Assembly: GCA_026931725.1 (NCBI GenBank)
Contig: JAIXLE010000059.1
Span: 1 to 64,000, forward strand
DNA from: Bacteroidales bacterium
Lineage (GTDB): Bacteria > Planctomycetota > Planctomycetia > Gemmatales > Gemmataceae
DNA: 64,000 nucleotides
Reading direction: 5' to 3'
In this document: one piece after another, positions 1-64,000 of the stretch
Numbering within the stretch: position 1 is the first letter of the stretch
Layout of the letters: every line of letters starts with the position of its first letter
Program-made: the position numbers and the translations under genes
The notes under the pieces: generated by a model
Told to the model about the DNA's origin: nothing
The model's input: the letters and a program-made list of their open reading frames with translations, nothing else
The model's database searches: none

Positions 1-824
1 GCTTTGGTACCGAGGTAATCATACATGCTGATGGCACCGCCGTAACCGAGTTGCTCACCCGTGATGGTGTTATCGGTAAACGTCGACCCGTCAATATTTA
101 CTACACCTGTAGTCGCAGCAATCGCTCCACCGACATCTTGCGCTTGATTGTTTGTGAAAGTGCTATTCTGGATAGTGAGTGTTTCCCCATTCAGTGCGAA
201 TGCAATGGCCCCACCGCTGCCGTACCCACCAGACTGCGTTGATGTGTTTTCGGTGAAGGTACTGTTCTTCACGAAGAGGTTGCCAGCAATCGCCTGAATG
301 GCACCGCCATCGGCACTGACATCACCAGTATTAACATTATTTTTATTAAATGTGACCGTATCGACTGTCACATTCCCATCTTGAACCAGCAATGCACCGC
401 CGCCAAGCGCAGAGAGACCTTTGGTAAGTGTCAAACCAGAGATGCCAACATCTTCACCCGTAGCATTGACGGTGAATTGCCGATATTTATCATCACCGTC
501 GATGGTAATCGTGCCCGTCGTTGGCCCGGTGATCGCGACGGCTTCGGTAATCGTGGGCAAGTTGCTGGCTATTGTGATTGTTTGGCCGATCACGGCTGGA
601 TCAAAGTCAATCGTATCCGCGCCCATTGCCGCGTTTGCATCGGTAATCGCCTGACGCAATGAGCCAACACCCGCATCAAGGTTGTTGAGCACCGTGAATG
701 TTGCCGGTGTGGTCCGGTCTTCCAGCGTTTCCATGCCGAGCCGGGGAACGCGCTTTGCATTTTTTTGCGTCAGCGGAGCTTGGAGCAGCGAGCGGACCAG
801 ATTCTTGCGAGCGAACAGACTCAT
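1..824 (-). CDS. Partial cell-surface right-handed beta-helix protein (3' end outside the window)
   Basis: Read on the minus strand from an ATG at 824, the frame stays open to the left edge, so the C-terminus is missing. Residues 29-41 read LGMETLEDRTTPA, a short motif common near the N-terminus of planctomycete exported proteins. After it come repeated segments such as GGGALLVQDGNVTVDTVTF and GGAIQAIAGNLFVKNSTF, each ending in a short beta-strand with an 'NSTFT' turn. This is the look of choice-of-anchor Q / parallel beta-helix (pectate lyase-like) surface proteins. An AAAGGG ribosome-binding site lies 5 bases before the ATG. Exported or surface location is inferred from the family; no enzyme activity can be assigned. 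Confidence 0.8.
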   Translation of the reverse strand, partial: MSLFARKNLVRSLLQAPLTQKNAKRVPRLGMETLEDRTTPATFTVLNNLDAGVGSLRQAITDANAAMGADTIDFDPAVIGQTITIASNLPTITEAVAITGPTTGTITIDGDDKYRQFTVNATGEDVGISGLTLTKGLSALGGGALLVQDGNVTVDTVTFNKNNVNTGDVSADGGAIQAIAGNLFVKNSTFTENTSTQSGGYGSGGAIAFALNGETLTIQNSTFTNNQAQDVGGAIAATTGVVNIDGSTFTDNTITGEQLGYGGAISMYDYLGTK

Positions 825-882
825 GGCAACCCTTTTGGTGAATAACACAGATGCGAACCCAGAACGAATTCCACTATGGAAC

Positions 883-912
883 AATATAAGCATAGGAGAT
901 TTGGGTAATCAA
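883..912 (-). promoter_or_regulatory. Possible sigma70-like promoter for the surface protein
   Basis: On the minus strand TTGATT (907-912) and TATATT (883-888) are separated by 18 bases and lie about 60 bases upstream of the ATG at 824, in an AT-rich stretch. The match is by eye only. Confidence 0.3.
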
Positions 913-1015
913 GCAAGAAGGCACGTAATAGCGAAAAAAAATATTCTGCGAACGAATTTTCCGATTTTTCGGCAAGTTGCGCATCTCGTGATGCCATTCA
1001 CAAGGGTTCCTGTCT

Positions 1016-2371
1016 TTACGGATTGGCCTGTGTGCCGTGTTTTCCGAGCGTTTGCAGGTAGTCATCCTCCGGGTGCTGGGCGGCGATCGGCCAGGACGCG
1101 CCGGACTCGATGAACGCGGAAAAATCCTGGGCGGCATAGGTCATCTGCAGTTGCGGTGTCGCCTGCGGTTGCTGCTTCTTGCGGGAATGCATCGCGGCAT
1201 CGACCACGCCGGAAGCCAGCAAGGTCCGCTCGACCGGATACGGTGCCCGACCCGTACAGAAGAAATTCATGATCGCATGAGACAATACCATGAACAGGTT
1301 ACGGTTGCCCCAAGAACCGGGGTAGTGCCGAAAACAACGCGGTTGCTTCTCATTGCGGAGTTTGACGGCTACGTTCCAACGGGTGCCCTTCTGACCAATC
1401 TTGACAATCGTGGCTTTCGTGCCGTCCCGGTAGGTCAGGCGAATGACATGCGGTTCGCGGACCTTCTCACCGGGGATCGGTTTCCTCCAGTCTGGGAGCT
1501 GTTGGCCAAACTCGACCGCCAGGGCTGCCCGTGTCAGGGGGAGGGACCAACGCCCGGCCTGGGCCGCTTTCTCCATCGCCTCGCCGGTCAGAAACTCTAC
1601 CTCCGCGATGCCCGTTTCGCCTCCCTTGCGGCCTTCGATGATGGCTTGCAGCACCTCGAAACCGTGGAAATCATAAATTTCCGGCGGCCCGCCATGAATG
1701 GACACGATCTCTTCGACTTCCGGCCGCGGGGGCAGTTGCAGGGCCGGTATCCGTTGCGCCAACGGCACGGATGACCCCGCCATCAAGGGAATGCCGAGTT
1801 CGCGGGCCGTATCGTACATGGCTCGGGACCAGTCCCAGCGATACGACAAATGTTTGTCATTGAAGATCGGCACGAATCGTTGACTCTCTTTCATCACCGC
1901 GACGGTTTCATCAAAGAATCGTTTACGGGGATATTCGATCTGACCGTAGGAATTGGTGGGGTAGTCGCCATGCTCGCCGATGAGTAGGACTGCATCGCAC
2001 GCCAAGGATTTGCCGCCGCAGGTGAGCGCGTCGCGGATCGTCTTGTAGACCGGGATGCGGAATTCGCGGGAGATGCGGTCGGTATTGTCCCCTTCGGGGC
2101 TGCGCTGATCGGCGTACAAAGAGATGACATCGACCGTGGGGGCGACGATCTTCCCGCTGAACAGGTACGGTTGCAGAAAACTCTCCATGAAGTTCTGGGC
2201 GTGAGAATATTTCCGCATGATGGTGTAAATCACGGCGACCCGTGGACGGCGAGCCGGAGTTTCAGCCGCACTCAGGGGCGACGGGCTGAGAGCCCCAGTG
2301 GTCAGCGTTCCCGTGGCCAGCATGCCGGTTGCGGAGGCGGCGAAAAAGTCTCGGCGGGTTTGTGACAGCAT
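1016..2371 (-). CDS. Tat-exported protein of unknown function
   Basis: The 451-residue protein starts at MLSQTRRDFFAASATG, a twin-arginine signal (SQTRRDFF) followed by a hydrophobic Ala/Thr/Gly stretch and a likely cut after SAAETPA. A longer in-frame start at 2527 would place unrelated sequence before the Tat signal and was not used. The mature part opens with RVAVIYTIMRKYSHAQNF, a Rossmann-like first strand, and later has SLACDAVLLIGEHGDYP and a C-terminal half rich in charged residues. I do not recognise a named family. It is probably a folded periplasmic protein, since Tat substrates fold before export. It diverges from the Hsp70 gene, with about 190 bases between the two starts. Confidence 0.75.
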   Translation of the reverse strand: MLSQTRRDFFAASATGMLATGTLTTGALSPSPLSAAETPARRPRVAVIYTIMRKYSHAQNFMESFLQPYLFSGKIVAPTVDVISLYADQRSPEGDNTDRISREFRIPVYKTIRDALTCGGKSLACDAVLLIGEHGDYPTNSYGQIEYPRKRFFDETVAVMKESQRFVPIFNDKHLSYRWDWSRAMYDTARELGIPLMAGSSVPLAQRIPALQLPPRPEVEEIVSIHGGPPEIYDFHGFEVLQAIIEGRKGGETGIAEVEFLTGEAMEKAAQAGRWSLPLTRAALAVEFGQQLPDWRKPIPGEKVREPHVIRLTYRDGTKATIVKIGQKGTRWNVAVKLRNEKQPRCFRHYPGSWGNRNLFMVLSHAIMNFFCTGRAPYPVERTLLASGVVDAAMHSRKKQQPQATPQLQMTYAAQDFSAFIESGASWPIAAQHPEDDYLQTLGKHGTQANP

Positions 2372-2488
2372 GGCAATTTCTGCAAAGATAAGGGGGATGG
2401 GTGGAAGGTTGCTTCCTGTTGTAACCGACCGGACAATGGGCAGGAACGAAAAGAAGCAGGAAGAAAGAAGAAGCAAGAAAAAAAGAAA

Positions 2489-2517
2489 CCCCTTCTCCCG
2501 GTTCCGGGGTGAGGGGG
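2489..2517. terminator. GC-rich hairpin next to an A/G-rich tract
   Basis: CCCCTTCTCCCGG and CGGGGTGAGGGGG form a 13-bp stem with two mismatches and a 3-base loop. To its left lies a long purine tract (about 2441-2487, with AAGAAAAAAAGAAA). Read on the minus strand this is a hairpin followed by a T-rich run, as in an intrinsic terminator, but no minus-strand gene ends just upstream. On the plus strand it lies in the Hsp70 leader. Confidence 0.35.
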
Positions 2518-2562
2518 AACGGCACAATCGCCCTCCATTTCATTTATCAGACTCGGATCACC

Positions 2563-4107
2563 ATGACGATTCTTGGTATCGACCTTGGTACGACCTATTG
2601 CACAGTGGCCCACCTGGATGATCGGGGGCGGGCCGTGACGTTGCCGAACGCGGATGGGGAAATCCTCACGCCGTCCGCGATTTACTTGAACGATACGGGC
2701 GATGCGGTCGTCGGTCAGCCCGCGATGGATTTGGCCTTGGAGGAACCGGACCGCGTGGCCACCCTGGTCAAACGGCGGATGGGTTACGCGGAATATGGCC
2801 GTACCGTTGCTGGTCGGGGCTTTCGGCCCGAGACACTCGCCGCGGTGATCTTGCGGAAACTCGTGCAGGACGCGGAACGGCACGTCGGCCCGGTTCGGGA
2901 AGCGGTCATCACCGTCCCGGCGTATTTTGATGACACCCGCCGTCAGGCCACGATCGACGCGGGCCGCATCGCCGGACTCGATGTCCTCGACATTCTCGAC
3001 GAACCTTCTGCCGCCGCCCTGGCGTACACTTTTCAGATTGCCCCGGGAGCCGATTTACCGGGTGATGGCCCCCGCACGGTGCTGGTTTACGATCTCGGCG
3101 GCGGCACCTTCGACGTGACTTTGGTGAAGCTCGGCAAAAAGCGGTTCCAGGTACTCGGAATCGAAGGCGATGTGCGGCTCGGCGGCAAGGACTGGGACGA
3201 CCGCCTAGTGAACCACGTGGCCGAGCAGTTTCACCAGCAGTTCGGCCAAGACCCCCGGCACGACCCGCAAACACTGGCGATGCTGCAAGCCTCCGCGGAA
3301 CGGGCGAAACGGACCCTCTCGAAGGTGGAACAAGCCTCCGTGACCGTGGCCCACGGCGGGCAAAAGATGCAAGTGCCGGTGACACGGACCGAGTTTGAAG
3401 GGCTCACCCGCGACTTGCTGTTACGCACCCGGCTCACGACGCAGCAGGTGTTGAATTCCGCCAGCCTCAGCTGGGACCGCGTCGACAAACTGCTCCTCGT
3501 CGGCGGTTCGACCCACATGCCGATGGCCGCACGGATGCTGGAAGAATTGACGGGACAGGCGCCGGATCGGAGCTTGGCGGTCAGCGAGGTGGTCGCGCGC
3601 GGGGCGGCACTTCATGCGGGCATTGTGATGGCTCGCCGAGAGCGGGAACAAAACCTGGCCGCGACTGCGAATCCGTTGGGGGAGGTTGTCGAAATCAGCG
3701 TCAACGCCCACAGCCTGGGTGTCGAAGTCCGCAAGGGAGAAGAACGGCTCAACGATCGACTGATTCCGAAGAACACGCAACTGCCCGCCACGGCGACCCG
3801 CACCTACTTCACCGCGAAGGATGGTCAAACGAAAGTGCGGGTGCGGGTGTTGCAGGGGGAAGCGCATCAGGCCGCCGCGTGCATCCCGGTGGGAGAATGT
3901 TGGATCGAAGGATTACCGGAAGGATTGCCCAAAGGCGCGCGAGTGGATGTGCAATGCGGAGTCGCGGCGAATGGCTGCATCAAGGTGACGGCGATCGACC
4001 GCACGAGTGGCCGCCGGACCCAAGCCGAAATCCACCGCCAGGGCGGCCTCAGCGCAGCCGACTTGCAGCACGAATCGGAGTGGGTTCGCGGGTTGAAGAT
4101 CCAGTAA
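2563..4107 (+). CDS. Hsp70-family (DnaK-like) chaperone lacking the C-terminal lid
   Basis: The 514-residue protein begins [13 protein letters not shown], the phosphate-1 motif of the actin-like ATPase fold. Phosphate-2 appears as [16 protein letters not shown] near residue 170 and the adenosine motif as [11 protein letters not shown] near 310. The substrate-binding beta domain follows ([21 protein letters not shown], with the usual threonine-rich stretch). It stops at [19 protein letters not shown], just into lid helix A, about 100-120 residues shorter than DnaK (about 610-640). It is therefore an Hsp70 paralogue with an open substrate pocket. No grpE or dnaJ is adjacent. The ATG at 2563 is preferred over an upstream in-frame start at 2509 because the family begins exactly at this motif. 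Confidence 0.9.
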
Positions 4108-4127
4108 AATGCAGACGGAGGTGAGCC

Positions 4128-4436
4128 ATGACGCAGATAGATGTCGACATTCATGAGATTCCGGCGCGAATTCAGGAGCTATTGGGGAAGGCCGCCGCCG
4201 GAGATCGGGTGGTGATTACGGGTGAAGGGCAGCCGCTTGGAGTCCTGCTACCGCTGACCAAGCCGCAGGAACTTCGCCCATTGGGACTGGTTCAGGGAAC
4301 GATCACCGAAAATCCGCCGGGCTATCATACACCACTCATGCTGGTTGATGATCCGTATTGTGAAGACCACAATCTTCCTCCCGTGTTTCGACCAATGTTA
4401 TTGGTCAACGACCCCGATGCGGACGAACAACCATGA
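4128..4436 (+). CDS. Phd/YefM-like antitoxin
   Basis: This 102-residue protein has the pattern of prevent-host-death antitoxins: an N-terminal strand and helix (IDVDIHEIPARIQELLGKAA), then GDRVVITGEGQPLGVLLPL, and a GLVQGTI segment. The C-terminal tail, where such antitoxins usually bind the toxin, carries a near-duplicated acidic motif (LMLVDDPYCED and MLLVNDPDADE). Its stop overlaps the start of the PIN-domain gene by four bases (ATGA at 4433), typical of a coupled toxin-antitoxin operon. An AGACGGAGGTGAG ribosome-binding site precedes the ATG. It is intact, unlike its toxin. Confidence 0.75.
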   Translation: MTQIDVDIHEIPARIQELLGKAAAGDRVVITGEGQPLGVLLPLTKPQELRPLGLVQGTITENPPGYHTPLMLVDDPYCEDHNLPPVFRPMLLVNDPDADEQP

Positions 4437-4815
4437 CCGGGTTACTCGATACCCATGTATTTCTCTGGTCCATCAACGATCCTTCTCGGATCAGTCCGAA
4501 TGCCTCCGCATTTTTACGAGATCCGAAGAATCAACTTCTGCTGAGCGTGGCGAGTGTTTGGGAAATTGCCATCAAGGTCCGCTCGGGAAAACTGATCACG
4601 GCTTGGCCAGTCACCGCGATTCCTACGCTCTTGATGGCATCACGCATTGATCTGTTAGATATACGGATGAATCACGCAATCATGGCGGGTTCATTTCGCA
4701 CGCGTACAAAGACCCATTCGACCGCATGTTGGCCGCACAATCTCTGATTGAAGGTGCAATGCTCGTGACTGCGGATTCTGTTATGGCACAATATGGTGCC
4801 CCCATCATCTGGTAA
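4433..4815 (+). pseudogene. VapC-like PIN-domain toxin, frameshifted
   Basis: The first about 87 residues read as a PIN ribonuclease: MTGLLDTHVFLWSINDP with the first acidic residue (D6), then SVASVWEIAIKV with the second (E). Near 4690-4700 the frame breaks. In the original frame it runs into an unrelated tail and stops at 4747. One frame over, the DNA continues as AYKDPFDRMLAAQSLIEG and LVTADSVMAQYGAPIIW up to a stop at 4815, which is exactly the missing PIN C-terminus with its catalytic DPFDR and TAD acids. One added base restores about 127 residues, normal for VapC. It is either a genuine inactivating deletion or a sequencing error. Confidence 0.8.
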
Positions 4816-4958
4816 CGATTCTGGTGACATCTTCGGGGATGGTTCGTCATATCTGCGGAATTCGCGTTTGGCATCGAATCGGTGGGCCGCGTACACTGGG
4901 AACATCGTTCGCCCCACGAACGCCCACCGATAACCACTTTCCGGGACAGGCTGCCATC

Positions 4959-7900
4959 ATGTCCATCTCGTTGTCGTGTCGTTCCGCCCCCAGCATAGCC
5001 GGTTTCCTTCTGATGCTCCTGGCTACGGCGACTCCCGCGCAGGAACCGATCCGCTTCGCGCGCACGCCAGACATTTCCCCAGATGGCAAAACGGTCGCCT
5101 TCAGCTACCTGGGTGATATTTGGACAGTCGAAGCCATCGGCGGTGTCGCCCGGCCCGTGACGATGCATGAAGCCCACGATTACTTCCCCTGCTTCAGCCC
5201 CGATGGCCGACACATTGCCTTCGCTTCCAACCGTCATGGACAATATGACGTTTTTGTTGTCTCCGCGCAGGGCGGCCGACCTACCCGGCTCACGTTCGAT
5301 TCCGCGCACGACATTCCCACTGGCTGGACTCCTGATGGTCAGTCGATTGTCTTTTCTTCCTCACGGGCGAATACGTTCCCCTCGGGGCAAGATTGCTACC
5401 TCGTCCCGGTGACGGGCGGTGCCGTGCGGAAACTGCCGCTCTTTGAAGCCAAGGAAGCGTACCCATCGCCGACCGGCTCGCATGTCGCCTTCGTCCGGGG
5501 GCCGGGGACGTGGTATCGCAAGGGGTATCGCGGTTCCAGTAACGATGACATCTGGATTGCCGGGATCGACGGTTCCTCGCCCCGTCCGTTGACCGATTTC
5601 GCCGGGCAGGACACCTCGCCGATGTGGGCACCGGATGGGAAGAAAGTCTACTACGTCTCCGAAAAGCTCTCGGAACGAGGTTGCGCGAACATCGTCTGTC
5701 AAGAACTCACGCCAGGATTCGCGGATCCGGCTTTTAAGGGTTCGATCACGGAGGGGGACGCACAGGCCATCACCCACCATCATGAAGACGCGGTTCGTCG
5801 GGCTCGCATCAGTGCCAACGGGGACTGGATCATTTATGAATGCGGTGCGGATGTCTGGATCGTCGGTACGAAGCCCGGCAGCACCCCCCGCAAACTCGCG
5901 GTCGAAGTCCACGCCGATGACAAATCCAACACGGAACAAACCACGATTCACACGAAGGGGGCCACCGAATATGCTCTCTCTCCGAGTGAGGAACATGTGG
6001 TGGTCGTGATTCACGGCGAACTGTTTCTGACCACGGTCAAAGGTTCCGCCCGCACGACCCGACTCACCGATCACCCGGCTTACGATCATAGTGTCTCCTG
6101 GTCCCCCGATGGGAAATCGCTTCTCTTTGCCTCGGATCGGAACGGGGTGGAAGACCTTTACTTGCTCGAATCAGATGACCCGGAGCAGACCGAACTCACG
6201 CAAGCGCACTTGTTCAAAGTGAAGCCACTCACCAGCACCCGCGATGCCGAATCGGCGGCGACGTTCTCCCCAAAAGGAGATCGCATTGCCTTCCTGCGAG
6301 CGGGGAAACTCTGGCTCATGCAGCCGGACGGCACCCAGGCGACCGTGTTGGTCGATGACCAGCGGGTCCGCGATTATGACTGGTCGCCCGATGGGAAGTG
6401 GATCGCCTTCACCCGGTTGGATGGCTCATTCGCCAGTGAGGTCTATGTGGTTCCCACGGATGGTTCTGAGCTACCCCGAAACGTCTCCCGGTACGCGACT
6501 TACAACGGCGATGTGAGCTGGAGCCAGACGAATCATCGCCTCGCCTTCGTCAGCAAGCGCCGCGACACCTATGCCGTGCATGTACTGTCGTTACACAAGC
6601 CAACCGCCCCCGGAGTGAAGGCATCCCCGGAGTTCGACTGGGAAGATGTTCACCTGCGTGTCACTCGGCCCACGAGCATGGCGGCAGAATCCGCCGCGAT
6701 CTCCCCGGATGGCAACCAGGTCGCGTTTCGCTCCACAACGAACGGCGATGATCTCTGGGTTGCCGGGGTCGATGGGAACAGCGTTGGCCGTGTGACGACG
6801 GGTAAACACGCTCCCAAGCAGATTCGCTGGTCCCGAAAAAGTAGCGGTTTGATCTACTTCCTCAACGGTAGCGGTGAGGTGCGGGCGACACGGGCAAGCT
6901 ACGGCAGTTTCACCGGCTCGACCGGGCCGGTCAGTGAACCGCTGAAGGTGGCCTTCGCCGCGAAACTCAACATCCGTCAGGAAGAAGAGTTCGCCGAGAT
7001 GTTCGCCCAAAGTTGGCGGGCACTTTCCGATTCCTTCTACGACCCCGCGTATCACGGCACGAACTGGAAGGCCGTGCGGGCCAAGTACCAGCCGCTCGTC
7101 GCCCATGTGGCCACGAAGGAGGATTTGTACACCCTCATTAGCCTGATGCTCGGTGAACTCAATGCCTCCCACCTGGGCATCAGCGGCACCACCCGCACCC
7201 CGGATGAACACACCGCCGACCTCGGCTTGCTGTTCGACGATCGCTACCCTGGCCCCGGTTTGAAAATCACGGAGATCATCAATCGCGGCCCAGCCGATCG
7301 CCGTGGACTCGATCTGAAACCGGGTGACGTGGTGCTGGCCGTCGATCGTACCACCTTGACCCCGAACGAGAACCTCAGTCGACTTCTCAACGGCAAGAGC
7401 GGCAACACGGTACGACTCGATGTGACCCGCGATCCGGCTAACCCCCAGGCGCGCCGACAAGTCGAGATCCTGGCCACGAGCCGTACCCGCATGGAAAAGC
7501 TGATGTACGAACGCTGGGTGGCTCACAACGCCGCCGAGGTGGCCCGACAATCGCACGGTCGAGTGGGCTACATCCACATCCCCAGCATGGACGATGCCGG
7601 GCTGGAAACCTTCATGCGGTCGCTGTATTCGGATAACTTTGACAAAGAGGCGATTGTTTTGGATGTCCGGTATAACGGCGGTGGGCACACGCACGATCAG
7701 GTACTCAACTACCTGACCGGGAAAGAACACACCCTCTTTCGCCAACGCGACGGTGAAGAGGGACTCGTCATGCGGAACTATGATCGCAAGTGGACCAAGC
7801 CGCTCGCGGTTCTCATCAACAACCGCTCATACTCGGATGCCGAGATCTTCCCGCACGCCTTCCGCACGCTGGGGCTGGGTAAGCTCGTCGGTCAGACCAC

Positions 7901-8330
7901 GGGTGGCTACGTCATCGGCACGGGATCGGTGAAGCTGATCGACGGTTCCACCTTCCGGGTGCCGCGTACCGGCGTGTTCACGGTGGCTGGCACCAACATG
8001 GAGAAATCCGGTGTCGTCCCAGATGTTCCCGTGGCGAGCACCCCGGAAGACTGGGTAAAAGGGGTGGACCCGCAATTGGAAGCCGCCGTGAAGACGGTGC
8101 AAACCGATGTCGCAGCCTGGAAACGGGCACGCGGTCTGATTTACCCCGCGCCGGAACCGCGACCCGTGACCAGGACCGCCACGGATACCACGGGCACCCC
8201 GCTCCGTACGCCCACCGTGGCCACGCCCGCGGCCAATGCGCCAACTTCTGGCCCAGCCGCGACACCTCCGCCACTCCCGCCGCCTGCGCCGCGTTCGTCG
8301 CCAACGGGGTCCAGCACGGGTGGGAACTGA
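4959..8330 (+). CDS. Exported tricorn-like protease (TolB propeller + PDZ + S41 peptidase)
   Basis: The 1123-residue protein starts with a signal peptide (SIAGFLLMLLATATPAQ). Residues about 25-640 hold repeated TolB/WD40-like blades such as PDISPDGKTVAFSYLGDIW, FSPDGRHIAFASNRHGQYD and WSPDGKWIAFTRLDG. A helical region follows, with the probable catalytic histidine in ASHLGIS, then a PDZ domain (PADRRGLDLKPGDVVLAVD), then an S41 core with the nucleophile serine in NRSYSDAEIF and TTGGYVIGTG after it. The last about 60 residues are Pro/Thr/Ala rich. The order matches tricorn proteases, here predicted outside the cytoplasm. The ATG at 4959 puts the signal peptide at the N-terminus; the longer start at 4824 would bury it. 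Confidence 0.92.
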   Translation: MSISLSCRSAPSIAGFLLMLLATATPAQEPIRFARTPDISPDGKTVAFSYLGDIWTVEAIGGVARPVTMHEAHDYFPCFSPDGRHIAFASNRHGQYDVFVVSAQGGRPTRLTFDSAHDIPTGWTPDGQSIVFSSSRANTFPSGQDCYLVPVTGGAVRKLPLFEAKEAYPSPTGSHVAFVRGPGTWYRKGYRGSSNDDIWIAGIDGSSPRPLTDFAGQDTSPMWAPDGKKVYYVSEKLSERGCANIVCQELTPGFADPAFKGSITEGDAQAITHHHEDAVRRARISANGDWIIYECGADVWIVGTKPGSTPRKLAVEVHADDKSNTEQTTIHTKGATEYALSPSEEHVVVVIHGELFLTTVKGSARTTRLTDHPAYDHSVSWSPDGKSLLFASDRNGVEDLYLLESDDPEQTELTQAHLFKVKPLTSTRDAESAATFSPKGDRIAFLRAGKLWLMQPDGTQATVLVDDQRVRDYDWSPDGKWIAFTRLDGSFASEVYVVPTDGSELPRNVSRYATYNGDVSWSQTNHRLAFVSKRRDTYAVHVLSLHKPTAPGVKASPEFDWEDVHLRVTRPTSMAAESAAISPDGNQVAFRSTTNGDDLWVAGVDGNSVGRVTTGKHAPKQIRWSRKSSGLIYFLNGSGEVRATRASYGSFTGSTGPVSEPLKVAFAAKLNIRQEEEFAEMFAQSWRALSDSFYDPAYHGTNWKAVRAKYQPLVAHVATKEDLYTLISLMLGELNASHLGISGTTRTPDEHTADLGLLFDDRYPGPGLKITEIINRGPADRRGLDLKPGDVVLAVDRTTLTPNENLSRLLNGKSGNTVRLDVTRDPANPQARRQVEILATSRTRMEKLMYERWVAHNAAEVARQSHGRVGYIHIPSMDDAGLETFMRSLYSDNFDKEAIVLDVRYNGGGHTHDQVLNYLTGKEHTLFRQRDGEEGLVMRNYDRKWTKPLAVLINNRSYSDAEIFPHAFRTLGLGKLVGQTTGGYVIGTGSVKLIDGSTFRVPRTGVFTVAGTNMEKSGVVPDVPVASTPEDWVKGVDPQLEAAVKTVQTDVAAWKRARGLIYPAPEPRPVTRTATDTTGTPLRTPTVATPAANAPTSGPAATPPPLPPPAPRSSPTGSSTGGN

Positions 8331-8559
8331 AACTTCCCCCGCTTCCCGGTTTCTCCTACCCCGAAGAGTTTTCCGGGGCCAGGGGGCGGATTCTCTGATG
8401 GGCACCACCGGATATGAAGTGTCTGCCCGCGATGGTCGATCAAAATACCATCCCGATTGAGGAATCTTTCAGGATTTGCCGAGTTTTCTCTTCATCGGGG
8501 AAATTCAGCTATACACTACAACGGTGACCCCAGCGTCGCGCCCGCCAAGAGGGTTGGCC

Positions 8560-9243
8560 GTGTCGAATTCCTTGCTTGTCGAATCGTTCGAGAAGCTGCC
8601 CCAGCCCCGGCCGGGTGATGACCCGGATTTGCTCCGGGCGGGCGTGCAGGAAGCCATGTGCGAATTCCGCGATGTGGTGCTGCAACGCTACACGGAAGGC
8701 ACGCTCCAACGACTGTTGCTCTCCGGTGACACCGCCGACCGCCGTGCGGCGGTCATGGGTTTGGCGCTCATCGGAACGATGAAATCCAATCCGATTCTGG
8801 CTCAAGCACTTCACGACCCGGACTGCCAAGTCCGCTCCGCCGCCTCCGATGCGGTGTGGGATGTCTGGTTTCGCGGTGGCAACCGGGACCAGAACTGGCA
8901 ACTCCAACGGGCATTACTCCTCAACGGCACCGCCGAAGCGATCGCCGCACTGGATGAATTGATTCAATCCGCTCCCGAGTTCGCGGAAGCGTACAACCAG
9001 CGGGCCATCCTGCACTATCGCCGCGGTGAATTCGCCAAAGCCGTCGCCGATTGTGAAATCACGCTGCGGCTCAACCCCGTGCATTTCGGGGCCGCTTCCG
9101 GGATGGGGCAGTGCTATCTCCACATGAACCGCCCACGTGCGGCGCTCCGAGCGTTTCGTCAAGCGCTGGCGATTTTCCCGGACTGGGATGAAGTCAAAGA
9201 CCGACTCCGCGATCTCGAAAATACCCACGGCGAATCGGAATAA
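8560..9243 (+). CDS. HEAT/TPR repeat protein
   Basis: This is a 227-residue helical repeat protein. Residues about 55-105 form a HEAT-like pair (RRAAVMGLALIGTMKSNP, then DPDCQVRSAASDAVWDVW). Residues about 115-220 form three TPR units (EAYNQRAILHYRRGEFAKA, AASGMGQCYLHMNRPRAA). It is likely a cytoplasmic scaffold. The GTG at 8560 is chosen because AAGAGGG sits 6 bases upstream; the longer open frame to 8476 starts with TTG and has no such site. It precedes the Ter locus by about 300 bases on the same strand, so a functional link is possible but unproven. Confidence 0.75.
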   Translation: MSNSLLVESFEKLPQPRPGDDPDLLRAGVQEAMCEFRDVVLQRYTEGTLQRLLLSGDTADRRAAVMGLALIGTMKSNPILAQALHDPDCQVRSAASDAVWDVWFRGGNRDQNWQLQRALLLNGTAEAIAALDELIQSAPEFAEAYNQRAILHYRRGEFAKAVADCEITLRLNPVHFGAASGMGQCYLHMNRPRAALRAFRQALAIFPDWDEVKDRLRDLENTHGESE

Positions 9244-9547
9244 CTCGCCACGATGCGGATGGTGGATCATGGGTACGGGGAGGCATGATCAGACCCCCGT
9301 ATGCCAGTTCGTACCGATTGCCGCTGTAAGCGGTCACCGAATTTCCTCTCGTTCGCTCAAGATGCGGCGGTGACGGTCGAAATACTCGTCAATGCACTGT
9401 CCCAAAAATTGGTTGAGGTGAACCTATCCCTGGTGTGATGCGTCTGCCTCATCGAGAAGACTTCCGTGCAGATCATTGACTAAGCAAAAATCTGTCTGTA
9501 TTTTCGTGGAGAGCTTTACACAAAATCTCACTCGCAGGTGAATACGC
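9244..9547. other. Intergenic leader region of the Ter locus
   Basis: This 304-base gap has no credible gene. It holds two overlapping inverted repeats: GATCATG (9265-9271) with CATGATC (9284-9290), and TACGGGG (9274-9280) with CCCCGTA (9295-9301). The arms interleave, so only one hairpin can form at a time. A promoter-like element follows at 9476-9504. Confidence 0.5.
9476..9504 (+). promoter_or_regulatory. Sigma70-like promoter for the Ter operon
   Basis: TTGACT (9476-9481) and TATTTT (9499-9504) are separated by exactly 17 bases. This would start a transcript about 35 bases before the first terD ATG at 9548, which has an AGGTGA ribosome-binding site. It is the clearest promoter match I found in the window. 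Confidence 0.5.
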
Positions 9548-10102
9548 ATGGCGATTTCGCTTCAAAAAGGGCAGCGGGTCCAGATCGGTTTGACCCAGGC
9601 GGGTGTTGGTCTGGGTTGGGATCCGAACCTCGGTACGGGACAGGATTACGACTTGGACGCTTCCATCTTCCTGCTGGGGAGCAGAGGGAAGGTGCCTGCG
9701 GACGACTATTTCGTCTTCTACAACAACCCGGAATCGCCCGATCGAGCTGTCAGCAGTTCGGGGGATGACCGCACTGGCGGCAGTAGCGATGGCGATGACG
9801 AAACGCTGAACATTGACTTCAGCAAACTCGATCCCCGGATCACGGAAATGATCGTCGTCGTGACCATTCATGATGCCGTCGCCCGGAAACAGAATTTCGG
9901 GCAGGTACGGAACTCGTTCATCCGCATTTACAATGCCCAGACCACGGAAGAAATCTGCAAGTACGAACTGGATGAGGATTTCTCCATCGAAACCGCTATC
10001 GAGTTTGGCCGCTTCTACAAGAAAGACGGTGGTTGGCGGTTTGAAGCCGTCGGCAAAGGTTACCCCGGCGGCCTCGAATACTTCGTCAACAAGTACACGT
10101 GA
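9548..10102 (+). CDS. terD: TerD-family stress protein 1
   Basis: The 184-residue protein opens MAISLQKGQRVQIGL and carries the TerD signatures: DYDLDASIFLL near residue 38, DDYFVFYNN, and SGDDRTGGSSDGDDET, an acidic calcium-binding loop. It ends with the usual ICKYELDEDFS and GWRFEAVGKGYPGGLEYF. TerD proteins are cytosolic calcium-binding beta-sandwich proteins linked to tellurite, oxidative and phage stress. It is first in a one-direction run with a second TerD, VWA proteins, a phosphatase and a kinase. It lies 95 bases before the next terD. Confidence 0.95.
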   Translation: MAISLQKGQRVQIGLTQAGVGLGWDPNLGTGQDYDLDASIFLLGSRGKVPADDYFVFYNNPESPDRAVSSSGDDRTGGSSDGDDETLNIDFSKLDPRITEMIVVVTIHDAVARKQNFGQVRNSFIRIYNAQTTEEICKYELDEDFSIETAIEFGRFYKKDGGWRFEAVGKGYPGGLEYFVNKYT

Positions 10103-10197
10103 TCGCGTGGGCATCCCGATTTCACCCGCAGTTCCGCAATCGGGACGCATTGCGTTCCCTCTGTTTCCGTTGGCCATTACCGTTCCCGGAGTCGCTC

Positions 10198-10818
10198 ATG
10201 GCAATTTCGTTGGTTAAAGGTCAGACGATTGATCTGAGTAAAAAAGAGAATGACCTGACATCCCTGACGATCGGCCTCGGCTGGAAGACGAAGAAGAAAG
10301 GCTTTTTCGCGTCCCTGGCATCCAACACGGATTTCGACCTGGATGCCATCGCGTTCCTGCTCGACAAGAATGGCAAGGTCGCCAACACGGGTGATGACCG
10401 CCTCAACGGCAGTGATATTGTCTTCTACAACAACCAACGTCATCACACGGGGCACGTCTACAGTACGGGGGATAACCTCGTCGGCGGGGGCGGTGTTCAG
10501 GATGATGAACAGATCATCGTGAAGCTGGATTCCCTCGGGGCACAGTACGACAAAATTCTGTTCATGGTCTGCATCTATCAGGGCAAGCAAAAAGGTCAGA
10601 CCTTCGGCGACATCGAAAAAGCGTACATGCGCGCCGTCGATAACAAGGGGAACGAAATCGCTCGCTACGATCTGGCGGACGATGCCTCGTTTCAGAAGTT
10701 TCGCTCGGTCGTCTTTGGGGAAGTTTACCGTCACGGCGGCGGGTGGAAGTTCCGCGCACTCGGCGACGGCGACCCCACGGATTCCTTTGTCGAGATTCTC
10801 CGCCGTTACCTGTATTGA
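10198..10818 (+). CDS. terD: TerD-family stress protein 2
   Basis: This 206-residue protein is a diverged copy of the preceding gene, starting MAISLVKGQTIDLSKKEND. It keeps the TerD landmarks DFDLDAIAFLL, SDIVFYNNQ and a calcium-loop region (STGDNLVGGGGVQDDEQI), with a longer loop near residue 30 (KTKKKGFFASLASN). The C-terminus is GWKFRALGDGDPTDSFVE. The ATG at 10198 aligns with the first TerD; the open frame from 10099 has no TerD-like sequence before it. Eighteen bases separate it from the first VWA gene. Confidence 0.95.
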   Translation: MAISLVKGQTIDLSKKENDLTSLTIGLGWKTKKKGFFASLASNTDFDLDAIAFLLDKNGKVANTGDDRLNGSDIVFYNNQRHHTGHVYSTGDNLVGGGGVQDDEQIIVKLDSLGAQYDKILFMVCIYQGKQKGQTFGDIEKAYMRAVDNKGNEIARYDLADDASFQKFRSVVFGEVYRHGGGWKFRALGDGDPTDSFVEILRRYLY

Positions 10819-10835
10819 ACCGGAAAGGGATACTC

Positions 10836-11486
10836 ATGAGTCGTCGATTGCCGGTTTACTTGCTGCTGGATACGTCCGGTTCGATGCATGGAGAACCGAT
10901 CGAGCAGGTGAAAAATGGGGTCCAAACCCTCGTCGCGGCCCTGCGGCAAGACCCGCACGCCCTGGAAACCGCGTACCTGAGCATCATCACGTTCGATTCT
11001 CAGGCCAAACAGGTGGTGCCGTTGACCGATCTGGCATCGTTTCAGCTGCCCGGATTGAAAGCCAGCGGTTCCACGGCACTGGGTGATGCCCTGTCCCTGG
11101 TGGCGGATTGCCGACAACGGGAAGTCGTGAAAACGACCACCGAGGTCCGCGGCGACTGGAAACCGATGGTGTTCCTGATGTCGGACGGTGTCCCCGATTC
11201 CGGCTGGGAAAGTGGGCTCAATCGGTTCCGTCAGGAAAAATGGGGCGTCATCGTGGGCTGTGCCGTCGGCCAGCACGGTGATACGCAGGTACTCAGCCAG
11301 GTGGCCGGGCCAGAATCCGTCGTGATGCTCGAAACGGCCGATCCTGGTTCGATCTCGGCCTTCTTCAAATGGGTGTCCGCGTCGATTTCGGTCGGGAGCC
11401 AGAAAGTCGATTCGGGGCAGAAAGAGGTGAGCGGCTTGAGTGAGTTGCCACCGCCGCCGCCCGAAATTCAGGTTGTGGGAGTCTGA
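10836..11486 (+). CDS. VWA-domain protein (TerY-like) 1
   Basis: The 216 residues form a single von Willebrand factor A domain with a short proline tail. The metal site (MIDAS) is complete: LLLDTSGSM near residue 10, the threonine in SGSTALGDAL, and the aspartate in FLMSDGVPDSG. Similar VWA proteins (TerY) occur beside TerD and are thought to act with a phosphatase and kinase. The ATG at 10836 has GGAAAGGGA 6 bases upstream. The tail ends SELPPPPPEIQVVGV, like its neighbour, so the two probably arose by duplication. It lacks the C-terminal metal-binding domain seen in the third VWA gene. Confidence 0.9.
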   Translation: MSRRLPVYLLLDTSGSMHGEPIEQVKNGVQTLVAALRQDPHALETAYLSIITFDSQAKQVVPLTDLASFQLPGLKASGSTALGDALSLVADCRQREVVKTTTEVRGDWKPMVFLMSDGVPDSGWESGLNRFRQEKWGVIVGCAVGQHGDTQVLSQVAGPESVVMLETADPGSISAFFKWVSASISVGSQKVDSGQKEVSGLSELPPPPPEIQVVGV

Positions 11487-11490
11487 TTCC

Positions 11491-12126
11491 ATGCGTCGAT
11501 TACCGATTTACCTGTTGCTGGATACCTCCGGCTCCATGCGAGGCGAACCGATCGAATCGCTCAAGGTGGGCCTTCAGTCGATGGTGGCTTCCCTCCGTCA
11601 GGATCCGCACGCCCTCGATTCGGTCTTTTTGTCCGTCATCACGTTTGACCGTGAGGTGAACGTGCTGGTGCCGCTGACGGCACTCGAAGAATTCCAGGTG
11701 CCCGTGTTGCAAACCCCGGATTCCGGGCCAACACACCTGGGCATGGCTCTGGAAGAACTCTGCCAACGGGTCGATCGGGAAGTCACCAAGACCACACCCC
11801 AAGCCAAGGGCGACTGGAAACCGATGCTGTTCGTCATGACCGATGGCAGCCCCTCGGACAAACAGAAGTACAAGGAAATGATCCCCGAGGTGCGGAAACG
11901 GAACTTCGCCACGATCATCGGTTGTGCCGCTGGCAACAAGGCGAAGACGGAAGACCTGAAACCGCTCGCCGATCGCGTGGTCAGCCTGGATACGATGGAC
12001 AGTGCCACGTTCTCGGGCTTCTTCAAATGGGTTTCCGATACCGTCAGCGTGGGTAGCACCAGCATGGGGGCAACCGCAACCCCGGCTTTGCCTCCGCCCC
12101 CCCACGAAGTCAACATTGTCGTCTAA
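11491..12126 (+). CDS. VWA-domain protein (TerY-like) 2
   Basis: This 211-residue protein is close to the preceding VWA: MRRLPIYLLLDTSGSMRGEP, with the threonine in GPTHLGMAL and the aspartate in FVMTDGSPSDK completing the MIDAS site. It ends in the same style (ALPPPPHEVNIVV). It starts only 4 bases after the previous stop, so the two are surely co-transcribed and probably translationally coupled. A longer frame from 11440 overlaps the previous gene and adds nothing VWA-like. The pair may form hetero-oligomers, which is inference only. Confidence 0.9.
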   Translation: MRRLPIYLLLDTSGSMRGEPIESLKVGLQSMVASLRQDPHALDSVFLSVITFDREVNVLVPLTALEEFQVPVLQTPDSGPTHLGMALEELCQRVDREVTKTTPQAKGDWKPMLFVMTDGSPSDKQKYKEMIPEVRKRNFATIIGCAAGNKAKTEDLKPLADRVVSLDTMDSATFSGFFKWVSDTVSVGSTSMGATATPALPPPPHEVNIVV

Positions 12127-12150
12127 CCTCCTGGATCCCGGATGATTCCC

Positions 12151-13971
12151 ATGAATACGCCCGATGCTGAATCTCCCAACCCCGCACCGAACACGCCGGA
12201 ACCGTTCTTCATACAGGATCAAGAATCCGCGGACACATCGAAGTTGGATGCCTTTTTTCCAGATCCATTGCAAAATCAACAGGACACATGCAAGTTTGAA
12301 TTTGAGATCGATAAGCCACCAGAAGAACTGAAACCCGCTCCAGAATGCCCCTCCCCATCCGCCACGCGGTCGACACCGATGGTGGCAACGGTGGCCGTTC
12401 CGACCGCGTGTTCGCCGACAGTTCCCCAAGAGACATCCCCTCCGTTGCCGTCCACGGCCTCTGTTGAGCCAGTCGTTCCGCTGACTCCGGTTGCCCCAGG
12501 TCCGGCAACCGCTGCCGTTCCAACGACTCCGACCGCCGCCCCGCCACCGTATCTGCTACCCCCGTTGCCGCCCATCGCTCCGGCGGTTCCGGCCCCTTCG
12601 GTGGCTCCCACGGTTTCCCCCCCTCCGGTTCCTAATTCTTCACGAAGTGGGACGAACCACCTCAAACCGTCGCCGACCCCCACGGTGACGACACGGGCAC
12701 CCCAGCCGCTGGAATTGCGGTTGCAGTTACAACTGCCTAACGGTAGCGTCGGTAAACCTTACGATGCTCAAAGAACCCTCGAACTGACGCTCGGAGCATC
12801 CCGCCCACGCGGGACGTTCCAACGGATCGAAGGTCTGACGGCGATCGGATTGCGGGCGGACATTCAAGCGGATCGCGTCCACATCACCGGGACACCCACC
12901 CAAGCGGGCGATCACACGATTCAGGTGTATTATTCCGCCCAACTGCCAGTCAACGCGGCCAGCAGCGGGCACGCACCCCATCAGTTAGCGATTCCCACGG
13001 TGGTCGAACGGATCACGCTGACGGTGAACCCCGATCCGCGTTCGTTGTGGAAAGAAGTGGAACCCACGGTTGGGCAACCGTTCGTCAAGCCGCACCTGCT
13101 GCACCGCCAGCTTGCCGGGCCGGTGGTGGCGGTGGGGGCGAGCCGCCGTGGCCGGTCGCACGCGCATGATGGGAAGTTCCGCGAAGATGATTTCCGGTTC
13201 GATCAGGTCCAGGATTGGCACTGCGTCGTGGTGGCCGATGGGGCGGGTTCCGCGTCATTTTCCCGCCGGGGTTCCGAATTGGCTTGCGAGACGGTCTGTC
13301 AGCAGTTCCGCCAACGCATCCCGCAATACTTGGATTCCAACTTCGATCGCATGGTGGCGGAGTACCAGACCACGGGCGGAAAATCGCAGATCCCCACGGC
13401 CCTCTATCATGTTCTCGGTGGTGCCGCGCACGCCGCCTACAAGACCCTCGAAAAGGAAGCCGCCAGCCACGGATCCTCCATCAAAGATTTTGCGACAACT
13501 TTGAATGCCACGATCTTGAAGTCTTACGATTTCGGTTACTTCGCCGCGACCTTTGCCGTGGGTGATGGCGGGGTGGCGGCTTTCCGTGCCCAGGGCGGAA
13601 CCAAGATTCTCAACACCGCCGATAGTGGCGAGTATGCCGGGCAAACGCGGTTCCTCACGATGGCGGACATCTGGTCGGACCCCAACGCCATCAGTGCGCG
13701 GATTCAATTCACCCTGGTTCCCGATCTGACCGCGATCATCGCCATGACTGATGGCGTGTCGGACCCGAAATTCTCGACAGACAAGAACTTTGCGGACCCC
13801 GCGAAATGGGCGGAACTCTGGGCCGACCTGGGGAGCCGCGTCACGCTGACCCGCACCAACACACACGCCAGCGAAGAATTGCTCGGCTGGCTCGATTTCT
13901 GGTCCACCGGCAACCACGACGACCGCACCATTGCGATTCTGTTGCCTTCGGAACCTTCCACCACCCGCTAA
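12151..13971 (+). CDS. PP2C-type protein phosphatase with Pro-rich and Ig-like N-terminal regions
   Basis: The 606-residue protein has three parts. Residues about 1-185 are Pro/Thr/Ala rich and look disordered. Residues about 190-295 resemble a putative-Ig (He_PIG) fold: LPNGSVGKPYD, then VHITGTPTQAGDHTIQVYY. Residues about 325-600 are a PP2C/PPM phosphatase with its metal aspartates: SHAHDGKFREDDF, VVVADGAGSASFS, ATFAVGDGGVAAF, AIIAMTDGVSD and NHDDRTIAI. It most likely dephosphorylates targets of the kinase encoded next, 32 bases downstream. The ATG at 12151 is preferred over 12142 because a GGA lies at better spacing and the neighbouring genes share the 'GATTCCC-ATG' arrangement; the choice changes three residues. 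Confidence 0.88.
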   Translation: MNTPDAESPNPAPNTPEPFFIQDQESADTSKLDAFFPDPLQNQQDTCKFEFEIDKPPEELKPAPECPSPSATRSTPMVATVAVPTACSPTVPQETSPPLPSTASVEPVVPLTPVAPGPATAAVPTTPTAAPPPYLLPPLPPIAPAVPAPSVAPTVSPPPVPNSSRSGTNHLKPSPTPTVTTRAPQPLELRLQLQLPNGSVGKPYDAQRTLELTLGASRPRGTFQRIEGLTAIGLRADIQADRVHITGTPTQAGDHTIQVYYSAQLPVNAASSGHAPHQLAIPTVVERITLTVNPDPRSLWKEVEPTVGQPFVKPHLLHRQLAGPVVAVGASRRGRSHAHDGKFREDDFRFDQVQDWHCVVVADGAGSASFSRRGSELACETVCQQFRQRIPQYLDSNFDRMVAEYQTTGGKSQIPTALYHVLGGAAHAAYKTLEKEAASHGSSIKDFATTLNATILKSYDFGYFAATFAVGDGGVAAFRAQGGTKILNTADSGEYAGQTRFLTMADIWSDPNAISARIQFTLVPDLTAIIAMTDGVSDPKFSTDKNFADPAKWAELWADLGSRVTLTRTNTHASEELLGWLDFWSTGNHDDRTIAILLPSEPSTTR

Positions 13972-14003
13972 CACACCGGGCGCACACGTTCGGAGTCTCC
14001 CGC

Positions 14004-15500
14004 ATGGCCACGATCAACCTCACCGCGAAAGACGGCTCCCCCGTGAGCTTCGTCGATGAAATCATCGGTTCCGGCGGCATGAAGGATGTCTACTTCTCGC
14101 CGGATCGGTCGTATGTTGTGGCATTCTTCCGTGATCCGCAAGATGCCAATGCCCGCGATCGCCTGGACAACATCGTGAGCACCTACCGTCAGCGGATCTT
14201 CGATCAGCCGGGCGGCGAATACTGGAAAGAACTGTTCTGCTGGCCCACCAAAATTGTCGAACACGCGGGGAAACTCGGCATCGTGGCCCCCACTTATGCC
14301 AAGCACTTCTTCTTCGCCCACGGCTCCAAAAACAACGACATGCTGCAAATCAAGGGGAAGGAAAAGCAAGGCAAGTGGTTCGCGGCGGCGAAACTCCGCT
14401 CCAAGTTCCTCCACCCGCAAGAACTCGGCGATTGGCGGATGCACCTGACGACCTGCATCAAAATTTGCCGAGCCGTGCGGCGAATGCACGCGGCCGGGTT
14501 GGCGCACTCCGACTTGTCGTACAAGAATGTCTTGATTGATCCGGTCGGCGGCAACGCCTGCATCATCGACATCGACGGTCTGGTTGTGCCGGGAAAATAC
14601 CCGCCCGATGTGGTGGGAACCGCGGACTTCATCGCGCCGGAAGTCATGGCCACGCTGACCCTGCCCAAAGGAGCCCCGAACCGCGCGTTGCCCCGTATCG
14701 AAACCGACCGCCACGCTCTCGCGGTCCTGGTGTACATGTACCTGCTGTACCGGCACCCCTTACGCGGCGGCAAGATTCACGATACCAACGACCCGCAAAA
14801 GGATGAAGAACTGGGCATGGGTCCGAAAGCTCTGTTTATCGAACACCCCAGCGATGCGTCGAACCGCCCCCGTGTGGCGAACCTCCAACCCAGCGAACTG
14901 CCCTGGGGGGATGTCACCAAACGCCCCTACTCCATCGTTGGGCCGTACCTGCGTGACATCTTCAATCGCGCATTCATTGATGGTTTGCACGATCCGAACA
15001 AACGCCCCACCGCGAACGACTGGGAACTGGCTCTGGTCAAAACCGTCGATCTGATCCAGCCGTGCGCCAATCCCAATTGCGAGCAGAAATGGTACGTCTT
15101 CGACAATAGCACGAAACCGGCCTGCCCGTTCTGTAGCACGCCCTACTCGGGGGAATTGCCGGTCATCAACCTGTACTCCTCGCGGGGCAAGGGGAAATTC
15201 CTGCCGGATAATCACCGCCTGATGGTGTATACGAACCAATACCTGTACCCCTGGCACGTCAACCGCACCATCTTCCCGAATGAGAAACTCAGTGAGGAGC
15301 AACGGAAACCCGTCGGGTATTTTGTCCTGCACAACGGGAAATGGGTACTCGTCAACCAGCGTTTGCCCGCTCTGAAAGACGTTACTCAGAACAAAGAGAT
15401 TCCGATCAACACGATGGTCGAACTGGTCGATGGCCAGCAACTGCTACTCTCGCCGGAAGACGGTGGCCGCCTGCTCCAGATTCAAATGGTCAAAGCATGA
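14004..15500 (+). CDS. Atypical protein kinase of the TerY-phosphatase-kinase triad
   Basis: The 498-residue protein has a kinase-like domain over residues about 10-330. There is a glycine loop (EIIGSGGMKDVYF), a catalytic loop HSDLSYKNVLI with D and N in place, a metal motif DIDG in place of DFG, and an APE-like APEV. The usual VAxK lysine position reads VVAFFRD, with no lysine, so ATP anchoring must differ or another residue serves. Residues about 355-385 form a zinc ribbon (CANPNCEQKW, then CPFC). The final about 110 residues look like a small beta domain. It sits between the PP2C phosphatase and a TerY-type VWA gene, the gene triad known from Ter systems. Confidence 0.85.
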   Translation: MATINLTAKDGSPVSFVDEIIGSGGMKDVYFSPDRSYVVAFFRDPQDANARDRLDNIVSTYRQRIFDQPGGEYWKELFCWPTKIVEHAGKLGIVAPTYAKHFFFAHGSKNNDMLQIKGKEKQGKWFAAAKLRSKFLHPQELGDWRMHLTTCIKICRAVRRMHAAGLAHSDLSYKNVLIDPVGGNACIIDIDGLVVPGKYPPDVVGTADFIAPEVMATLTLPKGAPNRALPRIETDRHALAVLVYMYLLYRHPLRGGKIHDTNDPQKDEELGMGPKALFIEHPSDASNRPRVANLQPSELPWGDVTKRPYSIVGPYLRDIFNRAFIDGLHDPNKRPTANDWELALVKTVDLIQPCANPNCEQKWYVFDNSTKPACPFCSTPYSGELPVINLYSSRGKGKFLPDNHRLMVYTNQYLYPWHVNRTIFPNEKLSEEQRKPVGYFVLHNGKWVLVNQRLPALKDVTQNKEIPINTMVELVDGQQLLLSPEDGGRLLQIQMVKA

Positions 15501-15521
15501 TCTTCTTCCCCAGGTGATCCC

Positions 15522-16550
15522 ATGAGTCAGCGCCGTTTGCCCGTGTATCTGATCCTGGATTGTTCGGAATCCATGATCGGTGAGTCCATTGCATCCGTGC
15601 AAAAGGGGGTCGATCTGCTATTGCGGCAGTTGCGTTCCGATCCGCACGCCTTGGAGACAGCCTACGTTAGCGTCATCACCTTCCACGCCACCGCGCAACA
15701 GGTTGTGCCGCTCTCGGAACTGACCGAAGTCCAGGCACCTCGGCTGGAGGTCCGCCCCGGAACATCGCTGGGGGCAGCGTTCAAACTGCTGCGCGATTGT
15801 ATCCATCGGGAAGTCCGTAAAACGACCACAGCCCAAAAGGGAGACTATCGACCAATCGTATTCCTGCTCACGGACGGTCAGCCCACGGATGACTGGGCCG
15901 CGGTTAAGAAGGCGATCGGTCAGGTGACGAACCCACGCATCGCCAACATGTACGCCATCGGTTGCGGGGATGATGTCGATTTCACGATGTTGCACGAAGC
16001 CTGTGATGCGGTGTTCCGCCTGGATGAAATGACCCCGGAGAAGCTGAAGAAACTCTTTATCTGGCTATCGGCCTCCGTGCAGAGTGCCAGTGTGGCGGCA
16101 GGGGGCAGCGGCGGCGACAAAGCGGGCGGTGTCGATCTGACGAAGAAACCCGCCGAGGTTGAACAGGTCACACCGGGGATGTACCACCACGACGGGACAC
16201 CCCGCCAAGTGTTCCTGAAGAGTTATTGCAGCCAGAAACGGCGACCGTTCCTGATCCGGTATCGCTACCTCGACGATGAAGAGTACTACGTGGCAACGGC
16301 TGTGTATCCTTTGGAATCATTCGTCGATTCCGGGGTGAAATTTGAGGTGCCGCCGATCAACTCGTCGATGCTGATGGGGGTGCCACCTTGCCCGTACTGC
16401 GGGAACGAGTCCGGCGGCGTGTGCGGTTGCGGCGGAATCATGTGTGCCCCCAGCCAGTTACCCGCAACTGTCCGTTGCCCGCATTGCTTACAGTCCGTCG
16501 AAATGGCGGAAAGCGATGGCGACTTCACGATCAATCAGTCTGCCGGGTAA
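15522..16550 (+). CDS. terY: TerY-like VWA protein with C-terminal metal-binding domain
   Basis: Residues 1-190 are a VWA domain with the MIDAS motif DCSESM, a threonine in PGTSLGAAF and an aspartate in FLLTDGQPTDD. Residues about 225-335 match the TerY-C type metal-binding extension: YCSQKRRPFLIRYRY and then cysteine clusters PPCPYCGNESGGVCGCGGI and VRCPHCLQ. This arrangement separates it from the two shorter VWA genes upstream and makes it the best TerY candidate. It lies 21 bases after the kinase gene, so the two are probably co-expressed. Confidence 0.9.
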   Translation: MSQRRLPVYLILDCSESMIGESIASVQKGVDLLLRQLRSDPHALETAYVSVITFHATAQQVVPLSELTEVQAPRLEVRPGTSLGAAFKLLRDCIHREVRKTTTAQKGDYRPIVFLLTDGQPTDDWAAVKKAIGQVTNPRIANMYAIGCGDDVDFTMLHEACDAVFRLDEMTPEKLKKLFIWLSASVQSASVAAGGSGGDKAGGVDLTKKPAEVEQVTPGMYHHDGTPRQVFLKSYCSQKRRPFLIRYRYLDDEEYYVATAVYPLESFVDSGVKFEVPPINSSMLMGVPPCPYCGNESGGVCGCGGIMCAPSQLPATVRCPHCLQSVEMAESDGDFTINQSAG

Positions 16551-16579
16551 GCCTTGGTTCGGCGAAGAGAGGGGGATGG

Positions 16580-16933
16580 ATGGAGCGGGCCGGGAAGGTC
16601 ATTCGGCAGATCGCCTTGGTAACCGCTGGCGCTACGATATGCGGGGTGTGCTGCTGGCTGCCACTGGCCGGCTTTGACCCGTACGCCACACTGGGTGCCA
16701 TGGAGGCCGCCCGGTGCCACGCCCGCGCCGAAGGGTATCCGGTCCTGGACGGCGGAACGGCGGAGTACGTCACCGAGCCGGATCGACTGGGGGGGTGCGT
16801 GGTCCTGGTGGAACTTCCGCTGTTGGCTGAGGGCAATGACGGGCGATCCGTGGTAGCCGTGGTCCGGCGGTCCTCGGCGTTGGTGGACTGGCAGGTCACC
16901 AAGTTATCCATCCGCGATCACTCAATCCGGTAG
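16580..16933 (+). CDS. Small membrane-anchored hypothetical protein
   Basis: This 117-residue protein begins MERAGKVIRQIALVTAG and has one hydrophobic segment (about residues 10-30), so it is anchored or secreted. The rest is a small soluble part with a strand-rich pattern (GGCVVLVELPLL, RSVVAVVRRSSALVDW). An AGAGGGGG ribosome-binding site lies 4 bases upstream of the ATG. It follows terY by 29 bases on the same strand and may be the last gene of the Ter operon. I do not recognise the family. Confidence 0.6.
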   Translation: MERAGKVIRQIALVTAGATICGVCCWLPLAGFDPYATLGAMEAARCHARAEGYPVLDGGTAEYVTEPDRLGGCVVLVELPLLAEGNDGRSVVAVVRRSSALVDWQVTKLSIRDHSIR

Positions 16934-17038
16934 CGGATCGGAACCGGCGCGGCGGTGCCGAACTAGGCGCTGCAAGTGACCGCTGTACAATAATTTCTGT
17001 TCTAGATGAGGGAGCGATTGTCACGCCGGGAGGTCGCC

Positions 17039-17254
17039 ATGAACCAGCAGGTTTCCTTTGCTGATGTCCTCGATGCCGTTGAGGGGCTGGATGTGAACGC
17101 GCAGACCGAACTGATCGCGGTCTTGACCCGCCGTCTCGCGGAACGCGGTCGGCAGCGTGTGGCCGACACGGTAGAAGAGGCTCGGCGTGAGTTCGCCGCT
17201 GGCCAGTGCCAGCCCATGACGGCGACGGAGTTGCTGCGTGAGGCTCAATTATGA
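17039..17254 (+). CDS. Antitoxin-like protein of a RelE/ParE-type module
   Basis: This 71-residue protein (MNQQVSFADVLDAVEGLDV) is mostly helical with a charged C-terminal half, as in small antitoxins. GGGAGG lies 5 bases before the ATG. Its TGA overlaps the ATG of the following toxin remnant (ATGA at 17251), the classic coupling of such modules. The family is not certain from sequence alone; the call rests mainly on size and position. The antitoxin frame is intact while the toxin is not. Confidence 0.6.
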   Translation: MNQQVSFADVLDAVEGLDVNAQTELIAVLTRRLAERGRQRVADTVEEARREFAAGQCQPMTATELLREAQL

Positions 17255-17533
17255 GGCGTGTGCTACTGCGCTCGCCAGCCTTCGGACGTGACCTGAAGCG
17301 GTAGCTAAAGTCGCACGCCGACGCGGCAGGTGAAATCATGGCCAAATTGGAGCAACTTTCGGCCGATGCCTCCGAGCCAGCCTTATGTGCCCACAAGTTG
17401 CGTGGACCGCTGGCTGGTTGTTGGGCGTGCAGTGCCGGATATGATTTGCGTGTGGTTTTTTGAGTATACCCAGCACGAAGGGGAGGAGGCTATTCTCTTG
17501 CTGGCCTTGGGAATTCACGATGAGGTCTACTGA
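17251..17533 (+). pseudogene. RelE/ParE-type toxin remnant (one stop and one frameshift)
   Basis: From ATG 17251 the frame reads MRRVLLRSPAFGRDLKR and hits TAG at 17302. Past that stop the same frame continues LKSHADAAGEIMAKLEQL and CSAGYDLRVVF, then a run of six T (17456-17461) shifts the frame. One base fewer gives EYTQHEGEEAILLLALGIHD up to the stop at 17533. The rebuilt 93-residue protein has the size and core of a RelE/ParE ribonuclease-fold toxin (a basic helix, then GYDLRVVFEY and a LLALGIHDEVY end). Two independent lesions, one a substitution, make real decay more likely than sequencing error. Confidence 0.75.
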
Positions 17534-17771
17534 CGCGAAGCCGAACGAGTCGCTGCTGCCGACCCCGCCTCGCACCGGGCAATGTGCCGATCTTCTTCGA
17601 CCATGAGGGCGTTCGCCAAGTCCGCGGCGACTTGTCCGGGCGTGGGGCCGAGGCATCCTGACAAATCGCCGAACCAAACACGACAGCCGACCGCCTCTCA
17701 TCAGGGGGTTCTGGATCTCCGTAACCCACCGGGGTGGTTACTGAGCTTGCGTGTTCAGCCTCAAATTCCGC

Positions 17772-19115
17772 TCAGGGGGCGGCGGCCAGGGAGTAGCACG
17801 CCAGTTCCGCGTCGTTGCGGACGAAGATACAGCGATCGGCAAAGGCCGGGTGCGACCAGACGACCCGCCGGCCAAACGCTTCCCCCGTGGGGCGGATGAG
17901 CGGCACGCGGTCGATCTCGGTGTACTTTTCTGGGGTCATTTGCGCGATGAGAAGTTCCCCGGTTTCCGCGAACAGGTAGTAGTGATCCGCGTTCTTCACG
18001 ATGAATGCGGTTCCCGAACCGACCCCGCGATAGTCTTCATCTTTTTCTTCACGGGTGAGCGGTTGGAACGTATTCCAAAGCCGCTGGCCCGTGGCGAGCT
18101 TCACCGCACGCAGAATCCCCGACTGGCAAAAACCATACATCACGCCATCCGCGACGATGGGTGTGACGTTCACCGGGCACAAGCCGGTTTCGGCATCACC
18201 TTTCCATTCCACCTCGGCCAACGGTCGGCCGGGATCGAGCTTGATACAAACCGAAGCTCCACCGATACCGCCAGCAAAGAGGCGATTGTCATGGAATCGT
18301 GGAGACATGATCGACATACCATATTTCGGTATCAGCGGAATCGACCAGTATTCTTTCCCCGTGGCGGGGTCCAGGCCATGAATGGCCCGTGACTCCCAAA
18401 GAATGAGTTGCTCTTTCCCGCCGACGGATACGATGCTCGGGGAACAGTAGCCGGGGCCATCGGATACGGATGTTTCCAGCGCCCGCCAGAGTTCCTCGCC
18501 CGTCTTGCGGTTGAAGGCGACCAGGAGCGATTTCTGGGCACCCCCTACGAGGCAGATGAGCTGATCTTTGTGAATCAGCGGGTGCCCGGCAAAGCCCCAA
18601 GTGGGAGTCCGCGCCTGATGAGACTGCTTCAAGTCTTTGGACCAGTGGAGTTTCCCCGTGGCGCAATCGTAGCAGTGGAGGTTCCCCATTGCGCCGAGAG
18701 TGTAGACGCGGCCATCCTCCACGGTGGGCGTACAACGGGGGCCGCAAGGGTAGCTGATCCGGTACGGGCAATCGTAGCGGTGTTGCCAGAGTTTCTCACC
18801 CGTTTTCCCATCGAAGCAGTGGACGCACTCAAACCCTTGCAGGGCGTTTTGCAGAGCGGGGTTGTTCGTGGCATCCCCCGCGATCCGTTCATAATCATGC
18901 ACGAAGACACGACCCGCCGCGACCGCGGGGCCGGAGTAGCCGCCATGAATCGGCACGCTCCAGAGCTTCGGCGGCCCGCCGGGGGGAAACATCTTTACGA
19001 TGCCGGTTTCGGTCCAGGTTCCATCGCGATTTGGCCCCATCCATTGTGGCCAGTCCGCGGCGGGTGTCGAAGAGTGGATCACGAGGAGAAGGAGTGGAAC
19101 CCAGGCCAAACGCAT
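17772..19115 (-). CDS. Secreted PQQ-like beta-propeller protein
   Basis: The 447-residue protein has a signal peptide (MRLAWVPLLLLVIHSSTPAAD) and repeated propeller blades marked by tryptophan-ending motifs: GKTGEKLWQH, ATGKLHWSK, RKTGEELWRA, PATGKEYWSI and ATGQRLWN. This is the pyrrolo-quinoline-quinone-like repeat pattern, but in this group such proteins are often structural, without proven cofactor or dehydrogenase activity. The opening ADWPQWMGPNRDG is typical of planctomycete members. It probably works in the periplasm or at the cell surface. No operon partner is evident, since the flanking genes are more than 90 bases away. Confidence 0.9.
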   Translation of the reverse strand: MRLAWVPLLLLVIHSSTPAADWPQWMGPNRDGTWTETGIVKMFPPGGPPKLWSVPIHGGYSGPAVAAGRVFVHDYERIAGDATNNPALQNALQGFECVHCFDGKTGEKLWQHRYDCPYRISYPCGPRCTPTVEDGRVYTLGAMGNLHCYDCATGKLHWSKDLKQSHQARTPTWGFAGHPLIHKDQLICLVGGAQKSLLVAFNRKTGEELWRALETSVSDGPGYCSPSIVSVGGKEQLILWESRAIHGLDPATGKEYWSIPLIPKYGMSIMSPRFHDNRLFAGGIGGASVCIKLDPGRPLAEVEWKGDAETGLCPVNVTPIVADGVMYGFCQSGILRAVKLATGQRLWNTFQPLTREEKDEDYRGVGSGTAFIVKNADHYYLFAETGELLIAQMTPEKYTEIDRVPLIRPTGEAFGRRVVWSHPAFADRCIFVRNDAELACYSLAAAP

Positions 19116-19208
19116 ATCACGAATCCTTTATGGGAAACGAAGAGATTACCGGGGATACCCGTCTCAGGCGGTCAGGCTTACGCTCAAACGGCGAGACGGA
19201 TGCCTAAG

Positions 19209-20006
19209 CTATTGCCGATCCCAGAGGGTGTCATCCGTTCCGATGTCAAAAATGTTCCATTCTTCCCGGATGGCCGTGTAAGCTGGCCCTTCACTAGTAG
19301 GTGGCGGGTTGCGGACACGGTCACCGCGGGATTCCACATGACCATCTAGGAACAGCACGTTCGCCATCCGAGAAAAGCGAAATTGCACGGAAGGGTACTG
19401 ATGGGATGGCGGCTCCGCGATGCCGAGTTCCCGCAGAGCCGGAGATTCTCCGCGTGGCCCCGGACCCGCATAGGTGCCTGCCGCCGTCACGAAGGCAATG
19501 GTTTCGCTGGTGCTAGCCACTTGAACCAGATGGATTTTCTCCCAGACAATCGGCCCCGGCGCGGGGGATTCCTGAAACGGGGCCAAGTAACGGTAGTTGT
19601 AAGCGTAGCCGCCCGAGTTACCGCCAAAAGTCAGCCAAACCGGGCCGGGCGAGCGGGCCGGGTTGCGGAACATGTTGCTATTGTTTTCGAGATAGGGCAT
19701 CAGATGGCCGCGTGCGGTGGTCATTTCACTCCACGGCGGCCCGGCAAGAGGGTCGCACTCCCCGAACCACCAACGATCTCGGCCATTCTCCCGCGTCTTG
19801 GCCGGAGGCAACACTCCCTCATTCACCGAGACATAATTATGAACAGCGATGCCGAGTTGCTTCATCGTGTTTTTGTCCCGCAACCGCGTCGCCACCGCGC
19901 GCACCTTCTGCACGGCGGGCAGCAGCATGCCCAGAAGCAACGCGATGATGGCCAGGACCACCAGCAACTCAATCAGTGTGAACCCCATCGCACGACGGGA
20001 AGGCAT
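19209..20006 (-). CDS. DUF1559-type pseudopilin-like protein
   Basis: The 265-residue protein has a type IV prepilin-like N-terminus, [20 protein letters not shown], with the conserved glutamate five residues after the likely peptidase cut. [23 protein letters not shown] follows, the start of the DUF1559 domain that is greatly expanded in planctomycetes. The C-terminus keeps the family motif [12 protein letters not shown]. It is presumably processed by a prepilin peptidase encoded elsewhere and placed in the envelope. The ATG at 20006 gives better spacing to GGGAGG than the GTG two codons earlier. Confidence 0.9.
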
Positions 20007-20307
20007 GACCACACAACCTCCCGTGAAGCCACGAGAAGAAACCGAACGCGAATACTGGGAACCGATTTTATCACACCGTGACGCTGTGGCGAGAAGATAA
20101 CGGTGGGAACCCGGTCCCCCGGCCCCGAAAAAACCAAGGACACGCCCAGTTCCCCCACCTACGATACGAGTGTACGGCTCGGCACACCTCGTCGTGAGAT
20201 GTCATGAAGTCACACCAACGGACACAATCGCTGGGCCGCACTTCCGGGATACCGATAATCGTTTCCCGTCTTCAACCAGTGTGGCCTCGCCTTCACGGAC
20301 GCAAACC

Positions 20308-20841
20308 ATGACACCTGAGTCGATTGCCGCATTGCTGCAAGAGCAGTTTCCCGAAGCCATCCTCACCGCGGGGGCATTCGGGCCAGACTTCGCGGTGACG
20401 GTACGACCGGAGCAACTGGTTGCGGTTTGTGCGTTCCTGCGAGACGATCCGCGCTTGCGATTCGAGATGTTGAACGATGTCTCCGGGGTCGACTACCTCG
20501 AACCGGATGCGAAAAAAGCTCCGAAAGCAGGGTTCGATCCCCATGTGGAAGTCGTTTACCATCTGTCGAGTTTTTCGTTTCCTGGCCGCCGATTCACGCT
20601 GAAAGTGGTGCTGCCTCGCTGGGCGAATGATGTGCCGGGTGAATTGCCCGAATTGCCGAGCGTCTGTACCGTCTGGCGGACGGCCAACTGGCAGGAACGC
20701 GAAGTATACGATCTACTCGGGGTTCGCTTTACCGATCATCCCGATTTGCGACGGATCCTGCTTGCCGAAGATTGGGTCGGCCATCCCCTGCGGAAAGACT
20801 ACGAATATCCCCTCGAATACCACGGCATCCGCTGCCGGTAA
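20308..20841 (+). CDS. nuoC: NADH-quinone oxidoreductase subunit C
   Basis: The 177-residue subunit of the complex I peripheral arm connects the hydrogenase-like module to the rest. The signature block WQEREVYDLLGVRFTDHPDL followed by RRILLAEDWVGHPLRKDY is complete. It is unusual in standing alone: the neighbouring genes are a pseudopilin and the sec operon, and nuoA, B and I lie about 30 kb away on the other strand. The start at MTPESIAALLQEQF fits the family length of about 170-220. The N-terminal half is less conserved, as is normal. Confidence 0.93.
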   Translation: MTPESIAALLQEQFPEAILTAGAFGPDFAVTVRPEQLVAVCAFLRDDPRLRFEMLNDVSGVDYLEPDAKKAPKAGFDPHVEVVYHLSSFSFPGRRFTLKVVLPRWANDVPGELPELPSVCTVWRTANWQEREVYDLLGVRFTDHPDLRRILLAEDWVGHPLRKDYEYPLEYHGIRCR

Positions 20842-20847
20842 GCAAAA

Positions 20848-20870
20848 ACCCGGTGCGTGGGGCACCGGGT
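20848..20870 (-). terminator. Intrinsic terminator of the secDF operon
   Basis: ACCCGGTGC and GCACCGGGT form a perfect 9-bp stem with a 5-base loop. On the minus strand the stem is followed directly by TTTTT, so it should stop transcripts from secDF, whose stop codon is about 80 bases before. The plus-strand nuoC stop is 7 bases away on the other side. Confidence 0.8.
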
Positions 20871-20952
20871 GAGCGGGATGGCCTTCTTGTGAACACTCTG
20901 TTGCCAACCGACCGCGTGTTCTGGGAATGCGCGGTCAGTTCTTCACGCACAC

Positions 20953-23900
20953 TTACGCTTCAATCTCGGCAGCCGCGACTGGGGCAACGGTGCGGGTCGG
21001 GGTACGGGACCGCCCTTCACCCAGGATCAGCAGCAGCGGGCTGGCCACATAGATCGACGAGATCGTCCCGACGATTACCCCGATGACCATGATGAACGAG
21101 AAAAGGTGAATCCCTTCTCCACCGAAGATGTACAGCACGCCGACCACCAGGAACACGGTCAACGAGGTGAGCATCGTTCGGCTCAAGGTGCCGTTAATAC
21201 AGCCGTTAATCATATCCGTCGTAAGAGCCGGGTTCTTACCGCGGACTTCACGGAGTCGGTCGAAGACCACAATGGTGTCGTTGACGGAGAAACCAATCAG
21301 CGTGAGCAATGCGGCCACGGCGGTCAGGTCGATCTTGAAGTCGTGCAACAAGAACAACTGGCCGATCGGGTTATCGTACAAGAAGTGCGACAACGCGATG
21401 ATACCCAGGGTGAAGCACAAGTCGTGGACCAGGCACAGCACGGCGGAGAGGCCGAAGGTCCAACTTCCGAAGCGGAACCAGAGGTAACCGAGGATCGCCA
21501 ACCAGCTACCCAGGATCGCATAAAGCGCGCTGTTGCGGGTTTCAGCGGCGAGAGCCGGGTCAAAGGTTTCCAATCGGTCGGGCAGAGGTCGCGTCGTGAA
21601 GGCTTCCACGGCGGCTTGGACGATCCGCTGGAACGCGGCGGCATCTTCCGTCGCCCGTTCGGCGGCGACTTTTTCTTCTTCAGTCTGCGGTTCCGCTTTG
21701 GTGGCTGCGCCGCCAGCTACGGCACCGGAAGCGGCTGAATTCTTGGCTCCGGTGGTCGTCAGCAGATGCCGGAATTCCGAGTTGCCAGCCACGCTCACTT
21801 TGAGTTGCGTGAAGCGGCCCGATTGGATTTCATCGCGGATCTGCTCCGCATCCCCCGAAGGAACGCCGGTCACTTCCACGGGTTGCTCTCCCCCGCCCAA
21901 CGGGAGCCGATTCGCCAACCGGAGTTCGCGTTCAACAAAACTGCGCAAGTAACCCGGTGCGGTTGGGCGATCGAAGGTGAGGGTCGCGGTGGGACCGGAG
22001 AATTCCACCTTGGTCATCCGCGTCGAATCCAGGAGCGGCTGGCCGTCCTTGTTCCGCAGCAGTCGGTCCAACATCACCTGGACGAGGTCCGGTTCTTTCT
22101 CGGTGGTTCGCACCAGGAACGATCGGGATCGCCCCCCGGTCAGATCATCGTCGACGTTTTGCAGGAAGACCTGTTCCACGGAATGATCCGGCAAGCCGCT
22201 GGCGCGGGCCGTCACATCGGCAATCTGTTCTTCTTTGCTTGTCCCTTCCGGGGCGTTGGCAAACGTGATGATCTTATCTTCACTCTTCCCGTCGGAGTTC
22301 TCATAAACGACTTTGTAGATGTATTCCGCGGCGGTCGCCTTGTTCGGGGCGGTATCGTCAGCGGTCGGAGTGGAAGTATCGGCCACGGGTTCCGTGAGCC
22401 AGATGACTTCTTTGACCTTCAACATCGCATGTTGATTGGACTCATCCAGCAGATCCAACAGGCCGGGGAATTCCGCATCACCGTTCAGCGGACGCGGTTC
22501 CACCAGTCGCCCACCATAAGCGGTGCCTTTGGTGAAGTCGACGTTCAGAATGTGATTGCCACGCGAACTGAAGATCAAGAGGCCCGTCACGCTGACAAAG
22601 ACCGTGAAAGCGAACATGGGCTTGCGAACAGCCATGAAGTTGATGTTCGGCTTGGCGAACAGCCGGTGCATCCGCAGGTGACTGATCCAACGCTTGTGCG
22701 TGGCGTAGTCGAACATGAGACGAGTCATGTACAAGGCCGTGAACAGCGAGATCACGAGGCCCAGCGTTAGGGCGACGGCGAACCCTTTCAGGTTGTCGTT
22801 CCCGAAGGCGTACAGAATGACGGCTGTGAAAATACTGGTCAGGTGGGTGTCGATAATCGTCGGGAAAGCCCGATCGTAGCCGAGGCGGATGGCACCCACG
22901 AGGTTCGCGCCGCGGTCCCGTTCTTCGCGGATACGTTCGTAAATCAGCACGTTCGCATCGACGGCCATCCCAAGCATCAGTACGAGGCCCGCTAACCCTG
23001 GCAGGGTGAACGCGGCGCTCATGGCCGTCATAAAGCCGATCGTCAGAAGCAAGTTGGCGAACAGGGCCACACAAGCGACGATCCCCGAGAATTCGTAGTA
23101 GAACAGCATGAACACCAGCACCGCGGCGAAAGCGAGGCCGACGGAGATTAACCCCTTTTGAATCGTGCTGGCTCCGAGAGTCGGGCCGACGCTGTTTTCG
23201 CTCACGGGTTCCGGCTTCAGCACCGCGTTGAGTGCCCCGGATCGCAGGATGTAAACGAGTCGGTTCACACCGGGCATATCGAACGATTTGCCGCTGATCT
23301 GGCCGCTTTCCCGGATGACGGCATTGAGCGTGGGGGCCGAGACGATTTTATCGTCCATGATGATGGCCAGATTTCGCAACATGCCGCCGCCGTCTCCGGG
23401 GCGGTTCCGCTCGGTGATTTTCCCGAAGCGGTTGGCACCCGTGCTGTTAAAGCGAAAATGGACAGCGGGGTCTTGTTTGTCGTCGGTCCCGGCGGTGGCG
23501 GTCAGACCGACATCACGGCCGACCTGAAGAGAATCCGAGGGGGAAACCCGAGTCAGGACGAAGTATTCGACTTTTTTGTCGATGGGGGGTTCGGCCTTGA
23601 GGTCTTTCTCATCCCGTGACGGGGCTTCCTTGACGAAATCCCGACTGTAGAGCAGCATGTTGCCCGTGTAAACGGCCTTGCCCCGTTGGCTGGCGAGTTG
23701 TTGCCATAACCCGGAACCGGCACCATCTTTGGGGTTGCTCAAACCCAAAGTGGCCCGTTCTTCCCGGCCCAATTCGACCCAGCGATAGTTGGTATCCGGT
23801 TCGACCGTGCCGTTGACCGTGGTTTCGTAGGTTTTATCGGGAACCGGCGGTGGAAAACCCGTTTTGGCGACAGATTCGAGTTGTTCCTTGACCTGGGAAT

Positions 23901-24411
23901 CCGTGTCGGCGGAGTTGATGAGGTTCGTTGCATCATCAATCGCGGCGGCATCGTCGTTCATGTTGGCGAGGATGCGGAATTCGAGTTGCCCGGTCTGGGA
24001 GACGAGGCTTTTCACTTCCTGCACGAAATCTTCCGTTGCCGCCTCACCCGTGCGGGCTTTCGTGAACGGGAGAATGATTTCCACTCGTGTGGTGCCAACG
24101 GGCCGCACGACGACGTTCCGCAAGTCCGCGGGGTCGATCCGCCGTTTCAGGTTCTCGGCGAGGCGTTGAATGTCTTCGCGGGAGAATGCGTTCGGGTTGG
24201 AGGCACCCGCGCTTTGGGGTTGGGCTTGCATCCGGGTCCGGGCAAGGTCGACCTCGTAAACGAGGATGGTTCCGCCCGCGAGGTCGATCCCCCGGCGGAA
24301 GCCCGAGCCTTCTTCTTTCGCTTCCTGGCGTGCGGCCAGACCGACGAAGACGCCCGCGATGATTACCGGGACGAGACAGATAATCAATCGGGTCAAGAAG
24401 TTACGCTGCAT
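20953..24411 (-). CDS. secDF: Protein translocase SecD-SecF fusion
   Basis: The 1152-residue membrane protein joins SecD and SecF, which use the proton gradient to help pull proteins through SecYEG. The N-terminus is RNFLTRLIICLVPVIIAG with a first membrane helix. A large periplasmic part follows, then the SecD core with the helix motif VLIYERIREE. After a second periplasmic part come the SecF helices and the motif GFSVNDTIVVFDRLREV. Twelve membrane segments are expected. The ATG at 24411 is at the usual start; the frame extends to 24462 without conserved sequence. It follows yajC in the common tgt-yajC-secDF order. The long acidic region around residues 720-780 is richer in Thr and Ala than in enterobacterial homologues. 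Confidence 0.95.
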   Translation of the reverse strand: MQRNFLTRLIICLVPVIIAGVFVGLAARQEAKEEGSGFRRGIDLAGGTILVYEVDLARTRMQAQPQSAGASNPNAFSREDIQRLAENLKRRIDPADLRNVVVRPVGTTRVEIILPFTKARTGEAATEDFVQEVKSLVSQTGQLEFRILANMNDDAAAIDDATNLINSADTDSQVKEQLESVAKTGFPPPVPDKTYETTVNGTVEPDTNYRWVELGREERATLGLSNPKDGAGSGLWQQLASQRGKAVYTGNMLLYSRDFVKEAPSRDEKDLKAEPPIDKKVEYFVLTRVSPSDSLQVGRDVGLTATAGTDDKQDPAVHFRFNSTGANRFGKITERNRPGDGGGMLRNLAIIMDDKIVSAPTLNAVIRESGQISGKSFDMPGVNRLVYILRSGALNAVLKPEPVSENSVGPTLGASTIQKGLISVGLAFAAVLVFMLFYYEFSGIVACVALFANLLLTIGFMTAMSAAFTLPGLAGLVLMLGMAVDANVLIYERIREERDRGANLVGAIRLGYDRAFPTIIDTHLTSIFTAVILYAFGNDNLKGFAVALTLGLVISLFTALYMTRLMFDYATHKRWISHLRMHRLFAKPNINFMAVRKPMFAFTVFVSVTGLLIFSSRGNHILNVDFTKGTAYGGRLVEPRPLNGDAEFPGLLDLLDESNQHAMLKVKEVIWLTEPVADTSTPTADDTAPNKATAAEYIYKVVYENSDGKSEDKIITFANAPEGTSKEEQIADVTARASGLPDHSVEQVFLQNVDDDLTGGRSRSFLVRTTEKEPDLVQVMLDRLLRNKDGQPLLDSTRMTKVEFSGPTATLTFDRPTAPGYLRSFVERELRLANRLPLGGGEQPVEVTGVPSGDAEQIRDEIQSGRFTQLKVSVAGNSEFRHLLTTTGAKNSAASGAVAGGAATKAEPQTEEEKVAAERATEDAAAFQRIVQAAVEAFTTRPLPDRLETFDPALAAETRNSALYAILGSWLAILGYLWFRFGSWTFGLSAVLCLVHDLCFTLGIIALSHFLYDNPIGQLFLLHDFKIDLTAVAALLTLIGFSVNDTIVVFDRLREVRGKNPALTTDMINGCINGTLSRTMLTSLTVFLVVGVLYIFGGEGIHLFSFIMVIGVIVGTISSIYVASPLLLILGEGRSRTPTRTVAPVAAAEIEA

Positions 24412-24476
24412 AATTCGCCTTCGTGCAATGACGAAACCCGGCCGCGAGACGCTGCCGGGCATCGGAGTCCTTTGCG

Positions 24477-24827
24477 TTACTTGGTTTCACCATCTTCGGT
24501 GCCGAGTACCCGTGCCACGGTACTCCGCAAAACGCGGAGTTTGGTATCTTCTGAGCGGATGGTGATTTCGTCTTCGCCGTCTTTCATTTTGACGATGGTG
24601 CCGACGATGCCCGCGTTTGTCACCACTTTCACGCCGGGCTTCAGTGATGCCATCAATTGTTCCTGTTCCTTCCGCTGACGGCGGCCGGGCAGGATAAACA
24701 GCATCACGAACGCCAAGCCGAAGAGCGCCCAAATGAACATCGGCCCCCCAAAGCCGAACGGATTGGGAGCCTCTTGCGGGATGGGATTACCCGCTTCATT
24801 CGCCGCGACTTCGGCCCACAACAGCAT
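24477..24827 (-). CDS. yajC: Preprotein translocase accessory protein YajC
   Basis: The 116-residue protein has one membrane helix (MFIWALFGLAFVMLFILPGRR) followed by the YajC domain: RKEQEQLMASLKPGVKVVTN and GIVGTIVKMKDGEDEITI. YajC associates with SecDF in the inner membrane. The extra N-terminal about 28 residues (LLWAEVAANEAGNPIPQEAP) are periplasmic and slightly longer than in E. coli. The gene lies between tgt and secDF, 65 bases before the SecDF start, in the widespread operon order. Confidence 0.95.
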   Translation of the reverse strand: MLLWAEVAANEAGNPIPQEAPNPFGFGGPMFIWALFGLAFVMLFILPGRRQRKEQEQLMASLKPGVKVVTNAGIVGTIVKMKDGEDEITIRSEDTKLRVLRSTVARVLGTEDGETK

Positions 24828-24875
24828 GATGCACTCCCCATCAACTCGATCATCCGCAAAATCGGAATCGCTATC

Positions 24876-25997
24876 CTAGTTCCTTCCCTCGTACCGGGCA
24901 AGGCGGGCCGCATGGAACCTGGCAAACCCACCCGTGCGGATAGCGGCACGAGCCTCGACCATCAGTCGCAAATAGTGCGCGAGATTGTGCAAGCTCAACA
25001 GCGTCGGTCCGAGCATCTCATCCGCCGCGAACAGGTGATGCAGGTACGCCCGGCTAAAATGCGTGCAACAATAACAGGGGCAATCGGACTCGATCGGGGC
25101 CGGATCTCGTCGATGGCAGGCATTTCGCAGTCGAATTGTCCCATCGGCAGTGAACGCCAACGCATTGCGGCCACTGCGGGTCGGCATCACGCAGTCGAAC
25201 AGGTCGATGCCCGCGGCGATGCCCGCCAACAAGTCGACGGGGCGGCCAACTCCCATCAGGTAACGCGGTTTCTGTTCTGGCAATAGGGCCGCACATTCCG
25301 GCAAAGCCGCGTGCATCGCTTCGGGAGATTCCCCCACGCTGAACCCCCCGAGGGCGTACCCTGGAAAATTCATGGCCACGAGTGGTTCTGCACATTCCAC
25401 ACGCAAATCGAGATTCGTACCTCCTTGTACGATAGCGAAGAGTGCCTGATCCCGACGGGTGTGATACTGTTGGCAGCGTTCCGCCCAGCGAATCGAGCGT
25501 TGGACGGCGTTGCGAATGATGCCCACTTCCGCGTTGCCAGGCGGGCACTCATCCAGCACCATCGCAATGTCGGAGCCGAGGTTCTGTTGAATGGCGACGG
25601 CGCGTTCCGGGGTCAGTTCGAGCGGGGAACCGTCGATGTGGGATTTGAAGCGAACGCCCTGATCGGAAATTTGACGGGCATCGGCCAGGCTAAAAACCTG
25701 GAAGCCGCCACTATCGGTGAGGATCGGGCCATCCCAGCCCATAAACCGATGGAGGCCACCGAGTTCGGCAATGAGTTCGTCACCCGGTCGCAAGGCGAGG
25801 TGATAAGTGTTACCCAGGAGAATTTGCGTACCGATCCCGCGGACCTGTTCGGGGGTGAGCCCTTTCACCGTGGCCGCCGTACCGACCGGCATGAACATCG
25901 GCGTTTCGACGGTTCCATGCGGTAATGTCAGTATCCCCGCCCGTGCCGCGGCCTCACGTTGGGCGATGGTAAACGAGAGTGCGGAAGCCGTCATCAT
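24876..25997 (-). CDS. tgt: Queuine tRNA-ribosyltransferase
   Basis: The 373-residue enzyme exchanges guanine at position 34 of GUN tRNAs for a queuosine precursor. The TIM-barrel signatures are present: PMFMPVGTAATVKGL, LGNTYHLALRPGDELI, LTDSGGFQVFSL, DIAMVLDECPPG with the active aspartate, GGFSVGES, and DCVMPTRSGRN. The zinc site (CPCYCCTHFSRAYLHHL) has the three cysteines and a histidine. Two adjacent ATGs (25997 and 25994) are possible; the longer was used. It leads the tgt-yajC-secDF set. No other queuosine gene is nearby. Confidence 0.95.
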   Translation of the reverse strand: MMTASALSFTIAQREAAARAGILTLPHGTVETPMFMPVGTAATVKGLTPEQVRGIGTQILLGNTYHLALRPGDELIAELGGLHRFMGWDGPILTDSGGFQVFSLADARQISDQGVRFKSHIDGSPLELTPERAVAIQQNLGSDIAMVLDECPPGNAEVGIIRNAVQRSIRWAERCQQYHTRRDQALFAIVQGGTNLDLRVECAEPLVAMNFPGYALGGFSVGESPEAMHAALPECAALLPEQKPRYLMGVGRPVDLLAGIAAGIDLFDCVMPTRSGRNALAFTADGTIRLRNACHRRDPAPIESDCPCYCCTHFSRAYLHHLFAADEMLGPTLLSLHNLAHYLRLMVEARAAIRTGGFARFHAARLARYEGRN

Positions 25998-26096
25998 TCG
26001 GAAACATCGGGCCAATAGCGGAAACAAACAGAGGCCCGCTGTGTCGCCTCACCCAGGAAAGAGAACTGGGTGCGGTTCATCGTATCAGAGATGGCC

Positions 26097-26369
26097 TCAG
26101 AGTTCGGGATTATCCCAAGGATTTTTCGGTGCGTGCATCGTGGCGATCGCTTGCCGGGTATCGCGGACAAAGTTCCAGGCCGCAACCCCCATAAAGACAC
26201 CCACCACGGCGAACCCACAATAAGCCAATTTTTGGTGCATCTGCTCGCGGGCGGCGACCGCCGCCGGGTCTTCTGGGACCACGCAAGTGCGTCAACCCGC
26301 CGAGGCCGCACCGGGTAGGAACAGCATCCCAGACGCGGCCAGAATACCAGTCAGGAGAATCTGTCGCAT
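26097..26369 (-). pseudogene. Small exported or membrane protein split by an in-frame UGA
   Basis: From ATG 26369 the frame reads MRQILLTGILAASGMLF and PGAASAG, a standard signal peptide, and meets TGA at 26292-26294 (codon 26). In the same frame, with no shift, translation would resume as RTCVVPEDPAAVAAREQMHQ, then a membrane helix (YCGFAVVGVFMGVAAW), then FVRDTRQAIATMHAPK and NPWDNPEL to a stop at 26097. The two halves fit as one 90-codon gene. The second half alone could start at GTG 26282 but has no ribosome-binding site. A nonsense mutation or a base error is likely; UGA read-through is possible but unsupported. Confidence 0.55.
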
Positions 26370-26516
26370 GGTGTGGCCTCACAAAAGGTTATCCGTTTTG
26401 CGGCGATGGAATCGCGGGCGTGGTGCGATTACGCCACGCACCGCATCCACCCGATTCTACAGATTCGTCACCACGGAACACATATTACACCGAAATCGGC
26501 ATGGGCGTGAAGAAAA

Positions 26517-27497
26517 TCAATTCTCGGTAATGACTTCCCCCGTGGCGCGGGTGCCATACGCACGCCAAACGGGCATCGTGGTGTTGTCGGAAAAGAACCG
26601 CACGGAGCCATCCATGAGCAGGGTATTGACCCCGCCGGAATGGTAGCTGCGAGATGTAATCGCTGCATAAGTGGGTGGGCTACCTTTTTCCTCTCGCATG
26701 GAGACAAAATCGGTATCATAATTCTTTCCGCTATCCGTGTATATTACCTTGGTATTGGGTGGAAGGGCGGTCGTAAATCCGGTTTGTTGAACGTGGGCAT
26801 CCACCCATTCTGTATGGCCAGATTCCGTCTTGAAGGTGCCGCCATATCCCAGAACAACCGATGCCCCCGTTGGAGCGGCCGCGCCCAGGGATCCCGGATT
26901 GCCAGAATCACGGAGGTAGGGGTTCCATGCTTTCACTTCCGAGAAACCAATGGTATTGCTCATGCCATCCGTGAAACTGGATACATGTTGTGGGACCGCA
27001 TGGACAAACGCACCGTCACCGCTGCCGGAGAGCGTGGCATGATTGTAAACGAACCAAGTGCCATAATTAGCCCCATAATTGATCGGGTACAACAGAATGC
27101 CATCATCCGGGTGCGCTTTATCGTTGATTTCACTCGGGCAAAGATAAATCGGAATCCGTTGCTGCGTGACTAGCGGCTGCAGTTTATACATGCCGGAAAA
27201 ATTCACCATGCGGAACAAGCCATCCTGTTCGATGTATGGCAGCAAATAGGACTGAATGGACCAGGCTTCCGAGATACCAGACTGGTAGTGTACGACCGGG
27301 TAGGCTTGCATCGCATTCTCGTAGCCATGCAAGGCCAAGCCGATCTGTTTCAAATTGTTTGTGCATTTGGCTCGGGCTGCCGCCGCGCGGACTTTTTGGA
27401 CGGCGGGCAGCAGCAATCCGATGAGAATCGCAATAATCGCAATCACGACCAGCAGTTCTACCAACGTGAACGCTCGATGAAAGCGAGGCCGAATCAT
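26517..27497 (-). CDS. DUF1559-type pseudopilin-like protein
   Basis: The 326-residue protein has the prepilin N-terminus [20 protein letters not shown] followed by [20 protein letters not shown], the DUF1559 opening. The C-terminus holds the family's [17 protein letters not shown] motif, read here as [20 protein letters not shown]. It is a longer, more typical member than the one at 19209. The ATG at 27497 lies where the family begins; the frame upstream to 27566 is not conserved. It is presumably cleaved by prepilin peptidase and envelope-associated. Confidence 0.92.
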
Positions 27498-28071
27498 GGG
27501 TGTCGAACTCCTTGCAAATTGACTGTCCTGCGTGTGGGTGTCCCGGTTATCTGGGTACCGAAGCACTGGACCAGCGTGGGAACGAGATGATCCGGCGAGA
27601 ATCGGAGCGGTGTCCCTGGGTATTCGAGTTTGATGTTCGGCACCATCCGCCCGTTTTCGTTACGTCGCCGTAATCTGAAACGGTGCCTCAGCAAAAACTA
27701 TTCCAAATGAGAGCCGCTCGCCGGGAGGCTGGGATCATGATTGGAATGATTCATGGTGTGAGACATTGTCTAATTGAGATGTATTCTCAATCTCAGTAAT
27801 TTATAGAAACGCATCCCCGAGTTTCATCAGAAATACCGATGTTTTTTGCGGAAAAATAAGACAATCACGGATGGGGTATCGTTGCGGATTTTTTCCCGGA
27901 ATTTCAACCCACGATCGGAACTCCATCGCGTCGCCGTCGAGTCCGATTGGGTGGGACTTGCCGATTCTGGTGCCGATCTGTATGATTTCCTTTTCTCGGC
28001 TGGCCTGTTTTTCCACTGGTTCTCGTGCGACAGCCGACGTGCGGCAAGGTTCGGTGGAGGGAGAATCATTC
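27498..28071. other. 574-base intergenic region between divergent genes
   Basis: No credible gene is seen here. It separates the pseudopilin gene (minus) from the TPR/alpha-CTD gene (plus). It is AT-richer around 27700-27830 and includes the perfect dyad ATTGAGA-TGTAT-TCTCAAT at 27773-27791, and CATGA/TCATG arms at about 27736-27755. Both divergent promoters probably lie here. Confidence 0.5.
27773..27791. promoter_or_regulatory. 19-base dyad, possible operator
   Basis: ATTGAGA and TCTCAAT are perfect inverted repeats with a 5-base centre. They lie in the AT-rich intergenic region about 280 bases before the TPR/alpha-CTD gene and about 280 after the pseudopilin start. No T-run follows, so a regulator site is more likely than a terminator. 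Confidence 0.3.
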
Positions 28072-29406
28072 GTGACGGAACAGCTCATTGATCTGCGGGC
28101 GCTCCTCGTCGAACGGGAGGAGTTTGAAGGGTCGATGGTGGCGAAACTCCGCGAGGGGCTCGCCCAGGGGGCGGCGCAAGTCCGCAACCTGAAAGAGATT
28201 AACGAAATCCTAACGAAACGCCTCACAGCGGCGGCACCGGCTCAACAAACGAAATTGCATCTCAAGCTGGGTGTCGTCCAGTTCTTCCTGGGCCGAATGG
28301 GGCTGGCGGTGGAACATCTGGCCCAAGCGGAAGGGCCGTTGGCGGCGTTCTTCCTGGGTCGGGCGCACACGCAACAAGGGGCGTTTGCGGAGGCCATCGC
28401 CGCGTTCGACAAGGCTGAGAAAGCGGGCTACGCTGCTCAGCAAGTCCAACTCCAACGGGCGGGCGTGTTACGGCAACAAGGTCAGCTCGGCGAAGCCAAA
28501 ACGATCCTCGCCAAAATCAAGGACATGGCTGCCCACAATGCCGAGTACCACTTCCAGGATGGCGGCATCGCCGAGGCGGAAGGCGACATCGTTCGGGCGG
28601 CACGAGCCTACGAACGGGCCGTCGAGCTGGACCCTTCCCATACCGGGTCACTGTTCCGCTTGGCCTTCCTCAACGACCTGTCCGGTAACGATGAGGACGC
28701 GATTCGGTACTACGAAAAGTGTTTGAAACACCCACCCATCGGGAAGGGGGTACTCTACAATTTGGGCGTGTTGTACGAAGATAATAATCAGTACGACAAA
28801 GCCGCTGAATGCTATCGGCGATTGCACAAAATCGACCCGCTGGATGAACGCGCCCGGTTGTTCACAAAGGACGCGGAAGCCAGTTTGTCCATGTATTACA
28901 GCCCGGAAGACGAGCAGACCAACGTACAATTTCGGCAAGTGCTGGAAATTCCGATTACCGATTTTGAATTGTCCGTTCGTAGCCGCAACTGTTTGAAGCG
29001 GATGAACTTGCGGACACTGGGCGACCTCACCCGCGTCTCCGAAGTGCAGTTGCTATCGTCCAAGAATTTCGGTGAAACGTCTCTCCTGGAAATTCGGGCG
29101 ATCCTGGATTCCAAGGGGTTGCGAGTTGGTCAGTCGTTGGAACAGGGGCAGCAGTACGAATTCCGTCAGCGGTCGGCCCCGAATCTCTCGCCGGAAGAAC
29201 AGGCGTTGCTGAGCAAGCCGGTCAGCGATCTCAACCTTTCGGTGCGCGCCCGGAAGTGCATGTTGCGATTGAACATCAACACCATTGGCGACCTATGCCA
29301 GCGGACCACGGATGAACTGCTGGAAGCCAAGAACTTCGGTGTGACTTCGTTGACAGAAGTCAAAGAACGGCTCACCCAATACGGCCTGAAACTCCGCGGC
29401 GATTGA
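28072..29406 (+). CDS. TPR protein with two RNA polymerase alpha-CTD-like domains
   Basis: The 444-residue protein has a helical N-terminus and five or six TPR units over residues about 60-280 (LGRAHTQQGAFAEAIAAFDK, AYERAVELDPSHTGSLFRLA, LYNLGVLYEDNNQYDKAAEC). Two copies of an alpha-CTD-like helix-hairpin-helix domain follow: residues about 302-345 (ITDFELSVRSRNCLKRMNLR, TLGDLTRVSEVQLL, KNFGETSLLEI) and about 388-440 (VSDLNLSVRARKCMLRLNIN, TIGDLCQRTTDELL, AKNFGVTSLTEV). In RNA polymerase this domain binds UP-element DNA and activators. The GTG at 28072 has GGAGGGAGA about 9 bases upstream. A nucleic-acid or polymerase-associated role is inferred. Confidence 0.88.
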   Translation: MTEQLIDLRALLVEREEFEGSMVAKLREGLAQGAAQVRNLKEINEILTKRLTAAAPAQQTKLHLKLGVVQFFLGRMGLAVEHLAQAEGPLAAFFLGRAHTQQGAFAEAIAAFDKAEKAGYAAQQVQLQRAGVLRQQGQLGEAKTILAKIKDMAAHNAEYHFQDGGIAEAEGDIVRAARAYERAVELDPSHTGSLFRLAFLNDLSGNDEDAIRYYEKCLKHPPIGKGVLYNLGVLYEDNNQYDKAAECYRRLHKIDPLDERARLFTKDAEASLSMYYSPEDEQTNVQFRQVLEIPITDFELSVRSRNCLKRMNLRTLGDLTRVSEVQLLSSKNFGETSLLEIRAILDSKGLRVGQSLEQGQQYEFRQRSAPNLSPEEQALLSKPVSDLNLSVRARKCMLRLNINTIGDLCQRTTDELLEAKNFGVTSLTEVKERLTQYGLKLRGD

Positions 29407-29474
29407 GACGGGGTGTCTGCTCTTTTCCCCTTTCGCCACTCCGGTGTACGCATCGGGTGCCGGAAGGGGTTTTG

Positions 29475-29969
29475 TCATTCCCGTAGGAAGGGGGCTTGGT
29501 TGCCGCCGGAGTGTCGTTCCAATTCGTGCTGATGGTGAATCACTACCCCGTAAATCACGCCACAACCGAGCGAAAACATCACGGACGCGATGCCGAGAAT
29601 CATGCCGATCACGGCGAGCCTGCGAGTCGTTGTTTGTAGGCTCGTGCAAGCGAGGATTACGGCGAGGCTGCCCGCAATCAACCCCAATGGCGGGCACCAC
29701 CACGTCAAAATCGCGACGATCCCCAGAAGGAACGCCGTGGCACCGCTGCCCGTGGTGGCTGGGCGAGTGGCCATCACTTGTGGATCGAATCGCCGCCGAA
29801 TGTAGGGTAATTCTTCACGAAATCGCTGCGGTCCCGTGGATTCCGAGGAGGCAGCGGCGATGGCCGTGAAGATGTTGCCGCACTGTCCGCAGCGGACATC
29901 GTGACCGGCAAACTCCGCATCGAATTGCAGCGATGCCTGGCAGGACGGGCAAATCGTGGTCATGTCCAT
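29475..29969 (-). CDS. Zinc-ribbon membrane protein
   Basis: The 164-residue protein begins with an MJ0042-like zinc ribbon: CPSCQASLQFDAEFAGHDVR, then CGQCGNIF, a pair of CxxC knuckles. A linker follows, then three hydrophobic segments (about residues 75-135: TAFLLGIVAILTWWCPPLGL and RLAVIGMILGIASVMFSLG). Such small proteins are frequent in planctomycetes, and their function is unknown. It shares the minus strand with prs, whose stop lies 17 bases before this region's right end; the two could be co-transcribed. Confidence 0.8.
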   Translation of the reverse strand: MDMTTICPSCQASLQFDAEFAGHDVRCGQCGNIFTAIAAASSESTGPQRFREELPYIRRRFDPQVMATRPATTGSGATAFLLGIVAILTWWCPPLGLIAGSLAVILACTSLQTTTRRLAVIGMILGIASVMFSLGCGVIYGVVIHHQHELERHSGGNQAPFLRE

Positions 29970-29985
29970 CGTGTCGCCTGCTGTC

Positions 29986-30963
29986 TCACTTGGAATCGTC
30001 CAGGAACAGGCCGCTCACGGATTCGTTCCCGTGAATCCGTTGGATCGCATTGGCGAGCAACGGTGCGACGGAGATCACCTTGATATTCGGCAACCGATCG
30101 AGCTTTTCCTGCGAGAGCGGGATGCTGTCTGTCACCGTGATCTGTTCCACGCCGACCTCGCGGAGCCGATCGACGGCTGGGCCAACCAGTAGGCCGTGCG
30201 TGGCACAAACATACACCTTCTTCGCGTTGTGGTCCCGCGCTGTGCGGACGGCGTTAATCATGCTGGATGCAGTCGAGATCATGTCATCGAAGACGATCAC
30301 CGTTTTGTTTTCCACGGGGGCACCGAGCAGGTGGGCGGCCCGCGTTTCCTCGGCGCTGCTGCGGCGTTTGTCGACGACGGCGATTTGCCCGCCCAGTCGC
30401 CGCTGGTAGAGGAGGGCTTTCTTCACGTTCCCTTCGTCGGTGCTGAGTACGACTAAATCTTCTGGCGGAATCCCGAGCGTGCGGACGTGGGTGGTAATTT
30501 CCTTGACGGCGTACAGGTGATCGACGGGGATGTTGAAAAAGCCCTGAATCTGGGCGGCGTGCAGATCCAGGCACAGTACCCGGTTGGCCCCGGCGGTGGT
30601 GAGTAGGTCGGCGACGAGCTTAGCGGAGATCGGCACCCGCCCCATGTCTTTGCGGTCCTGGCGGGCATAACCGTAATAGGGAATCACCGCCGTGATGCGG
30701 GCCGGACTCGCGCGTTTGAACGCATCGAGGATGACCAACAACTCCATCAGATTCTCGTTCACCGGCGAGCAGGTTGGCTGCACGATGAAGACATCGCGGC
30801 CCCGGACATCCTCGTCGATGCGTACCGACGTTTCGCCATCGGGGAAGTTGCCGAGGTTGAGGTTTCCGAGTGTCACGCCGAGGTGCCGGGCGATGTTCTC
30901 CGCGAGAGTCCGATTGGCCCGGCCTGTGAAGACCTTGAGTTTATGGTTGTTTGCGCCGTTCAC
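29986..30963 (-). CDS. prs: Ribose-phosphate pyrophosphokinase
   Basis: This enzyme makes phosphoribosyl pyrophosphate from ribose-5-phosphate and ATP. The fold begins LKVFTGRANRTLAENIARHL. The class I signatures are present: DVFIVQPTCSPVNENLMELL, the flexible loop with YYGYARQDRKD, the metal-binding DLHAAQIQGFF, and the PRPP motif VIVFDDMISTASSM. The GTG at 30963 gives 325 residues, close to the usual about 315. Longer in-frame starts exist (ATG 31074 or 31101) but add about 37-46 residues of no known homology. The true start is uncertain. It diverges from dprA. Confidence 0.92.
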   Translation of the reverse strand: MNGANNHKLKVFTGRANRTLAENIARHLGVTLGNLNLGNFPDGETSVRIDEDVRGRDVFIVQPTCSPVNENLMELLVILDAFKRASPARITAVIPYYGYARQDRKDMGRVPISAKLVADLLTTAGANRVLCLDLHAAQIQGFFNIPVDHLYAVKEITTHVRTLGIPPEDLVVLSTDEGNVKKALLYQRRLGGQIAVVDKRRSSAEETRAAHLLGAPVENKTVIVFDDMISTASSMINAVRTARDHNAKKVYVCATHGLLVGPAVDRLREVGVEQITVTDSIPLSQEKLDRLPNIKVISVAPLLANAIQRIHGNESVSGLFLDDSK

Positions 30964-31247
30964 GGGGATTCCAGAAGAGGGTTTACCCGATGCCGACAAG
31001 TGCGGTGGCAGGTAATCAGTTCCGGTCAGACGGTGGGATTCACAATCCCGCACGGGCCAACCGGATTTCGACATTATGGAAGATGCAAGGGTGGCGGTCA
31101 ATCAGCCAGATGGGAGATGAGAAGACGGGAACCCGAAATTTTGCGATCCCGCTTGCCGTTGCGGCTGCGAGTCGTAATCTTTCGTCTACCAAAGGATGGT
31201 CGGACTGGCACGGATGCCCAGATTTTTCCGCCCACTCGTGGTGTGAC

Positions 31248-32417
31248 ATGCCCGATGCGGCCGTCCCACCCGAACTTGCCGATCATCTCGCGCTGGCCCT
31301 GATTCCGGGGCTTGGTCCCAAGCTCACCGCTGCGGTTTTGCAACATTTCGGCTCGGCGGCCGCGGCCCGGCAAGCGACGGCTCCCCAACTGGAAGCGATT
31401 CCCCTGATCGGTGCGAAGCTCGCCACGAAATTCGCCGCGGCACTGCGCCGGGTGGACATCACCCAGGAATGGCAGCGGATTCAACTAGGGGGTGTCTCAC
31501 TCGCACTGTTGGGGACACCGGAATACCCGGCTCCGCTGGCGACGATCCCGGATCCACCGCCGCTGTTGTATTTTCGGGGAGCGTTCGCGCCAGCAGACGG
31601 CCAAGCGATCGGCATCGTCGGTTCGCGGAACTGCACGCCTTACGGCATTCGCATGGCGGAGCGGATCGCGGCGGGGTTGGCTCGGGCCGGGTGGACCGTC
31701 ATTTCGGGGCTGGCCCGTGGCATCGACGGCGCGGCCCATCGGGGGGCACTTGATGCGGGTGGCCGGACTATTGCGATTCTCGCCGGGGGATTGTCCAGCA
31801 TTTACCCGCCGGAACACGCTCATTTGGCCGAGGCCATTGCGCGGCAAGGTGCCCTGGCGACGGAAACGCCGATGACGGTTGACCCGCAACCCGGCATGTT
31901 CCCGGCTCGCAACCGGATCATCAGCGGCCTGAGTCGGGCCATCGTCGTGGTGGAAGCCAATGTGAAAAGCGGTGCCCTCATCACCGTGACCCACGCGGCG
32001 GAACAGGGGCGCGACGTGTACGCCGTTCCCGGCAACGCCGACAGCCCCGCCAGTGCGGGGTGCCTGGATCTCATCCGCAAGGGTGCCCGACTCGTGCGTT
32101 CGGCGGAGGACATTCTCGAAGATGTCGGCGGTCTGGCTCCGTTCGATCCGCCGAAACCAACACCGCGCCGGGCGAAGGCGGCGACTGGGCCGACCCTGTT
32201 CACCGCGCCGGAATCCGTTCCCGAGTCTGGCCCGCCATCGGGGTTGGAGGGAGCGTTGCTCACGGTTTGGGAAAATCTCACGCAACCCCGCCATGCCGAT
32301 GATGTTGCGAGAGAAACCGGGCTTCCTGCTGGGGAACTGGCCACCATCTTGATGCGGCTCGAAATGAAGAAAGTCATTCGCCGATTGCCGGGAAACATGT
32401 TTGAGCGCCGGGGGTAA
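31248..32417 (+). CDS. dprA: DNA processing protein DprA/Smf
   Basis: The 389-residue protein binds incoming single-stranded DNA and loads RecA during natural transformation. An N-terminal helix-hairpin-helix (LIPGLGPKLTAAVLQHFG) is followed by the Rossmann core: AIGIVGSRNCTPYGIRMA, VISGLARGIDGAAHRGAL, MFPARNRIISGLSRAIVVVE and SGALITVTHAAEQGRDVYAV. The C-terminal about 60 residues are a winged-helix DML1/DprA-type domain (HADDVARETGLPAGELATIL). The ATG at 31248 fits the family. A longer open frame from 30951 overlaps prs. Its presence alone does not prove competence, because homologues are near universal. Confidence 0.95.
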   Translation: MPDAAVPPELADHLALALIPGLGPKLTAAVLQHFGSAAAARQATAPQLEAIPLIGAKLATKFAAALRRVDITQEWQRIQLGGVSLALLGTPEYPAPLATIPDPPPLLYFRGAFAPADGQAIGIVGSRNCTPYGIRMAERIAAGLARAGWTVISGLARGIDGAAHRGALDAGGRTIAILAGGLSSIYPPEHAHLAEAIARQGALATETPMTVDPQPGMFPARNRIISGLSRAIVVVEANVKSGALITVTHAAEQGRDVYAVPGNADSPASAGCLDLIRKGARLVRSAEDILEDVGGLAPFDPPKPTPRRAKAATGPTLFTAPESVPESGPPSGLEGALLTVWENLTQPRHADDVARETGLPAGELATILMRLEMKKVIRRLPGNMFERRG

Positions 32418-32592
32418 TCTCGCCCCAACAGTCCGCTCAGAGCAGCACATCGGATCGTGTTCCCGTTTCTCTCGAATATGAGAATCATATCATTTTTGAG
32501 AATGCGGCGGTTTCATCTCGGCGGGCGTAACCGTATACTTAGAGCGGTTCCGACCCGCCCCGTAGCTCATCCCGTTTGTAGGACACACTGCC

Positions 32593-33015
32593 ATGTTGCG
32601 TTCTCCGGTACGCCGCTCCGTTTCGCATCGCCGCTCGGCTTTTACGCTGTTGGAAGTGTTGGTCGTCGTGGCGATCCTCGTCATTCTGGCGGGGGTGTCG
32701 AGTATTTATGTCTTCCGCTACCTCGAAGATGCCAAGCGCGACAAGGCCACTATTGAGGCAAAGCAGCTCGAAAAGACCCTCAAAGCCTGGATGCTCAAAA
32801 ATGAAGGCACGGTGCCGCAAAGCCTGAACGTGCTGATCGGCGGGGATGGCCGTGCCCCGATGATCGAAGGGGGGTCCGCAGCCCTGATCGGCCCGTGGGG
32901 CAACCCGTATCAGGTCGAAATGAACCAGAACTCTGACGGCGGCGATGTGCAGTTCCGCGTCTACACCCAAGACGGTAACGGGCAGCCGGTGCCTGATCCG
33001 ACCACGGTACGCTAA
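32593..33015 (+). CDS. gspG: Type II secretion major pseudopilin GspG
   Basis: The 140-residue protein has a prepilin signal with the class III cut before phenylalanine (RRSAFTLLEVLVVVAILVIL) and the conserved glutamate. The globular part shows the GspG pattern: KTLKAWMLKNEGTVPQSLNV and ALIGPWGNPYQVEMNQ. The C-terminal GGDVQFRVYTQDG fits the calcium-loop region of GspG, although the exact acidic residues are not fully canonical. It is first of a run in the order G-H-I-J-K-L-M-D. Nineteen bases separate it from gspH. Confidence 0.88.
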   Translation: MLRSPVRRSVSHRRSAFTLLEVLVVVAILVILAGVSSIYVFRYLEDAKRDKATIEAKQLEKTLKAWMLKNEGTVPQSLNVLIGGDGRAPMIEGGSAALIGPWGNPYQVEMNQNSDGGDVQFRVYTQDGNGQPVPDPTTVR

Positions 33016-33034
33016 CTCCGCTCGGAGGCCAACG

Positions 33035-33592
33035 ATGCCACGCTCGACTCGTTTGCCCCGCCCTGGGGTGACGCTGCTGGAACTGATCGCCGTGATGGCG
33101 GTGTTGGTGATCCTCGGAGCCATCCTGCTGCCGACACTCAACGCTTTTCGTGGTGATACCCGGCTGAAGGCGGCGACCGATACCTTTGCAGGCCGAGTCG
33201 CCGAAGGCCGGGTGCGGGCGATGGAAAGCGGGCAGCCGTATCAACTCAGCATTCACCAGGATGGCCGACAACTCCGCCTGGCTCCGTTCGCGCTCGATCT
33301 GGTGGATGTGGGGAGCGAGAACGCCGCGGTGCTAGAAATGTTGGAAGACACGTTCCCGCCGACCGTGATGGGGATGCTCGTGAGCAACTCGGAAAGCGTG
33401 GTTCCCACGGCGGAATCCGGCTGGCTGACTGTGGCGACCTTTCAATCGGACGGAAGCTGCAAGGAAGACAACGTCCTGCTGGAGTTCAGCGAACCCGGCT
33501 CGCGGTCGCTGTTCGTGCATCTCCGCGGGTTGACCGGCGTGGTTTCGGTGCATTCGGCGGATTCGGCGGATTCCCTGGGATACCGGCAATGA
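33035..33592 (+). CDS. gspH: Type II secretion minor pseudopilin GspH
   Basis: The 185-residue protein starts with a prepilin-like segment (LPRPGVTLLELIAVMAVLVI) with the glutamate at position +5. The following RLKAATDTFAGRVAEGRVRA and LSIHQDGRQLRLAP match GspH/FimT-type minor pseudopilins, which sit in the tip complex of the secretion pseudopilus. A CGGAGG ribosome-binding site precedes the ATG. The gene overlaps gspI by four bases (ATGA at 33589), so translation is probably coupled. Confidence 0.85.
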   Translation: MPRSTRLPRPGVTLLELIAVMAVLVILGAILLPTLNAFRGDTRLKAATDTFAGRVAEGRVRAMESGQPYQLSIHQDGRQLRLAPFALDLVDVGSENAAVLEMLEDTFPPTVMGMLVSNSESVVPTAESGWLTVATFQSDGSCKEDNVLLEFSEPGSRSLFVHLRGLTGVVSVHSADSADSLGYRQ

Positions 33593-34062
33593 CACGTTCG
33601 GCCCGAACCCGTGCGGGCATGTCGCTGATCGAGGTGATCCTCGCATTAGCGATCATGATGATGGCTCTGGTCGCCATCGGTAAACTCGTGGATGTCGGGC
33701 TCGATCGCTCGCTGGATGCCCAGTTGCAGACACGCGGCACCTTGCTGGCCGAGTCCAAACTGGCGGAAGTGGAAGCCGGGGCCGTTGCCCTGCAAGGGGG
33801 CAACGGCACATTTGACGAAGCTCCCGAATGGTCCTGGTCTGTGGAATCCACCCCGTCCGGGCCAGCGAACTTGTATCAGGTCACGGTACGGGTGTCTCGC
33901 TCAACGCCAGGCCGACCATTTGAAGTGGCCATGACCCAACTCATACTCGATCCCGCTGTGATTGGCTCCGCCGCGCAGGCTGAAGTGCCGACCACAACCA
34001 CGGATGGCTCTACGACCACAACCGGCTCCTCGACCAGCACCACAGGGGGAACAACGCCGTGA
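33589..34062 (+). CDS. gspI: Type II secretion minor pseudopilin GspI
   Basis: The 157-residue protein has a prepilin-type N-terminus (RAGMSLIEVILALAIMMMAL) with glutamate +5 and a conserved pattern LLAESKLAEVEAG typical of GspI. The C-terminal 25 residues are a Thr/Ser/Gly tail (TTTTDGSTTTTGSSTSTTGG), absent from the usual family. It starts within the gspH stop (ATGA) and ends overlapping the GTG of gspJ. This tight packing indicates an operon. Confidence 0.85.
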   Translation: MTRSARTRAGMSLIEVILALAIMMMALVAIGKLVDVGLDRSLDAQLQTRGTLLAESKLAEVEAGAVALQGGNGTFDEAPEWSWSVESTPSGPANLYQVTVRVSRSTPGRPFEVAMTQLILDPAVIGSAAQAEVPTTTTDGSTTTTGSSTSTTGGTTP

Positions 34063-35036
34063 CCCGGAATGCTCAATCCCGTGCCGGGTTCACACTTCTG
34101 GAAGTCCTGCTCGCCAGCGCCATCGCGGTGCTGCTGCTCGGGTCGCTCTACTTCGCCCTGGATCTGACCCTCGGTCAGACACAAGTGGGCCGTGAGTCTG
34201 TGGCCGCGGATAATCTCGCGCGGGGCATCTTCCAACGGATGACCCGCGATCTGACGATGAGCCTCGGCCCGCTGCCGCCCAAATCGGGGGGGAATGCCGC
34301 AGGCGTGATCCCCACGGATTCCGGCGATTCCACAGGCTCGGCGATCGGAACCACCACGGGAACGATCAGTTCCACAACCGGGGCCGTCAGCACCACCACG
34401 GGAACGATCAGTTCGTCAACGGGAACAGATACCACCACGAATAGTCCAGGTGCCGAAGCCCTGGCAGCCGATGTTCCCTTTCAGGCGGGGGTGATCGGGT
34501 CGGAGAGCCAGTTGACCGTGTTCCTTAGCCGGGTGCCCGATTCTTTGGCGAATCTGAACCCGTCCTACGATCAGGCCGACCTGGATGTGCAAAGTCCCAG
34601 CGGACTACGACGGGTGACCTATTGGCTGGCGGCGGGCGGGACAGGCGGATTATGCCGACAGGTCCGGGTCTGGGTAACGGCAGATGGTGTTCGGGATAGC
34701 GTCGATCCCGACCTGACCAGCGAAGCCAGTGATAGGATTGCCGAGTCGGTCGTGAGCTTGATGTTCGAGTATTTCGATGGCTCCACTTGGGCGACCTCCT
34801 GGGATGGTTCCGCGGTTGGCCCGGATGGGGTCACACCGACCGGCCCGCCGCGAGCAATCCGCGTAACCCTCGGGATCGCGGTTCCCGAACGCGGTGGCGG
34901 CACCCGGAATCGGATGGCCGTTCATGTGTTCCCCGTCCGGGCGGCTCCAGGCTTGAGCGTCCAGGAATTCGTGGACCTGAACGCCACAAGTAGCGACTCC
35001 AGCAGCACCACAACTACGGGAGGAACGACACCATGA
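34059..35036 (+). CDS. gspJ: Type II secretion minor pseudopilin GspJ
   Basis: The 325-residue protein starts with GTG and RAGFTLLEVLLASAIAVLLL, a pseudopilin N-terminus, then GQTQVGRESVAADNLARGIF and QRMTRDLTM, a GspJ-like helix. Between residues about 90 and 130 lies a Ser/Thr/Gly-rich stretch (TTTGTISSTTGAVSTTTGTI), and a further SSTTTTGG tail. The C-terminal domain has a family-like VSLMFEYFDGSTWATSWDG and PRAIRVTLGI. Its 325 residues are much longer than the usual about 200-240, mostly because of these insertions. It overlaps gspI and gspK by four bases each. Confidence 0.82.
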   Translation: MTRNAQSRAGFTLLEVLLASAIAVLLLGSLYFALDLTLGQTQVGRESVAADNLARGIFQRMTRDLTMSLGPLPPKSGGNAAGVIPTDSGDSTGSAIGTTTGTISSTTGAVSTTTGTISSSTGTDTTTNSPGAEALAADVPFQAGVIGSESQLTVFLSRVPDSLANLNPSYDQADLDVQSPSGLRRVTYWLAAGGTGGLCRQVRVWVTADGVRDSVDPDLTSEASDRIAESVVSLMFEYFDGSTWATSWDGSAVGPDGVTPTGPPRAIRVTLGIAVPERGGGTRNRMAVHVFPVRAAPGLSVQEFVDLNATSSDSSSTTTTGGTTP

Positions 35037-36773
35037 TTGCGTCCTTCCGGTGCCCCGGTTCCCCGCGGCCCGCCGCCAGCGATCGCCCTGGTTACGCCTT
35101 GTTGGCGGTGTTGATCGTCGTGGCGGTGCTGTCCCTGGTGGCCTATCAGTTCACCGATGCGATGACTTCGGAGTACGTCGCCGCGTCACGGACGACCGAT
35201 GTGGTCCAATCGCGGTTGAACGCGATTTCTGGCATCTCCTACGCTGCCGCCCTGCTCACCGACGCGGGGAGTACGGGTATCAATCCGTATGAAGATGCGT
35301 CCCTGGCGAATGTGCCGGTGGCCGCTTCCGAGAACCCCCGTAAAGATGCCCGGTTCGCCCTGGTTGCGGTTGGCGGGGATGCCACATCGGGGTTCACCGT
35401 CCGCAACGGAGTCACCGACGAAGGTGGCAAAATCAACCTCAACGCGCTGATTCAACTCGATTCAACCGGGCAACTCCTGCACGATGCCTTGATGGCGTTG
35501 CCGAACATGACCGAGGACATCGCCGATGCCATCGTCGACTGGGTGGACCCGGACGACACCGAACGCCCGGCGGGCGCGGAATCGGGCTACTATCTCGGAT
35601 TGGAACAGCCGTATCGTGCCAAGAACGGCCCGATGAACACGCTCGACGAACTGTTGTTGGTTCGCGGTGTCACTTGGCAGCTACTCTACGGCAACGACCG
35701 CAACCGGAACGGCATCGCCGATGATACCCCTGGTGGTTCCCAGACACTCGATCGCGGCTGGGCGGAGTACCTTACCGTTTACGGTCGGGAACTCAACTCC
35801 ACCAGTAGCGGCGAACCCCGGTTGTATCTCGGCACCAGTGACGATCTGGTGACTTTTCACTCGAATCTCGTCACGGCGATCGGTCAGGAAATGGCCGATT
35901 ACATCCTGGCCTACAAGTTGTTCGATGTTTCCCAAGTTCCCACGAGTTCTGCGGGTCCATCTGCGAGTTCTTCCTCCCAGTCGGTTCGGGGAGTGGGGCC
36001 TGTCCACGGCCGTGCAATCGGCTCTGGCGCAATCGCCTCAAAACAAACGACAACTCCCCTCGATTTTATCCCTGGTGGGGACACAGGTGACGTTGCCGAA
36101 CCCCACGAGTGCCGGTTCCGGGAATTCAAGTTCCGGTTCGAGTGGCTCCAGTAATGCCAGCAGCAATAGTACGGCCTCTTCCGCGACGGCTTCACCGTCG
36201 ATCGTGATTCCGTGCCCTTTGAATGATCCGGCTCGACTTGCGGAAGAACTCCCCGTGCTGTTGGATGCCACCACTGGCCGCCAAGAATATGAGATGGTCC
36301 CCCGTATCAATGTCATGACGGCACCGCGGGAAGTGTTAATGGCACTGACGGCGATCGCGCAATCCGCCGCACAAGCGTCTGCTCAGTCGACTTCGCAAAC
36401 GTCCACGTCTACGACGATGACCACCACGAACAGTAGCCAGACGGGGAGTTCATCAACCAGCCTGGACGAAACCGATGTGGATGCGATTCTGGCCGCGCGA
36501 GACAGTCTCTCCCCCACGGACCCGGACGTACAATCTGGTGCCTGGGTGGTCACACAGGCCAACGTCACCCCGAAAAAGTTCGCCCAACTGGAGCGGTACA
36601 TCACCAGTCGTTCGATGGTCTACCGGGTGCAGTCCATCGGCTATTTCAGCCAGAACGGCCCAGTTGCACGGGTGGAAGCCGTGATCGACACGCATCTGGG
36701 CACGCCCCGTATCCTGTATTACCGTGATCTCACCGACCTCGACATTCCGCGTGGCTTCACCCCGCCCCGCTAG
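35033..36773 (+). pseudogene. gspK: Type II secretion tip pseudopilin GspK, frameshifted
   Basis: The first part reads RPGYALLAVLIVVAVLSLVA, then GGKINLNALIQ and ADAIVDWVDPDDTERPAGAE, then GLEQPYRAKNGPMNTLDELL, the core of GspK with its helix-hairpin-helix-like domain. In this frame it drifts into low complexity and stops at 36154. The +1 frame then continues from about 35985 (FGEWGLSTAVQSALAQSP) through TGRQEYEMVPRINVMTAPRE and a second domain to 36773, the missing GspK end. Removing one base near 35970-35990 restores about 579 residues. The C-terminal part has Ser/Gly/Asn runs. Whether the base is real decides if the secretion operon works. Confidence 0.8.
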
Positions 36774-36799
36774 TGCCGACTTCCCCTGGAGTTGTTGCC

Positions 36800-38365
36800 G
36801 TGTCTCGATTCCTGGCCATCACAGTCGATCATCACCGCCTGTTCGTGGTCGCGGGGACGGCACGTTCACACAGTGTCAAGATCGAAAAGACACTCGCATG
36901 GATGGAAGACGTGCCCCCGCTGACCCCCGCAACCGCGGCTACGCTCGGGGCACAATTGAAAGAACGCCTTCAGGCCGCTGGCATCTCCCCGGCACCGATT
37001 CTGTTGGGGATCGGCCGGGAACGGGTCATTCTGAAAGAGTTGCGCTACCCGCCCGTGCCGCCAGCCGAGGAACCGAACATCGTCCGCTTTCAGGCACTCA
37101 AAGAAGTGACCGAAGCCGCGGGCGAGGTGGTCTTCGATTTTGTGCCGCACACGACCCAGGCCACCGCCACGGAACGACGATCAACGGCTGTGGTCGTGAG
37201 TCGAGATCTGGTGCAAGCGGCTCAGGAACTCGCGGCCACGCTGGGGGTGAAGTTGCTCGGCATCACGCCCGTGGCGTTCGTGGCCGGATTCCTGGTGGAT
37301 CGCGCCCGGCAAGCCGGTATCCTGCCGACCGAGACGACCAACGCAGTCCCCGGCACGGTGGGTCTGCTGATGCTGGATGCTCACGGGGGAGAATTCATCC
37401 TCGTTCACAATCATGATGTCTTGCTCGCCCGGAGCATCGCGGCCCCGGTGGTCGCATCGGAAAAGGCTCTGATCGCGGAAATCAAGCGGAATCTGGCGGT
37501 GTTCGCGGTTCAGCATCCCCGTTCTCCCGTATCGGCCCTGCTGCTGACCGCTGGCTGGGACAGGGGATATTCGGACGCATTGGCGGAGGCCTTGTCCGTT
37601 CCAGTGTTCGACTACGATCCGCTGACATCCGGGGAAACGGGCCTGCCCTCCACGCTCCACGGGGCATTGGCCGGGCCGCTGGGCTTGTTGGCCGCACGAG
37701 CCGACAGTGCGACATTGCCGATTAACTTCGTCGAACCCCGGCAACCGAAGCCCGAAAAAGATCCGTTCCAACGGCAACTCCTCTTCGCGGCCATCGTGGC
37801 CTTCCTCCTCCTCTTCACCGGAATCGGCTTCGGCTGGATGGAGGTGAGCGCGGCATCCCGAAAACTGCAATCGCTGCAAATCGCCAAGTTGGACCTCGAA
37901 GCGGAGAAAGCCCAGCTGGAATCCGAGGCCAAACGGGTCCGATTTGTCGAAGATTGGGAACAGCGTTCGCCGATCTGGCTCGACGAATTGTACGACCTGG
38001 CCGACCGTTTTGAACGCTTGGAAACGACCCGGATCCTGAGCATGACCGCCGCGACACTCCAACCGGATAAAGCCGGGAAACGGCCCGCGTCCGGGCGGCT
38101 CGAAATCAAACTGGGCACCCGCGACCCCGAGGCCGTGTCCGACCTGGTCACGGCGATCAACCGCGACAACACCACGAAAGACAAGCATTACGTCAGCGTG
38201 CAAAAAACGACCGGCGGCCTGGCCAGCGGTAACACGCCGTTCAATCAGTTGTTCACCATCACGATTCTGGTGAATCGCCGCGAACCGGAAAAGTACACGC
38301 GGAAGCTGGAGGTTCCGCTGATTCCACCATCATCCGTGAAACACACGCCGGATGATCGACCGTAA
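36800..38365 (+). CDS. PilM/GspL-like protein fused to a PilN-like part
   Basis: The 521-residue protein begins VSRFLAITVDHHRLFVVAG, an actin-like ATPase-fold start. A GspL/PilM-like region follows (LLGIGRERVILKELRYPP; LLLTAGWDRGYSD) over residues 1-320. A membrane helix lies at about residues 328-350 (LLFAAIVAFLLLFTGIGFGW), then a coiled coil (KLQSLQIAKLDLEAEKAQLE) and a small C-terminal domain like PilN. In this class it couples the secretion ATPase to the inner-membrane platform. The GTG at 36800 has TGGAG upstream; the GTG at 36773 overlaps the gspK stop. Gene symbol withheld because it is a hybrid of the GspL and PilM-PilN types. Confidence 0.75.
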   Translation: MSRFLAITVDHHRLFVVAGTARSHSVKIEKTLAWMEDVPPLTPATAATLGAQLKERLQAAGISPAPILLGIGRERVILKELRYPPVPPAEEPNIVRFQALKEVTEAAGEVVFDFVPHTTQATATERRSTAVVVSRDLVQAAQELAATLGVKLLGITPVAFVAGFLVDRARQAGILPTETTNAVPGTVGLLMLDAHGGEFILVHNHDVLLARSIAAPVVASEKALIAEIKRNLAVFAVQHPRSPVSALLLTAGWDRGYSDALAEALSVPVFDYDPLTSGETGLPSTLHGALAGPLGLLAARADSATLPINFVEPRQPKPEKDPFQRQLLFAAIVAFLLLFTGIGFGWMEVSAASRKLQSLQIAKLDLEAEKAQLESEAKRVRFVEDWEQRSPIWLDELYDLADRFERLETTRILSMTAATLQPDKAGKRPASGRLEIKLGTRDPEAVSDLVTAINRDNTTKDKHYVSVQKTTGGLASGNTPFNQLFTITILVNRREPEKYTRKLEVPLIPPSSVKHTPDDRP

Positions 38366-38428
38366 GGATACGTTGCCAGCTGTCCGAGCCTGATTTTCCC
38401 TGATTTCATCATCTTGTGAGGGTGTCCG

Positions 38429-39763
38429 GTGTCCGCCCGCGAACGACTCTTGGCGATCATCCTGCTGGGGCTCATCTTCGTCGCCGTCGGTGGCTTCGTG
38501 GGCTATCTGGTCTTCGTTGGACCGATTCAATCCAAGAATCGGCAAGCGCGATCATTGGAAAACGAGATGACCAAGCTGGAGGAGGATGTCGACGCGCTCC
38601 GCCAGGATGCCCGCCGATTCCCCCTGGTGAAAGCCCGCAGCCTGCCCGCTGATGCGACCCTGGCCCGTGAAGAATACAAGGAAGCCCTGGCGATCCTCCT
38701 GCGGGATGCCCACGCCCCGGCGGGCTTCACCATCATTCCACGCTCCGCCGACACCCGTGGTGTGCCGAACCTCGCCCCCAAAAAGCCCGCCTACAACCGG
38801 CTCGTGTTCGACATCAATCTCGACAAGGTTGATTTGCCGATGCTGACGACCTTCCTGGAAAACTTCCACCGCCTCAACTTGGCGCACCGGATTACAGGCT
38901 TCACGATCAAACGGAATGACGACACTCGCGGTGCTGGCACGAATCGCAAAGACCTCAAAGTCACGCTGACGGCGGAGTCCATCATCATGGACGGTGCCGA
39001 GAAACGGCGGACGCTGCTGTCCATTCCCCCCGTGCTGGCGACGATCGGTGGTGGGCTCGGCTATCAGGCTATCGCGCAAACCGCGGAAGCGGGACGCGGT
39101 CTGATCGGCCAGGGAGAACCCGTCGTGCTGTCTCCCGCCGATCGCAAATATGCGCATCTCGCGGTTCGGGATTTCTTTCACGGCCCACTGCCGCCCCCGA
39201 AGCCACCTGAGCCACCCGCCGTCGCCGAGGCACCCCCGCCGCCCCCGAAGCCGAAAGAGGATGTCTCACCCTATATTCGGCTTGTGGGTCTGACAGTTCG
39301 CTCGAATGGAACATCGCTCGCGGATGTCTGGGATACATTCAACAATGTGAAATACGAAGTCGAAGCTGGGATTGACGGAACGCGCGTGCAAAAGTATGTG
39401 CGTTCCACCGATGGGGCAAGAACGCCTGACCCGGAGTATCGTTCGGGTGGGGTGATTCGCCTCAATCCGCCGGATTCCAGTACGAACCGGAGCTTGCGAC
39501 TGATCGCCGTGAAAGGGGATGGTTTGTATCTGGCCGAAGCCGCGACCGGGTCACGCTCGGAATCGCGGGTGCCCACCGAAGCGATGGCAGCCGTGGTCGG
39601 AGGAGTGATTCCTTGGACCGAAACGCCGACGCTGTATTTCTGGAAGGTGGGCCGCTCTCTGAAGGAATTGGTGCCGTTACCCGCGACCGAGACACAGGAA
39701 ATTTTGCGACAGGCGGAACAGGCCGTGGAAGCCGAACGCCGCTTGGGCGTGGAACTCAACTGA
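38429..39763 (+). CDS. PilO/GspM-like protein with a PilP/GspC-like C-terminal part
   Basis: The 444-residue protein starts with GTG; a membrane helix lies near residues 8-30 (LAIILLGLIFVAVGGFVGYL), then a coiled coil (LENEMTKLEEDVDALRQDAR) and a PilO-like alpha/beta domain (YNRLVFDINLDKVDLPMLTT, FLENFHRLNLAHRITGF). A proline-rich linker (about residues 250-275, PPPKPPEPPAVAEAPPPPP) leads to a C-terminal region (SPYIRLVGLTVRSNGTSLAD). That region resembles the PilP/GspC-type domain that contacts the secretin. This would explain why no separate gspC is seen, but the similarity is weak. Confidence 0.65.
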   Translation: MSARERLLAIILLGLIFVAVGGFVGYLVFVGPIQSKNRQARSLENEMTKLEEDVDALRQDARRFPLVKARSLPADATLAREEYKEALAILLRDAHAPAGFTIIPRSADTRGVPNLAPKKPAYNRLVFDINLDKVDLPMLTTFLENFHRLNLAHRITGFTIKRNDDTRGAGTNRKDLKVTLTAESIIMDGAEKRRTLLSIPPVLATIGGGLGYQAIAQTAEAGRGLIGQGEPVVLSPADRKYAHLAVRDFFHGPLPPPKPPEPPAVAEAPPPPPKPKEDVSPYIRLVGLTVRSNGTSLADVWDTFNNVKYEVEAGIDGTRVQKYVRSTDGARTPDPEYRSGGVIRLNPPDSSTNRSLRLIAVKGDGLYLAEAATGSRSESRVPTEAMAAVVGGVIPWTETPTLYFWKVGRSLKELVPLPATETQEILRQAEQAVEAERRLGVELN

Positions 39764-40009
39764 CCCGGCATTCGACAGGAATTCGGTACAAAACCGCGGA
39801 AAAATCCGGCCAGAGCATGACCCGGCAACCATCATCACCGGGTACGATGAAAGTAACCTGAGTCGCGGCCAGTTGCGATTGCGTTTGGAAAGCCCTATCG
39901 GTATTCGCCCACATTACAGACCACACTGCGAATCGGCGGCGTTCGGGGGAACGTGTCGCCGGTTCAAACCGGATCGGCGGAGCCCGATTTCGGAACTTGG
40001 GGGGGAGTC

Positions 40010-43000
40010 ATGAGTCTGTCCCGTCCTGGAATGAGTTTGGCATTGCGGAGCAGTCGCCGCCGCCGACGCTGGTTGCCCGTGCGACTCGCCGCGTGGTTGG
40101 GCGTGGGAACGGTCGCTGTGGTCTTGCCCGTGACCCTGTTGGCCCAGGCTCCGCAACCGTCTCCGTTGAAACCCGGTGTCCCGGTACTGCGTCCCGATGT
40201 CCCATCGACTCCCACGGTGCCCCCGCAGGAGGCCGCGGAAAAAACACTCGCCATTACCTTCGATAACAAGCCGTGGTCCGATGTCATCGACTGGTTCGGT
40301 CGGGAAAGCGGGCTCGTCTGGGTCGGTTCCGTCAAGGTGCCCGGCAGTTTCACCATCAAGGCGGAACCGGGTCGACAATTCACGATCCCTCAGATTGTCG
40401 ACCTGCTGAACGAACAATTATTGTTGAAGAAGTTCATTCTCGTGCGGCGGGGAATGACCTTCACCATCCTGCCTTCGGATGAGAAGCTCGACCCGACGCT
40501 CTTGCCGCGGATCGACTTGAAGGAACTGCCAAAACGCGGACGTTCCGAAATCGTCCAGGTCATCGTGCCACTGAAGACCTTAGTGGTTGAGGACACGCTG
40601 CCCGAAATCAAACTGATGCTCTCCCCGTTTGGGGACGTGACCCCGCTGTCCAAAGCCAACCAGATCATCCTGCAGGACACCGCCGGGAACATTGGTCGCA
40701 TCCTCAGCACGCTCAAAGTCGTCGAGAATGAAAGTGAAGGGGCGGACTCCCTCACATTCGCCTGCCGGTACATCCGGGCCACCAAGGCGGCTGATGTCCT
40801 GCGCGGATTGCTGACCGATTCGAGTACCCAAGTCACGACCAATCAGCCGAACAGCACCCCGCCCGGCAGCTTCCCGCAACAGGGGTTCGACCCCCGGATG
40901 TTCGACCGGGACCGAGGACGTTCCAGCAACAGTAACAGCGGCGGCCCCCGGTTCCGCACGGTGCAAATCACCGTCGATGAACGGACCAATTCCGTCCTCA
41001 TCACCGGCCCGGCGGACAAGATCAGCCTGGCGAAAAAGATCCTCGGGGAACTCGACGTCGCCAAAGAGGGACAACTCCCGATCGTGGTCGGCCCGCCCGA
41101 ATTGCGGACCTATCCTGTCCCCACGGGCACCGCGGAAACCGTGGCCAAGACATTGCAGGAAGCCTACACGAAGACCTCGCCGTCGGTGCGGGTGGTTCCT
41201 GTCCCCAATAGCAACCAGATCATGGTCTACGCCACACCCGGCGAGCATCTGGAAATCCTCGATCAACTCAAGGGCACCGAAGGGGTCAAGGTCACGGCGA
41301 CGACCACGGCTCTGATCCCACTCACGGTCCTCGACGCGACCGAGACGGCGGCCACGCTGAGCAAGATTTATCCTTCCAGTTCCGGTGGCCCCACGATCGA
41401 AGCTCAGACCAGCGGTCCCGTGACGGGGTTGCTCGTGCGCGGGACACCGGAGCAGATTACGGACATCAAAGGGGCCATCCAGGCGCTCGGCGAATCCGGT
41501 GGGATCACGGGAGGTGGGACCAGCGGATTGCGGGTCATCACGGTCAACAAGGGGAACGCGGCTGTCCTGGCGGAAGCCCTCGCGGAAATGATGCGGAAGA
41601 TGGGCAAGAACCCCGTTCGCATCGTGGCTCCGGGAGCCACGCCGAGTCCGCCCTCAACGGCCCCGGCTCCGCAACCGTTGCCCCCGACCGACACCCGCCC
41701 CAAACGAGTGCCGATCCCTGGGGACATGTCCCAGAATCAGCCGATCCATGTCCCCGAGACACGCCGGGTGTCCGCGCAGTTGGTGGACCCGGACAAACCC
41801 GTCCCAGAACAAAAGCCGATCACGATTACCGTGGCTGGGGACAAACTTATCATCTCCGGCGGCGACCCGGAATCTGTGGCCATGCTGTCAGTGGCTCGCA
41901 TCTACACGCAAGAGCCCAAGGGAGAGGACCAATTTGAGGTGATCCGCCTGAAGAACGCCAGCGCTGCCGAGGCCGCGAAGGTCATCAGCGAAGTGTTCAA
42001 CGGCCCGCCCCAACCGCAACAGCAACAACCACAACAAGGTGGACGCGGCGGCTTTGGTGGCGGTGGTGGTGGTGGACGCTTTGCGGAAATGGCCTCCCGA
42101 TTTTTGGGACAAACCGCCGGGGCCGGAGCGACCACCCCGAACAACCCGGCGACGGGACGGGTCCGTGTGGTCGCCGAGCCGAGCAGCAACTCGCTCATCG
42201 TCGTCAAGGCTTCGCCGTTGGATCTGTTCATGATCCGCAAACTGCTGGCGAACGCGATTGAGACAAGCCCGGAAGGGAACGCCGTCGTCCAGCGGACCTA
42301 CATCATCGGCCCGCTGAAATACGCCAATGCCACGGAAGTCGGCGCGACCATCGAGGACGTGTACGCGAACGTCATCGGCTTGTCCCCATCTGAATCGGCG
42401 CGGGCATCTCGGTTCAACCGTAACCCACAACCGCAGCAAAAGTCGCCGTCCCTAACTGTCGGTGTGGACAACCGCAGCAATAGCCTTGTGGTCATGTGTA
42501 CGGAGACGATGTTCAAGGACGTGGCCGATCTGGTCGAACACCTGGACTCGGCCGCGAAGGACAATACCCAGGTTGTCAAACTTGTCCCCGTTGTCGGGAT
42601 TGACCCGGCGATTGTCCAACAGACGATAGACGCGATTCAGGGCCGCGTGACCCAAACCAACCAACCCGGTGGCTTCGGTGGCTTTGGTGGGAACCGAGGG
42701 GGCTTTGGTGGTGGGGGCTTCGGTGGTGGGGGCTTTGGTGGGAACCGAGGGGGCTTTGGCGGTGGCGGCTTTAACCCCGGTGGTGGCTTCAACCCTGGTG
42801 GGGGCAATCGCGGGGGAGGATTCGGCGGCAATCGGGGCAATCGGAGATCATCGCTCGATGGACCGGGGACACCGGGGGAGAACCCCCGAAATTTTGACGA
42901 CCGGGGAATGGATGCCCCTTCCGCCGTCACAACCGCTGTCCTCTACGACCCCAACGCGGACACCCGCCCGCTGGGTCCATTCTTCCAGTACGCCCCGGTA

Positions 43001-46000
43001 GGACTCCCGGAATCGGAACTCAAACTGGTCCAAGCGTCTCAACCGTCGCAGCCGGCTCCGTCGCCAGCAACCGGGGACACATCGGATGTCCCATCCCCAC
43101 GCGGGACCGTGACGGTCTATCCGCTCAATGAGATCGGCGGTGTCGTCATCCGGGCCGCGGACCAACGCGACTTGGAACTGACCCTGGCGATTATTCAGGA
43201 ACTCCAGAAACGGGCGGCGGGGGCCGAGCCCAAGCTCGAAATCGTACCGTTGAAGAACGCCGATCCAGGCAGCATCACGGCGAAGTTGAACACAGTCTTC
43301 GCGCGGGTCCAGGTGGGACTCGGAGGGAACGTCGTCCCACAAGCGGCCCGGAACCCAGCGAATGCCCTGGTGCCGGGACTCTCGGCGACGACGGTCCAGA
43401 ATGTCTTCATTCTGCCGTTGCCCCGGTTTCAGTCGCTGCTGGTCGTCGCGCCGGAAGCGCGGTTCGCGGATGTCCTCAAAGAGATCGAGCGATTCGATCA
43501 GCCCAACTCGGACGCGAACAAACCGCACGCCTTCCAGTTGAAGAAGGCCTCCGCGCAGATTGTCGCGTCGCAAATCCAGCAGTTCTGGAACCAGCGTTAC
43601 CCGGATGAACCGCTGACCGCGAATCAGTTCCGGGTCACGTTCGATCTGGCGAGTAACTCGGTCTTCGTCCAGGCGAGCCCGGCGGACCTGAAGGATGTCA
43701 CGGAACTGGTCGAGATGCTGGACAGTGCCGCGTCCAAAGCGGTCAACGAGGTCCGGGTTTTCCGTCTCCAAAATGCCTTCGCGGATGAGTTGGCCGCGGT
43801 CATCATTCAGTCGCTGACGGCGAACGTCGTGAATCCCATTGCCCAGGCCAGTCAGACAGGGATTCCCGCGAGTGGAGGAGCCTTCGGCGGTGGGGCCACA
43901 GGGACACTCACGGGCGGCCTCGGCGGCGGCCTCGGTGGGACAACGGGGACATCGAGCCTGGGCGGCGGCCTCGGAGGGCGACCGGGCGGCGGTGGCCTGG
44001 GAGGAGGGGGATTTGGTGGGGGTGGTTTGGGAGGAGGACTCGGCGGCGGTGGCTTGGGAGGAGGACTCGGTGGGGGGGGTTTGGGAGGAGGACTGGGCGG
44101 GGGTGGACTCGGCGGGACCGGGACCGTCACCAGCGTCGGCGGAATGGCCGGGGGCGGGGTGGTCACGAAATCCAACACTCTCCGATTTTTCTCCACCAAA
44201 GATGGTCAGGTGGTCGAAAGCGGATTCCTGACTGATGTCCACATTATCCCGAATGCTCGCATCAATGCTCTCATCGTGGCCGCGCCGGCAACAACGATGC
44301 GGATGATCGAGACGATGATCGAAAACCTCGATGTCGTCGCGGCGGCTCGGTCGTATGTGAATATCTTCACCCTGACCAAAGCGGACGCGATCCAGACCGC
44401 GACGCTCTTGCAGCAACTCTTCACCAGCCAGCAAACGACAGGCGGTGGTGTGGGAGGCGGTGTCGGGGCTGCGGGCGGATTTGGGGGAGCGGGTGGCGGC
44501 ATCGGCGGCGGGGTCGGCGGGATCAACACCTTTACCCAGTCCGGGACCGTGCGACCATTGCTCACGCTGACCGGAGCCCCGACCGATGGCGCGTCTCTCA
44601 TCGACCTGCGCATTTCCGTGGATGATCGGACCAACAGCATCCTGGTCGCCGGTTCGCAAAATGACTTGGATACGATTCGTGCCGTCATTGCCCGGTTGGA
44701 AGCGGCGGATGTCGAACAGCGGTACACCGGCGTTTACAAACTGCGGAACGCCGCGGCCGCAGATGTCGCTACCAGTTTGCAAAACTTCATCACGCAATCG
44801 CTGACCGTGCTGAACGGTAGCCAGTACCTGACCGCGTATCAGCAGGTCCAGCGGAACATTGTCGTGGTGCCGGAACCCGTGAGCAATACGTTGCTCATCT
44901 CGGCCACACCGCAGTATTTCTCAGAAATCAAACGGATGATCGAGAAGATCGACGCCCAACCGTCGCAGGTGGTGATTCAGGTTCTGATCGCGGAAGTGCA
45001 ACTCTCGAATACGGAGGAATTCGGCATCGAAGCCGGGATCCAGAGCCCGATCCTGTTCACGCGGAGCCTGCTGCCAGCGGCGGGGACGTTCGCCAACCCG
45101 GATGGTTCACTCACGGGGCAGGTGGGCAGCCCCGGTTTCAACTTCAACTCGACCAGCCCGATGGCGAACGCCAACGCGGCCAGTTCCGGGACGGTCGGTT
45201 TCCAGGGGATCAACAACCTGGGGCTGGGGCGTTCGTCGAGCCTGGTCGGTGTCGGCGGCTTTGTCTTCTCGGCGGCGGCGGATTCGTTCAACCTGCTGAT
45301 TCGTGCCCTGAAGCAGCAAGGTCGGGTCGAAATCCTCAGCCGACCCCAAATCCAGGTGGCCGACAGCCAGACCGGGTTCGTCCAGGTGGGTCAGGACTAC
45401 CCGACGTTGACGCAGTCGATTCTCTCCGGGGTGGGGACCGCGCAGCAGAGTATCCAGTACCGGCCCATCGGGATCACCTTGCGGGTGACACCGCGTATCA
45501 GCCCAGACGGCAAGGTGCTGATGCGTGTCGAACCGCAGATCAGCACGCCGACCCCGCAGCCGGTGTCTCTGGGGCAAGGATTCACCGCTCCGGCGTTCAA
45601 CGTGCAAACCGTGCAGACCACGGTTTCCGCAGCCGACGGGGAAACGATCATCCTCGGAGGATTGATTACGAAGACCGATTCCCGCACCGAAACCGGGATT
45701 CCGTTCCTGAAAGACATTCCCTACGCCGGGGCACTGTTCCGCTACCGTCAACAGCAGATCACCAAGCGAGAACTGCTCGTCATCATGACACCGCACATTG
45801 TCTCCTGCGACGTGGACGCGGCCCGGATACTGGCGGAGGAATCCCGACGCATCTCGTGGGTGATGGGGGATGTCGCGGCGTTGCACGGGCACGGGATGGA
45901 AGTGATTGGCCCAGCTTCCGAAGGGGCAATGCCGGCCCCGGTGCCGAACCCGGCCGCGAACCCCAGTGGTGTGCCTGCCGGTCTGATGGGGTTGCCACCC

Positions 46001-46486
46001 GTGATGGGGATTCCGCCCAGCACGAAGGATGCCGCCCCCGATCATGGTTATGCGTTCCCCACGCCGGTTTCCGGGATGCCCGGCGCGGCCCCGATGTCTC
46101 CACAGGGTGCATCTCCGGTGCCGAGTCTGTCGCTGCCGTTGCCTCAGCCAACTCCGGTTCCGACTCCGGTTCCGACTCCGATACCCGCGCCGGGCGTGGT
46201 CCCCGGTGGCCCGATGTCGGCGGCTCCGCAACCGATTCAACCGAGTGTCACCAGTGCGGCCCAGCCGGTGGCCCCGGTGCTGCCTGTGGGCGGTCAGTGG
46301 AACATCATGACCACGCCGCCAAGTGCCCCGGTGGTCCCGGTATCCGCGATGGTTCCGGCTCAGCCGGGAAGCCCGTCGCGAGGGTATGAAATGTTGCCCG
46401 CACCGACGTTGCCCGCCGCAACGCAACCCGCCAAGTCCACCAAGTCCGCCAAGGAGGGCCGGAAATGGAGCGTCTTCGGAAATTGA
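40010..46486 (+). CDS. Giant secretin GspD/PilQ-like protein with about 13 N1-like repeats
   Basis: The 2158-residue protein has a signal peptide after a run of arginines (AAWLGVGTVAVVLPVTLLAQ). An N0-like domain follows (about residues 80-157, LAITFDNKPWSDVIDWFGRE), then roughly 13 N1-like repeats (about residues 165-1655), each a 'VxxLxxA...LxxxL' helix with a 'VDxRTNSxLxxG'-type strand (VDERTNSVLITGPADKI, VDNRSNSLVVMCTETMF, VDDRTNSILVAGSQNDL). Gly-rich loops interrupt repeats at about 884-950, 1284-1383 and 1477-1503. The secretin core lies at about 1657-1928: VLIAEVQLSNTEEFGIE, QGRVEILSRPQIQVADSQTG, VSAADGETIILGGLITK. A Pro-rich tail of about 230 residues ends the protein. Usual GspD is about 650 residues. 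Confidence 0.92.
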   Translation: MSLSRPGMSLALRSSRRRRRWLPVRLAAWLGVGTVAVVLPVTLLAQAPQPSPLKPGVPVLRPDVPSTPTVPPQEAAEKTLAITFDNKPWSDVIDWFGRESGLVWVGSVKVPGSFTIKAEPGRQFTIPQIVDLLNEQLLLKKFILVRRGMTFTILPSDEKLDPTLLPRIDLKELPKRGRSEIVQVIVPLKTLVVEDTLPEIKLMLSPFGDVTPLSKANQIILQDTAGNIGRILSTLKVVENESEGADSLTFACRYIRATKAADVLRGLLTDSSTQVTTNQPNSTPPGSFPQQGFDPRMFDRDRGRSSNSNSGGPRFRTVQITVDERTNSVLITGPADKISLAKKILGELDVAKEGQLPIVVGPPELRTYPVPTGTAETVAKTLQEAYTKTSPSVRVVPVPNSNQIMVYATPGEHLEILDQLKGTEGVKVTATTTALIPLTVLDATETAATLSKIYPSSSGGPTIEAQTSGPVTGLLVRGTPEQITDIKGAIQALGESGGITGGGTSGLRVITVNKGNAAVLAEALAEMMRKMGKNPVRIVAPGATPSPPSTAPAPQPLPPTDTRPKRVPIPGDMSQNQPIHVPETRRVSAQLVDPDKPVPEQKPITITVAGDKLIISGGDPESVAMLSVARIYTQEPKGEDQFEVIRLKNASAAEAAKVISEVFNGPPQPQQQQPQQGGRGGFGGGGGGGRFAEMASRFLGQTAGAGATTPNNPATGRVRVVAEPSSNSLIVVKASPLDLFMIRKLLANAIETSPEGNAVVQRTYIIGPLKYANATEVGATIEDVYANVIGLSPSESARASRFNRNPQPQQKSPSLTVGVDNRSNSLVVMCTETMFKDVADLVEHLDSAAKDNTQVVKLVPVVGIDPAIVQQTIDAIQGRVTQTNQPGGFGGFGGNRGGFGGGGFGGGGFGGNRGGFGGGGFNPGGGFNPGGGNRGGGFGGNRGNRRSSLDGPGTPGENPRNFDDRGMDAPSAVTTAVLYDPNADTRPLGPFFQYAPVGLPESELKLVQASQPSQPAPSPATGDTSDVPSPRGTVTVYPLNEIGGVVIRAADQRDLELTLAIIQELQKRAAGAEPKLEIVPLKNADPGSITAKLNTVFARVQVGLGGNVVPQAARNPANALVPGLSATTVQNVFILPLPRFQSLLVVAPEARFADVLKEIERFDQPNSDANKPHAFQLKKASAQIVASQIQQFWNQRYPDEPLTANQFRVTFDLASNSVFVQASPADLKDVTELVEMLDSAASKAVNEVRVFRLQNAFADELAAVIIQSLTANVVNPIAQASQTGIPASGGAFGGGATGTLTGGLGGGLGGTTGTSSLGGGLGGRPGGGGLGGGGFGGGGLGGGLGGGGLGGGLGGGGLGGGLGGGGLGGTGTVTSVGGMAGGGVVTKSNTLRFFSTKDGQVVESGFLTDVHIIPNARINALIVAAPATTMRMIETMIENLDVVAAARSYVNIFTLTKADAIQTATLLQQLFTSQQTTGGGVGGGVGAAGGFGGAGGGIGGGVGGINTFTQSGTVRPLLTLTGAPTDGASLIDLRISVDDRTNSILVAGSQNDLDTIRAVIARLEAADVEQRYTGVYKLRNAAAADVATSLQNFITQSLTVLNGSQYLTAYQQVQRNIVVVPEPVSNTLLISATPQYFSEIKRMIEKIDAQPSQVVIQVLIAEVQLSNTEEFGIEAGIQSPILFTRSLLPAAGTFANPDGSLTGQVGSPGFNFNSTSPMANANAASSGTVGFQGINNLGLGRSSSLVGVGGFVFSAAADSFNLLIRALKQQGRVEILSRPQIQVADSQTGFVQVGQDYPTLTQSILSGVGTAQQSIQYRPIGITLRVTPRISPDGKVLMRVEPQISTPTPQPVSLGQGFTAPAFNVQTVQTTVSAADGETIILGGLITKTDSRTETGIPFLKDIPYAGALFRYRQQQITKRELLVIMTPHIVSCDVDAARILAEESRRISWVMGDVAALHGHGMEVIGPASEGAMPAPVPNPAANPSGVPAGLMGLPPVMGIPPSTKDAAPDHGYAFPTPVSGMPGAAPMSPQGASPVPSLSLPLPQPTPVPTPVPTPIPAPGVVPGGPMSAAPQPIQPSVTSAAQPVAPVLPVGGQWNIMTTPPSAPVVPVSAMVPAQPGSPSRGYEMLPAPTLPAATQPAKSTKSAKEGRKWSVFGN
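42669..42860 (+). repeat. Gly-rich imperfect tandem repeats in the secretin gene
   Basis: The DNA encodes GGFGG/NRGGFGGGG-type units. A 29-base direct repeat (GGCTTTGGTGGGAACCGAGG and onward) occurs at 42680 and 42731, with a 51-base period. These codon-biased G-rich tracts mark a flexible loop inside an N1-like repeat and are a likely site for slippage. Confidence 0.7.
43872..44140 (+). repeat. Gly/Leu-rich tandem repeats in the secretin gene
   Basis: Three near-identical 27-base units encode a 9-residue LGGGLGGGG-type repeat at 44027-44053, 44054-44080 and 44081-44107, flanked by related GGGLGG segments. They lie in a second flexible insert before the next N1-like strand. Confidence 0.7.
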
Positions 46487-47145
46487 TCCGCCGGGGTGGG
46501 GGGGTGTTCAGTCTGGTGATGCTGGCGAGCGGTTGCGTCACCACGACCACCGACAACACACTGCCCCCTCGGTCACCAGAACCGGCGAAACCGGCGAAGT
46601 CCACGTCACTCAGCGTGCCGAGCCTGTCCTCGCTGACAACGATGGTGGAAGGCCCGAAAGCCATCCCCGTGACCGAGATGGCGGCGGTCTGGTCGAATCG
46701 GATCGCCTACTTGCCGGACCCGACCCGCAACGGTCGACCGGGAGCCGGGCTGGCGGGGCAAGTCATCCTGCTGGGGGCCGAACTCCAGTTCGCTCCGGCG
46801 AGCGGGACACTGACGGTCGATGTATTCGACGAAACCCCTCGGCAACCGGGTGGGCCGCAAGCCTTGGTGCCGGAACGCTGGCAGTTCACGGCGGCGGATC
46901 TGAAGAAGCTCGAAGCCTCGGATGAACGCTTTGGCCGGAGCTACACGCTGTTTCTGCCGTGGCTGGCGTATCGCCCCGATGTGACCCGTGTGCGGATCAT
47001 GGCCCGGTATGACCCAGCCGATGGCGGTCACCCGCTGTTCGCGCCAGCTTCGACCTTGACAATCGACACCACGCCGCAGAACGGTTCTTCGGTTTGGTCT
47101 GGCGGTACTCAGGTGGTTCCCGCGGTCACGCTGGGGGGACGATGA
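46465..47145 (+). CDS. Putative lipoprotein at the end of the secretion operon
   Basis: The 226-residue protein starts inside the secretin gene, overlapping by 22 bases. The N-terminus has arginines, then GVFSLVMLASGCVTTTTD, a likely lipobox (LASGC) with the lipidated cysteine at residue 24. A Thr/Pro/Ser linker follows, then a soluble beta-rich part (ITLL-like strands such as GQVILLGAELQFAPASGTLT and FLPWLAYRPDVTRVRIMARY). It may act as a pilotin-like partner of the secretin, inferred only from position and lipid signal. No named family was recognised. Confidence 0.7.
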   Translation: MERLRKLIRRGGGVFSLVMLASGCVTTTTDNTLPPRSPEPAKPAKSTSLSVPSLSSLTTMVEGPKAIPVTEMAAVWSNRIAYLPDPTRNGRPGAGLAGQVILLGAELQFAPASGTLTVDVFDETPRQPGGPQALVPERWQFTAADLKKLEASDERFGRSYTLFLPWLAYRPDVTRVRIMARYDPADGGHPLFAPASTLTIDTTPQNGSSVWSGGTQVVPAVTLGGR

Positions 47146-47151
47146 TTGTTG

Positions 47152-47189
47152 ATTCTCCTCACACGCACGTCTCGGAAGGTGAGGAGAAT
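47152..47189. terminator. Bidirectional hairpin between convergent genes
   Basis: ATTCTCCTCAC (47152-47162) and GTGAGGAGAAT (47179-47189) are perfect 11-bp inverted repeats with a 16-base loop. They lie between the end of the lipoprotein gene (plus) and the end of ftsY (minus), 18 bases from the ftsY stop. Runs of T are weak, so the call rests on the stem and the convergent position. Confidence 0.6.
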
Positions 47190-47207
47190 ATCATTCCATT
47201 CTGATTA

Positions 47208-48116
47208 TTATTCAAACAATGCCGCGACGAATGTATCCGGGTCGAACGGTTCGAGATCGTCGACCCCTTCCCCTACGCCGATGTATTTCACGGGCAGCCC
47301 GACTTTGTGCTTGATGGCGAACACGGCTCCCCCCTTCGCGGTGCCGTCGAGTTTGGTCAAGATGATGCCGGTGCAGTGGACCGTTTTTTTGAACTGCTCC
47401 GCCTGGGCGACCGCGTTCTGGCCGGTGGTCGAATCGAGGACCAAAAAGACCTCGTGCGGCGCACCCGGAATCTGCTTGCCGACGATGCGATGAATCTTTT
47501 CCAGTTCGCGCATGAGGTGGGTTTGCGTGTGCAGGCGGCCCGCGGTGTCGACAATCAGAACGTCGTACTGGCGAGCCTTCGCGCGTTCACAGGCATCGTG
47601 GGCCACGGCGGCCGGGTCAGAACCTTGTTGCTGCTTGACGATGTCCACGCCGGTACGTTCGCACCAGACCGTTAGTTGCTCAACCGCCGCGGCACGGAAG
47701 GTATCGCAGGCGGCGACTAGGACTTTTTTCCCGTCCTGCTTGAGCCGATTCGCCAGCTTGGCAATCGACGTGGTTTTTCCCGAGCCGTTGACCCCGGCAA
47801 TCATGACCACGGTCGGCCCTGCACTGGTGTAATGAATCCCAGCCGAAGGGTCTGAAAGCATGGCGCGGAGTTGTTCCTGGACGAACAGTTTGACATTCTC
47901 GCCGACTTCCTGATCCAAAAACCCTTGCCGGACCCGTTCGACAATTTGGTTCGTCGCCGCGAAGCCGACATCCGCCAGGAGGAGTTGTTCTTCCAGTTGC
48001 GTTAAAAACGCCTTATCGACGCGGCGATTGCCGGTGAATAGGTCCACGACCCCCGTGAAGACCCCGCGTGTCTTGGCGAGGCCCGCCTTGATTTTCGTGA
48101 AGATCCGTCCGAACAC
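47208..48116 (-). CDS. ftsY: Signal recognition particle receptor FtsY
   Basis: The 302-residue GTPase pairs with Ffh to deliver ribosome-nascent chains to the membrane. The NG domains are complete: the N helix bundle (FTKIKAGLAKTRGVFTG), the P-loop GVNGSGKTTSIAKLA, DTFRAAAVEQL, the DTAGRLHTQTHLM switch, TKLDGTAKGG, and the closing GVGEGVDDLEPFD. The acidic A domain is missing, as in many bacteria. The GTG at 48116 has GGTGA 4 bases upstream. Longer frames to 48275 add about 53 residues with no family match. It is convergent with the secretion operon. Confidence 0.93.
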   Translation of the reverse strand: MFGRIFTKIKAGLAKTRGVFTGVVDLFTGNRRVDKAFLTQLEEQLLLADVGFAATNQIVERVRQGFLDQEVGENVKLFVQEQLRAMLSDPSAGIHYTSAGPTVVMIAGVNGSGKTTSIAKLANRLKQDGKKVLVAACDTFRAAAVEQLTVWCERTGVDIVKQQQGSDPAAVAHDACERAKARQYDVLIVDTAGRLHTQTHLMRELEKIHRIVGKQIPGAPHEVFLVLDSTTGQNAVAQAEQFKKTVHCTGIILTKLDGTAKGGAVFAIKHKVGLPVKYIGVGEGVDDLEPFDPDTFVAALFE

Positions 48117-48286
48117 GCGATCACCGCCCTTTGTTTGTTGACGATTGGAAGCGCAGATATTGTACGGGGTGAACCGGGTGGCGTTGACCCTGTCCGCCAG
48201 GAGTCCTATCATCCTTCTCATCAGGCTGATTGTAGCGATTTTTCCGCTTTGTTCAGACGGCGGAATGGCCGTCACGGGAGTCCCGC

Positions 48287-49273
48287 ATGAAAGCGGATGA
48301 CCAAAATATTTCCCCCACGACTTCCTCGGACCCGATTATGGGGGCGAACCTCGTGCCGCCACCGGGGCGCCGTCACGGGCAACACGACCACCACCACCCC
48401 GCGACCGGTGAGGCGGCCGTCACCGAAGGCATTTCCGAGTTCTGGAGCGATTTGAAGTTCTGGATCGGTCGGAATCGGCGAGCGTGCGGAATCGTTCTGG
48501 GTGTGATTTTACTATTCGCCCTGTATCTGTTCTGGTCCGGCCAGAGCCAGCAAGGCAACTCCCGGCTCTGGGCTGATCTGGAACAGACGACCGCCCCGGA
48601 AGTGTATCAATCATTTGCCGATGCGAACGGCAACACGATTGCCGGGAAGATCGCACGCATGGAGTTGGCCCGGAGCCAGTTCGGCCCGAACGGGATTGCA
48701 CAACTCAGCACCCGCAACGCCGAGGCCCGCAAGAAGGGGATCGAGAACCTCGAAAAAGCCCGCGCTGCGTTCCTGGCCCTGGCGGATGAGTTCCCCAAAG
48801 ACCTGACCATGCGGGCGGAAGCCCTCCGGCTCGCCGCGGAGGCGGAACTGGCCCTAGTCGGTATCCCGAAGGCGGACAAACCCCAGGAATACCGGGGCAG
48901 CGTGCAGGAAACGGTCAAAATCTACAACCGACTTGTGGAAGTCGTCGGCGAAAGTTCCACTGTGGGCGCATGGGCGAAGAAACGCGCCACGGACCTGAAA
49001 GCCCGCGAAGCCGATGTTCTCAAAGTCGCGGTGACGCTGAACGACCTGATGACCCCACCACCAGTGTCGGACATCCAACCACCCACGAACCCGCTGACTC
49101 CATCTGGTCCAACAGGTGCCAAACCGCCGGTCACGCCGCAAGAGCCGATCAAGACCCCAACCGCTCCGCTTACCCCGGCGACGCAACCCGCGACCCCGCC
49201 CCCGGCGACGAAGCCCGCAACCCCGCCCCCGGCGACGAAGCCCGCAACCCCGCCCCCGGCGACGAAGAAGTAA
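48287..49273 (+). CDS. Membrane-anchored TPR-like protein with a repeat tail
   Basis: The 328-residue protein has a His-rich N-terminus (PGRRHGQHDHHHPATGEAA), one membrane helix at about residues 68-86 (GIVLGVILLFALYLFW) and a helical periplasmic part (about 90-250) that resembles YfgM/TPR-like proteins (GKIARMELARSQFGPNG). The last about 70 residues are Pro/Thr-rich and carry PATPPPATK repeats. It is oriented away from ftsY and lies 48 bases before the pseudouridine synthase. The YfgM comparison is loose and functional assignment is not made. Confidence 0.65.
   Translation: MKADDQNISPTTSSDPIMGANLVPPPGRRHGQHDHHHPATGEAAVTEGISEFWSDLKFWIGRNRRACGIVLGVILLFALYLFWSGQSQQGNSRLWADLEQTTAPEVYQSFADANGNTIAGKIARMELARSQFGPNGIAQLSTRNAEARKKGIENLEKARAAFLALADEFPKDLTMRAEALRLAAEAELALVGIPKADKPQEYRGSVQETVKIYNRLVEVVGESSTVGAWAKKRATDLKAREADVLKVAVTLNDLMTPPPVSDIQPPTNPLTPSGPTGAKPPVTPQEPIKTPTAPLTPATQPATPPPATKPATPPPATKPATPPPATKK
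49175..49270 (+). repeat. 27-base tandem repeat encoding KPATPPPAT
   Basis: Three 27-base units, starting at about 49175, 49202 and 49229, encode a 9-residue PATPPPATK repeat in the C-terminal tail, followed by a partial unit. Units 2 and 3 are identical and unit 1 differs by a few bases. Confidence 0.8.
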
Positions 49274-49321
49274 CTTCCTCACTGGCACGGCCGCCTCTGG
49301 CGGTCGTGAGCCTGTACCGAT

Positions 49322-50392
49322 ATGGATGATCTCCCTACCGACGATGATGAAGACCTCCTGCCGATGGACGCGGCCGCCTCGGTCACGGCACCATCCTATG
49401 CCCGAGCCCGCGACCCGATTGAGTTGCTGGTGAAGGTCAAATCCGAAGGTATGCGGTTAGATCATTATCTGCAAATCTTCATTCAAGATTTTAGCCGTTC
49501 GGAACTGCAAAAGGCGATCGCGGGCGGACACATCCTCGTCAATGGCCGGGCCAGCAAAGCGAGCTATAAAGTTCGCAACGATGATCAGCTGTTCGTGCAG
49601 TTGCCCGAGCCGATTCACGATGTCATCATCCCGGAGAATATCCCGCTCGACGTGCTGTACGAGGATGAATGGCTGGCCATCATCAACAAACCTTCCAATA
49701 TGGTCGTCCATCCCGCACGGGGAAACTGGACCGGCACACTGGCCAATGCACTCGCCTTCCGCTTCGCCGAGGCACTCAGTCGGGAGAATGGCACATTTCG
49801 CCCCGGCATCGTCCACCGACTCGACCGGGATACCAGCGGCGTGATTCTGATTGCGAAGGAAGACCGCACGCACCGGGAAGTGTCCTTGCAATTCGAGAAA
49901 CGCACGGTCCACAAGGAGTACGTCGCTTTGACCGCCGGGGTACTCGACCGCGACAGTGATTACATCGAAGCCGCGATGAAACATCATCCGCACGAACGGG
50001 AGAAAATGATCGTCGCGGATGCGTCCGACCCAGAGGCCAAACCGGCGTGCAGCTATTACGAGGTCATGGAGCGTTTCCGTGGTTATACGCTGGTGAAGGT
50101 GCAACCCCGCACGGGCCGCACCCATCAGATTCGGGTGCATCTGCTCCACGCGGGCTGCCCAGTGCTGGCGGACAAGATGTACGGCAGTCGCAACCGGGTG
50201 TTGCGTTCCGACATCGTCCCGCATTTGCCGCTCGATCAGGATGAGGAACTATTGGGCCGACAGGCACTGCACGCGTTTCGTCTGCGGTTCAAGCATCCGC
50301 GACGCGGGGTCTGGATCGAAGCCGAAGCCCCACTCCCCCCGGACATTCGCCGTGTCCTCGACACGCTGCGCGAACACCGCCCATTACGGTAG
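49322..50392 (+). CDS. RluA-family 23S rRNA pseudouridine synthase (RluD-like)
   Basis: The 356-residue enzyme has an N-terminal S4 RNA-binding domain (RLDHYLQIFIQDFSRSELQK) at about residues 42-100 and an RluA catalytic core. The core has the active aspartate in VHRLDRDTSGVILIAK and later RFRGYTLVKVQPRTGRTHQI with HLLHAGCPVLADKMYG. The architecture fits RluD, which modifies helix 69 of 23S rRNA, but RluA-family members are hard to separate by sequence, so no symbol is assigned. It is not followed closely by another plus-strand gene. Confidence 0.9.
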   Translation: MDDLPTDDDEDLLPMDAAASVTAPSYARARDPIELLVKVKSEGMRLDHYLQIFIQDFSRSELQKAIAGGHILVNGRASKASYKVRNDDQLFVQLPEPIHDVIIPENIPLDVLYEDEWLAIINKPSNMVVHPARGNWTGTLANALAFRFAEALSRENGTFRPGIVHRLDRDTSGVILIAKEDRTHREVSLQFEKRTVHKEYVALTAGVLDRDSDYIEAAMKHHPHEREKMIVADASDPEAKPACSYYEVMERFRGYTLVKVQPRTGRTHQIRVHLLHAGCPVLADKMYGSRNRVLRSDIVPHLPLDQDEELLGRQALHAFRLRFKHPRRGVWIEAEAPLPPDIRRVLDTLREHRPLR

Positions 50393-50405
50393 CGGTGTTC
50401 TTGTA

Positions 50406-50444
50406 GACAAACTCGGTGTGGGTATCTTTGGTTCTGTGTTTGTC
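50406..50444. terminator. Possible hairpin between convergent genes
   Basis: GACAAAC (50406-50412) and GTTTGTC (50438-50444) are perfect 7-bp inverted repeats with a long loop, in the gap between the pseudouridine synthase gene and nuoB, which point at each other. No strong T-run is seen. Confidence 0.3.
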
Positions 50445-50496
50445 AGTTTCTACGGAGCCAGGGGCGATTGTTCCTGGTTGAGTCTCCTCATTTCGG

Positions 50497-51111
50497 TCAC
50501 TTTGTCGGTTTGGCGGCTTCTTTTTGAGCGAGTCGGTAGGCGATGGTTTTTTCCTGGGTTTCCAGCTCTGGCGGCATCTGCACGCGGCCAGTGCGTGTGG
50601 GGATGAGCGGTTCCTCGGTCACGGGTTCCCGCGCGATGATCTTCATTCGGCGAATCTTGTCCTGCACCCGCATGAGTCCTTCGAGCAAGGCTTCCGGCCG
50701 CGGCGGGCAACCGGGAACATACACGTCGACCGGCACGATGAGATCGACTCCCTTGGCGACGTTGTAGCCGTAGGTGTAGTACGGCCCACCGCCGCAGGTG
50801 CAGGCACCCATCGCAATGACGAATTTCGGGTCCGGCATCTGGTTGTAGAGTCGTCGCACTCGCTCGGCCATTTTGAGGTTCACCGTCCCGGCGACGATCA
50901 TCAGATCGGCTTGACGGGGAGTCGCGCGGAAGGCACCGGCTCCGAAGCGGTCCAGATCGTAGCGGGGTGCGCCGACCGCCATCATCTCGATGGCACAGCA
51001 AGCCAGTCCGAAGGTCATGGGCCACAGCGAGGACGACCGCGCCCAGTCGATCGCCTGATCGAGGGTGGTGACCACGAAACCATCATCAAAGCGATTTTGC
51101 AGCAGTGGCAT
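50497..51111 (-). CDS. nuoB: NADH-quinone oxidoreductase subunit B
   Basis: The 204-residue subunit carries the N2 iron-sulfur cluster, which passes electrons to quinone. The cluster-ligand cysteines are present: [23 protein letters not shown] and [16 protein letters not shown]-terminal extension of about 40 residues ([20 protein letters not shown]) is longer than usual. It ends a run with nuoI, nuoA, a DUF4058 gene and a 72-residue gene on the minus strand, 27 bases after the latter. The ATG is at the expected place ([14 protein letters not shown]). Confidence 0.95.
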
Positions 51112-51138
51112 TAGGTTGATTCCGGTGACAAGGTCAGT

Positions 51139-51357
51139 TTATGAAGGATGGTTCATTCTCAGAATGATTTCTTGTTGAACTTGCTCTTCAGTCCAATCGG
51201 GATGGAGTATGCGGATACCGGCGGCCATCAGGAGGCGGCCCGTGCGATTGGCCGTTCCTACCAGTGCAATTTTCTCGGCTGGGGTTTTACTTTTCATCAT
51301 GCGGACAACATCATCACTTATGACTTCGATCCGATGGGGATCCGGGACATATTTCAT
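51139..51357 (-). CDS. Small conserved-looking protein of unknown function
   Basis: This 72-residue protein (MKYVPDPHRIEVISDDVVRM) is helical and charged, with a segment AEKIALVGTANRTGRLLMAA and ending TEEQVQQEIILRMNHPS. The sequence looks translated and maintained because it ends in an ordered helix and sits between DUF4058 and nuoB in a tight run (15 bases after DUF4058, 27 before nuoB). No domain is recognised. Confidence 0.6.
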   Translation of the reverse strand: MKYVPDPHRIEVISDDVVRMMKSKTPAEKIALVGTANRTGRLLMAAGIRILHPDWTEEQVQQEIILRMNHPS

Positions 51358-51372
51358 GATAGAACCTTCGCA

Positions 51373-52095
51373 TTACTGTAGTAATCCCCGGAGCGCACGG
51401 GGGAATGCATCCCAGGTGGCCTGATAAGTCGATTCCAACGGTACGGAGACGTACCAACCCGGTCGGAGGAAGATCGGCATATCCGGGAGTCGATCGCCGA
51501 CTCCGAGCGGCTCCATGTAGGCTACCCAGTTCAGGCTGGATTCGTAGGATACCACGGTGCGTGTTTTGTCGGCTGGGCTTGCGAAGATATTGTCGTCGAT
51601 TTCTGCCCAGATGGCCTGATGGATACCCTGGGGGTCACGCGGTGTCGGTGGGAAGAGGTCGATCACCAGCAAATGGATGCCATGACGGAGCCATTCTAGC
51701 GACTTCTGCACGAAGGCTCGAAAATCCGCCCGGCTTCCCTTGTTCCCTGGGGAAATGATCTCGATCACAGCGACCACTTCACCGTGTCGGTGCCGAATGG
51801 CGATCCGGTTCGCCTTCTGGGCGTACAGATCGGTTTCCCGCTGCTGAATGACCTGGGTGAGTGGCGGAGACTGTGCGACGGCTACCCCGCCTTGGGGCTC
51901 CGCATCCGCGGGGTCGACCGCCACCCGGAGTGTGAGAACATCGGGAATCGGCCCCGCGATCCGTTGTTCCACCAGTGCGAAATGGTCTGACGGTAAGATG
52001 CCAGCATTCAGACAATTTTGAATATTCACCGACCAGGATTGATGGAAGGCGTGGAACAACCCTGCATCCACGCGGGTCCAGTCGTGTATCGGCAT
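51373..52095 (-). CDS. DUF4058 family protein
   Basis: The 240-residue protein begins MPIHDWTRVDAGLFHAFHQS, the family signature, then FALVEQRIAGPIPDVLTL and VVAVIEIISPGNKGSRADFR with the restriction-endonuclease-like E-I-(I/L)-S-P pattern, then HLLVIDLFPP and EIDDNIFASPA. It ends with VPLESTYQATWDAFP. DUF4058 proteins are common in planctomycetes and cyanobacteria and their function is not known. GGAGGGG precedes the ATG at 52095; the longer frame from 52317 overlaps nuoA. It sits unexpectedly between nuoA and nuoB, starting 2 bases after the nuoA stop. Confidence 0.9.
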   Translation of the reverse strand: MPIHDWTRVDAGLFHAFHQSWSVNIQNCLNAGILPSDHFALVEQRIAGPIPDVLTLRVAVDPADAEPQGGVAVAQSPPLTQVIQQRETDLYAQKANRIAIRHRHGEVVAVIEIISPGNKGSRADFRAFVQKSLEWLRHGIHLLVIDLFPPTPRDPQGIHQAIWAEIDDNIFASPADKTRTVVSYESSLNWVAYMEPLGVGDRLPDMPIFLRPGWYVSVPLESTYQATWDAFPRALRGLLQ

Positions 52096-52097
52096 CG

Positions 52098-52616
52098 CTA
52101 CCCCTCCGATGGCATCATCCTTCGGTTGCTTTGGGCGGCGGTGCTGCGGACCCATTCCAGGTCGCCACGCCGCCAGAGGTAAGCGAAACCCACCAGTAAG
52201 ATGCTGAAAAAGACCACCATTTCCAGGAACGCGAACCCGGCGAACGACGCAGCCAGACTCGGTTCGGGAAGGACGGTTTCCTGGCCGGGCAGCGTCAGAT
52301 TCCCGGCGGCTTCCCACTGCTGAGCGGCGGGGAGCGTCTCCTGAGCGGCTCGGTTCACGCTGCCGAACACCACCGCCCAGGGAAAGAAAAACACCATTTC
52401 CACATCGAAGATCACGAACAGTAATGCCACCACATAAAACCGCAAATCGAACTGCCCCCAGGCCGAGCCGATCGGCTGTTCACCGCATTCGTAAATCGCC
52501 AATTTCTCGGGGTTGGGCCGATTGGGCCGCACCAACCAGCCGACGAGCAGATTCGCCGCGAGGAACAACACCCCCACGGTGAGAAACACCAGGATCGTGG
52601 CGACGAGTGTAATCAT
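52098..52616 (-). CDS. nuoA: NADH-quinone oxidoreductase subunit A
   Basis: The 172-residue membrane subunit has three helices: ITLVATILVFLTVGVLFLAA at the start, FYVVALLFVIFDVEMVFFFP in the middle, and FAFLEMVVFFSILLVGFAYL near the end. The family motif YECGEQPIGSAWGQFDLRFY is complete, and the conserved acidic residue in FDVEMVFFFPW is present. Between helices 2 and 3 lies an extra periplasmic loop of about 35 residues (NRAAQETLPAAQQWEAAGNL) not usual in NuoA. It follows nuoI with 2 bases between, so the pair is co-transcribed. Confidence 0.95.
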   Translation of the reverse strand: MITLVATILVFLTVGVLFLAANLLVGWLVRPNRPNPEKLAIYECGEQPIGSAWGQFDLRFYVVALLFVIFDVEMVFFFPWAVVFGSVNRAAQETLPAAQQWEAAGNLTLPGQETVLPEPSLAASFAGFAFLEMVVFFSILLVGFAYLWRRGDLEWVRSTAAQSNRRMMPSEG

Positions 52617-52618
52617 GT

Positions 52619-53137
52619 TTAGACTTTCGACCAGACCGGAAGGGCAACCCGTTTCGATTCTTGCACGGCTGTCGGACTGAGGGTGTCGTGCCCCCAGGCC
52701 GTGGCGAGCGGCAACTTGGCGAAGTCCACGATGCAGCCATCGCGTGTGTAACAACTCAGATCATGGGTTGAACCCATGAAGATGCAATCCACCGGGCACG
52801 GATCGACACAGAGCGAGCAGAACATGCACTTTGTGTAGTCGATTGTAAAACCCGTGATGAGGAACCCTTTGGCCGGGGGTGGCGCTTTTTCTTTCGCAAT
52901 GTAGATGCAATCGACCGGGCAGGCACGCGCGCACTTATCGCAGCCGATGCAGGTGGTGAGGTCAAAACGGTGGAAGCCACGGTAACGCGGCCGGATCGGG
53001 ACGGGGTGTTCCGGGTAGGCGAAGTGCCCGGTAAAAGTGCCCCGGCGGTAGGTTTGCACGAAGTAGCGGAGTGTCACGAACATGCTACTCGCAATGCTGC
53101 GGATCGCCACGAACACGTTGCGGAACCAGCTGCGCAT
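52619..53137 (-). CDS. nuoI: NADH-quinone oxidoreductase subunit I
   Basis: The 172-residue subunit carries two 4Fe-4S clusters (N6a and N6b). Both ligand sets are present: [18 protein letters not shown] and [18 protein letters not shown]. The N-terminus, [20 protein letters not shown], is the usual membrane-lying helix, followed by [18 protein letters not shown]. The ATG at 53137 has GGAGAA upstream and suits the family; a longer frame to 53215 overlaps the neighbouring ABC gene. It leads the nuoI-nuoA run. Confidence 0.95.
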
Positions 53138-53211
53138 GATGAGTTCTCCGAGTGGGCCGCCCCTGAGAATTGTATCGAATCGTTCCCCGAACACCCAAAA
53201 TTCCGCCAACT

Positions 53212-53970
53212 TCATCCGATTTTGCTGGCGGCCACCTCGACTTCCGCGGCGGCTTCTTCGGTGATCTTCAAGAATAAATCTTCCAGCGTACCATCTTGGG
53301 CGGCTTGACGGCGCAAATCGTCCATGGTCCCGCAGGCCAGGAGTCGGCCATGGTCGATGATGCCGATGCGATCCGCGAGTTCCTGGGCGATGTCGAGCGT
53401 GTGCGTGGAGAGAAACACGGTCACGCCGCTGTCGGCTTGCTTGCGGAGCAGGGTCTTCAACTCCCGGATGCTCTTGGGGTCGAGCCCGACTGTCGGTTCA
53501 TCGGCGATGAGGAGACGCGGTTCGTGCACCAGGGCGGCGGCAAAAACGGTGCGTTGTCGCATCCCGTGCGAGTAACGCTCGGTCAAATCGTCAACGAATG
53601 GTTCCAGGTGAAATCGTGCGATGACTTCCGCGATCCGGTCACGGGCCTGTTCGCGGTGGAGGCCATACAGATCGGCGGTGAACTGTAAAAATTCCCGGCC
53701 AGTCAGTTTCTCGTACAGGAACGGCAAATCCGGGACGTAGCTAATGAGTTGCCGGGCCGCGTCGCCCTGCGTGGTCATGTCGAAGCCGCCCACGGTCACA
53801 CGGCCCGTGGTCGGGAACAGCAGCCCGCAGAGCATTTTGATGGTGGTCGTCTTCCCGGCCCCGTTCGGCCCCAGGAAGGCGAACAACTCCCCATCGGGTA
53901 TCGTCAGATTCAGATGCTGCACGGCGATCTTGGAACCGTACTTCTTCGAGACATCGACCAGTTCAATCAT
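53212..53970 (-). CDS. ABC transporter ATP-binding protein
   Basis: The 252-residue ATPase has Walker A ([16 protein letters not shown]), Q-loop region ([20 protein letters not shown]), a signature [15 protein letters not shown], Walker B with D-loop ([13 protein letters not shown]) and the H-loop ([14 protein letters not shown]). The signature is SHGM instead of SGGQ, as in many ABC-2-type drug or gliding/export ATPases. No permease gene is next to it, so its membrane partner must lie elsewhere. It is on the minus strand, about 75 bases before nuoI and downstream of the unknown gene at 54012-54944. Confidence 0.92.
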
Positions 53971-54011
53971 GATGATGGCTTCCCAGAATGCCAGAAGTCC
54001 GGGCCAAAATG

Positions 54012-54944
54012 TCAGTCTTCCCGCTCGAAGCGGAGGGTGGTATCGAGCCAGGAAGCCTGTTGCCGCAGGACACGCCCACCATCAACGGAAACCCAGGTCG
54101 TCGCTTCGGCCTCGTTTGGGCCGGTGCGATAGTCGATGACGTAACAATGGGTCGTCGCCCCATTCCGACGCACAAGCCATTCCGGCTGCGTGCGAACCGT
54201 CGCCACCACTTCGGACGATGTGGCCGTGCCCAGCCCAGAAATTGCGCCGAGCGGTGATTTCTCCTTTGCCAACTGGCTCAGGCCCGCGGTCACGGCTTGG
54301 GCCAGTGGATCGACTTTTCGGATCACCCAGCGCCGACCGGGTTGGATGTCACGCAGTCGGCTCACGGGCATCATCGGATTCAGCACCTGACCCGCGGAGA
54401 CGGCTACGGGATCGAGGGATTTTTTGATCGCGGACCCGCCAGAGGGATCAATCCGAAATTGGCTTTCCAGCACCCCATCGCGGACCACGCCGGTCGCTTC
54501 CGCGGCCACGGAGCCGAGTGGGAGGCGAAACTGCCCGTTGCCGAGAAAGAATTGGAGGGTGCCTTTGAGTTTCTGTTCCCGTAGGTCGCCATCACGGGTG
54601 ACGCGGATATTGGTTTCTGCTTCGGGGACGTACATCATCACTTGATCGACACCCGCCAGACTGATCGGAAAGCTCAAACGCAGTTCCCGATAGACATTGT
54701 CGAACCAGAAGGTATCGTCGGTTTCGACGTAGCGCAGTTCCGTGGTCAGGCTGCCGAGCTTCTCGCCGTTGCGGGTGATGATCCAGCGTACCGGCACGCG
54801 GGAGGTGGCCTCGTCGACGAGATCGAGTTTCAGCGGCGGCGGCCCTTCGGACATGTACCGTGGCCAAATATCCCGATGCACGATGAAGCCTGTGGTGCTG
54901 AACCAAAAGAGGATGATGGCCCAGGTCGTGAATCGGGTCGGCAT
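54012..54944 (-). CDS. Membrane-anchored protein of unknown function
   Basis: The 310-residue protein has one N-terminal membrane helix (FTTWAIILFWFSTTGFIVH) and a large soluble part rich in beta strands: VPVRWIITRNGEKLGSLTTE, LRLSFPISLAGVDQVMMYVP, RRWVIRKVDPLAQAVTAGLS and ATTHCYVIDYRTGPNEAEAT. No catalytic motif or domain is recognised. It is likely anchored facing outside. It lies 41 bases before the ABC ATPase on the same strand, which may suggest joint transcription, but a link in function is not shown. Confidence 0.75.
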   Translation of the reverse strand: MPTRFTTWAIILFWFSTTGFIVHRDIWPRYMSEGPPPLKLDLVDEATSRVPVRWIITRNGEKLGSLTTELRYVETDDTFWFDNVYRELRLSFPISLAGVDQVMMYVPEAETNIRVTRDGDLREQKLKGTLQFFLGNGQFRLPLGSVAAEATGVVRDGVLESQFRIDPSGGSAIKKSLDPVAVSAGQVLNPMMPVSRLRDIQPGRRWVIRKVDPLAQAVTAGLSQLAKEKSPLGAISGLGTATSSEVVATVRTQPEWLVRRNGATTHCYVIDYRTGPNEAEATTWVSVDGGRVLRQQASWLDTTLRFERED

Positions 54945-55043
54945 GGATCACCCCGGCAGCCCGCATCGTTCGGAAATGACGCACCCGGCGGGGGCAGGCA
55001 ACGCTGTTATGGTAGCTGCCCCGTATGCGGAATACAACCAGGG

Positions 55044-56339
55044 CTATTGGGGTTCTGGCGGCGTGCCGACTGTCGCGGGGGTGGGTGCCTTCGCGGGCGG
55101 CGAGAGTCGGTGAGTGTGCGCGTACTTTTCCCAGATGTCGTCGAGTCGGTCCTGCGCTTCCGCGATGGGGAGTACCCGATACCGGCCCGCGGTTTCCGTG
55201 ACGATGCCCGCCAGCGACAGTTTGCGTAACGCATCCGCAATCTCAAAATCGACCGACAGATTCAACCGCCGTTCCAGATCGAGTTCGATATAGTCATCGA
55301 GTTCCGCCGCCGTCCAGCCGTGATCCCCAGCGTAGCGCCAGAGATAAAAGTAGGCGAGCAACACCTCCCGAATTTCCTGTTCCTCGGCCTCGTCGAGTAG
55401 CCGATACAGCACCCCGGCGTTGTTATCGAGGTTCTGGTAATACAGGCTCTGCGTCAACTGCAGCTGATAGGTCTGTTTCGTGACCTGGAAGTAGGAATAG
55501 GTCTTGTAGCCGTAACCGATGAGTAACGCCAGTGGGGTGTACAACGCAATCACCGTGGCCAGCCCGATCGCGCCGGTGAAAATGCCCGTCAGAATCCCAA
55601 TCGAAAACGTCTGCAACTTCCAGATGACATACCCCACCGAACTCAGTGTCGAACCGCCGAGCTTGAGCCGTTCCAGCATCGGCATCTTTAGCCGAGTACC
55701 GGGGAATAACATTTCGACATCCATTTGTGGAATATCTTTGAACAACTTCATGAACACGTTCTGCGTGTCGGCATCCGCACCCAGATACTTGTGCGGTTTC
55801 TGTTTGAGCATCATGGCGATGCGTTGAAACGTCGGCACGCTGACTTGCTCGGTGCGGAACCAGCGATACCACTTGCGGCGAGTCCGTTTCCCGTTGCCTT
55901 TGCCCCGGATGAACAGTTCAAACTGGTCGAAGCAGTCCCAGTTGATCTCCATATCGACCCCCCAGCCACTCGCACCGGCCGCGATGCCGGCGATCGCGTC
56001 GCGGGAGAGTCGGGTGTAGTTCGCACGCTCCAGCAGTTGCACCATGTCGGCGAACAACTCTTGGAGACGGATCACCCGTTCGGCTGCGGATAACGATTGT
56101 AGAGAGCGTGTGTCCGCGTCCGGGTCGAACGGGGCGTAGGCTTCCTTGAGCCGTTTGAGCTGTTCCAGATAGACCGCGTGAATGTGCGAAGCCGCGGCAT
56201 CGGCGAACTGGCGGAATTGCTGTTGCTGTTCCGATGTGAGTTTCTGATCGCACTGCGGCCCGTGTTCCTCGCACAGGAACTGTACGAGGTCCGATACGCG
56301 GATCGGGATAAAATGTTCGCGATCAGCATGTTCACTCAT
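55044..56339 (-). CDS. DUF3754 (TMEM143-like) membrane protein
   Basis: The 431-residue protein has a charged N-terminal part (HFIPIRVSDLVQFLCEEHGP). A DUF3754-like core follows: FDQFELFIRGKGNGKRTRRK, VPTFQRIAMMLKQ, DIPQMDVEMLFPGTRLKMPM. Two membrane segments lie near residues 240-290 (FSIGILTGIFTGAIGLATVI and TPLALLIGYGYKTYSYFQV). The C-terminal helical part has SLYYQNLDNNAGVLYRLLDE and EEQEIREVLLAYFYLWRYAG. Members occur from plants to bacteria; the function is unknown. The C-terminal about 30 residues are Pro-rich. Confidence 0.85.
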   Translation of the reverse strand: MSEHADREHFIPIRVSDLVQFLCEEHGPQCDQKLTSEQQQQFRQFADAAASHIHAVYLEQLKRLKEAYAPFDPDADTRSLQSLSAAERVIRLQELFADMVQLLERANYTRLSRDAIAGIAAGASGWGVDMEINWDCFDQFELFIRGKGNGKRTRRKWYRWFRTEQVSVPTFQRIAMMLKQKPHKYLGADADTQNVFMKLFKDIPQMDVEMLFPGTRLKMPMLERLKLGGSTLSSVGYVIWKLQTFSIGILTGIFTGAIGLATVIALYTPLALLIGYGYKTYSYFQVTKQTYQLQLTQSLYYQNLDNNAGVLYRLLDEAEEQEIREVLLAYFYLWRYAGDHGWTAAELDDYIELDLERRLNLSVDFEIADALRKLSLAGIVTETAGRYRVLPIAEAQDRLDDIWEKYAHTHRLSPPAKAPTPATVGTPPEPQ

Positions 56340-56492
56340 GGGATCGTCCTACTGATAGCTGTGACCAGGAACAAAACATACCGCAAACACGCCGGGATTC
56401 TTCCCATCGGTTCATGGAAGAAAGTCGCCCATCACCCGATTCCGCACGACGGCGACACTTCCCCAAGACGAATCTCAACTATAATACCTGTC

Positions 56493-57365
56493 ATGACCCC
56501 ACTCGACGCTACCTCGGTTCCGACTGCGGAACTCGACACGAAACGCGAACGCCTGCTGACGATTCTGGGTGCGATGCCCGGTGTCGCGGTGGCCTTTTCC
56601 GGCGGTATTGACAGTACCGTGGTGGCCAAGGCTGCCTGTGTGGCCCTGGGAGAACGCGCCATCGCCGTCACGGCGGACAGCCCCAGCGTGGCACGGGCCG
56701 AACTCGATGATGCGCGTCGTCTGGCCGCGATTATCGGCATTCGGCACGAGATTGTCCAAACCGCTGAGTTCGATAACCCGGATTATCTACGGAACGATGG
56801 TTCGCGTTGCTATCATTGTAAGAGTGAGTTGTATTCCACGGTCGAGCGATTGCTTCCGCGACTCGGCGTGCCGATCCTGGTCAGCGGGGCGAACCTGGAC
56901 GATCAGGGCGACTACCGACCCGGTCTGACCGCGGCGGCGGAACATCATGTTCGGCACCCCTTGCAAGAAGCCGGGTTCACGAAGGCGGATGTGCGGGCGT
57001 TGGCGCACGCTTGGGGTTTACCCACCTGGGACAAACCCGCGTCACCGTGTTTGTCGAGTCGATTGGCTCCGGGGGTGGCTGTGACCCCGGAACGCACCCA
57101 ACGGATCGAAGAAGCCGAGAAGCATCTGCGTTCACTGGGGCTGCGGGAGTGCCGAGTTCGGTATCATGAAGGGGATCTCGCCCGAATTGAGGTGCCGCTC
57201 GCGGAGCTGGCCCGGTTCACGGCGGAACCCGTGCGGGAGGAACTGCTGCAACGATTCCTCGCCCTCGGCTTCCAATTTGTGACACTCGATCTGGCCGGGT
57301 TCCGCAGCGGCAGTTTGAACGAATTGGTTCCACTGGAAGTCCGTGTGCGGTATGCTGGGAATTAG
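56493..57365 (+). CDS. larE: ATP-dependent sacrificial sulfur transferase LarE
   Basis: The 290-residue enzyme adds sulfur to the nicotinic-acid precursor of the nickel-pincer cofactor of lactate racemase, giving up the sulfur of its own cysteine. The PP-loop SGGIDSTVVAKAA is near residue 35, RCYHCKSELYSTV follows, and the sacrificial cysteine is in DKPASPCLSSRLA. The end, FVTLDLAGFRSGSLNE, matches the family. No larA, larB or larC is in the window. The ATG at 56493 fits the usual start; the longer frame to 56178 overlaps the opposite gene. Confidence 0.92.
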   Translation: MTPLDATSVPTAELDTKRERLLTILGAMPGVAVAFSGGIDSTVVAKAACVALGERAIAVTADSPSVARAELDDARRLAAIIGIRHEIVQTAEFDNPDYLRNDGSRCYHCKSELYSTVERLLPRLGVPILVSGANLDDQGDYRPGLTAAAEHHVRHPLQEAGFTKADVRALAHAWGLPTWDKPASPCLSSRLAPGVAVTPERTQRIEEAEKHLRSLGLRECRVRYHEGDLARIEVPLAELARFTAEPVREELLQRFLALGFQFVTLDLAGFRSGSLNELVPLEVRVRYAGN

Positions 57366-57400
57366 TTCCGGGTTCTGAGTTACGAGTTCCGTGCGTCATC

Positions 57401-57664
57401 ATGACACCACTCCCTGCTGAAAAAGTGCTAGAAGCGTACTACCTGGAAGCCCGTTGCCGGTTACTGGATCTGGCCGCGATTCTGGATCGGTTCGACCGGG
57501 GTGCCGGCGCGCCTGCCATGACGGAAGACCCGCGTGTGACCCGGATTCGCCAAGGAATTGCCGCTCTGCTGGCCACCCCCACGAGGGAAGATCGGGCCGA
57601 AACCGTGCAGCAAATCTTCTCGCTGGAATATGATCCGTCGTGGAAGCGGCCGGACCCGCGCTGA
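57401..57664 (+). CDS. Small hypothetical protein
   Basis: This 87-residue protein (MTPLPAEKVLEAYYLEARCR) is helical, with a pattern VLEAYYLEARCRLLDLAAIL and a C-terminal SLEYDPSWKRPDP. It lies 35 bases after larE on the same strand, and the ordered, acidic/basic helices suggest it is translated. No family is recognised. Confidence 0.55.
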   Translation: MTPLPAEKVLEAYYLEARCRLLDLAAILDRFDRGAGAPAMTEDPRVTRIRQGIAALLATPTREDRAETVQQIFSLEYDPSWKRPDPR

Positions 57665-57770
57665 AAATCGTCTCGGCCTCAGTCGGTGATGCATCATCGG
57701 CGTGAGATCGGTAAACTGAGGCAAGCGGACCGATGAGGTCGACTCTAACCCGCCCCCGGTCGAGGTCTTC

Positions 57771-59045
57771 ATGCCGATCAAGGTCACTTGTCCAAAGTGT
57801 GGCGGCGTGCTACACGCCCCCGATGATTCCGCAGGCAAACGCGGGCGCTGCCCGACTTGTCAGACGGTGTTGACCATTCCCACTCAGTCCCCCCCGCCCA
57901 GCGGCGAACACATGCCCGCTCATGGCTTGGGGCAACCCAGCCCGGTGGGGGTGGGTGGCGGTGGGAGTGGTGGTTTGGCCCAGACTCCCGGCGGCGGTTT
58001 CCGCCCGGGGTTGGTCGAAACGACCGGCGTGGCTCCCGCCCCAGGGCGGAATCTACCTCCACCCGGTGTCGAAGCGCGGCCCGCTCCGGGAACGTACACA
58101 TTTCAAGAGCCCGAGCCTCGCCCTGGCCCATCGCCGCGTCTGCCTCCTCCGGCCGCCCCGACGATGCCAGCGAAACCACGGGTGCCCGAACCGAATCGGC
58201 AAACCTTGGCCCCACCCACGGCGGATGATGAACCACAAGATCGGCAAGTACGGGGCTGGAAGCGCGTCCGTCGTGGGCTGGGACTAATTCGCTTCGCCAC
58301 GTTGTTCGCCTTCCTGGCTCCGGTGGCCTGTGCGGGTTTGATCGCCTATGAGCAATATGGCTCACCGCTGCCCACACAACCGGGATTACTCCCGATCCCA
58401 TCCGTCGATTTGGCGCAGGAAATCCGAATCGCCGTGGTCGCTGTGCCGGTGTTGTTGTCCGTGTTGTGTACGCTGTTGGGCCGACTCAGCATGGCCCGCG
58501 CACCACGGGCATCTCTGGCACGCGGATTGCTGCAATGCTCAGCTTTGGCCACGATCTTCGCCATCGCCGGATTGGTGATCGCGGGCTTCCCGATGGCCGT
58601 CGAATTTTCGGAGGGAACCACGCCGACCGACTGGATGCCCGCGGAGACGCAAGCCGGGGTTTTCCAACGGTTTGGATTGACTGCGGGACTCGTTCTCAGC
58701 ATCCTGGCCGAGTGCTGGTTCCTGGCCGCCGTTAGCAAGATCGGGGCCGCGTTGCACCATCGCCCCACGGCAAGCCGCAGCGGCGGACTCTTGATCCTCG
58801 GCGGATTGCTACTGCTGGTCGCCTCCATCGCGGCGGTCGGCTACCAGGAATACCTCGGCACGATCGAACAATGGTGGAACCAATATGCCCAAGAACATTG
58901 GGAGAAAGTCGGTGTCCACCAGCCGATCGCACGAGTGGGAGCCGTGGTGGTCATCGGCTTCTTCGTCGCGGTCTTGTATCTCCGCATGGTGGGGGCCGGT
59001 TGCCGGGCAACACGCGACTGGTTCGAACGCAACGCGCCAGCCTGA
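57771..59045 (+). CDS. Zinc-ribbon membrane protein with Pro-rich linker
   Basis: The 424-residue protein starts with an MJ0042-like zinc ribbon (VTCPKCGGVLHAPDDSAGKR, then CPTCQTVL). Residues about 40-155 are Gly/Pro-rich and disordered. Four or five membrane helices follow (GLIRFATLFAFLAPVACAGL; EIRIAVVAVPVLLSVLCTLL; GLTAGLVLSILAECWFLAAV; VGAVVVIGFFVAVLYLRMVG). The layout repeats in the next gene, so the two may be related. The role is unknown. Confidence 0.8.
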   Translation: MPIKVTCPKCGGVLHAPDDSAGKRGRCPTCQTVLTIPTQSPPPSGEHMPAHGLGQPSPVGVGGGGSGGLAQTPGGGFRPGLVETTGVAPAPGRNLPPPGVEARPAPGTYTFQEPEPRPGPSPRLPPPAAPTMPAKPRVPEPNRQTLAPPTADDEPQDRQVRGWKRVRRGLGLIRFATLFAFLAPVACAGLIAYEQYGSPLPTQPGLLPIPSVDLAQEIRIAVVAVPVLLSVLCTLLGRLSMARAPRASLARGLLQCSALATIFAIAGLVIAGFPMAVEFSEGTTPTDWMPAETQAGVFQRFGLTAGLVLSILAECWFLAAVSKIGAALHHRPTASRSGGLLILGGLLLLVASIAAVGYQEYLGTIEQWWNQYAQEHWEKVGVHQPIARVGAVVVIGFFVAVLYLRMVGAGCRATRDWFERNAPA

Positions 59046-59066
59046 TTGCGGTGGTGGGAGTGGCTG

Positions 59067-60074
59067 ATGTTGGAAACGACCCGGAGCGGAACTCGCTTCT
59101 ACTGCCCAGAATGTGGCTTTCTGATCCGGGCTCCGCGTGCGGATGCGGGCTCGTCCATTCCCTGCCTGAACTGCGGAGAACAGATTCGCGTTCCCCGCAC
59201 CGCCCATCCGCTGGAATCCGACGCTGATGATTCCCCGCTGATCCCCCTTCCCGCGGCTCGCTTGGCGGCGGACGGTATCCATCATCTCCTCGTGAGTTTG
59301 TGGCTCTGGCTGACGATGTTCCTGCTGACGCTCGTGGTGCTCGGACTGTGGGCCATTCTCGAAGGGCCAGGAGCCGTTTTCAATCGTCAGACTGGGCACT
59401 GGACACGCGCGATTGCGGTCAGTTATGGCATCCGTTTGGGGTTGCTCGCGGTCGGTGTGGGGATGCGTTGGGTCGGATATGGCCGCTGTCGAGAGGCGGC
59501 CGAGGCCGTGCGTGCGGGGGGCTGGGTGACGACGGTGCGGCTCGGAGCTGTGCTAACCCTGATCGGATACGGCAGTTCCGTCTGCCCGGCCCTTTTGGGG
59601 TACGCTCTGGCCGAGACACCATTGATGTTGCGGGCCGTGACCCAACTGGGGGATTTCATCCTGACCACGGGAATCGTACTGGAAATGGCCGCGTTACTGG
59701 TGTGGTTTCGACTACTCTCCGAGGCCGCCCGTCCGTCCTGTGTCCAGCAGGTGCGACGATACGGGATCACCGCCGTGGCGGCTGTGGCTATCACCATCAT
59801 CGGGATGTGTGGAACCGGGGTGGTGACAACGATTGCACTCGGTCACGCCGGTTCGCAACCGAATGCGATGCAATACTCGGATCCCCATCTGAATTACAAG
59901 GTCGTGCCGACGGCGGGCTGGATCGCGGCTGGTGTGGTTTTCACGCTGGCAACTGGGTTCCTGTTGGTCCTGTTTTACCAGTACCGGGGGATGCTGCGTG
60001 CAACTCGTCATGCCCTGTCTGTCTACCCCCAGGGCACGGACTTGCCCGACGATCTCCCCGGAATACCGGGGTGA
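59067..60074 (+). CDS. Zinc-ribbon membrane protein
   Basis: The 335-residue protein opens LETTRSGTRFYCPECGFLIR, with a second CxxC in PCLNCGEQI, a zinc ribbon as in the preceding gene. Membrane helices follow (SLWLWLTMFLLTLVVLGLWA; IAVSYGIRLGLLAVGVGMRW; VRLGAVLTLIGYGSSVCPAL; AAVAVTIIGMC-like; AGVVFTLATGFLLVLFYQYR). The ATG at 59067 has GGGAG about 7 bases upstream, while an upstream TTG at 59046 would add seven residues. The two adjacent zinc-ribbon proteins are likely paralogues in architecture only. Confidence 0.8.
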   Translation: MLETTRSGTRFYCPECGFLIRAPRADAGSSIPCLNCGEQIRVPRTAHPLESDADDSPLIPLPAARLAADGIHHLLVSLWLWLTMFLLTLVVLGLWAILEGPGAVFNRQTGHWTRAIAVSYGIRLGLLAVGVGMRWVGYGRCREAAEAVRAGGWVTTVRLGAVLTLIGYGSSVCPALLGYALAETPLMLRAVTQLGDFILTTGIVLEMAALLVWFRLLSEAARPSCVQQVRRYGITAVAAVAITIIGMCGTGVVTTIALGHAGSQPNAMQYSDPHLNYKVVPTAGWIAAGVVFTLATGFLLVLFYQYRGMLRATRHALSVYPQGTDLPDDLPGIPG

Positions 60075-60097
60075 AACCGTTGCACTTTGGGGAAGAA

Positions 60098-63000
60098 TCA
60101 ATCCGCTCGATCTGTCGCGGCGAGGAGTTCGTGCAGTGCCTGAAGGGAAACCGGCACCCACGCGGGGCGGTGAGCCAGTTCATACCCCAGTTCGCTGACG
60201 GACTTTTCCAACACCAACAACTCCAACATAGCCCGGCACCCATCCGGGTCGGCCGGGAGCAAGCCTGTATCGCTCATTCCTGCATAGTAAGATTGCACGA
60301 ATGTCGATGTCACCCAGGCGAACCAGAATCGAGCCCACGGGAGCAAACGGTTGCGGTCTTCCTCACGCACATGGCCGGGTAAAATCCCTCGCGTCGATTC
60401 CGCGCCAAAAAGCGGACTGTACGCCGCGGAGTGGAACGAACGAATCATCGTGGCAATATCCCGCAGCGGGGATCGCTTGATTTGCCGTTCCGTGAGCGGG
60501 CGAGCGGGGTTCCCTTCAAAGTCGATGATGACGAAATCGGTGCCCGTGTAGAGCAGTTCGCTCAACTGGTAATCGCCATGAATGCGAATGCGGGCGCTGC
60601 TGACTTCTGGGCGGAGGAATGCGCGGTAGCGGTGGGATAACTCCGACTCTCGCGCCAGAACCTGAGCGGCCAGTTCCCGTACTCCGTCCGGCAATTCGGG
60701 CAGATTCCGGGCCAGTTCGCGGAACACCAGCCCCGTTGTGGTCCGCAGCGACTGGTACACCGAGCGTTGATACAGTTTCGTGAACGGCTCGGGTGCCAGG
60801 GCCGGATGGGTGGCGGAGGCCAGACCCCGGTGCAGTTCCGCCGTGGTGGTGCCCAGCCGAGCCGCTGTCCGCAGCGAGGAGTTCAAATAATCGGCTGCAG
60901 TCCCCGTGGGCACAGCACAGACTCCGGGAGTCCAGTTCCAGGGGGGAGCCATGGGCGGCGATTCGACGGAATGCACCAGCACGGATTCATAAAACCGGCT
61001 CAAAGTATCGAGAGTGTATTGCCAGCCATCCCCTTCGTTGGGGATATAGCCGAACAGCACCGAAAGCGTCGTGGTGGGGCCATTTTCCAAGGGGCGATAT
61101 TCGATGGCCCCCAGCACGGGCGCGAGTTTGTCGAACGCGGTATGATCGGTCAGGAATCGCCCCAGTTCAAGATCCGGGTTGATGCCGGGTTCCAGCTTCT
61201 CGAACGACTTCAGCACCATTTTCCCGCCATAATTGATCGACACGTTCCGGGCGGGCGTTTGTGATACCGTAATCGGGAGCGGCACCTCCGCCGGGCCACG
61301 GGCCGTGTCAAACTGAGGAAAATGCGAGCAGACAATCTCGCCACCATCAAACAAAAAGCCCGTATTCTGAGCGATTCCCTTCAAGGCTCCCGAACAGAAC
61401 TGCGCATCGGAACGGGCATCGTACAACACGCCGACCACATTACCCGCTTGGGTCACGGCCGCGACGATGGCCCCAGGAGGAAGCGTCCCTTTCATCTCGA
61501 CCGTGGCATAGCCGATCGGTTGCACCTGCATATGGGTGGAACCGTTCAGAAATTCCAGATCCAGGAACAGTAACACCGCTGGCGGTGTCGTGGACGGCAG
61601 ACGGGCCGCGAACCGGATGGTGGCATTCCGTAGGGTACGCGTTTTCCAGTGGCCCATGCCGCCGAAACCGGGTGATTCCGCGAGATGGCTGATAATCGCC
61701 GGTTCGAGCCAGTTGAAGCGAGAAGGATGCAGCAGTTCTTCCCACGACTCGCGGACGGCGATCCGCGGCACAGGGGCTTCCCGCGGCTTATCCGCCAGCA
61801 CCGGATGCCGACCGGCCGCGGGCCGAATGGCGAATGCGTAGTACCCGTGCGGTCCCTGCGTCAGCAGATACGGCAATTCCCCGATCGGCGGGAACGGGTT
61901 CCGACCCACCAACTCATGCGGCACCAGACCTTTGAACTCACTCAAGTCGAGTTGTACATATTGAACGAATCGAGACAAGTTCGCCACGATCAGAATGGTT
62001 TCATCTTCGTATCGGCGGATAAATGCCAGGATCTTGGGGTTGTCCGGTCGCAGAAACTCGATGGTGCCTCGGCCAAAGGCCCGGAACTGCTTCCGCAAGG
62101 CGATGATCCGCTTCATCCACCACAAGAGCGAACTGGAGTTCCCCTGCTGGGCATCGACGTTGACCGCCTCGTAGTGGTATTCCGGGTCGATGATGACGGG
62201 CAGATACAGCTTTTGGGGGTTGGCCTTGCTGAATCCCGCGTTCCGGTCGCCGGACCACTGCATCGGCGTGCGGACGCCGTTGCGGTCGCCGAGGTAAAAA
62301 TTGTCGCCCATGCCGATTTCGTCGCCGTAGTAGATGACCGGCGTACCGGGCATACTGAACAAGAGGGCGTTCATGAGTTCGATGCGTCGGCGATCATTGC
62401 GGAGCAGCGGGGCGAGGCGGCGGCGAATGCCGAGGTTGATCCGGGCTTGCGGGTCCGAGGCGTAGGCTCGGTACATGTAGTCCCGTTCCTCGTCCGTCAC
62501 CATTTCCAGCGTCAGTTCATCGTGGTTGCGCAGGAACATGCACCATTGGCAGTTGTCCGGGATCGCGGGTGTCTGTTCGAGGATGTCGATGATGGGGAAG
62601 CGGTCTTCCTGGTGCAGCGCCATGTAAAGCCGCGGCATGACCGGGAAATGGAACGCCATGTGGCATTCGTCGCCGTCTCCGAAGTAGGCGATGGCATCTT
62701 CGGGCCACTGGTTCGCCTCGGCGAGGAACATGCGGTTCTGGTATTTGGAATCCAGATGGGCGCGTAATCGCTTGAGGAAGGCGTGCGTTTCGGGCAGGTT
62801 CTCGCAGTTGGTGCCTTCGCGTTCAAACAGGTACGGGATCGCGTCGAGCCGCAAGCCATCGACTCCCATGTCCAGCCAGAATTCCAGCACCGGCACGAGG
62901 GCATCCCAGACTGCCGGGTTATCGAAGTTCAAATCCGGTTGATGGCTGTAGAAGCGATGCCAGTAATACTGATCGGCAACAGGGTCGTAGGTCCAGTTCG

Positions 63001-63454
63001 ATCGCTCAAAATCCTTGAAGATGATGCGGGCTTCTTTGTATTTGTCTGTCGTGTCAGACCAGACGTACATATCACGTTCGGGGCTGCCTTTCGGTGCCCG
63101 GCGAGCCCGTTGGAACCACGGGTGTTGGTCGGAGGTGTGGTTGATGACCAGTTCCGTGATGACTTTCAAACCGCGTTGGTGGGCGGCATCGAGGAAGTCG
63201 CGGAAATCTTTGAGGGTGCCGTAACTGGGGTGAACGCTGGTGTAATCGGCGATGTCGTAACCGTCATCCTTTAACGGCGAGGGATAAAACGGCAGCAACC
63301 AGATCGCCGTGATGCCGAGGTCTTGCAGGTAATCGAGCCGTTGCCGAAGGCCTTTGAAGTCGCCGACTCCATCGGCGATGCTGTCCTGGAAGGCACGAAC
63401 GTGGACTTCATAGATAATCGCGTCTTTGTACCAGAGTGGGTCATCGTCCGTCAT
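60098..63454 (-). CDS. treS: Trehalose synthase-maltokinase fusion protein
   Basis: The 1118-residue protein joins a GH13 trehalose synthase to a maltokinase-like kinase. The first about 550 residues are the alpha-amylase-type barrel with GYDIADYTSVHPSYGTLKDF, the nucleophile in VDGLRLDAIPYLFEREG, the acid/base glutamate in LAEANQWPEDA, and the third aspartate in RNHDELTLEMV. Residues about 570-1110 hold the maltokinase part, with its active-site RIHGDYQLSELL and DFVIIDFEGNPARPL near residue 960. It interconverts maltose and trehalose and phosphorylates maltose for glucan synthesis. The ATG at 63454 gives the expected N-terminus (LWYKDAIIYEVHVRAF). No other treY/treZ/glgE gene is in view. Confidence 0.95.
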   Translation of the reverse strand: MTDDDPLWYKDAIIYEVHVRAFQDSIADGVGDFKGLRQRLDYLQDLGITAIWLLPFYPSPLKDDGYDIADYTSVHPSYGTLKDFRDFLDAAHQRGLKVITELVINHTSDQHPWFQRARRAPKGSPERDMYVWSDTTDKYKEARIIFKDFERSNWTYDPVADQYYWHRFYSHQPDLNFDNPAVWDALVPVLEFWLDMGVDGLRLDAIPYLFEREGTNCENLPETHAFLKRLRAHLDSKYQNRMFLAEANQWPEDAIAYFGDGDECHMAFHFPVMPRLYMALHQEDRFPIIDILEQTPAIPDNCQWCMFLRNHDELTLEMVTDEERDYMYRAYASDPQARINLGIRRRLAPLLRNDRRRIELMNALLFSMPGTPVIYYGDEIGMGDNFYLGDRNGVRTPMQWSGDRNAGFSKANPQKLYLPVIIDPEYHYEAVNVDAQQGNSSSLLWWMKRIIALRKQFRAFGRGTIEFLRPDNPKILAFIRRYEDETILIVANLSRFVQYVQLDLSEFKGLVPHELVGRNPFPPIGELPYLLTQGPHGYYAFAIRPAAGRHPVLADKPREAPVPRIAVRESWEELLHPSRFNWLEPAIISHLAESPGFGGMGHWKTRTLRNATIRFAARLPSTTPPAVLLFLDLEFLNGSTHMQVQPIGYATVEMKGTLPPGAIVAAVTQAGNVVGVLYDARSDAQFCSGALKGIAQNTGFLFDGGEIVCSHFPQFDTARGPAEVPLPITVSQTPARNVSINYGGKMVLKSFEKLEPGINPDLELGRFLTDHTAFDKLAPVLGAIEYRPLENGPTTTLSVLFGYIPNEGDGWQYTLDTLSRFYESVLVHSVESPPMAPPWNWTPGVCAVPTGTAADYLNSSLRTAARLGTTTAELHRGLASATHPALAPEPFTKLYQRSVYQSLRTTTGLVFRELARNLPELPDGVRELAAQVLARESELSHRYRAFLRPEVSSARIRIHGDYQLSELLYTGTDFVIIDFEGNPARPLTERQIKRSPLRDIATMIRSFHSAAYSPLFGAESTRGILPGHVREEDRNRLLPWARFWFAWVTSTFVQSYYAGMSDTGLLPADPDGCRAMLELLVLEKSVSELGYELAHRPAWVPVSLQALHELLAATDRAD

Positions 63455-63590
63455 GGTGTGAAACCCAGATAATGAAGGAGAGTCGCGCGGATCGTTTCGG
63501 GAATAGTATGCACCCAGCCCCGAAAATGCGAACTCTCCTCACATCTCCGATGTCCGATCCGGGCAGACACCGGGGGGTCACACGGTGGCG

Positions 63591-64000
63591 TTACTCATCC
63601 GTGGAAACCCGGCCACCAGGGTTGTAGGTCCGCCATTCCAGCCCGAGCGCGACGGATTTGGCCCGCTTCGAGAGAATCGCCCAGGGCGTGCCTTTGTTCT
63701 TCGTAGCGATCTCGTCGAACATTTCGCGGGCCACCTCGGCCATGTCTTTGACATCCCGCTTACTCTTCATCTCGGCCACGGACACCATTTGCCAGCCGGT
63801 ATCGTCCTTCCCCTTGGTGGGCAGGGAGTCGGTACGGATGTACGCGAGCGCAAGGTTGTACTCGTGCATGAACGCGAGCCGGGCCTTGGCTTGGGCATGG
63901 GCGTACTGGAAGGTCACACGCCAGTACTGTGACATTTCCTTCTCCAGTTCCCCGGATTCGACGACGGCATCCATTTGTCGGGCGACTTCATCCAGCAGCA
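63591..64000 (-). CDS. Partial protein of unknown function (5' end outside the window)
   Basis: The frame is open through the right edge and ends at a stop at 63591, so the visible part is the C-terminal about 135 residues. It includes LLDEVARQMDAVVESGELEK, then MSQYWRVTFQYAHAQAKARL and AYIRTDSLPTKGKDDTGW, and a charged AEMKSKRDVKDMAEVAREMF segment. These are helical and acidic/basic. I do not recognise a family from this fragment. It is on the same strand as the trehalose synthase gene, with 136 bases between. Confidence 0.65.
   Translation of the reverse strand, partial: LLDEVARQMDAVVESGELEKEMSQYWRVTFQYAHAQAKARLAFMHEYNLALAYIRTDSLPTKGKDDTGWQMVSVAEMKSKRDVKDMAEVAREMFDEIATKNKGTPWAILSKRAKSVALGLEWRTYNPGGRVSTDE

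What the first reader, a model, noticed from the sequence alone, without database searches (positions are those of the whole stretch)
40010..46486. Giant secretin: about 13 N1-like repeats in front of one secretin pore
The usual GspD has N0 and two or three N1-type domains; here I count about 13 repeat segments over about 1500 residues. Stacked end to end, they could form a very long periplasmic channel. That would suit a planctomycete with a wide or deeply folded periplasm. The long Gly-rich inserts could be hinges between domains. Prior description of this exact architecture is unknown to me.
Basis: partly seen in the sequence, partly recalled or inferred. Interest (0 to 1): 0.78.

Follow-up and report, generated by a model that had tools for sequence, protein, structure and literature searches.

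The report
Giant multi-ring secretin of planctomycetes
This gene makes a type II secretion outer-membrane channel whose periplasmic part holds 13 copies of a ring-forming domain instead of the usual three, a layout kept across a whole planctomycete family and reaching about 50 copies in relatives, so it probably forms an unusually long tube across the wide periplasm of these bacteria.

Summary
The 2,158-residue protein is a true GspD secretin (TIGR02517, 482 bits, cut-off 351) with an N0 domain, 13 N1-type (beta-alpha-beta-beta-alpha) domains and one pore. Pfam alone reports 10; leave-one-out profiles, AlphaFold2 models and 28 relatives support 13. Klebsiella PulD gives 3 with the same profile. 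The gene ends a G-H-I-J-K-L-M-D operon.

It is not a one-off. Complete Gemmataceae orthologues keep all 13 positions, each with its own identity (376 of 377 nearest-neighbour tests). Other classes of the phylum carry secretins of 4,200-5,073 residues with about 43-52 N1 domains. Most other Planctomycetia split the stack into two proteins: a poreless N0 plus N1 protein and a pore protein. The split falls in repeat 8.

The Gly-rich stretches are not hinges between domains but disordered loops inside domains, always between helix 1 and strand 2. In N3 domains of known secretins such loops point into the channel.

I found no published description. Best reading: a tube of about 14 rings, very roughly 40-55 nm, linking the outer membrane to a T2SS platform; a candidate core for the unidentified crateriform structures. 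New variant of a known kind.

The parts
40010..40147 (+). likely signal peptide of the giant secretin (aa 1-46; Arg-rich start, hydrophobic core, ...LLAQA)
   Evidence: read from the translation; no signal-peptide predictor was run
40235..40489 (+). N0 domain (aa 76-160)
   Evidence: phmmer to XcpQ N0-N1-N2 structures, query 85-269; AF2 model and Foldseek to XcpQ N012, E 9e-12 for the whole segment
40541..40729 (+). N1-type repeat 1 (aa 178-240), no insert; the canonical N1
   Evidence: weak in the leave-one-out test
40745..41068 (+). N1-type repeat 2 (aa 246-353), 42-aa loop insert
   Evidence: Pfam Secretin_N best stretch
41093..41284 (+). N1-type repeat 3 (aa 362-425), no insert
41300..41500 (+). 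N1-type repeat 4 (aa 431-497), no insert
41522..41920 (+). N1-type repeat 5 (aa 505-637), 66-aa Pro-rich insert
41924..42268 (+). N1-type repeat 6 (aa 639-753), 47-aa Gly-rich insert
42287..42559 (+). N1-type repeat 7 (aa 760-850), 22-aa insert
42560..43222 (+). N1-type repeat 8 (aa 851-1071), split by a Gly/Phe-rich insert of about 150 aa; junction between the parts homologous to the poreless and pore proteins of other families
   Evidence: weakest repeat, not structurally modelled
43226..43510 (+). N1-type repeat 9 (aa 1073-1167), 27-aa insert
43520..43735 (+). N1-type repeat 10 (aa 1171-1242), 6-aa loop only
43745..44341 (+). N1-type repeat 11 (aa 1246-1444), 134-aa Gly/Leu-rich insert
44348..44713 (+). 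N1-type repeat 12 (aa 1447-1568), 54-aa insert; aligns to GspD N2
44717..44968 (+). N1-type repeat 13 (aa 1570-1653), 15-aa loop; aligns to GspD N3 and its loop
44948..45814 (+). secretin pore domain (aa 1647-1935; Pfam Secretin 1766-1931)
   Evidence: PF00263 E 1.2e-45; TIGR02517 above cut-off; Foldseek to PulD E 4e-28
45857..46483 (+). Pro-rich C-terminal tail (aa 1950-2158)
   Evidence: translation; no family matched there
32593..33015 (+). GspG-like major pseudopilin (140 aa)
   Evidence: TIGR01710 E 3e-9, below its cut-off; PF08334 just over its cut-off
32945..33592 (+). GspH-like pseudopilin
   Evidence: weak TIGR01708 match; N_methyl
33589..34062 (+). GspI-like pseudopilin
   Evidence: TIGR01707 E 2e-6, below cut-off
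34059..35036 (+). GspJ-like pseudopilin
   Evidence: weak TIGR01711 match
35033..36773 (+). GspK-like pseudopilin, reading frame broken between 35925 and 36154
   Evidence: NF037980 E 1e-25, T2SSK_1st; one intact frame of 565-602 aa in three relatives
36773..38365 (+). GspL/PilM-like protein
   Evidence: weak PilM match only; position in the operon
38429..39763 (+). GspM-like protein with a C-terminal extension
   Evidence: weak GspM_XpsM match; kept in 18 relatives
46465..47145 (+). lipoprotein (lipobox LASGC) whose start overlaps the secretin stop; candidate pilotin
   Evidence: homologues just downstream of the secretin in 10 other Gemmataceae loci

Best explanation
The protein is the GspD secretin of a type II secretion system. 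Shown: it has one N0 domain, 13 N1-type domains and one pore domain; it is the last core gene of a pseudopilin operon; and the 13 positions are conserved across Gemmataceae. Inferred: the subunits form a ring oligomer as in other secretins, so the periplasmic part is a stack of about 14 rings, making a continuous tube from the outer-membrane pore to the inner-membrane platform across a wide periplasm. Inferred: the disordered loops of rings 2, 5-9 and 11-13 point into the lumen and act as serial constrictions or a soft plug that limits leakage while folded cargo and the pseudopilus pass. In other Planctomycetia families the same tube is probably assembled from two polypeptides that meet at repeat 8.
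For: GspD equivalog above cut-off and Secretin domain. Thirteen repeats by profile, leave-one-out test and models. Foldseek finds XcpQ/GspD N-domains and PulD. Repeats 12 and 13 align to GspD N2 and N3, and the N-terminus to N0-N1. Thirteen positions with individual identity in 29 sequences. Operon with G-H-I-J-K-L-M; GspE and GspF together on contig C256. Inserts at one structural point in a position-specific pattern. The N-terminal half is collinear with poreless N0+N1 proteins and the C-terminal half with pore proteins. Thermus PilQ precedent of six rings for a wide periplasm (PMC5745081). Disordered N3 loops point into the pore in pIV (PMC8563730).
Against: No multimer was modelled and no structure exists. 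AF2 pTM is low (0.32, 0.35), so relative domain placement is unknown. Repeat 8 was not modelled and repeat 1 is weak by profile. GspC, the usual partner of N0, was not detected in this genome, which is about 94% complete. Length and periplasm width were not measured. Lumen-facing loops are inferred by analogy with N3.
Confidence: 0.7

Rival explanations
1. The repeats are N1-type domains, but not all form one coaxial stack. A canonical subset forms the channel and the rest fold back, sit outside as a scaffold, or bind peptidoglycan or the inner membrane.
For: pTM of both models is low, so domain order in space is not fixed. XcpQ N-domains can form other assemblies, hexamers of dimers (noted in PMC9239104, and PMC6532946). 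The poreless partner could meet the pore protein in several ways.
Against: Each repeat shares the ring-forming fold, mostly with short linkers. Position identity and count are fixed over the family. All ten poreless proteins examined end in a half domain and several pore proteins begin with the other half, which suggests end-to-end joining.
Confidence: 0.18
2. It is a secretin for a surface fibre or for uptake (type IV pilus-like, crateriform structures) rather than for type II protein secretion.
For: Crateriform structures join outer and inner membrane, carry 12-nm fibres that bind dextran, occur about 104 per cell and had no assigned protein (PMC5394234). The PilM-like protein and weak pseudopilin scores leave room for this.
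Against: It scores as GspD above cut-off and as PilQ below cut-off. A GspK-type pseudopilin is present. Separate PilB/PilC/PilT-like and Tad loci exist in the genome.
Confidence: 0.3
3. Assembly artefact, gene fusion in one genome, or recent tandem duplication without function.
For: The source is a fragmented assembly and a neighbouring gene (gspK) has a broken frame.
Against: Twenty-eight other sequences carry the same 13 positions; repeats within the window protein are on average only 19% identical; complete chromosomes also carry it (G008, Limnoglobus roseus).
Confidence: 0.01

Closest known systems
GspD/PulD/XcpQ secretin of the type II secretion system
   Same: N0, N1-type domains, pore domain, pseudopilin operon, loop in the last N domain; scores as GspD
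   Different: 13 N1-type domains instead of 3; nine carry loop inserts, eight of them 22-149 aa in the window protein; no GspC detected
Thermus thermophilus PilQ
   Same: more N rings than usual (six, N0-N5), proposed to span a wide periplasm (PMC5745081)
   Different: a type IV pilus/DNA uptake secretin of 757 residues with six rings; here about 14 rings and a T2SS operon
Split and giant secretins of other Planctomycetota
   Same: homologous halves and the same repeat type
   Different: two genes in most other Planctomycetia families; about 24-52 N1 domains in one protein in several families of other classes
Crateriform structures of Planctopirus and Gemmata
   Same: outer-membrane complexes tied to the inner membrane with fibres (PMC5394234)
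   Different: no published link to any secretin found; the identity here is only a hypothesis

Membership tests
Type II secretion secretin (GspD) | secretin pore domain | tested here: met
   PF00263 E 1.2e-45; Foldseek to PulD and GspD
Type II secretion secretin (GspD) | curated GspD model above cut-off and better than PilQ/SctC | tested here: met
   TIGR02517 481.8 bits, cut-off 351.35; PilQ 220 bits and SctC 145 bits, both below theirs
Type II secretion secretin (GspD) | N0 domain at the N-terminus | tested here: met
   phmmer and Foldseek to XcpQ N0-N1-N2; Pfam's own N0 model did not fire
Type II secretion secretin (GspD) | three N1-type domains (N1, N2, N3) | tested here: not met
   13 here; PulD control gives 3. 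N1, N2 and N3 counterparts are present, so this is an expansion, not a loss; it is a variant GspD rather than a standard one
Type II secretion secretin (GspD) | operon with pseudopilins and assembly-platform genes | tested here: met
   G-H-I-J-K-L-M upstream, several by weak scores; GspE/GspF adjacent to each other on contig C256
Type II secretion secretin (GspD) | GspC partner | tested here: inconclusive
   PF11356 found nothing in this genome, about 94% complete; a divergent partner is not excluded
Type II secretion secretin (GspD) | 12-15-fold ring oligomer in the outer membrane | not testable with these tools
   no multimer prediction available
Crateriform structure component | present in the purified structure or lost with the gene | not testable with these tools
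   needs proteomics, tomography or a knockout

The most novel reading that the evidence does not exclude
Multi-ring secretins are the long-sought core of planctomycete crateriform structures: tubes of about 14 to 50 rings that pin the inner membrane to the outer membrane. Their Gly/Phe/Leu-rich lumen loops form a soft permeability mesh, and in many families the tube is built from two proteins that share one split N1 domain.
Probability: 0.22. Interest if true: 0.92.

Novelty: new variant of a known kind. Interest (0 to 1): 0.75.

Why it matters
Thermus PilQ, with six rings, was described as having an unusual number. Here one phylum offers a natural series from 3 to about 50 N1 domains, so the idea that ring number is a ruler for periplasm width becomes testable. 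The two-gene version predicts that a secretin tube can be joined from two polypeptides. The proteins are also concrete candidates for the crateriform structures, whose makeup has been unknown although they are a hallmark of planctomycetes.

Tried and rejected
Hinge role of the Gly-rich inserts: rejected, as they lie inside domains. Artefact or recent duplication: rejected. Identity with the nuclear pore-like structures of Gemmata: not supported, since those are internal-membrane pores with a 33.5-nm outer ring and apparent eight-fold symmetry, which their authors separate from crateriform structures (PMC5287468). A GspC-like fold in the GspM extension: no support from PDB sequences. An alignment of repeats with wrongly chosen coordinates (A4) was not used. 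Literature searches for giant or multi-ring secretins, and for GspD with T2SS in planctomycetes, found no description; one paper holds both 'crateriform' and a 'secretin' string without linking them.

Full report
What is there. The frame at 40010-46486 (+) encodes 2,158 residues. Pfam reports 10 Secretin_N stretches and one Secretin domain. NCBIfam calls it GspD above its cut-off. Solved GspD structures align twice: N0-N1 (and the start of N2) at the N-terminus, and N2-N3-pore at the C-terminus. The extra repeats lie between. Hand segmentation gives 13 repeats. A leave-one-position-out profile supports eleven clearly, repeat 8 only with its insert removed, and repeat 1 only in some orthologues. 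Repeat 1 is the canonical N1. AlphaFold2 models give beta-alpha-beta-beta-alpha for repeats 1-7 and 9-13, and Foldseek finds secretin N-domains and PulD. Shuffles give nothing and PulD gives three.

The inserts. Using 29 Gemmataceae sequences, loop inserts occur at one place only, between helix 1 and strand 2. They are present in nearly all sequences at repeats 2, 6, 7, 8, 9, 11, 12 and 13 and in most at repeat 5; they are absent at 1, 3, 4 and 10, apart from one sequence at repeat 3 and short loops at 4 and 10. Many are rich in Gly, Gln and Pro and poor in charge. In the models they are disordered. In f1 pIV a disordered N3 loop points to the centre of the pore (PMC8563730), and PulD has N3 constriction sites (PMC6882859). 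In the alignment of repeat 13 to GspD N3 the loop falls at the same place. So the inserts are better read as lumen loops than as hinges. That step is inference.

Conservation. The closest named relatives are Gemmataceae, among them Gemmata sp. IIL30 and Limnoglobus roseus. In 376 of 377 cases the nearest repeat in another species has the same position number; identity is 44% within positions and 19% between them. The 13-repeat layout is therefore old and stable in this family. Two loci of another family in the order show 11 by the original profile.

The rest of the phylum. In a sample of 294 genomes, 291 have a secretin match. Several families outside this class have open frames of 4,200-5,073 residues; an iterated profile counts 43-52 N1 domains in these and 24-37 in shorter ones. 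Some other families have GspD of ordinary size. One class relative has about 30 in one 3,240-residue protein. In most other Planctomycetia examined the pore protein has about 5-9 N1 domains and no detected N0, and a separate poreless protein carries N0 and usually about seven N1 domains (15 and 22 in two cases). A profile of the poreless protein finds matches in 46 of 47 class genomes searched, and long matching frames in all but three. In a tree of the pore domain the long-stack secretins group apart from the 3-5-repeat ones (100/98), but the tree is unrooted, PulD has a long branch, and the large ones contribute only half of the columns.

The junction. Residues 25-886 of the window protein are collinear with the poreless proteins and about 1010-2000 with the pore proteins. 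The junction is repeat 8. All ten poreless proteins inspected end with the first half of an N1 domain and a tail. Some pore proteins (clearest in L060 and L058) begin with the second half, and in a good part of the 51 tabulated rows the copy before the last five is recognised only from its second half. In others that copy looks complete, so a shared split domain is a hypothesis, not a rule.

Setting. Upstream lie G, H, I, J, K, L and M, several identified by weak scores and position. GspE and GspF lie together on another contig. The genome also has a secretin beside Tad-like ATPase and platform genes (contig C73) and a third with a weak STN match. GspC was not found. A lipoprotein overlaps the secretin stop and is kept downstream in ten relatives; it may be a pilotin.

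Mechanism and size. Characterised secretins form stacked rings from their N domains. PulD with four N rings is 20 nm long (PMC6882859); pIV from N3 to the surface is 9.6 nm (PMC8563730). This gives about 3.5 nm per further ring, so about 55 nm here; at 2.5 nm per ring it would be 42 nm. These are estimates. Planctomycetes have an enlarged periplasm, and their crateriform structures tie outer to inner membrane at about 104 per cell with 12-nm fibres, with no protein assigned (PMC5394234). A long secretin tube would fit, but no tool here links them.

Limits. No multimer model, no measurement, no survey beyond the phylum, incomplete genomes, unnamed handles for the largest proteins, and a literature library without most subscription papers.

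Noticed in passing
window 35033-36773: The gspK frame is broken between 35925 and 36154; three relatives have one intact frame of 565-602 residues. Assembly error or a real frameshift.
   Followed up: partly
window 46465-47145: A lipoprotein gene overlaps the secretin stop by 22 bases, with homologues in the same place in ten other Gemmataceae loci; lipoproteins without detectable similarity also directly follow several of the 30- to 50-repeat secretins.
   Followed up: partly
window 38429-39763: The GspM-like protein has a conserved extension after a Pro-rich linker, possibly standing in for the missing GspC; no structural match found.
   Followed up: partly
L071, L072, L073, L074, L075, L076: Secretins of 4,600-5,073 residues with about 50 N1 domains in one frame; L071 also follows GspK/L-like genes.
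   Followed up: yes
L120 4684-15287: In Zavarzinella formosa DSM 19928 the giant secretin is broken into several frames in the draft assembly.
   Followed up: no
L093: The record is titled Candidatus Kuenenia stuttgartiensis but carries a typical 13-repeat Gemmataceae secretin; its contig length (51,230) equals that of handle G021 contig C36, so the name looks wrong.
   Followed up: partly
L132 717-12697: A 2,726-residue poreless protein with about 22 N1 domains lies divergently next to the pore gene in a Pirellulaceae genome; together about 29 N1 domains, close to the 30 of the single-protein version in L051.
   Followed up: partly
L035 8332-13026: A second unusual secretin of the same genome: 1,565 residues with a weak STN match and a C-terminal pore, function unclear.
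   Followed up: no
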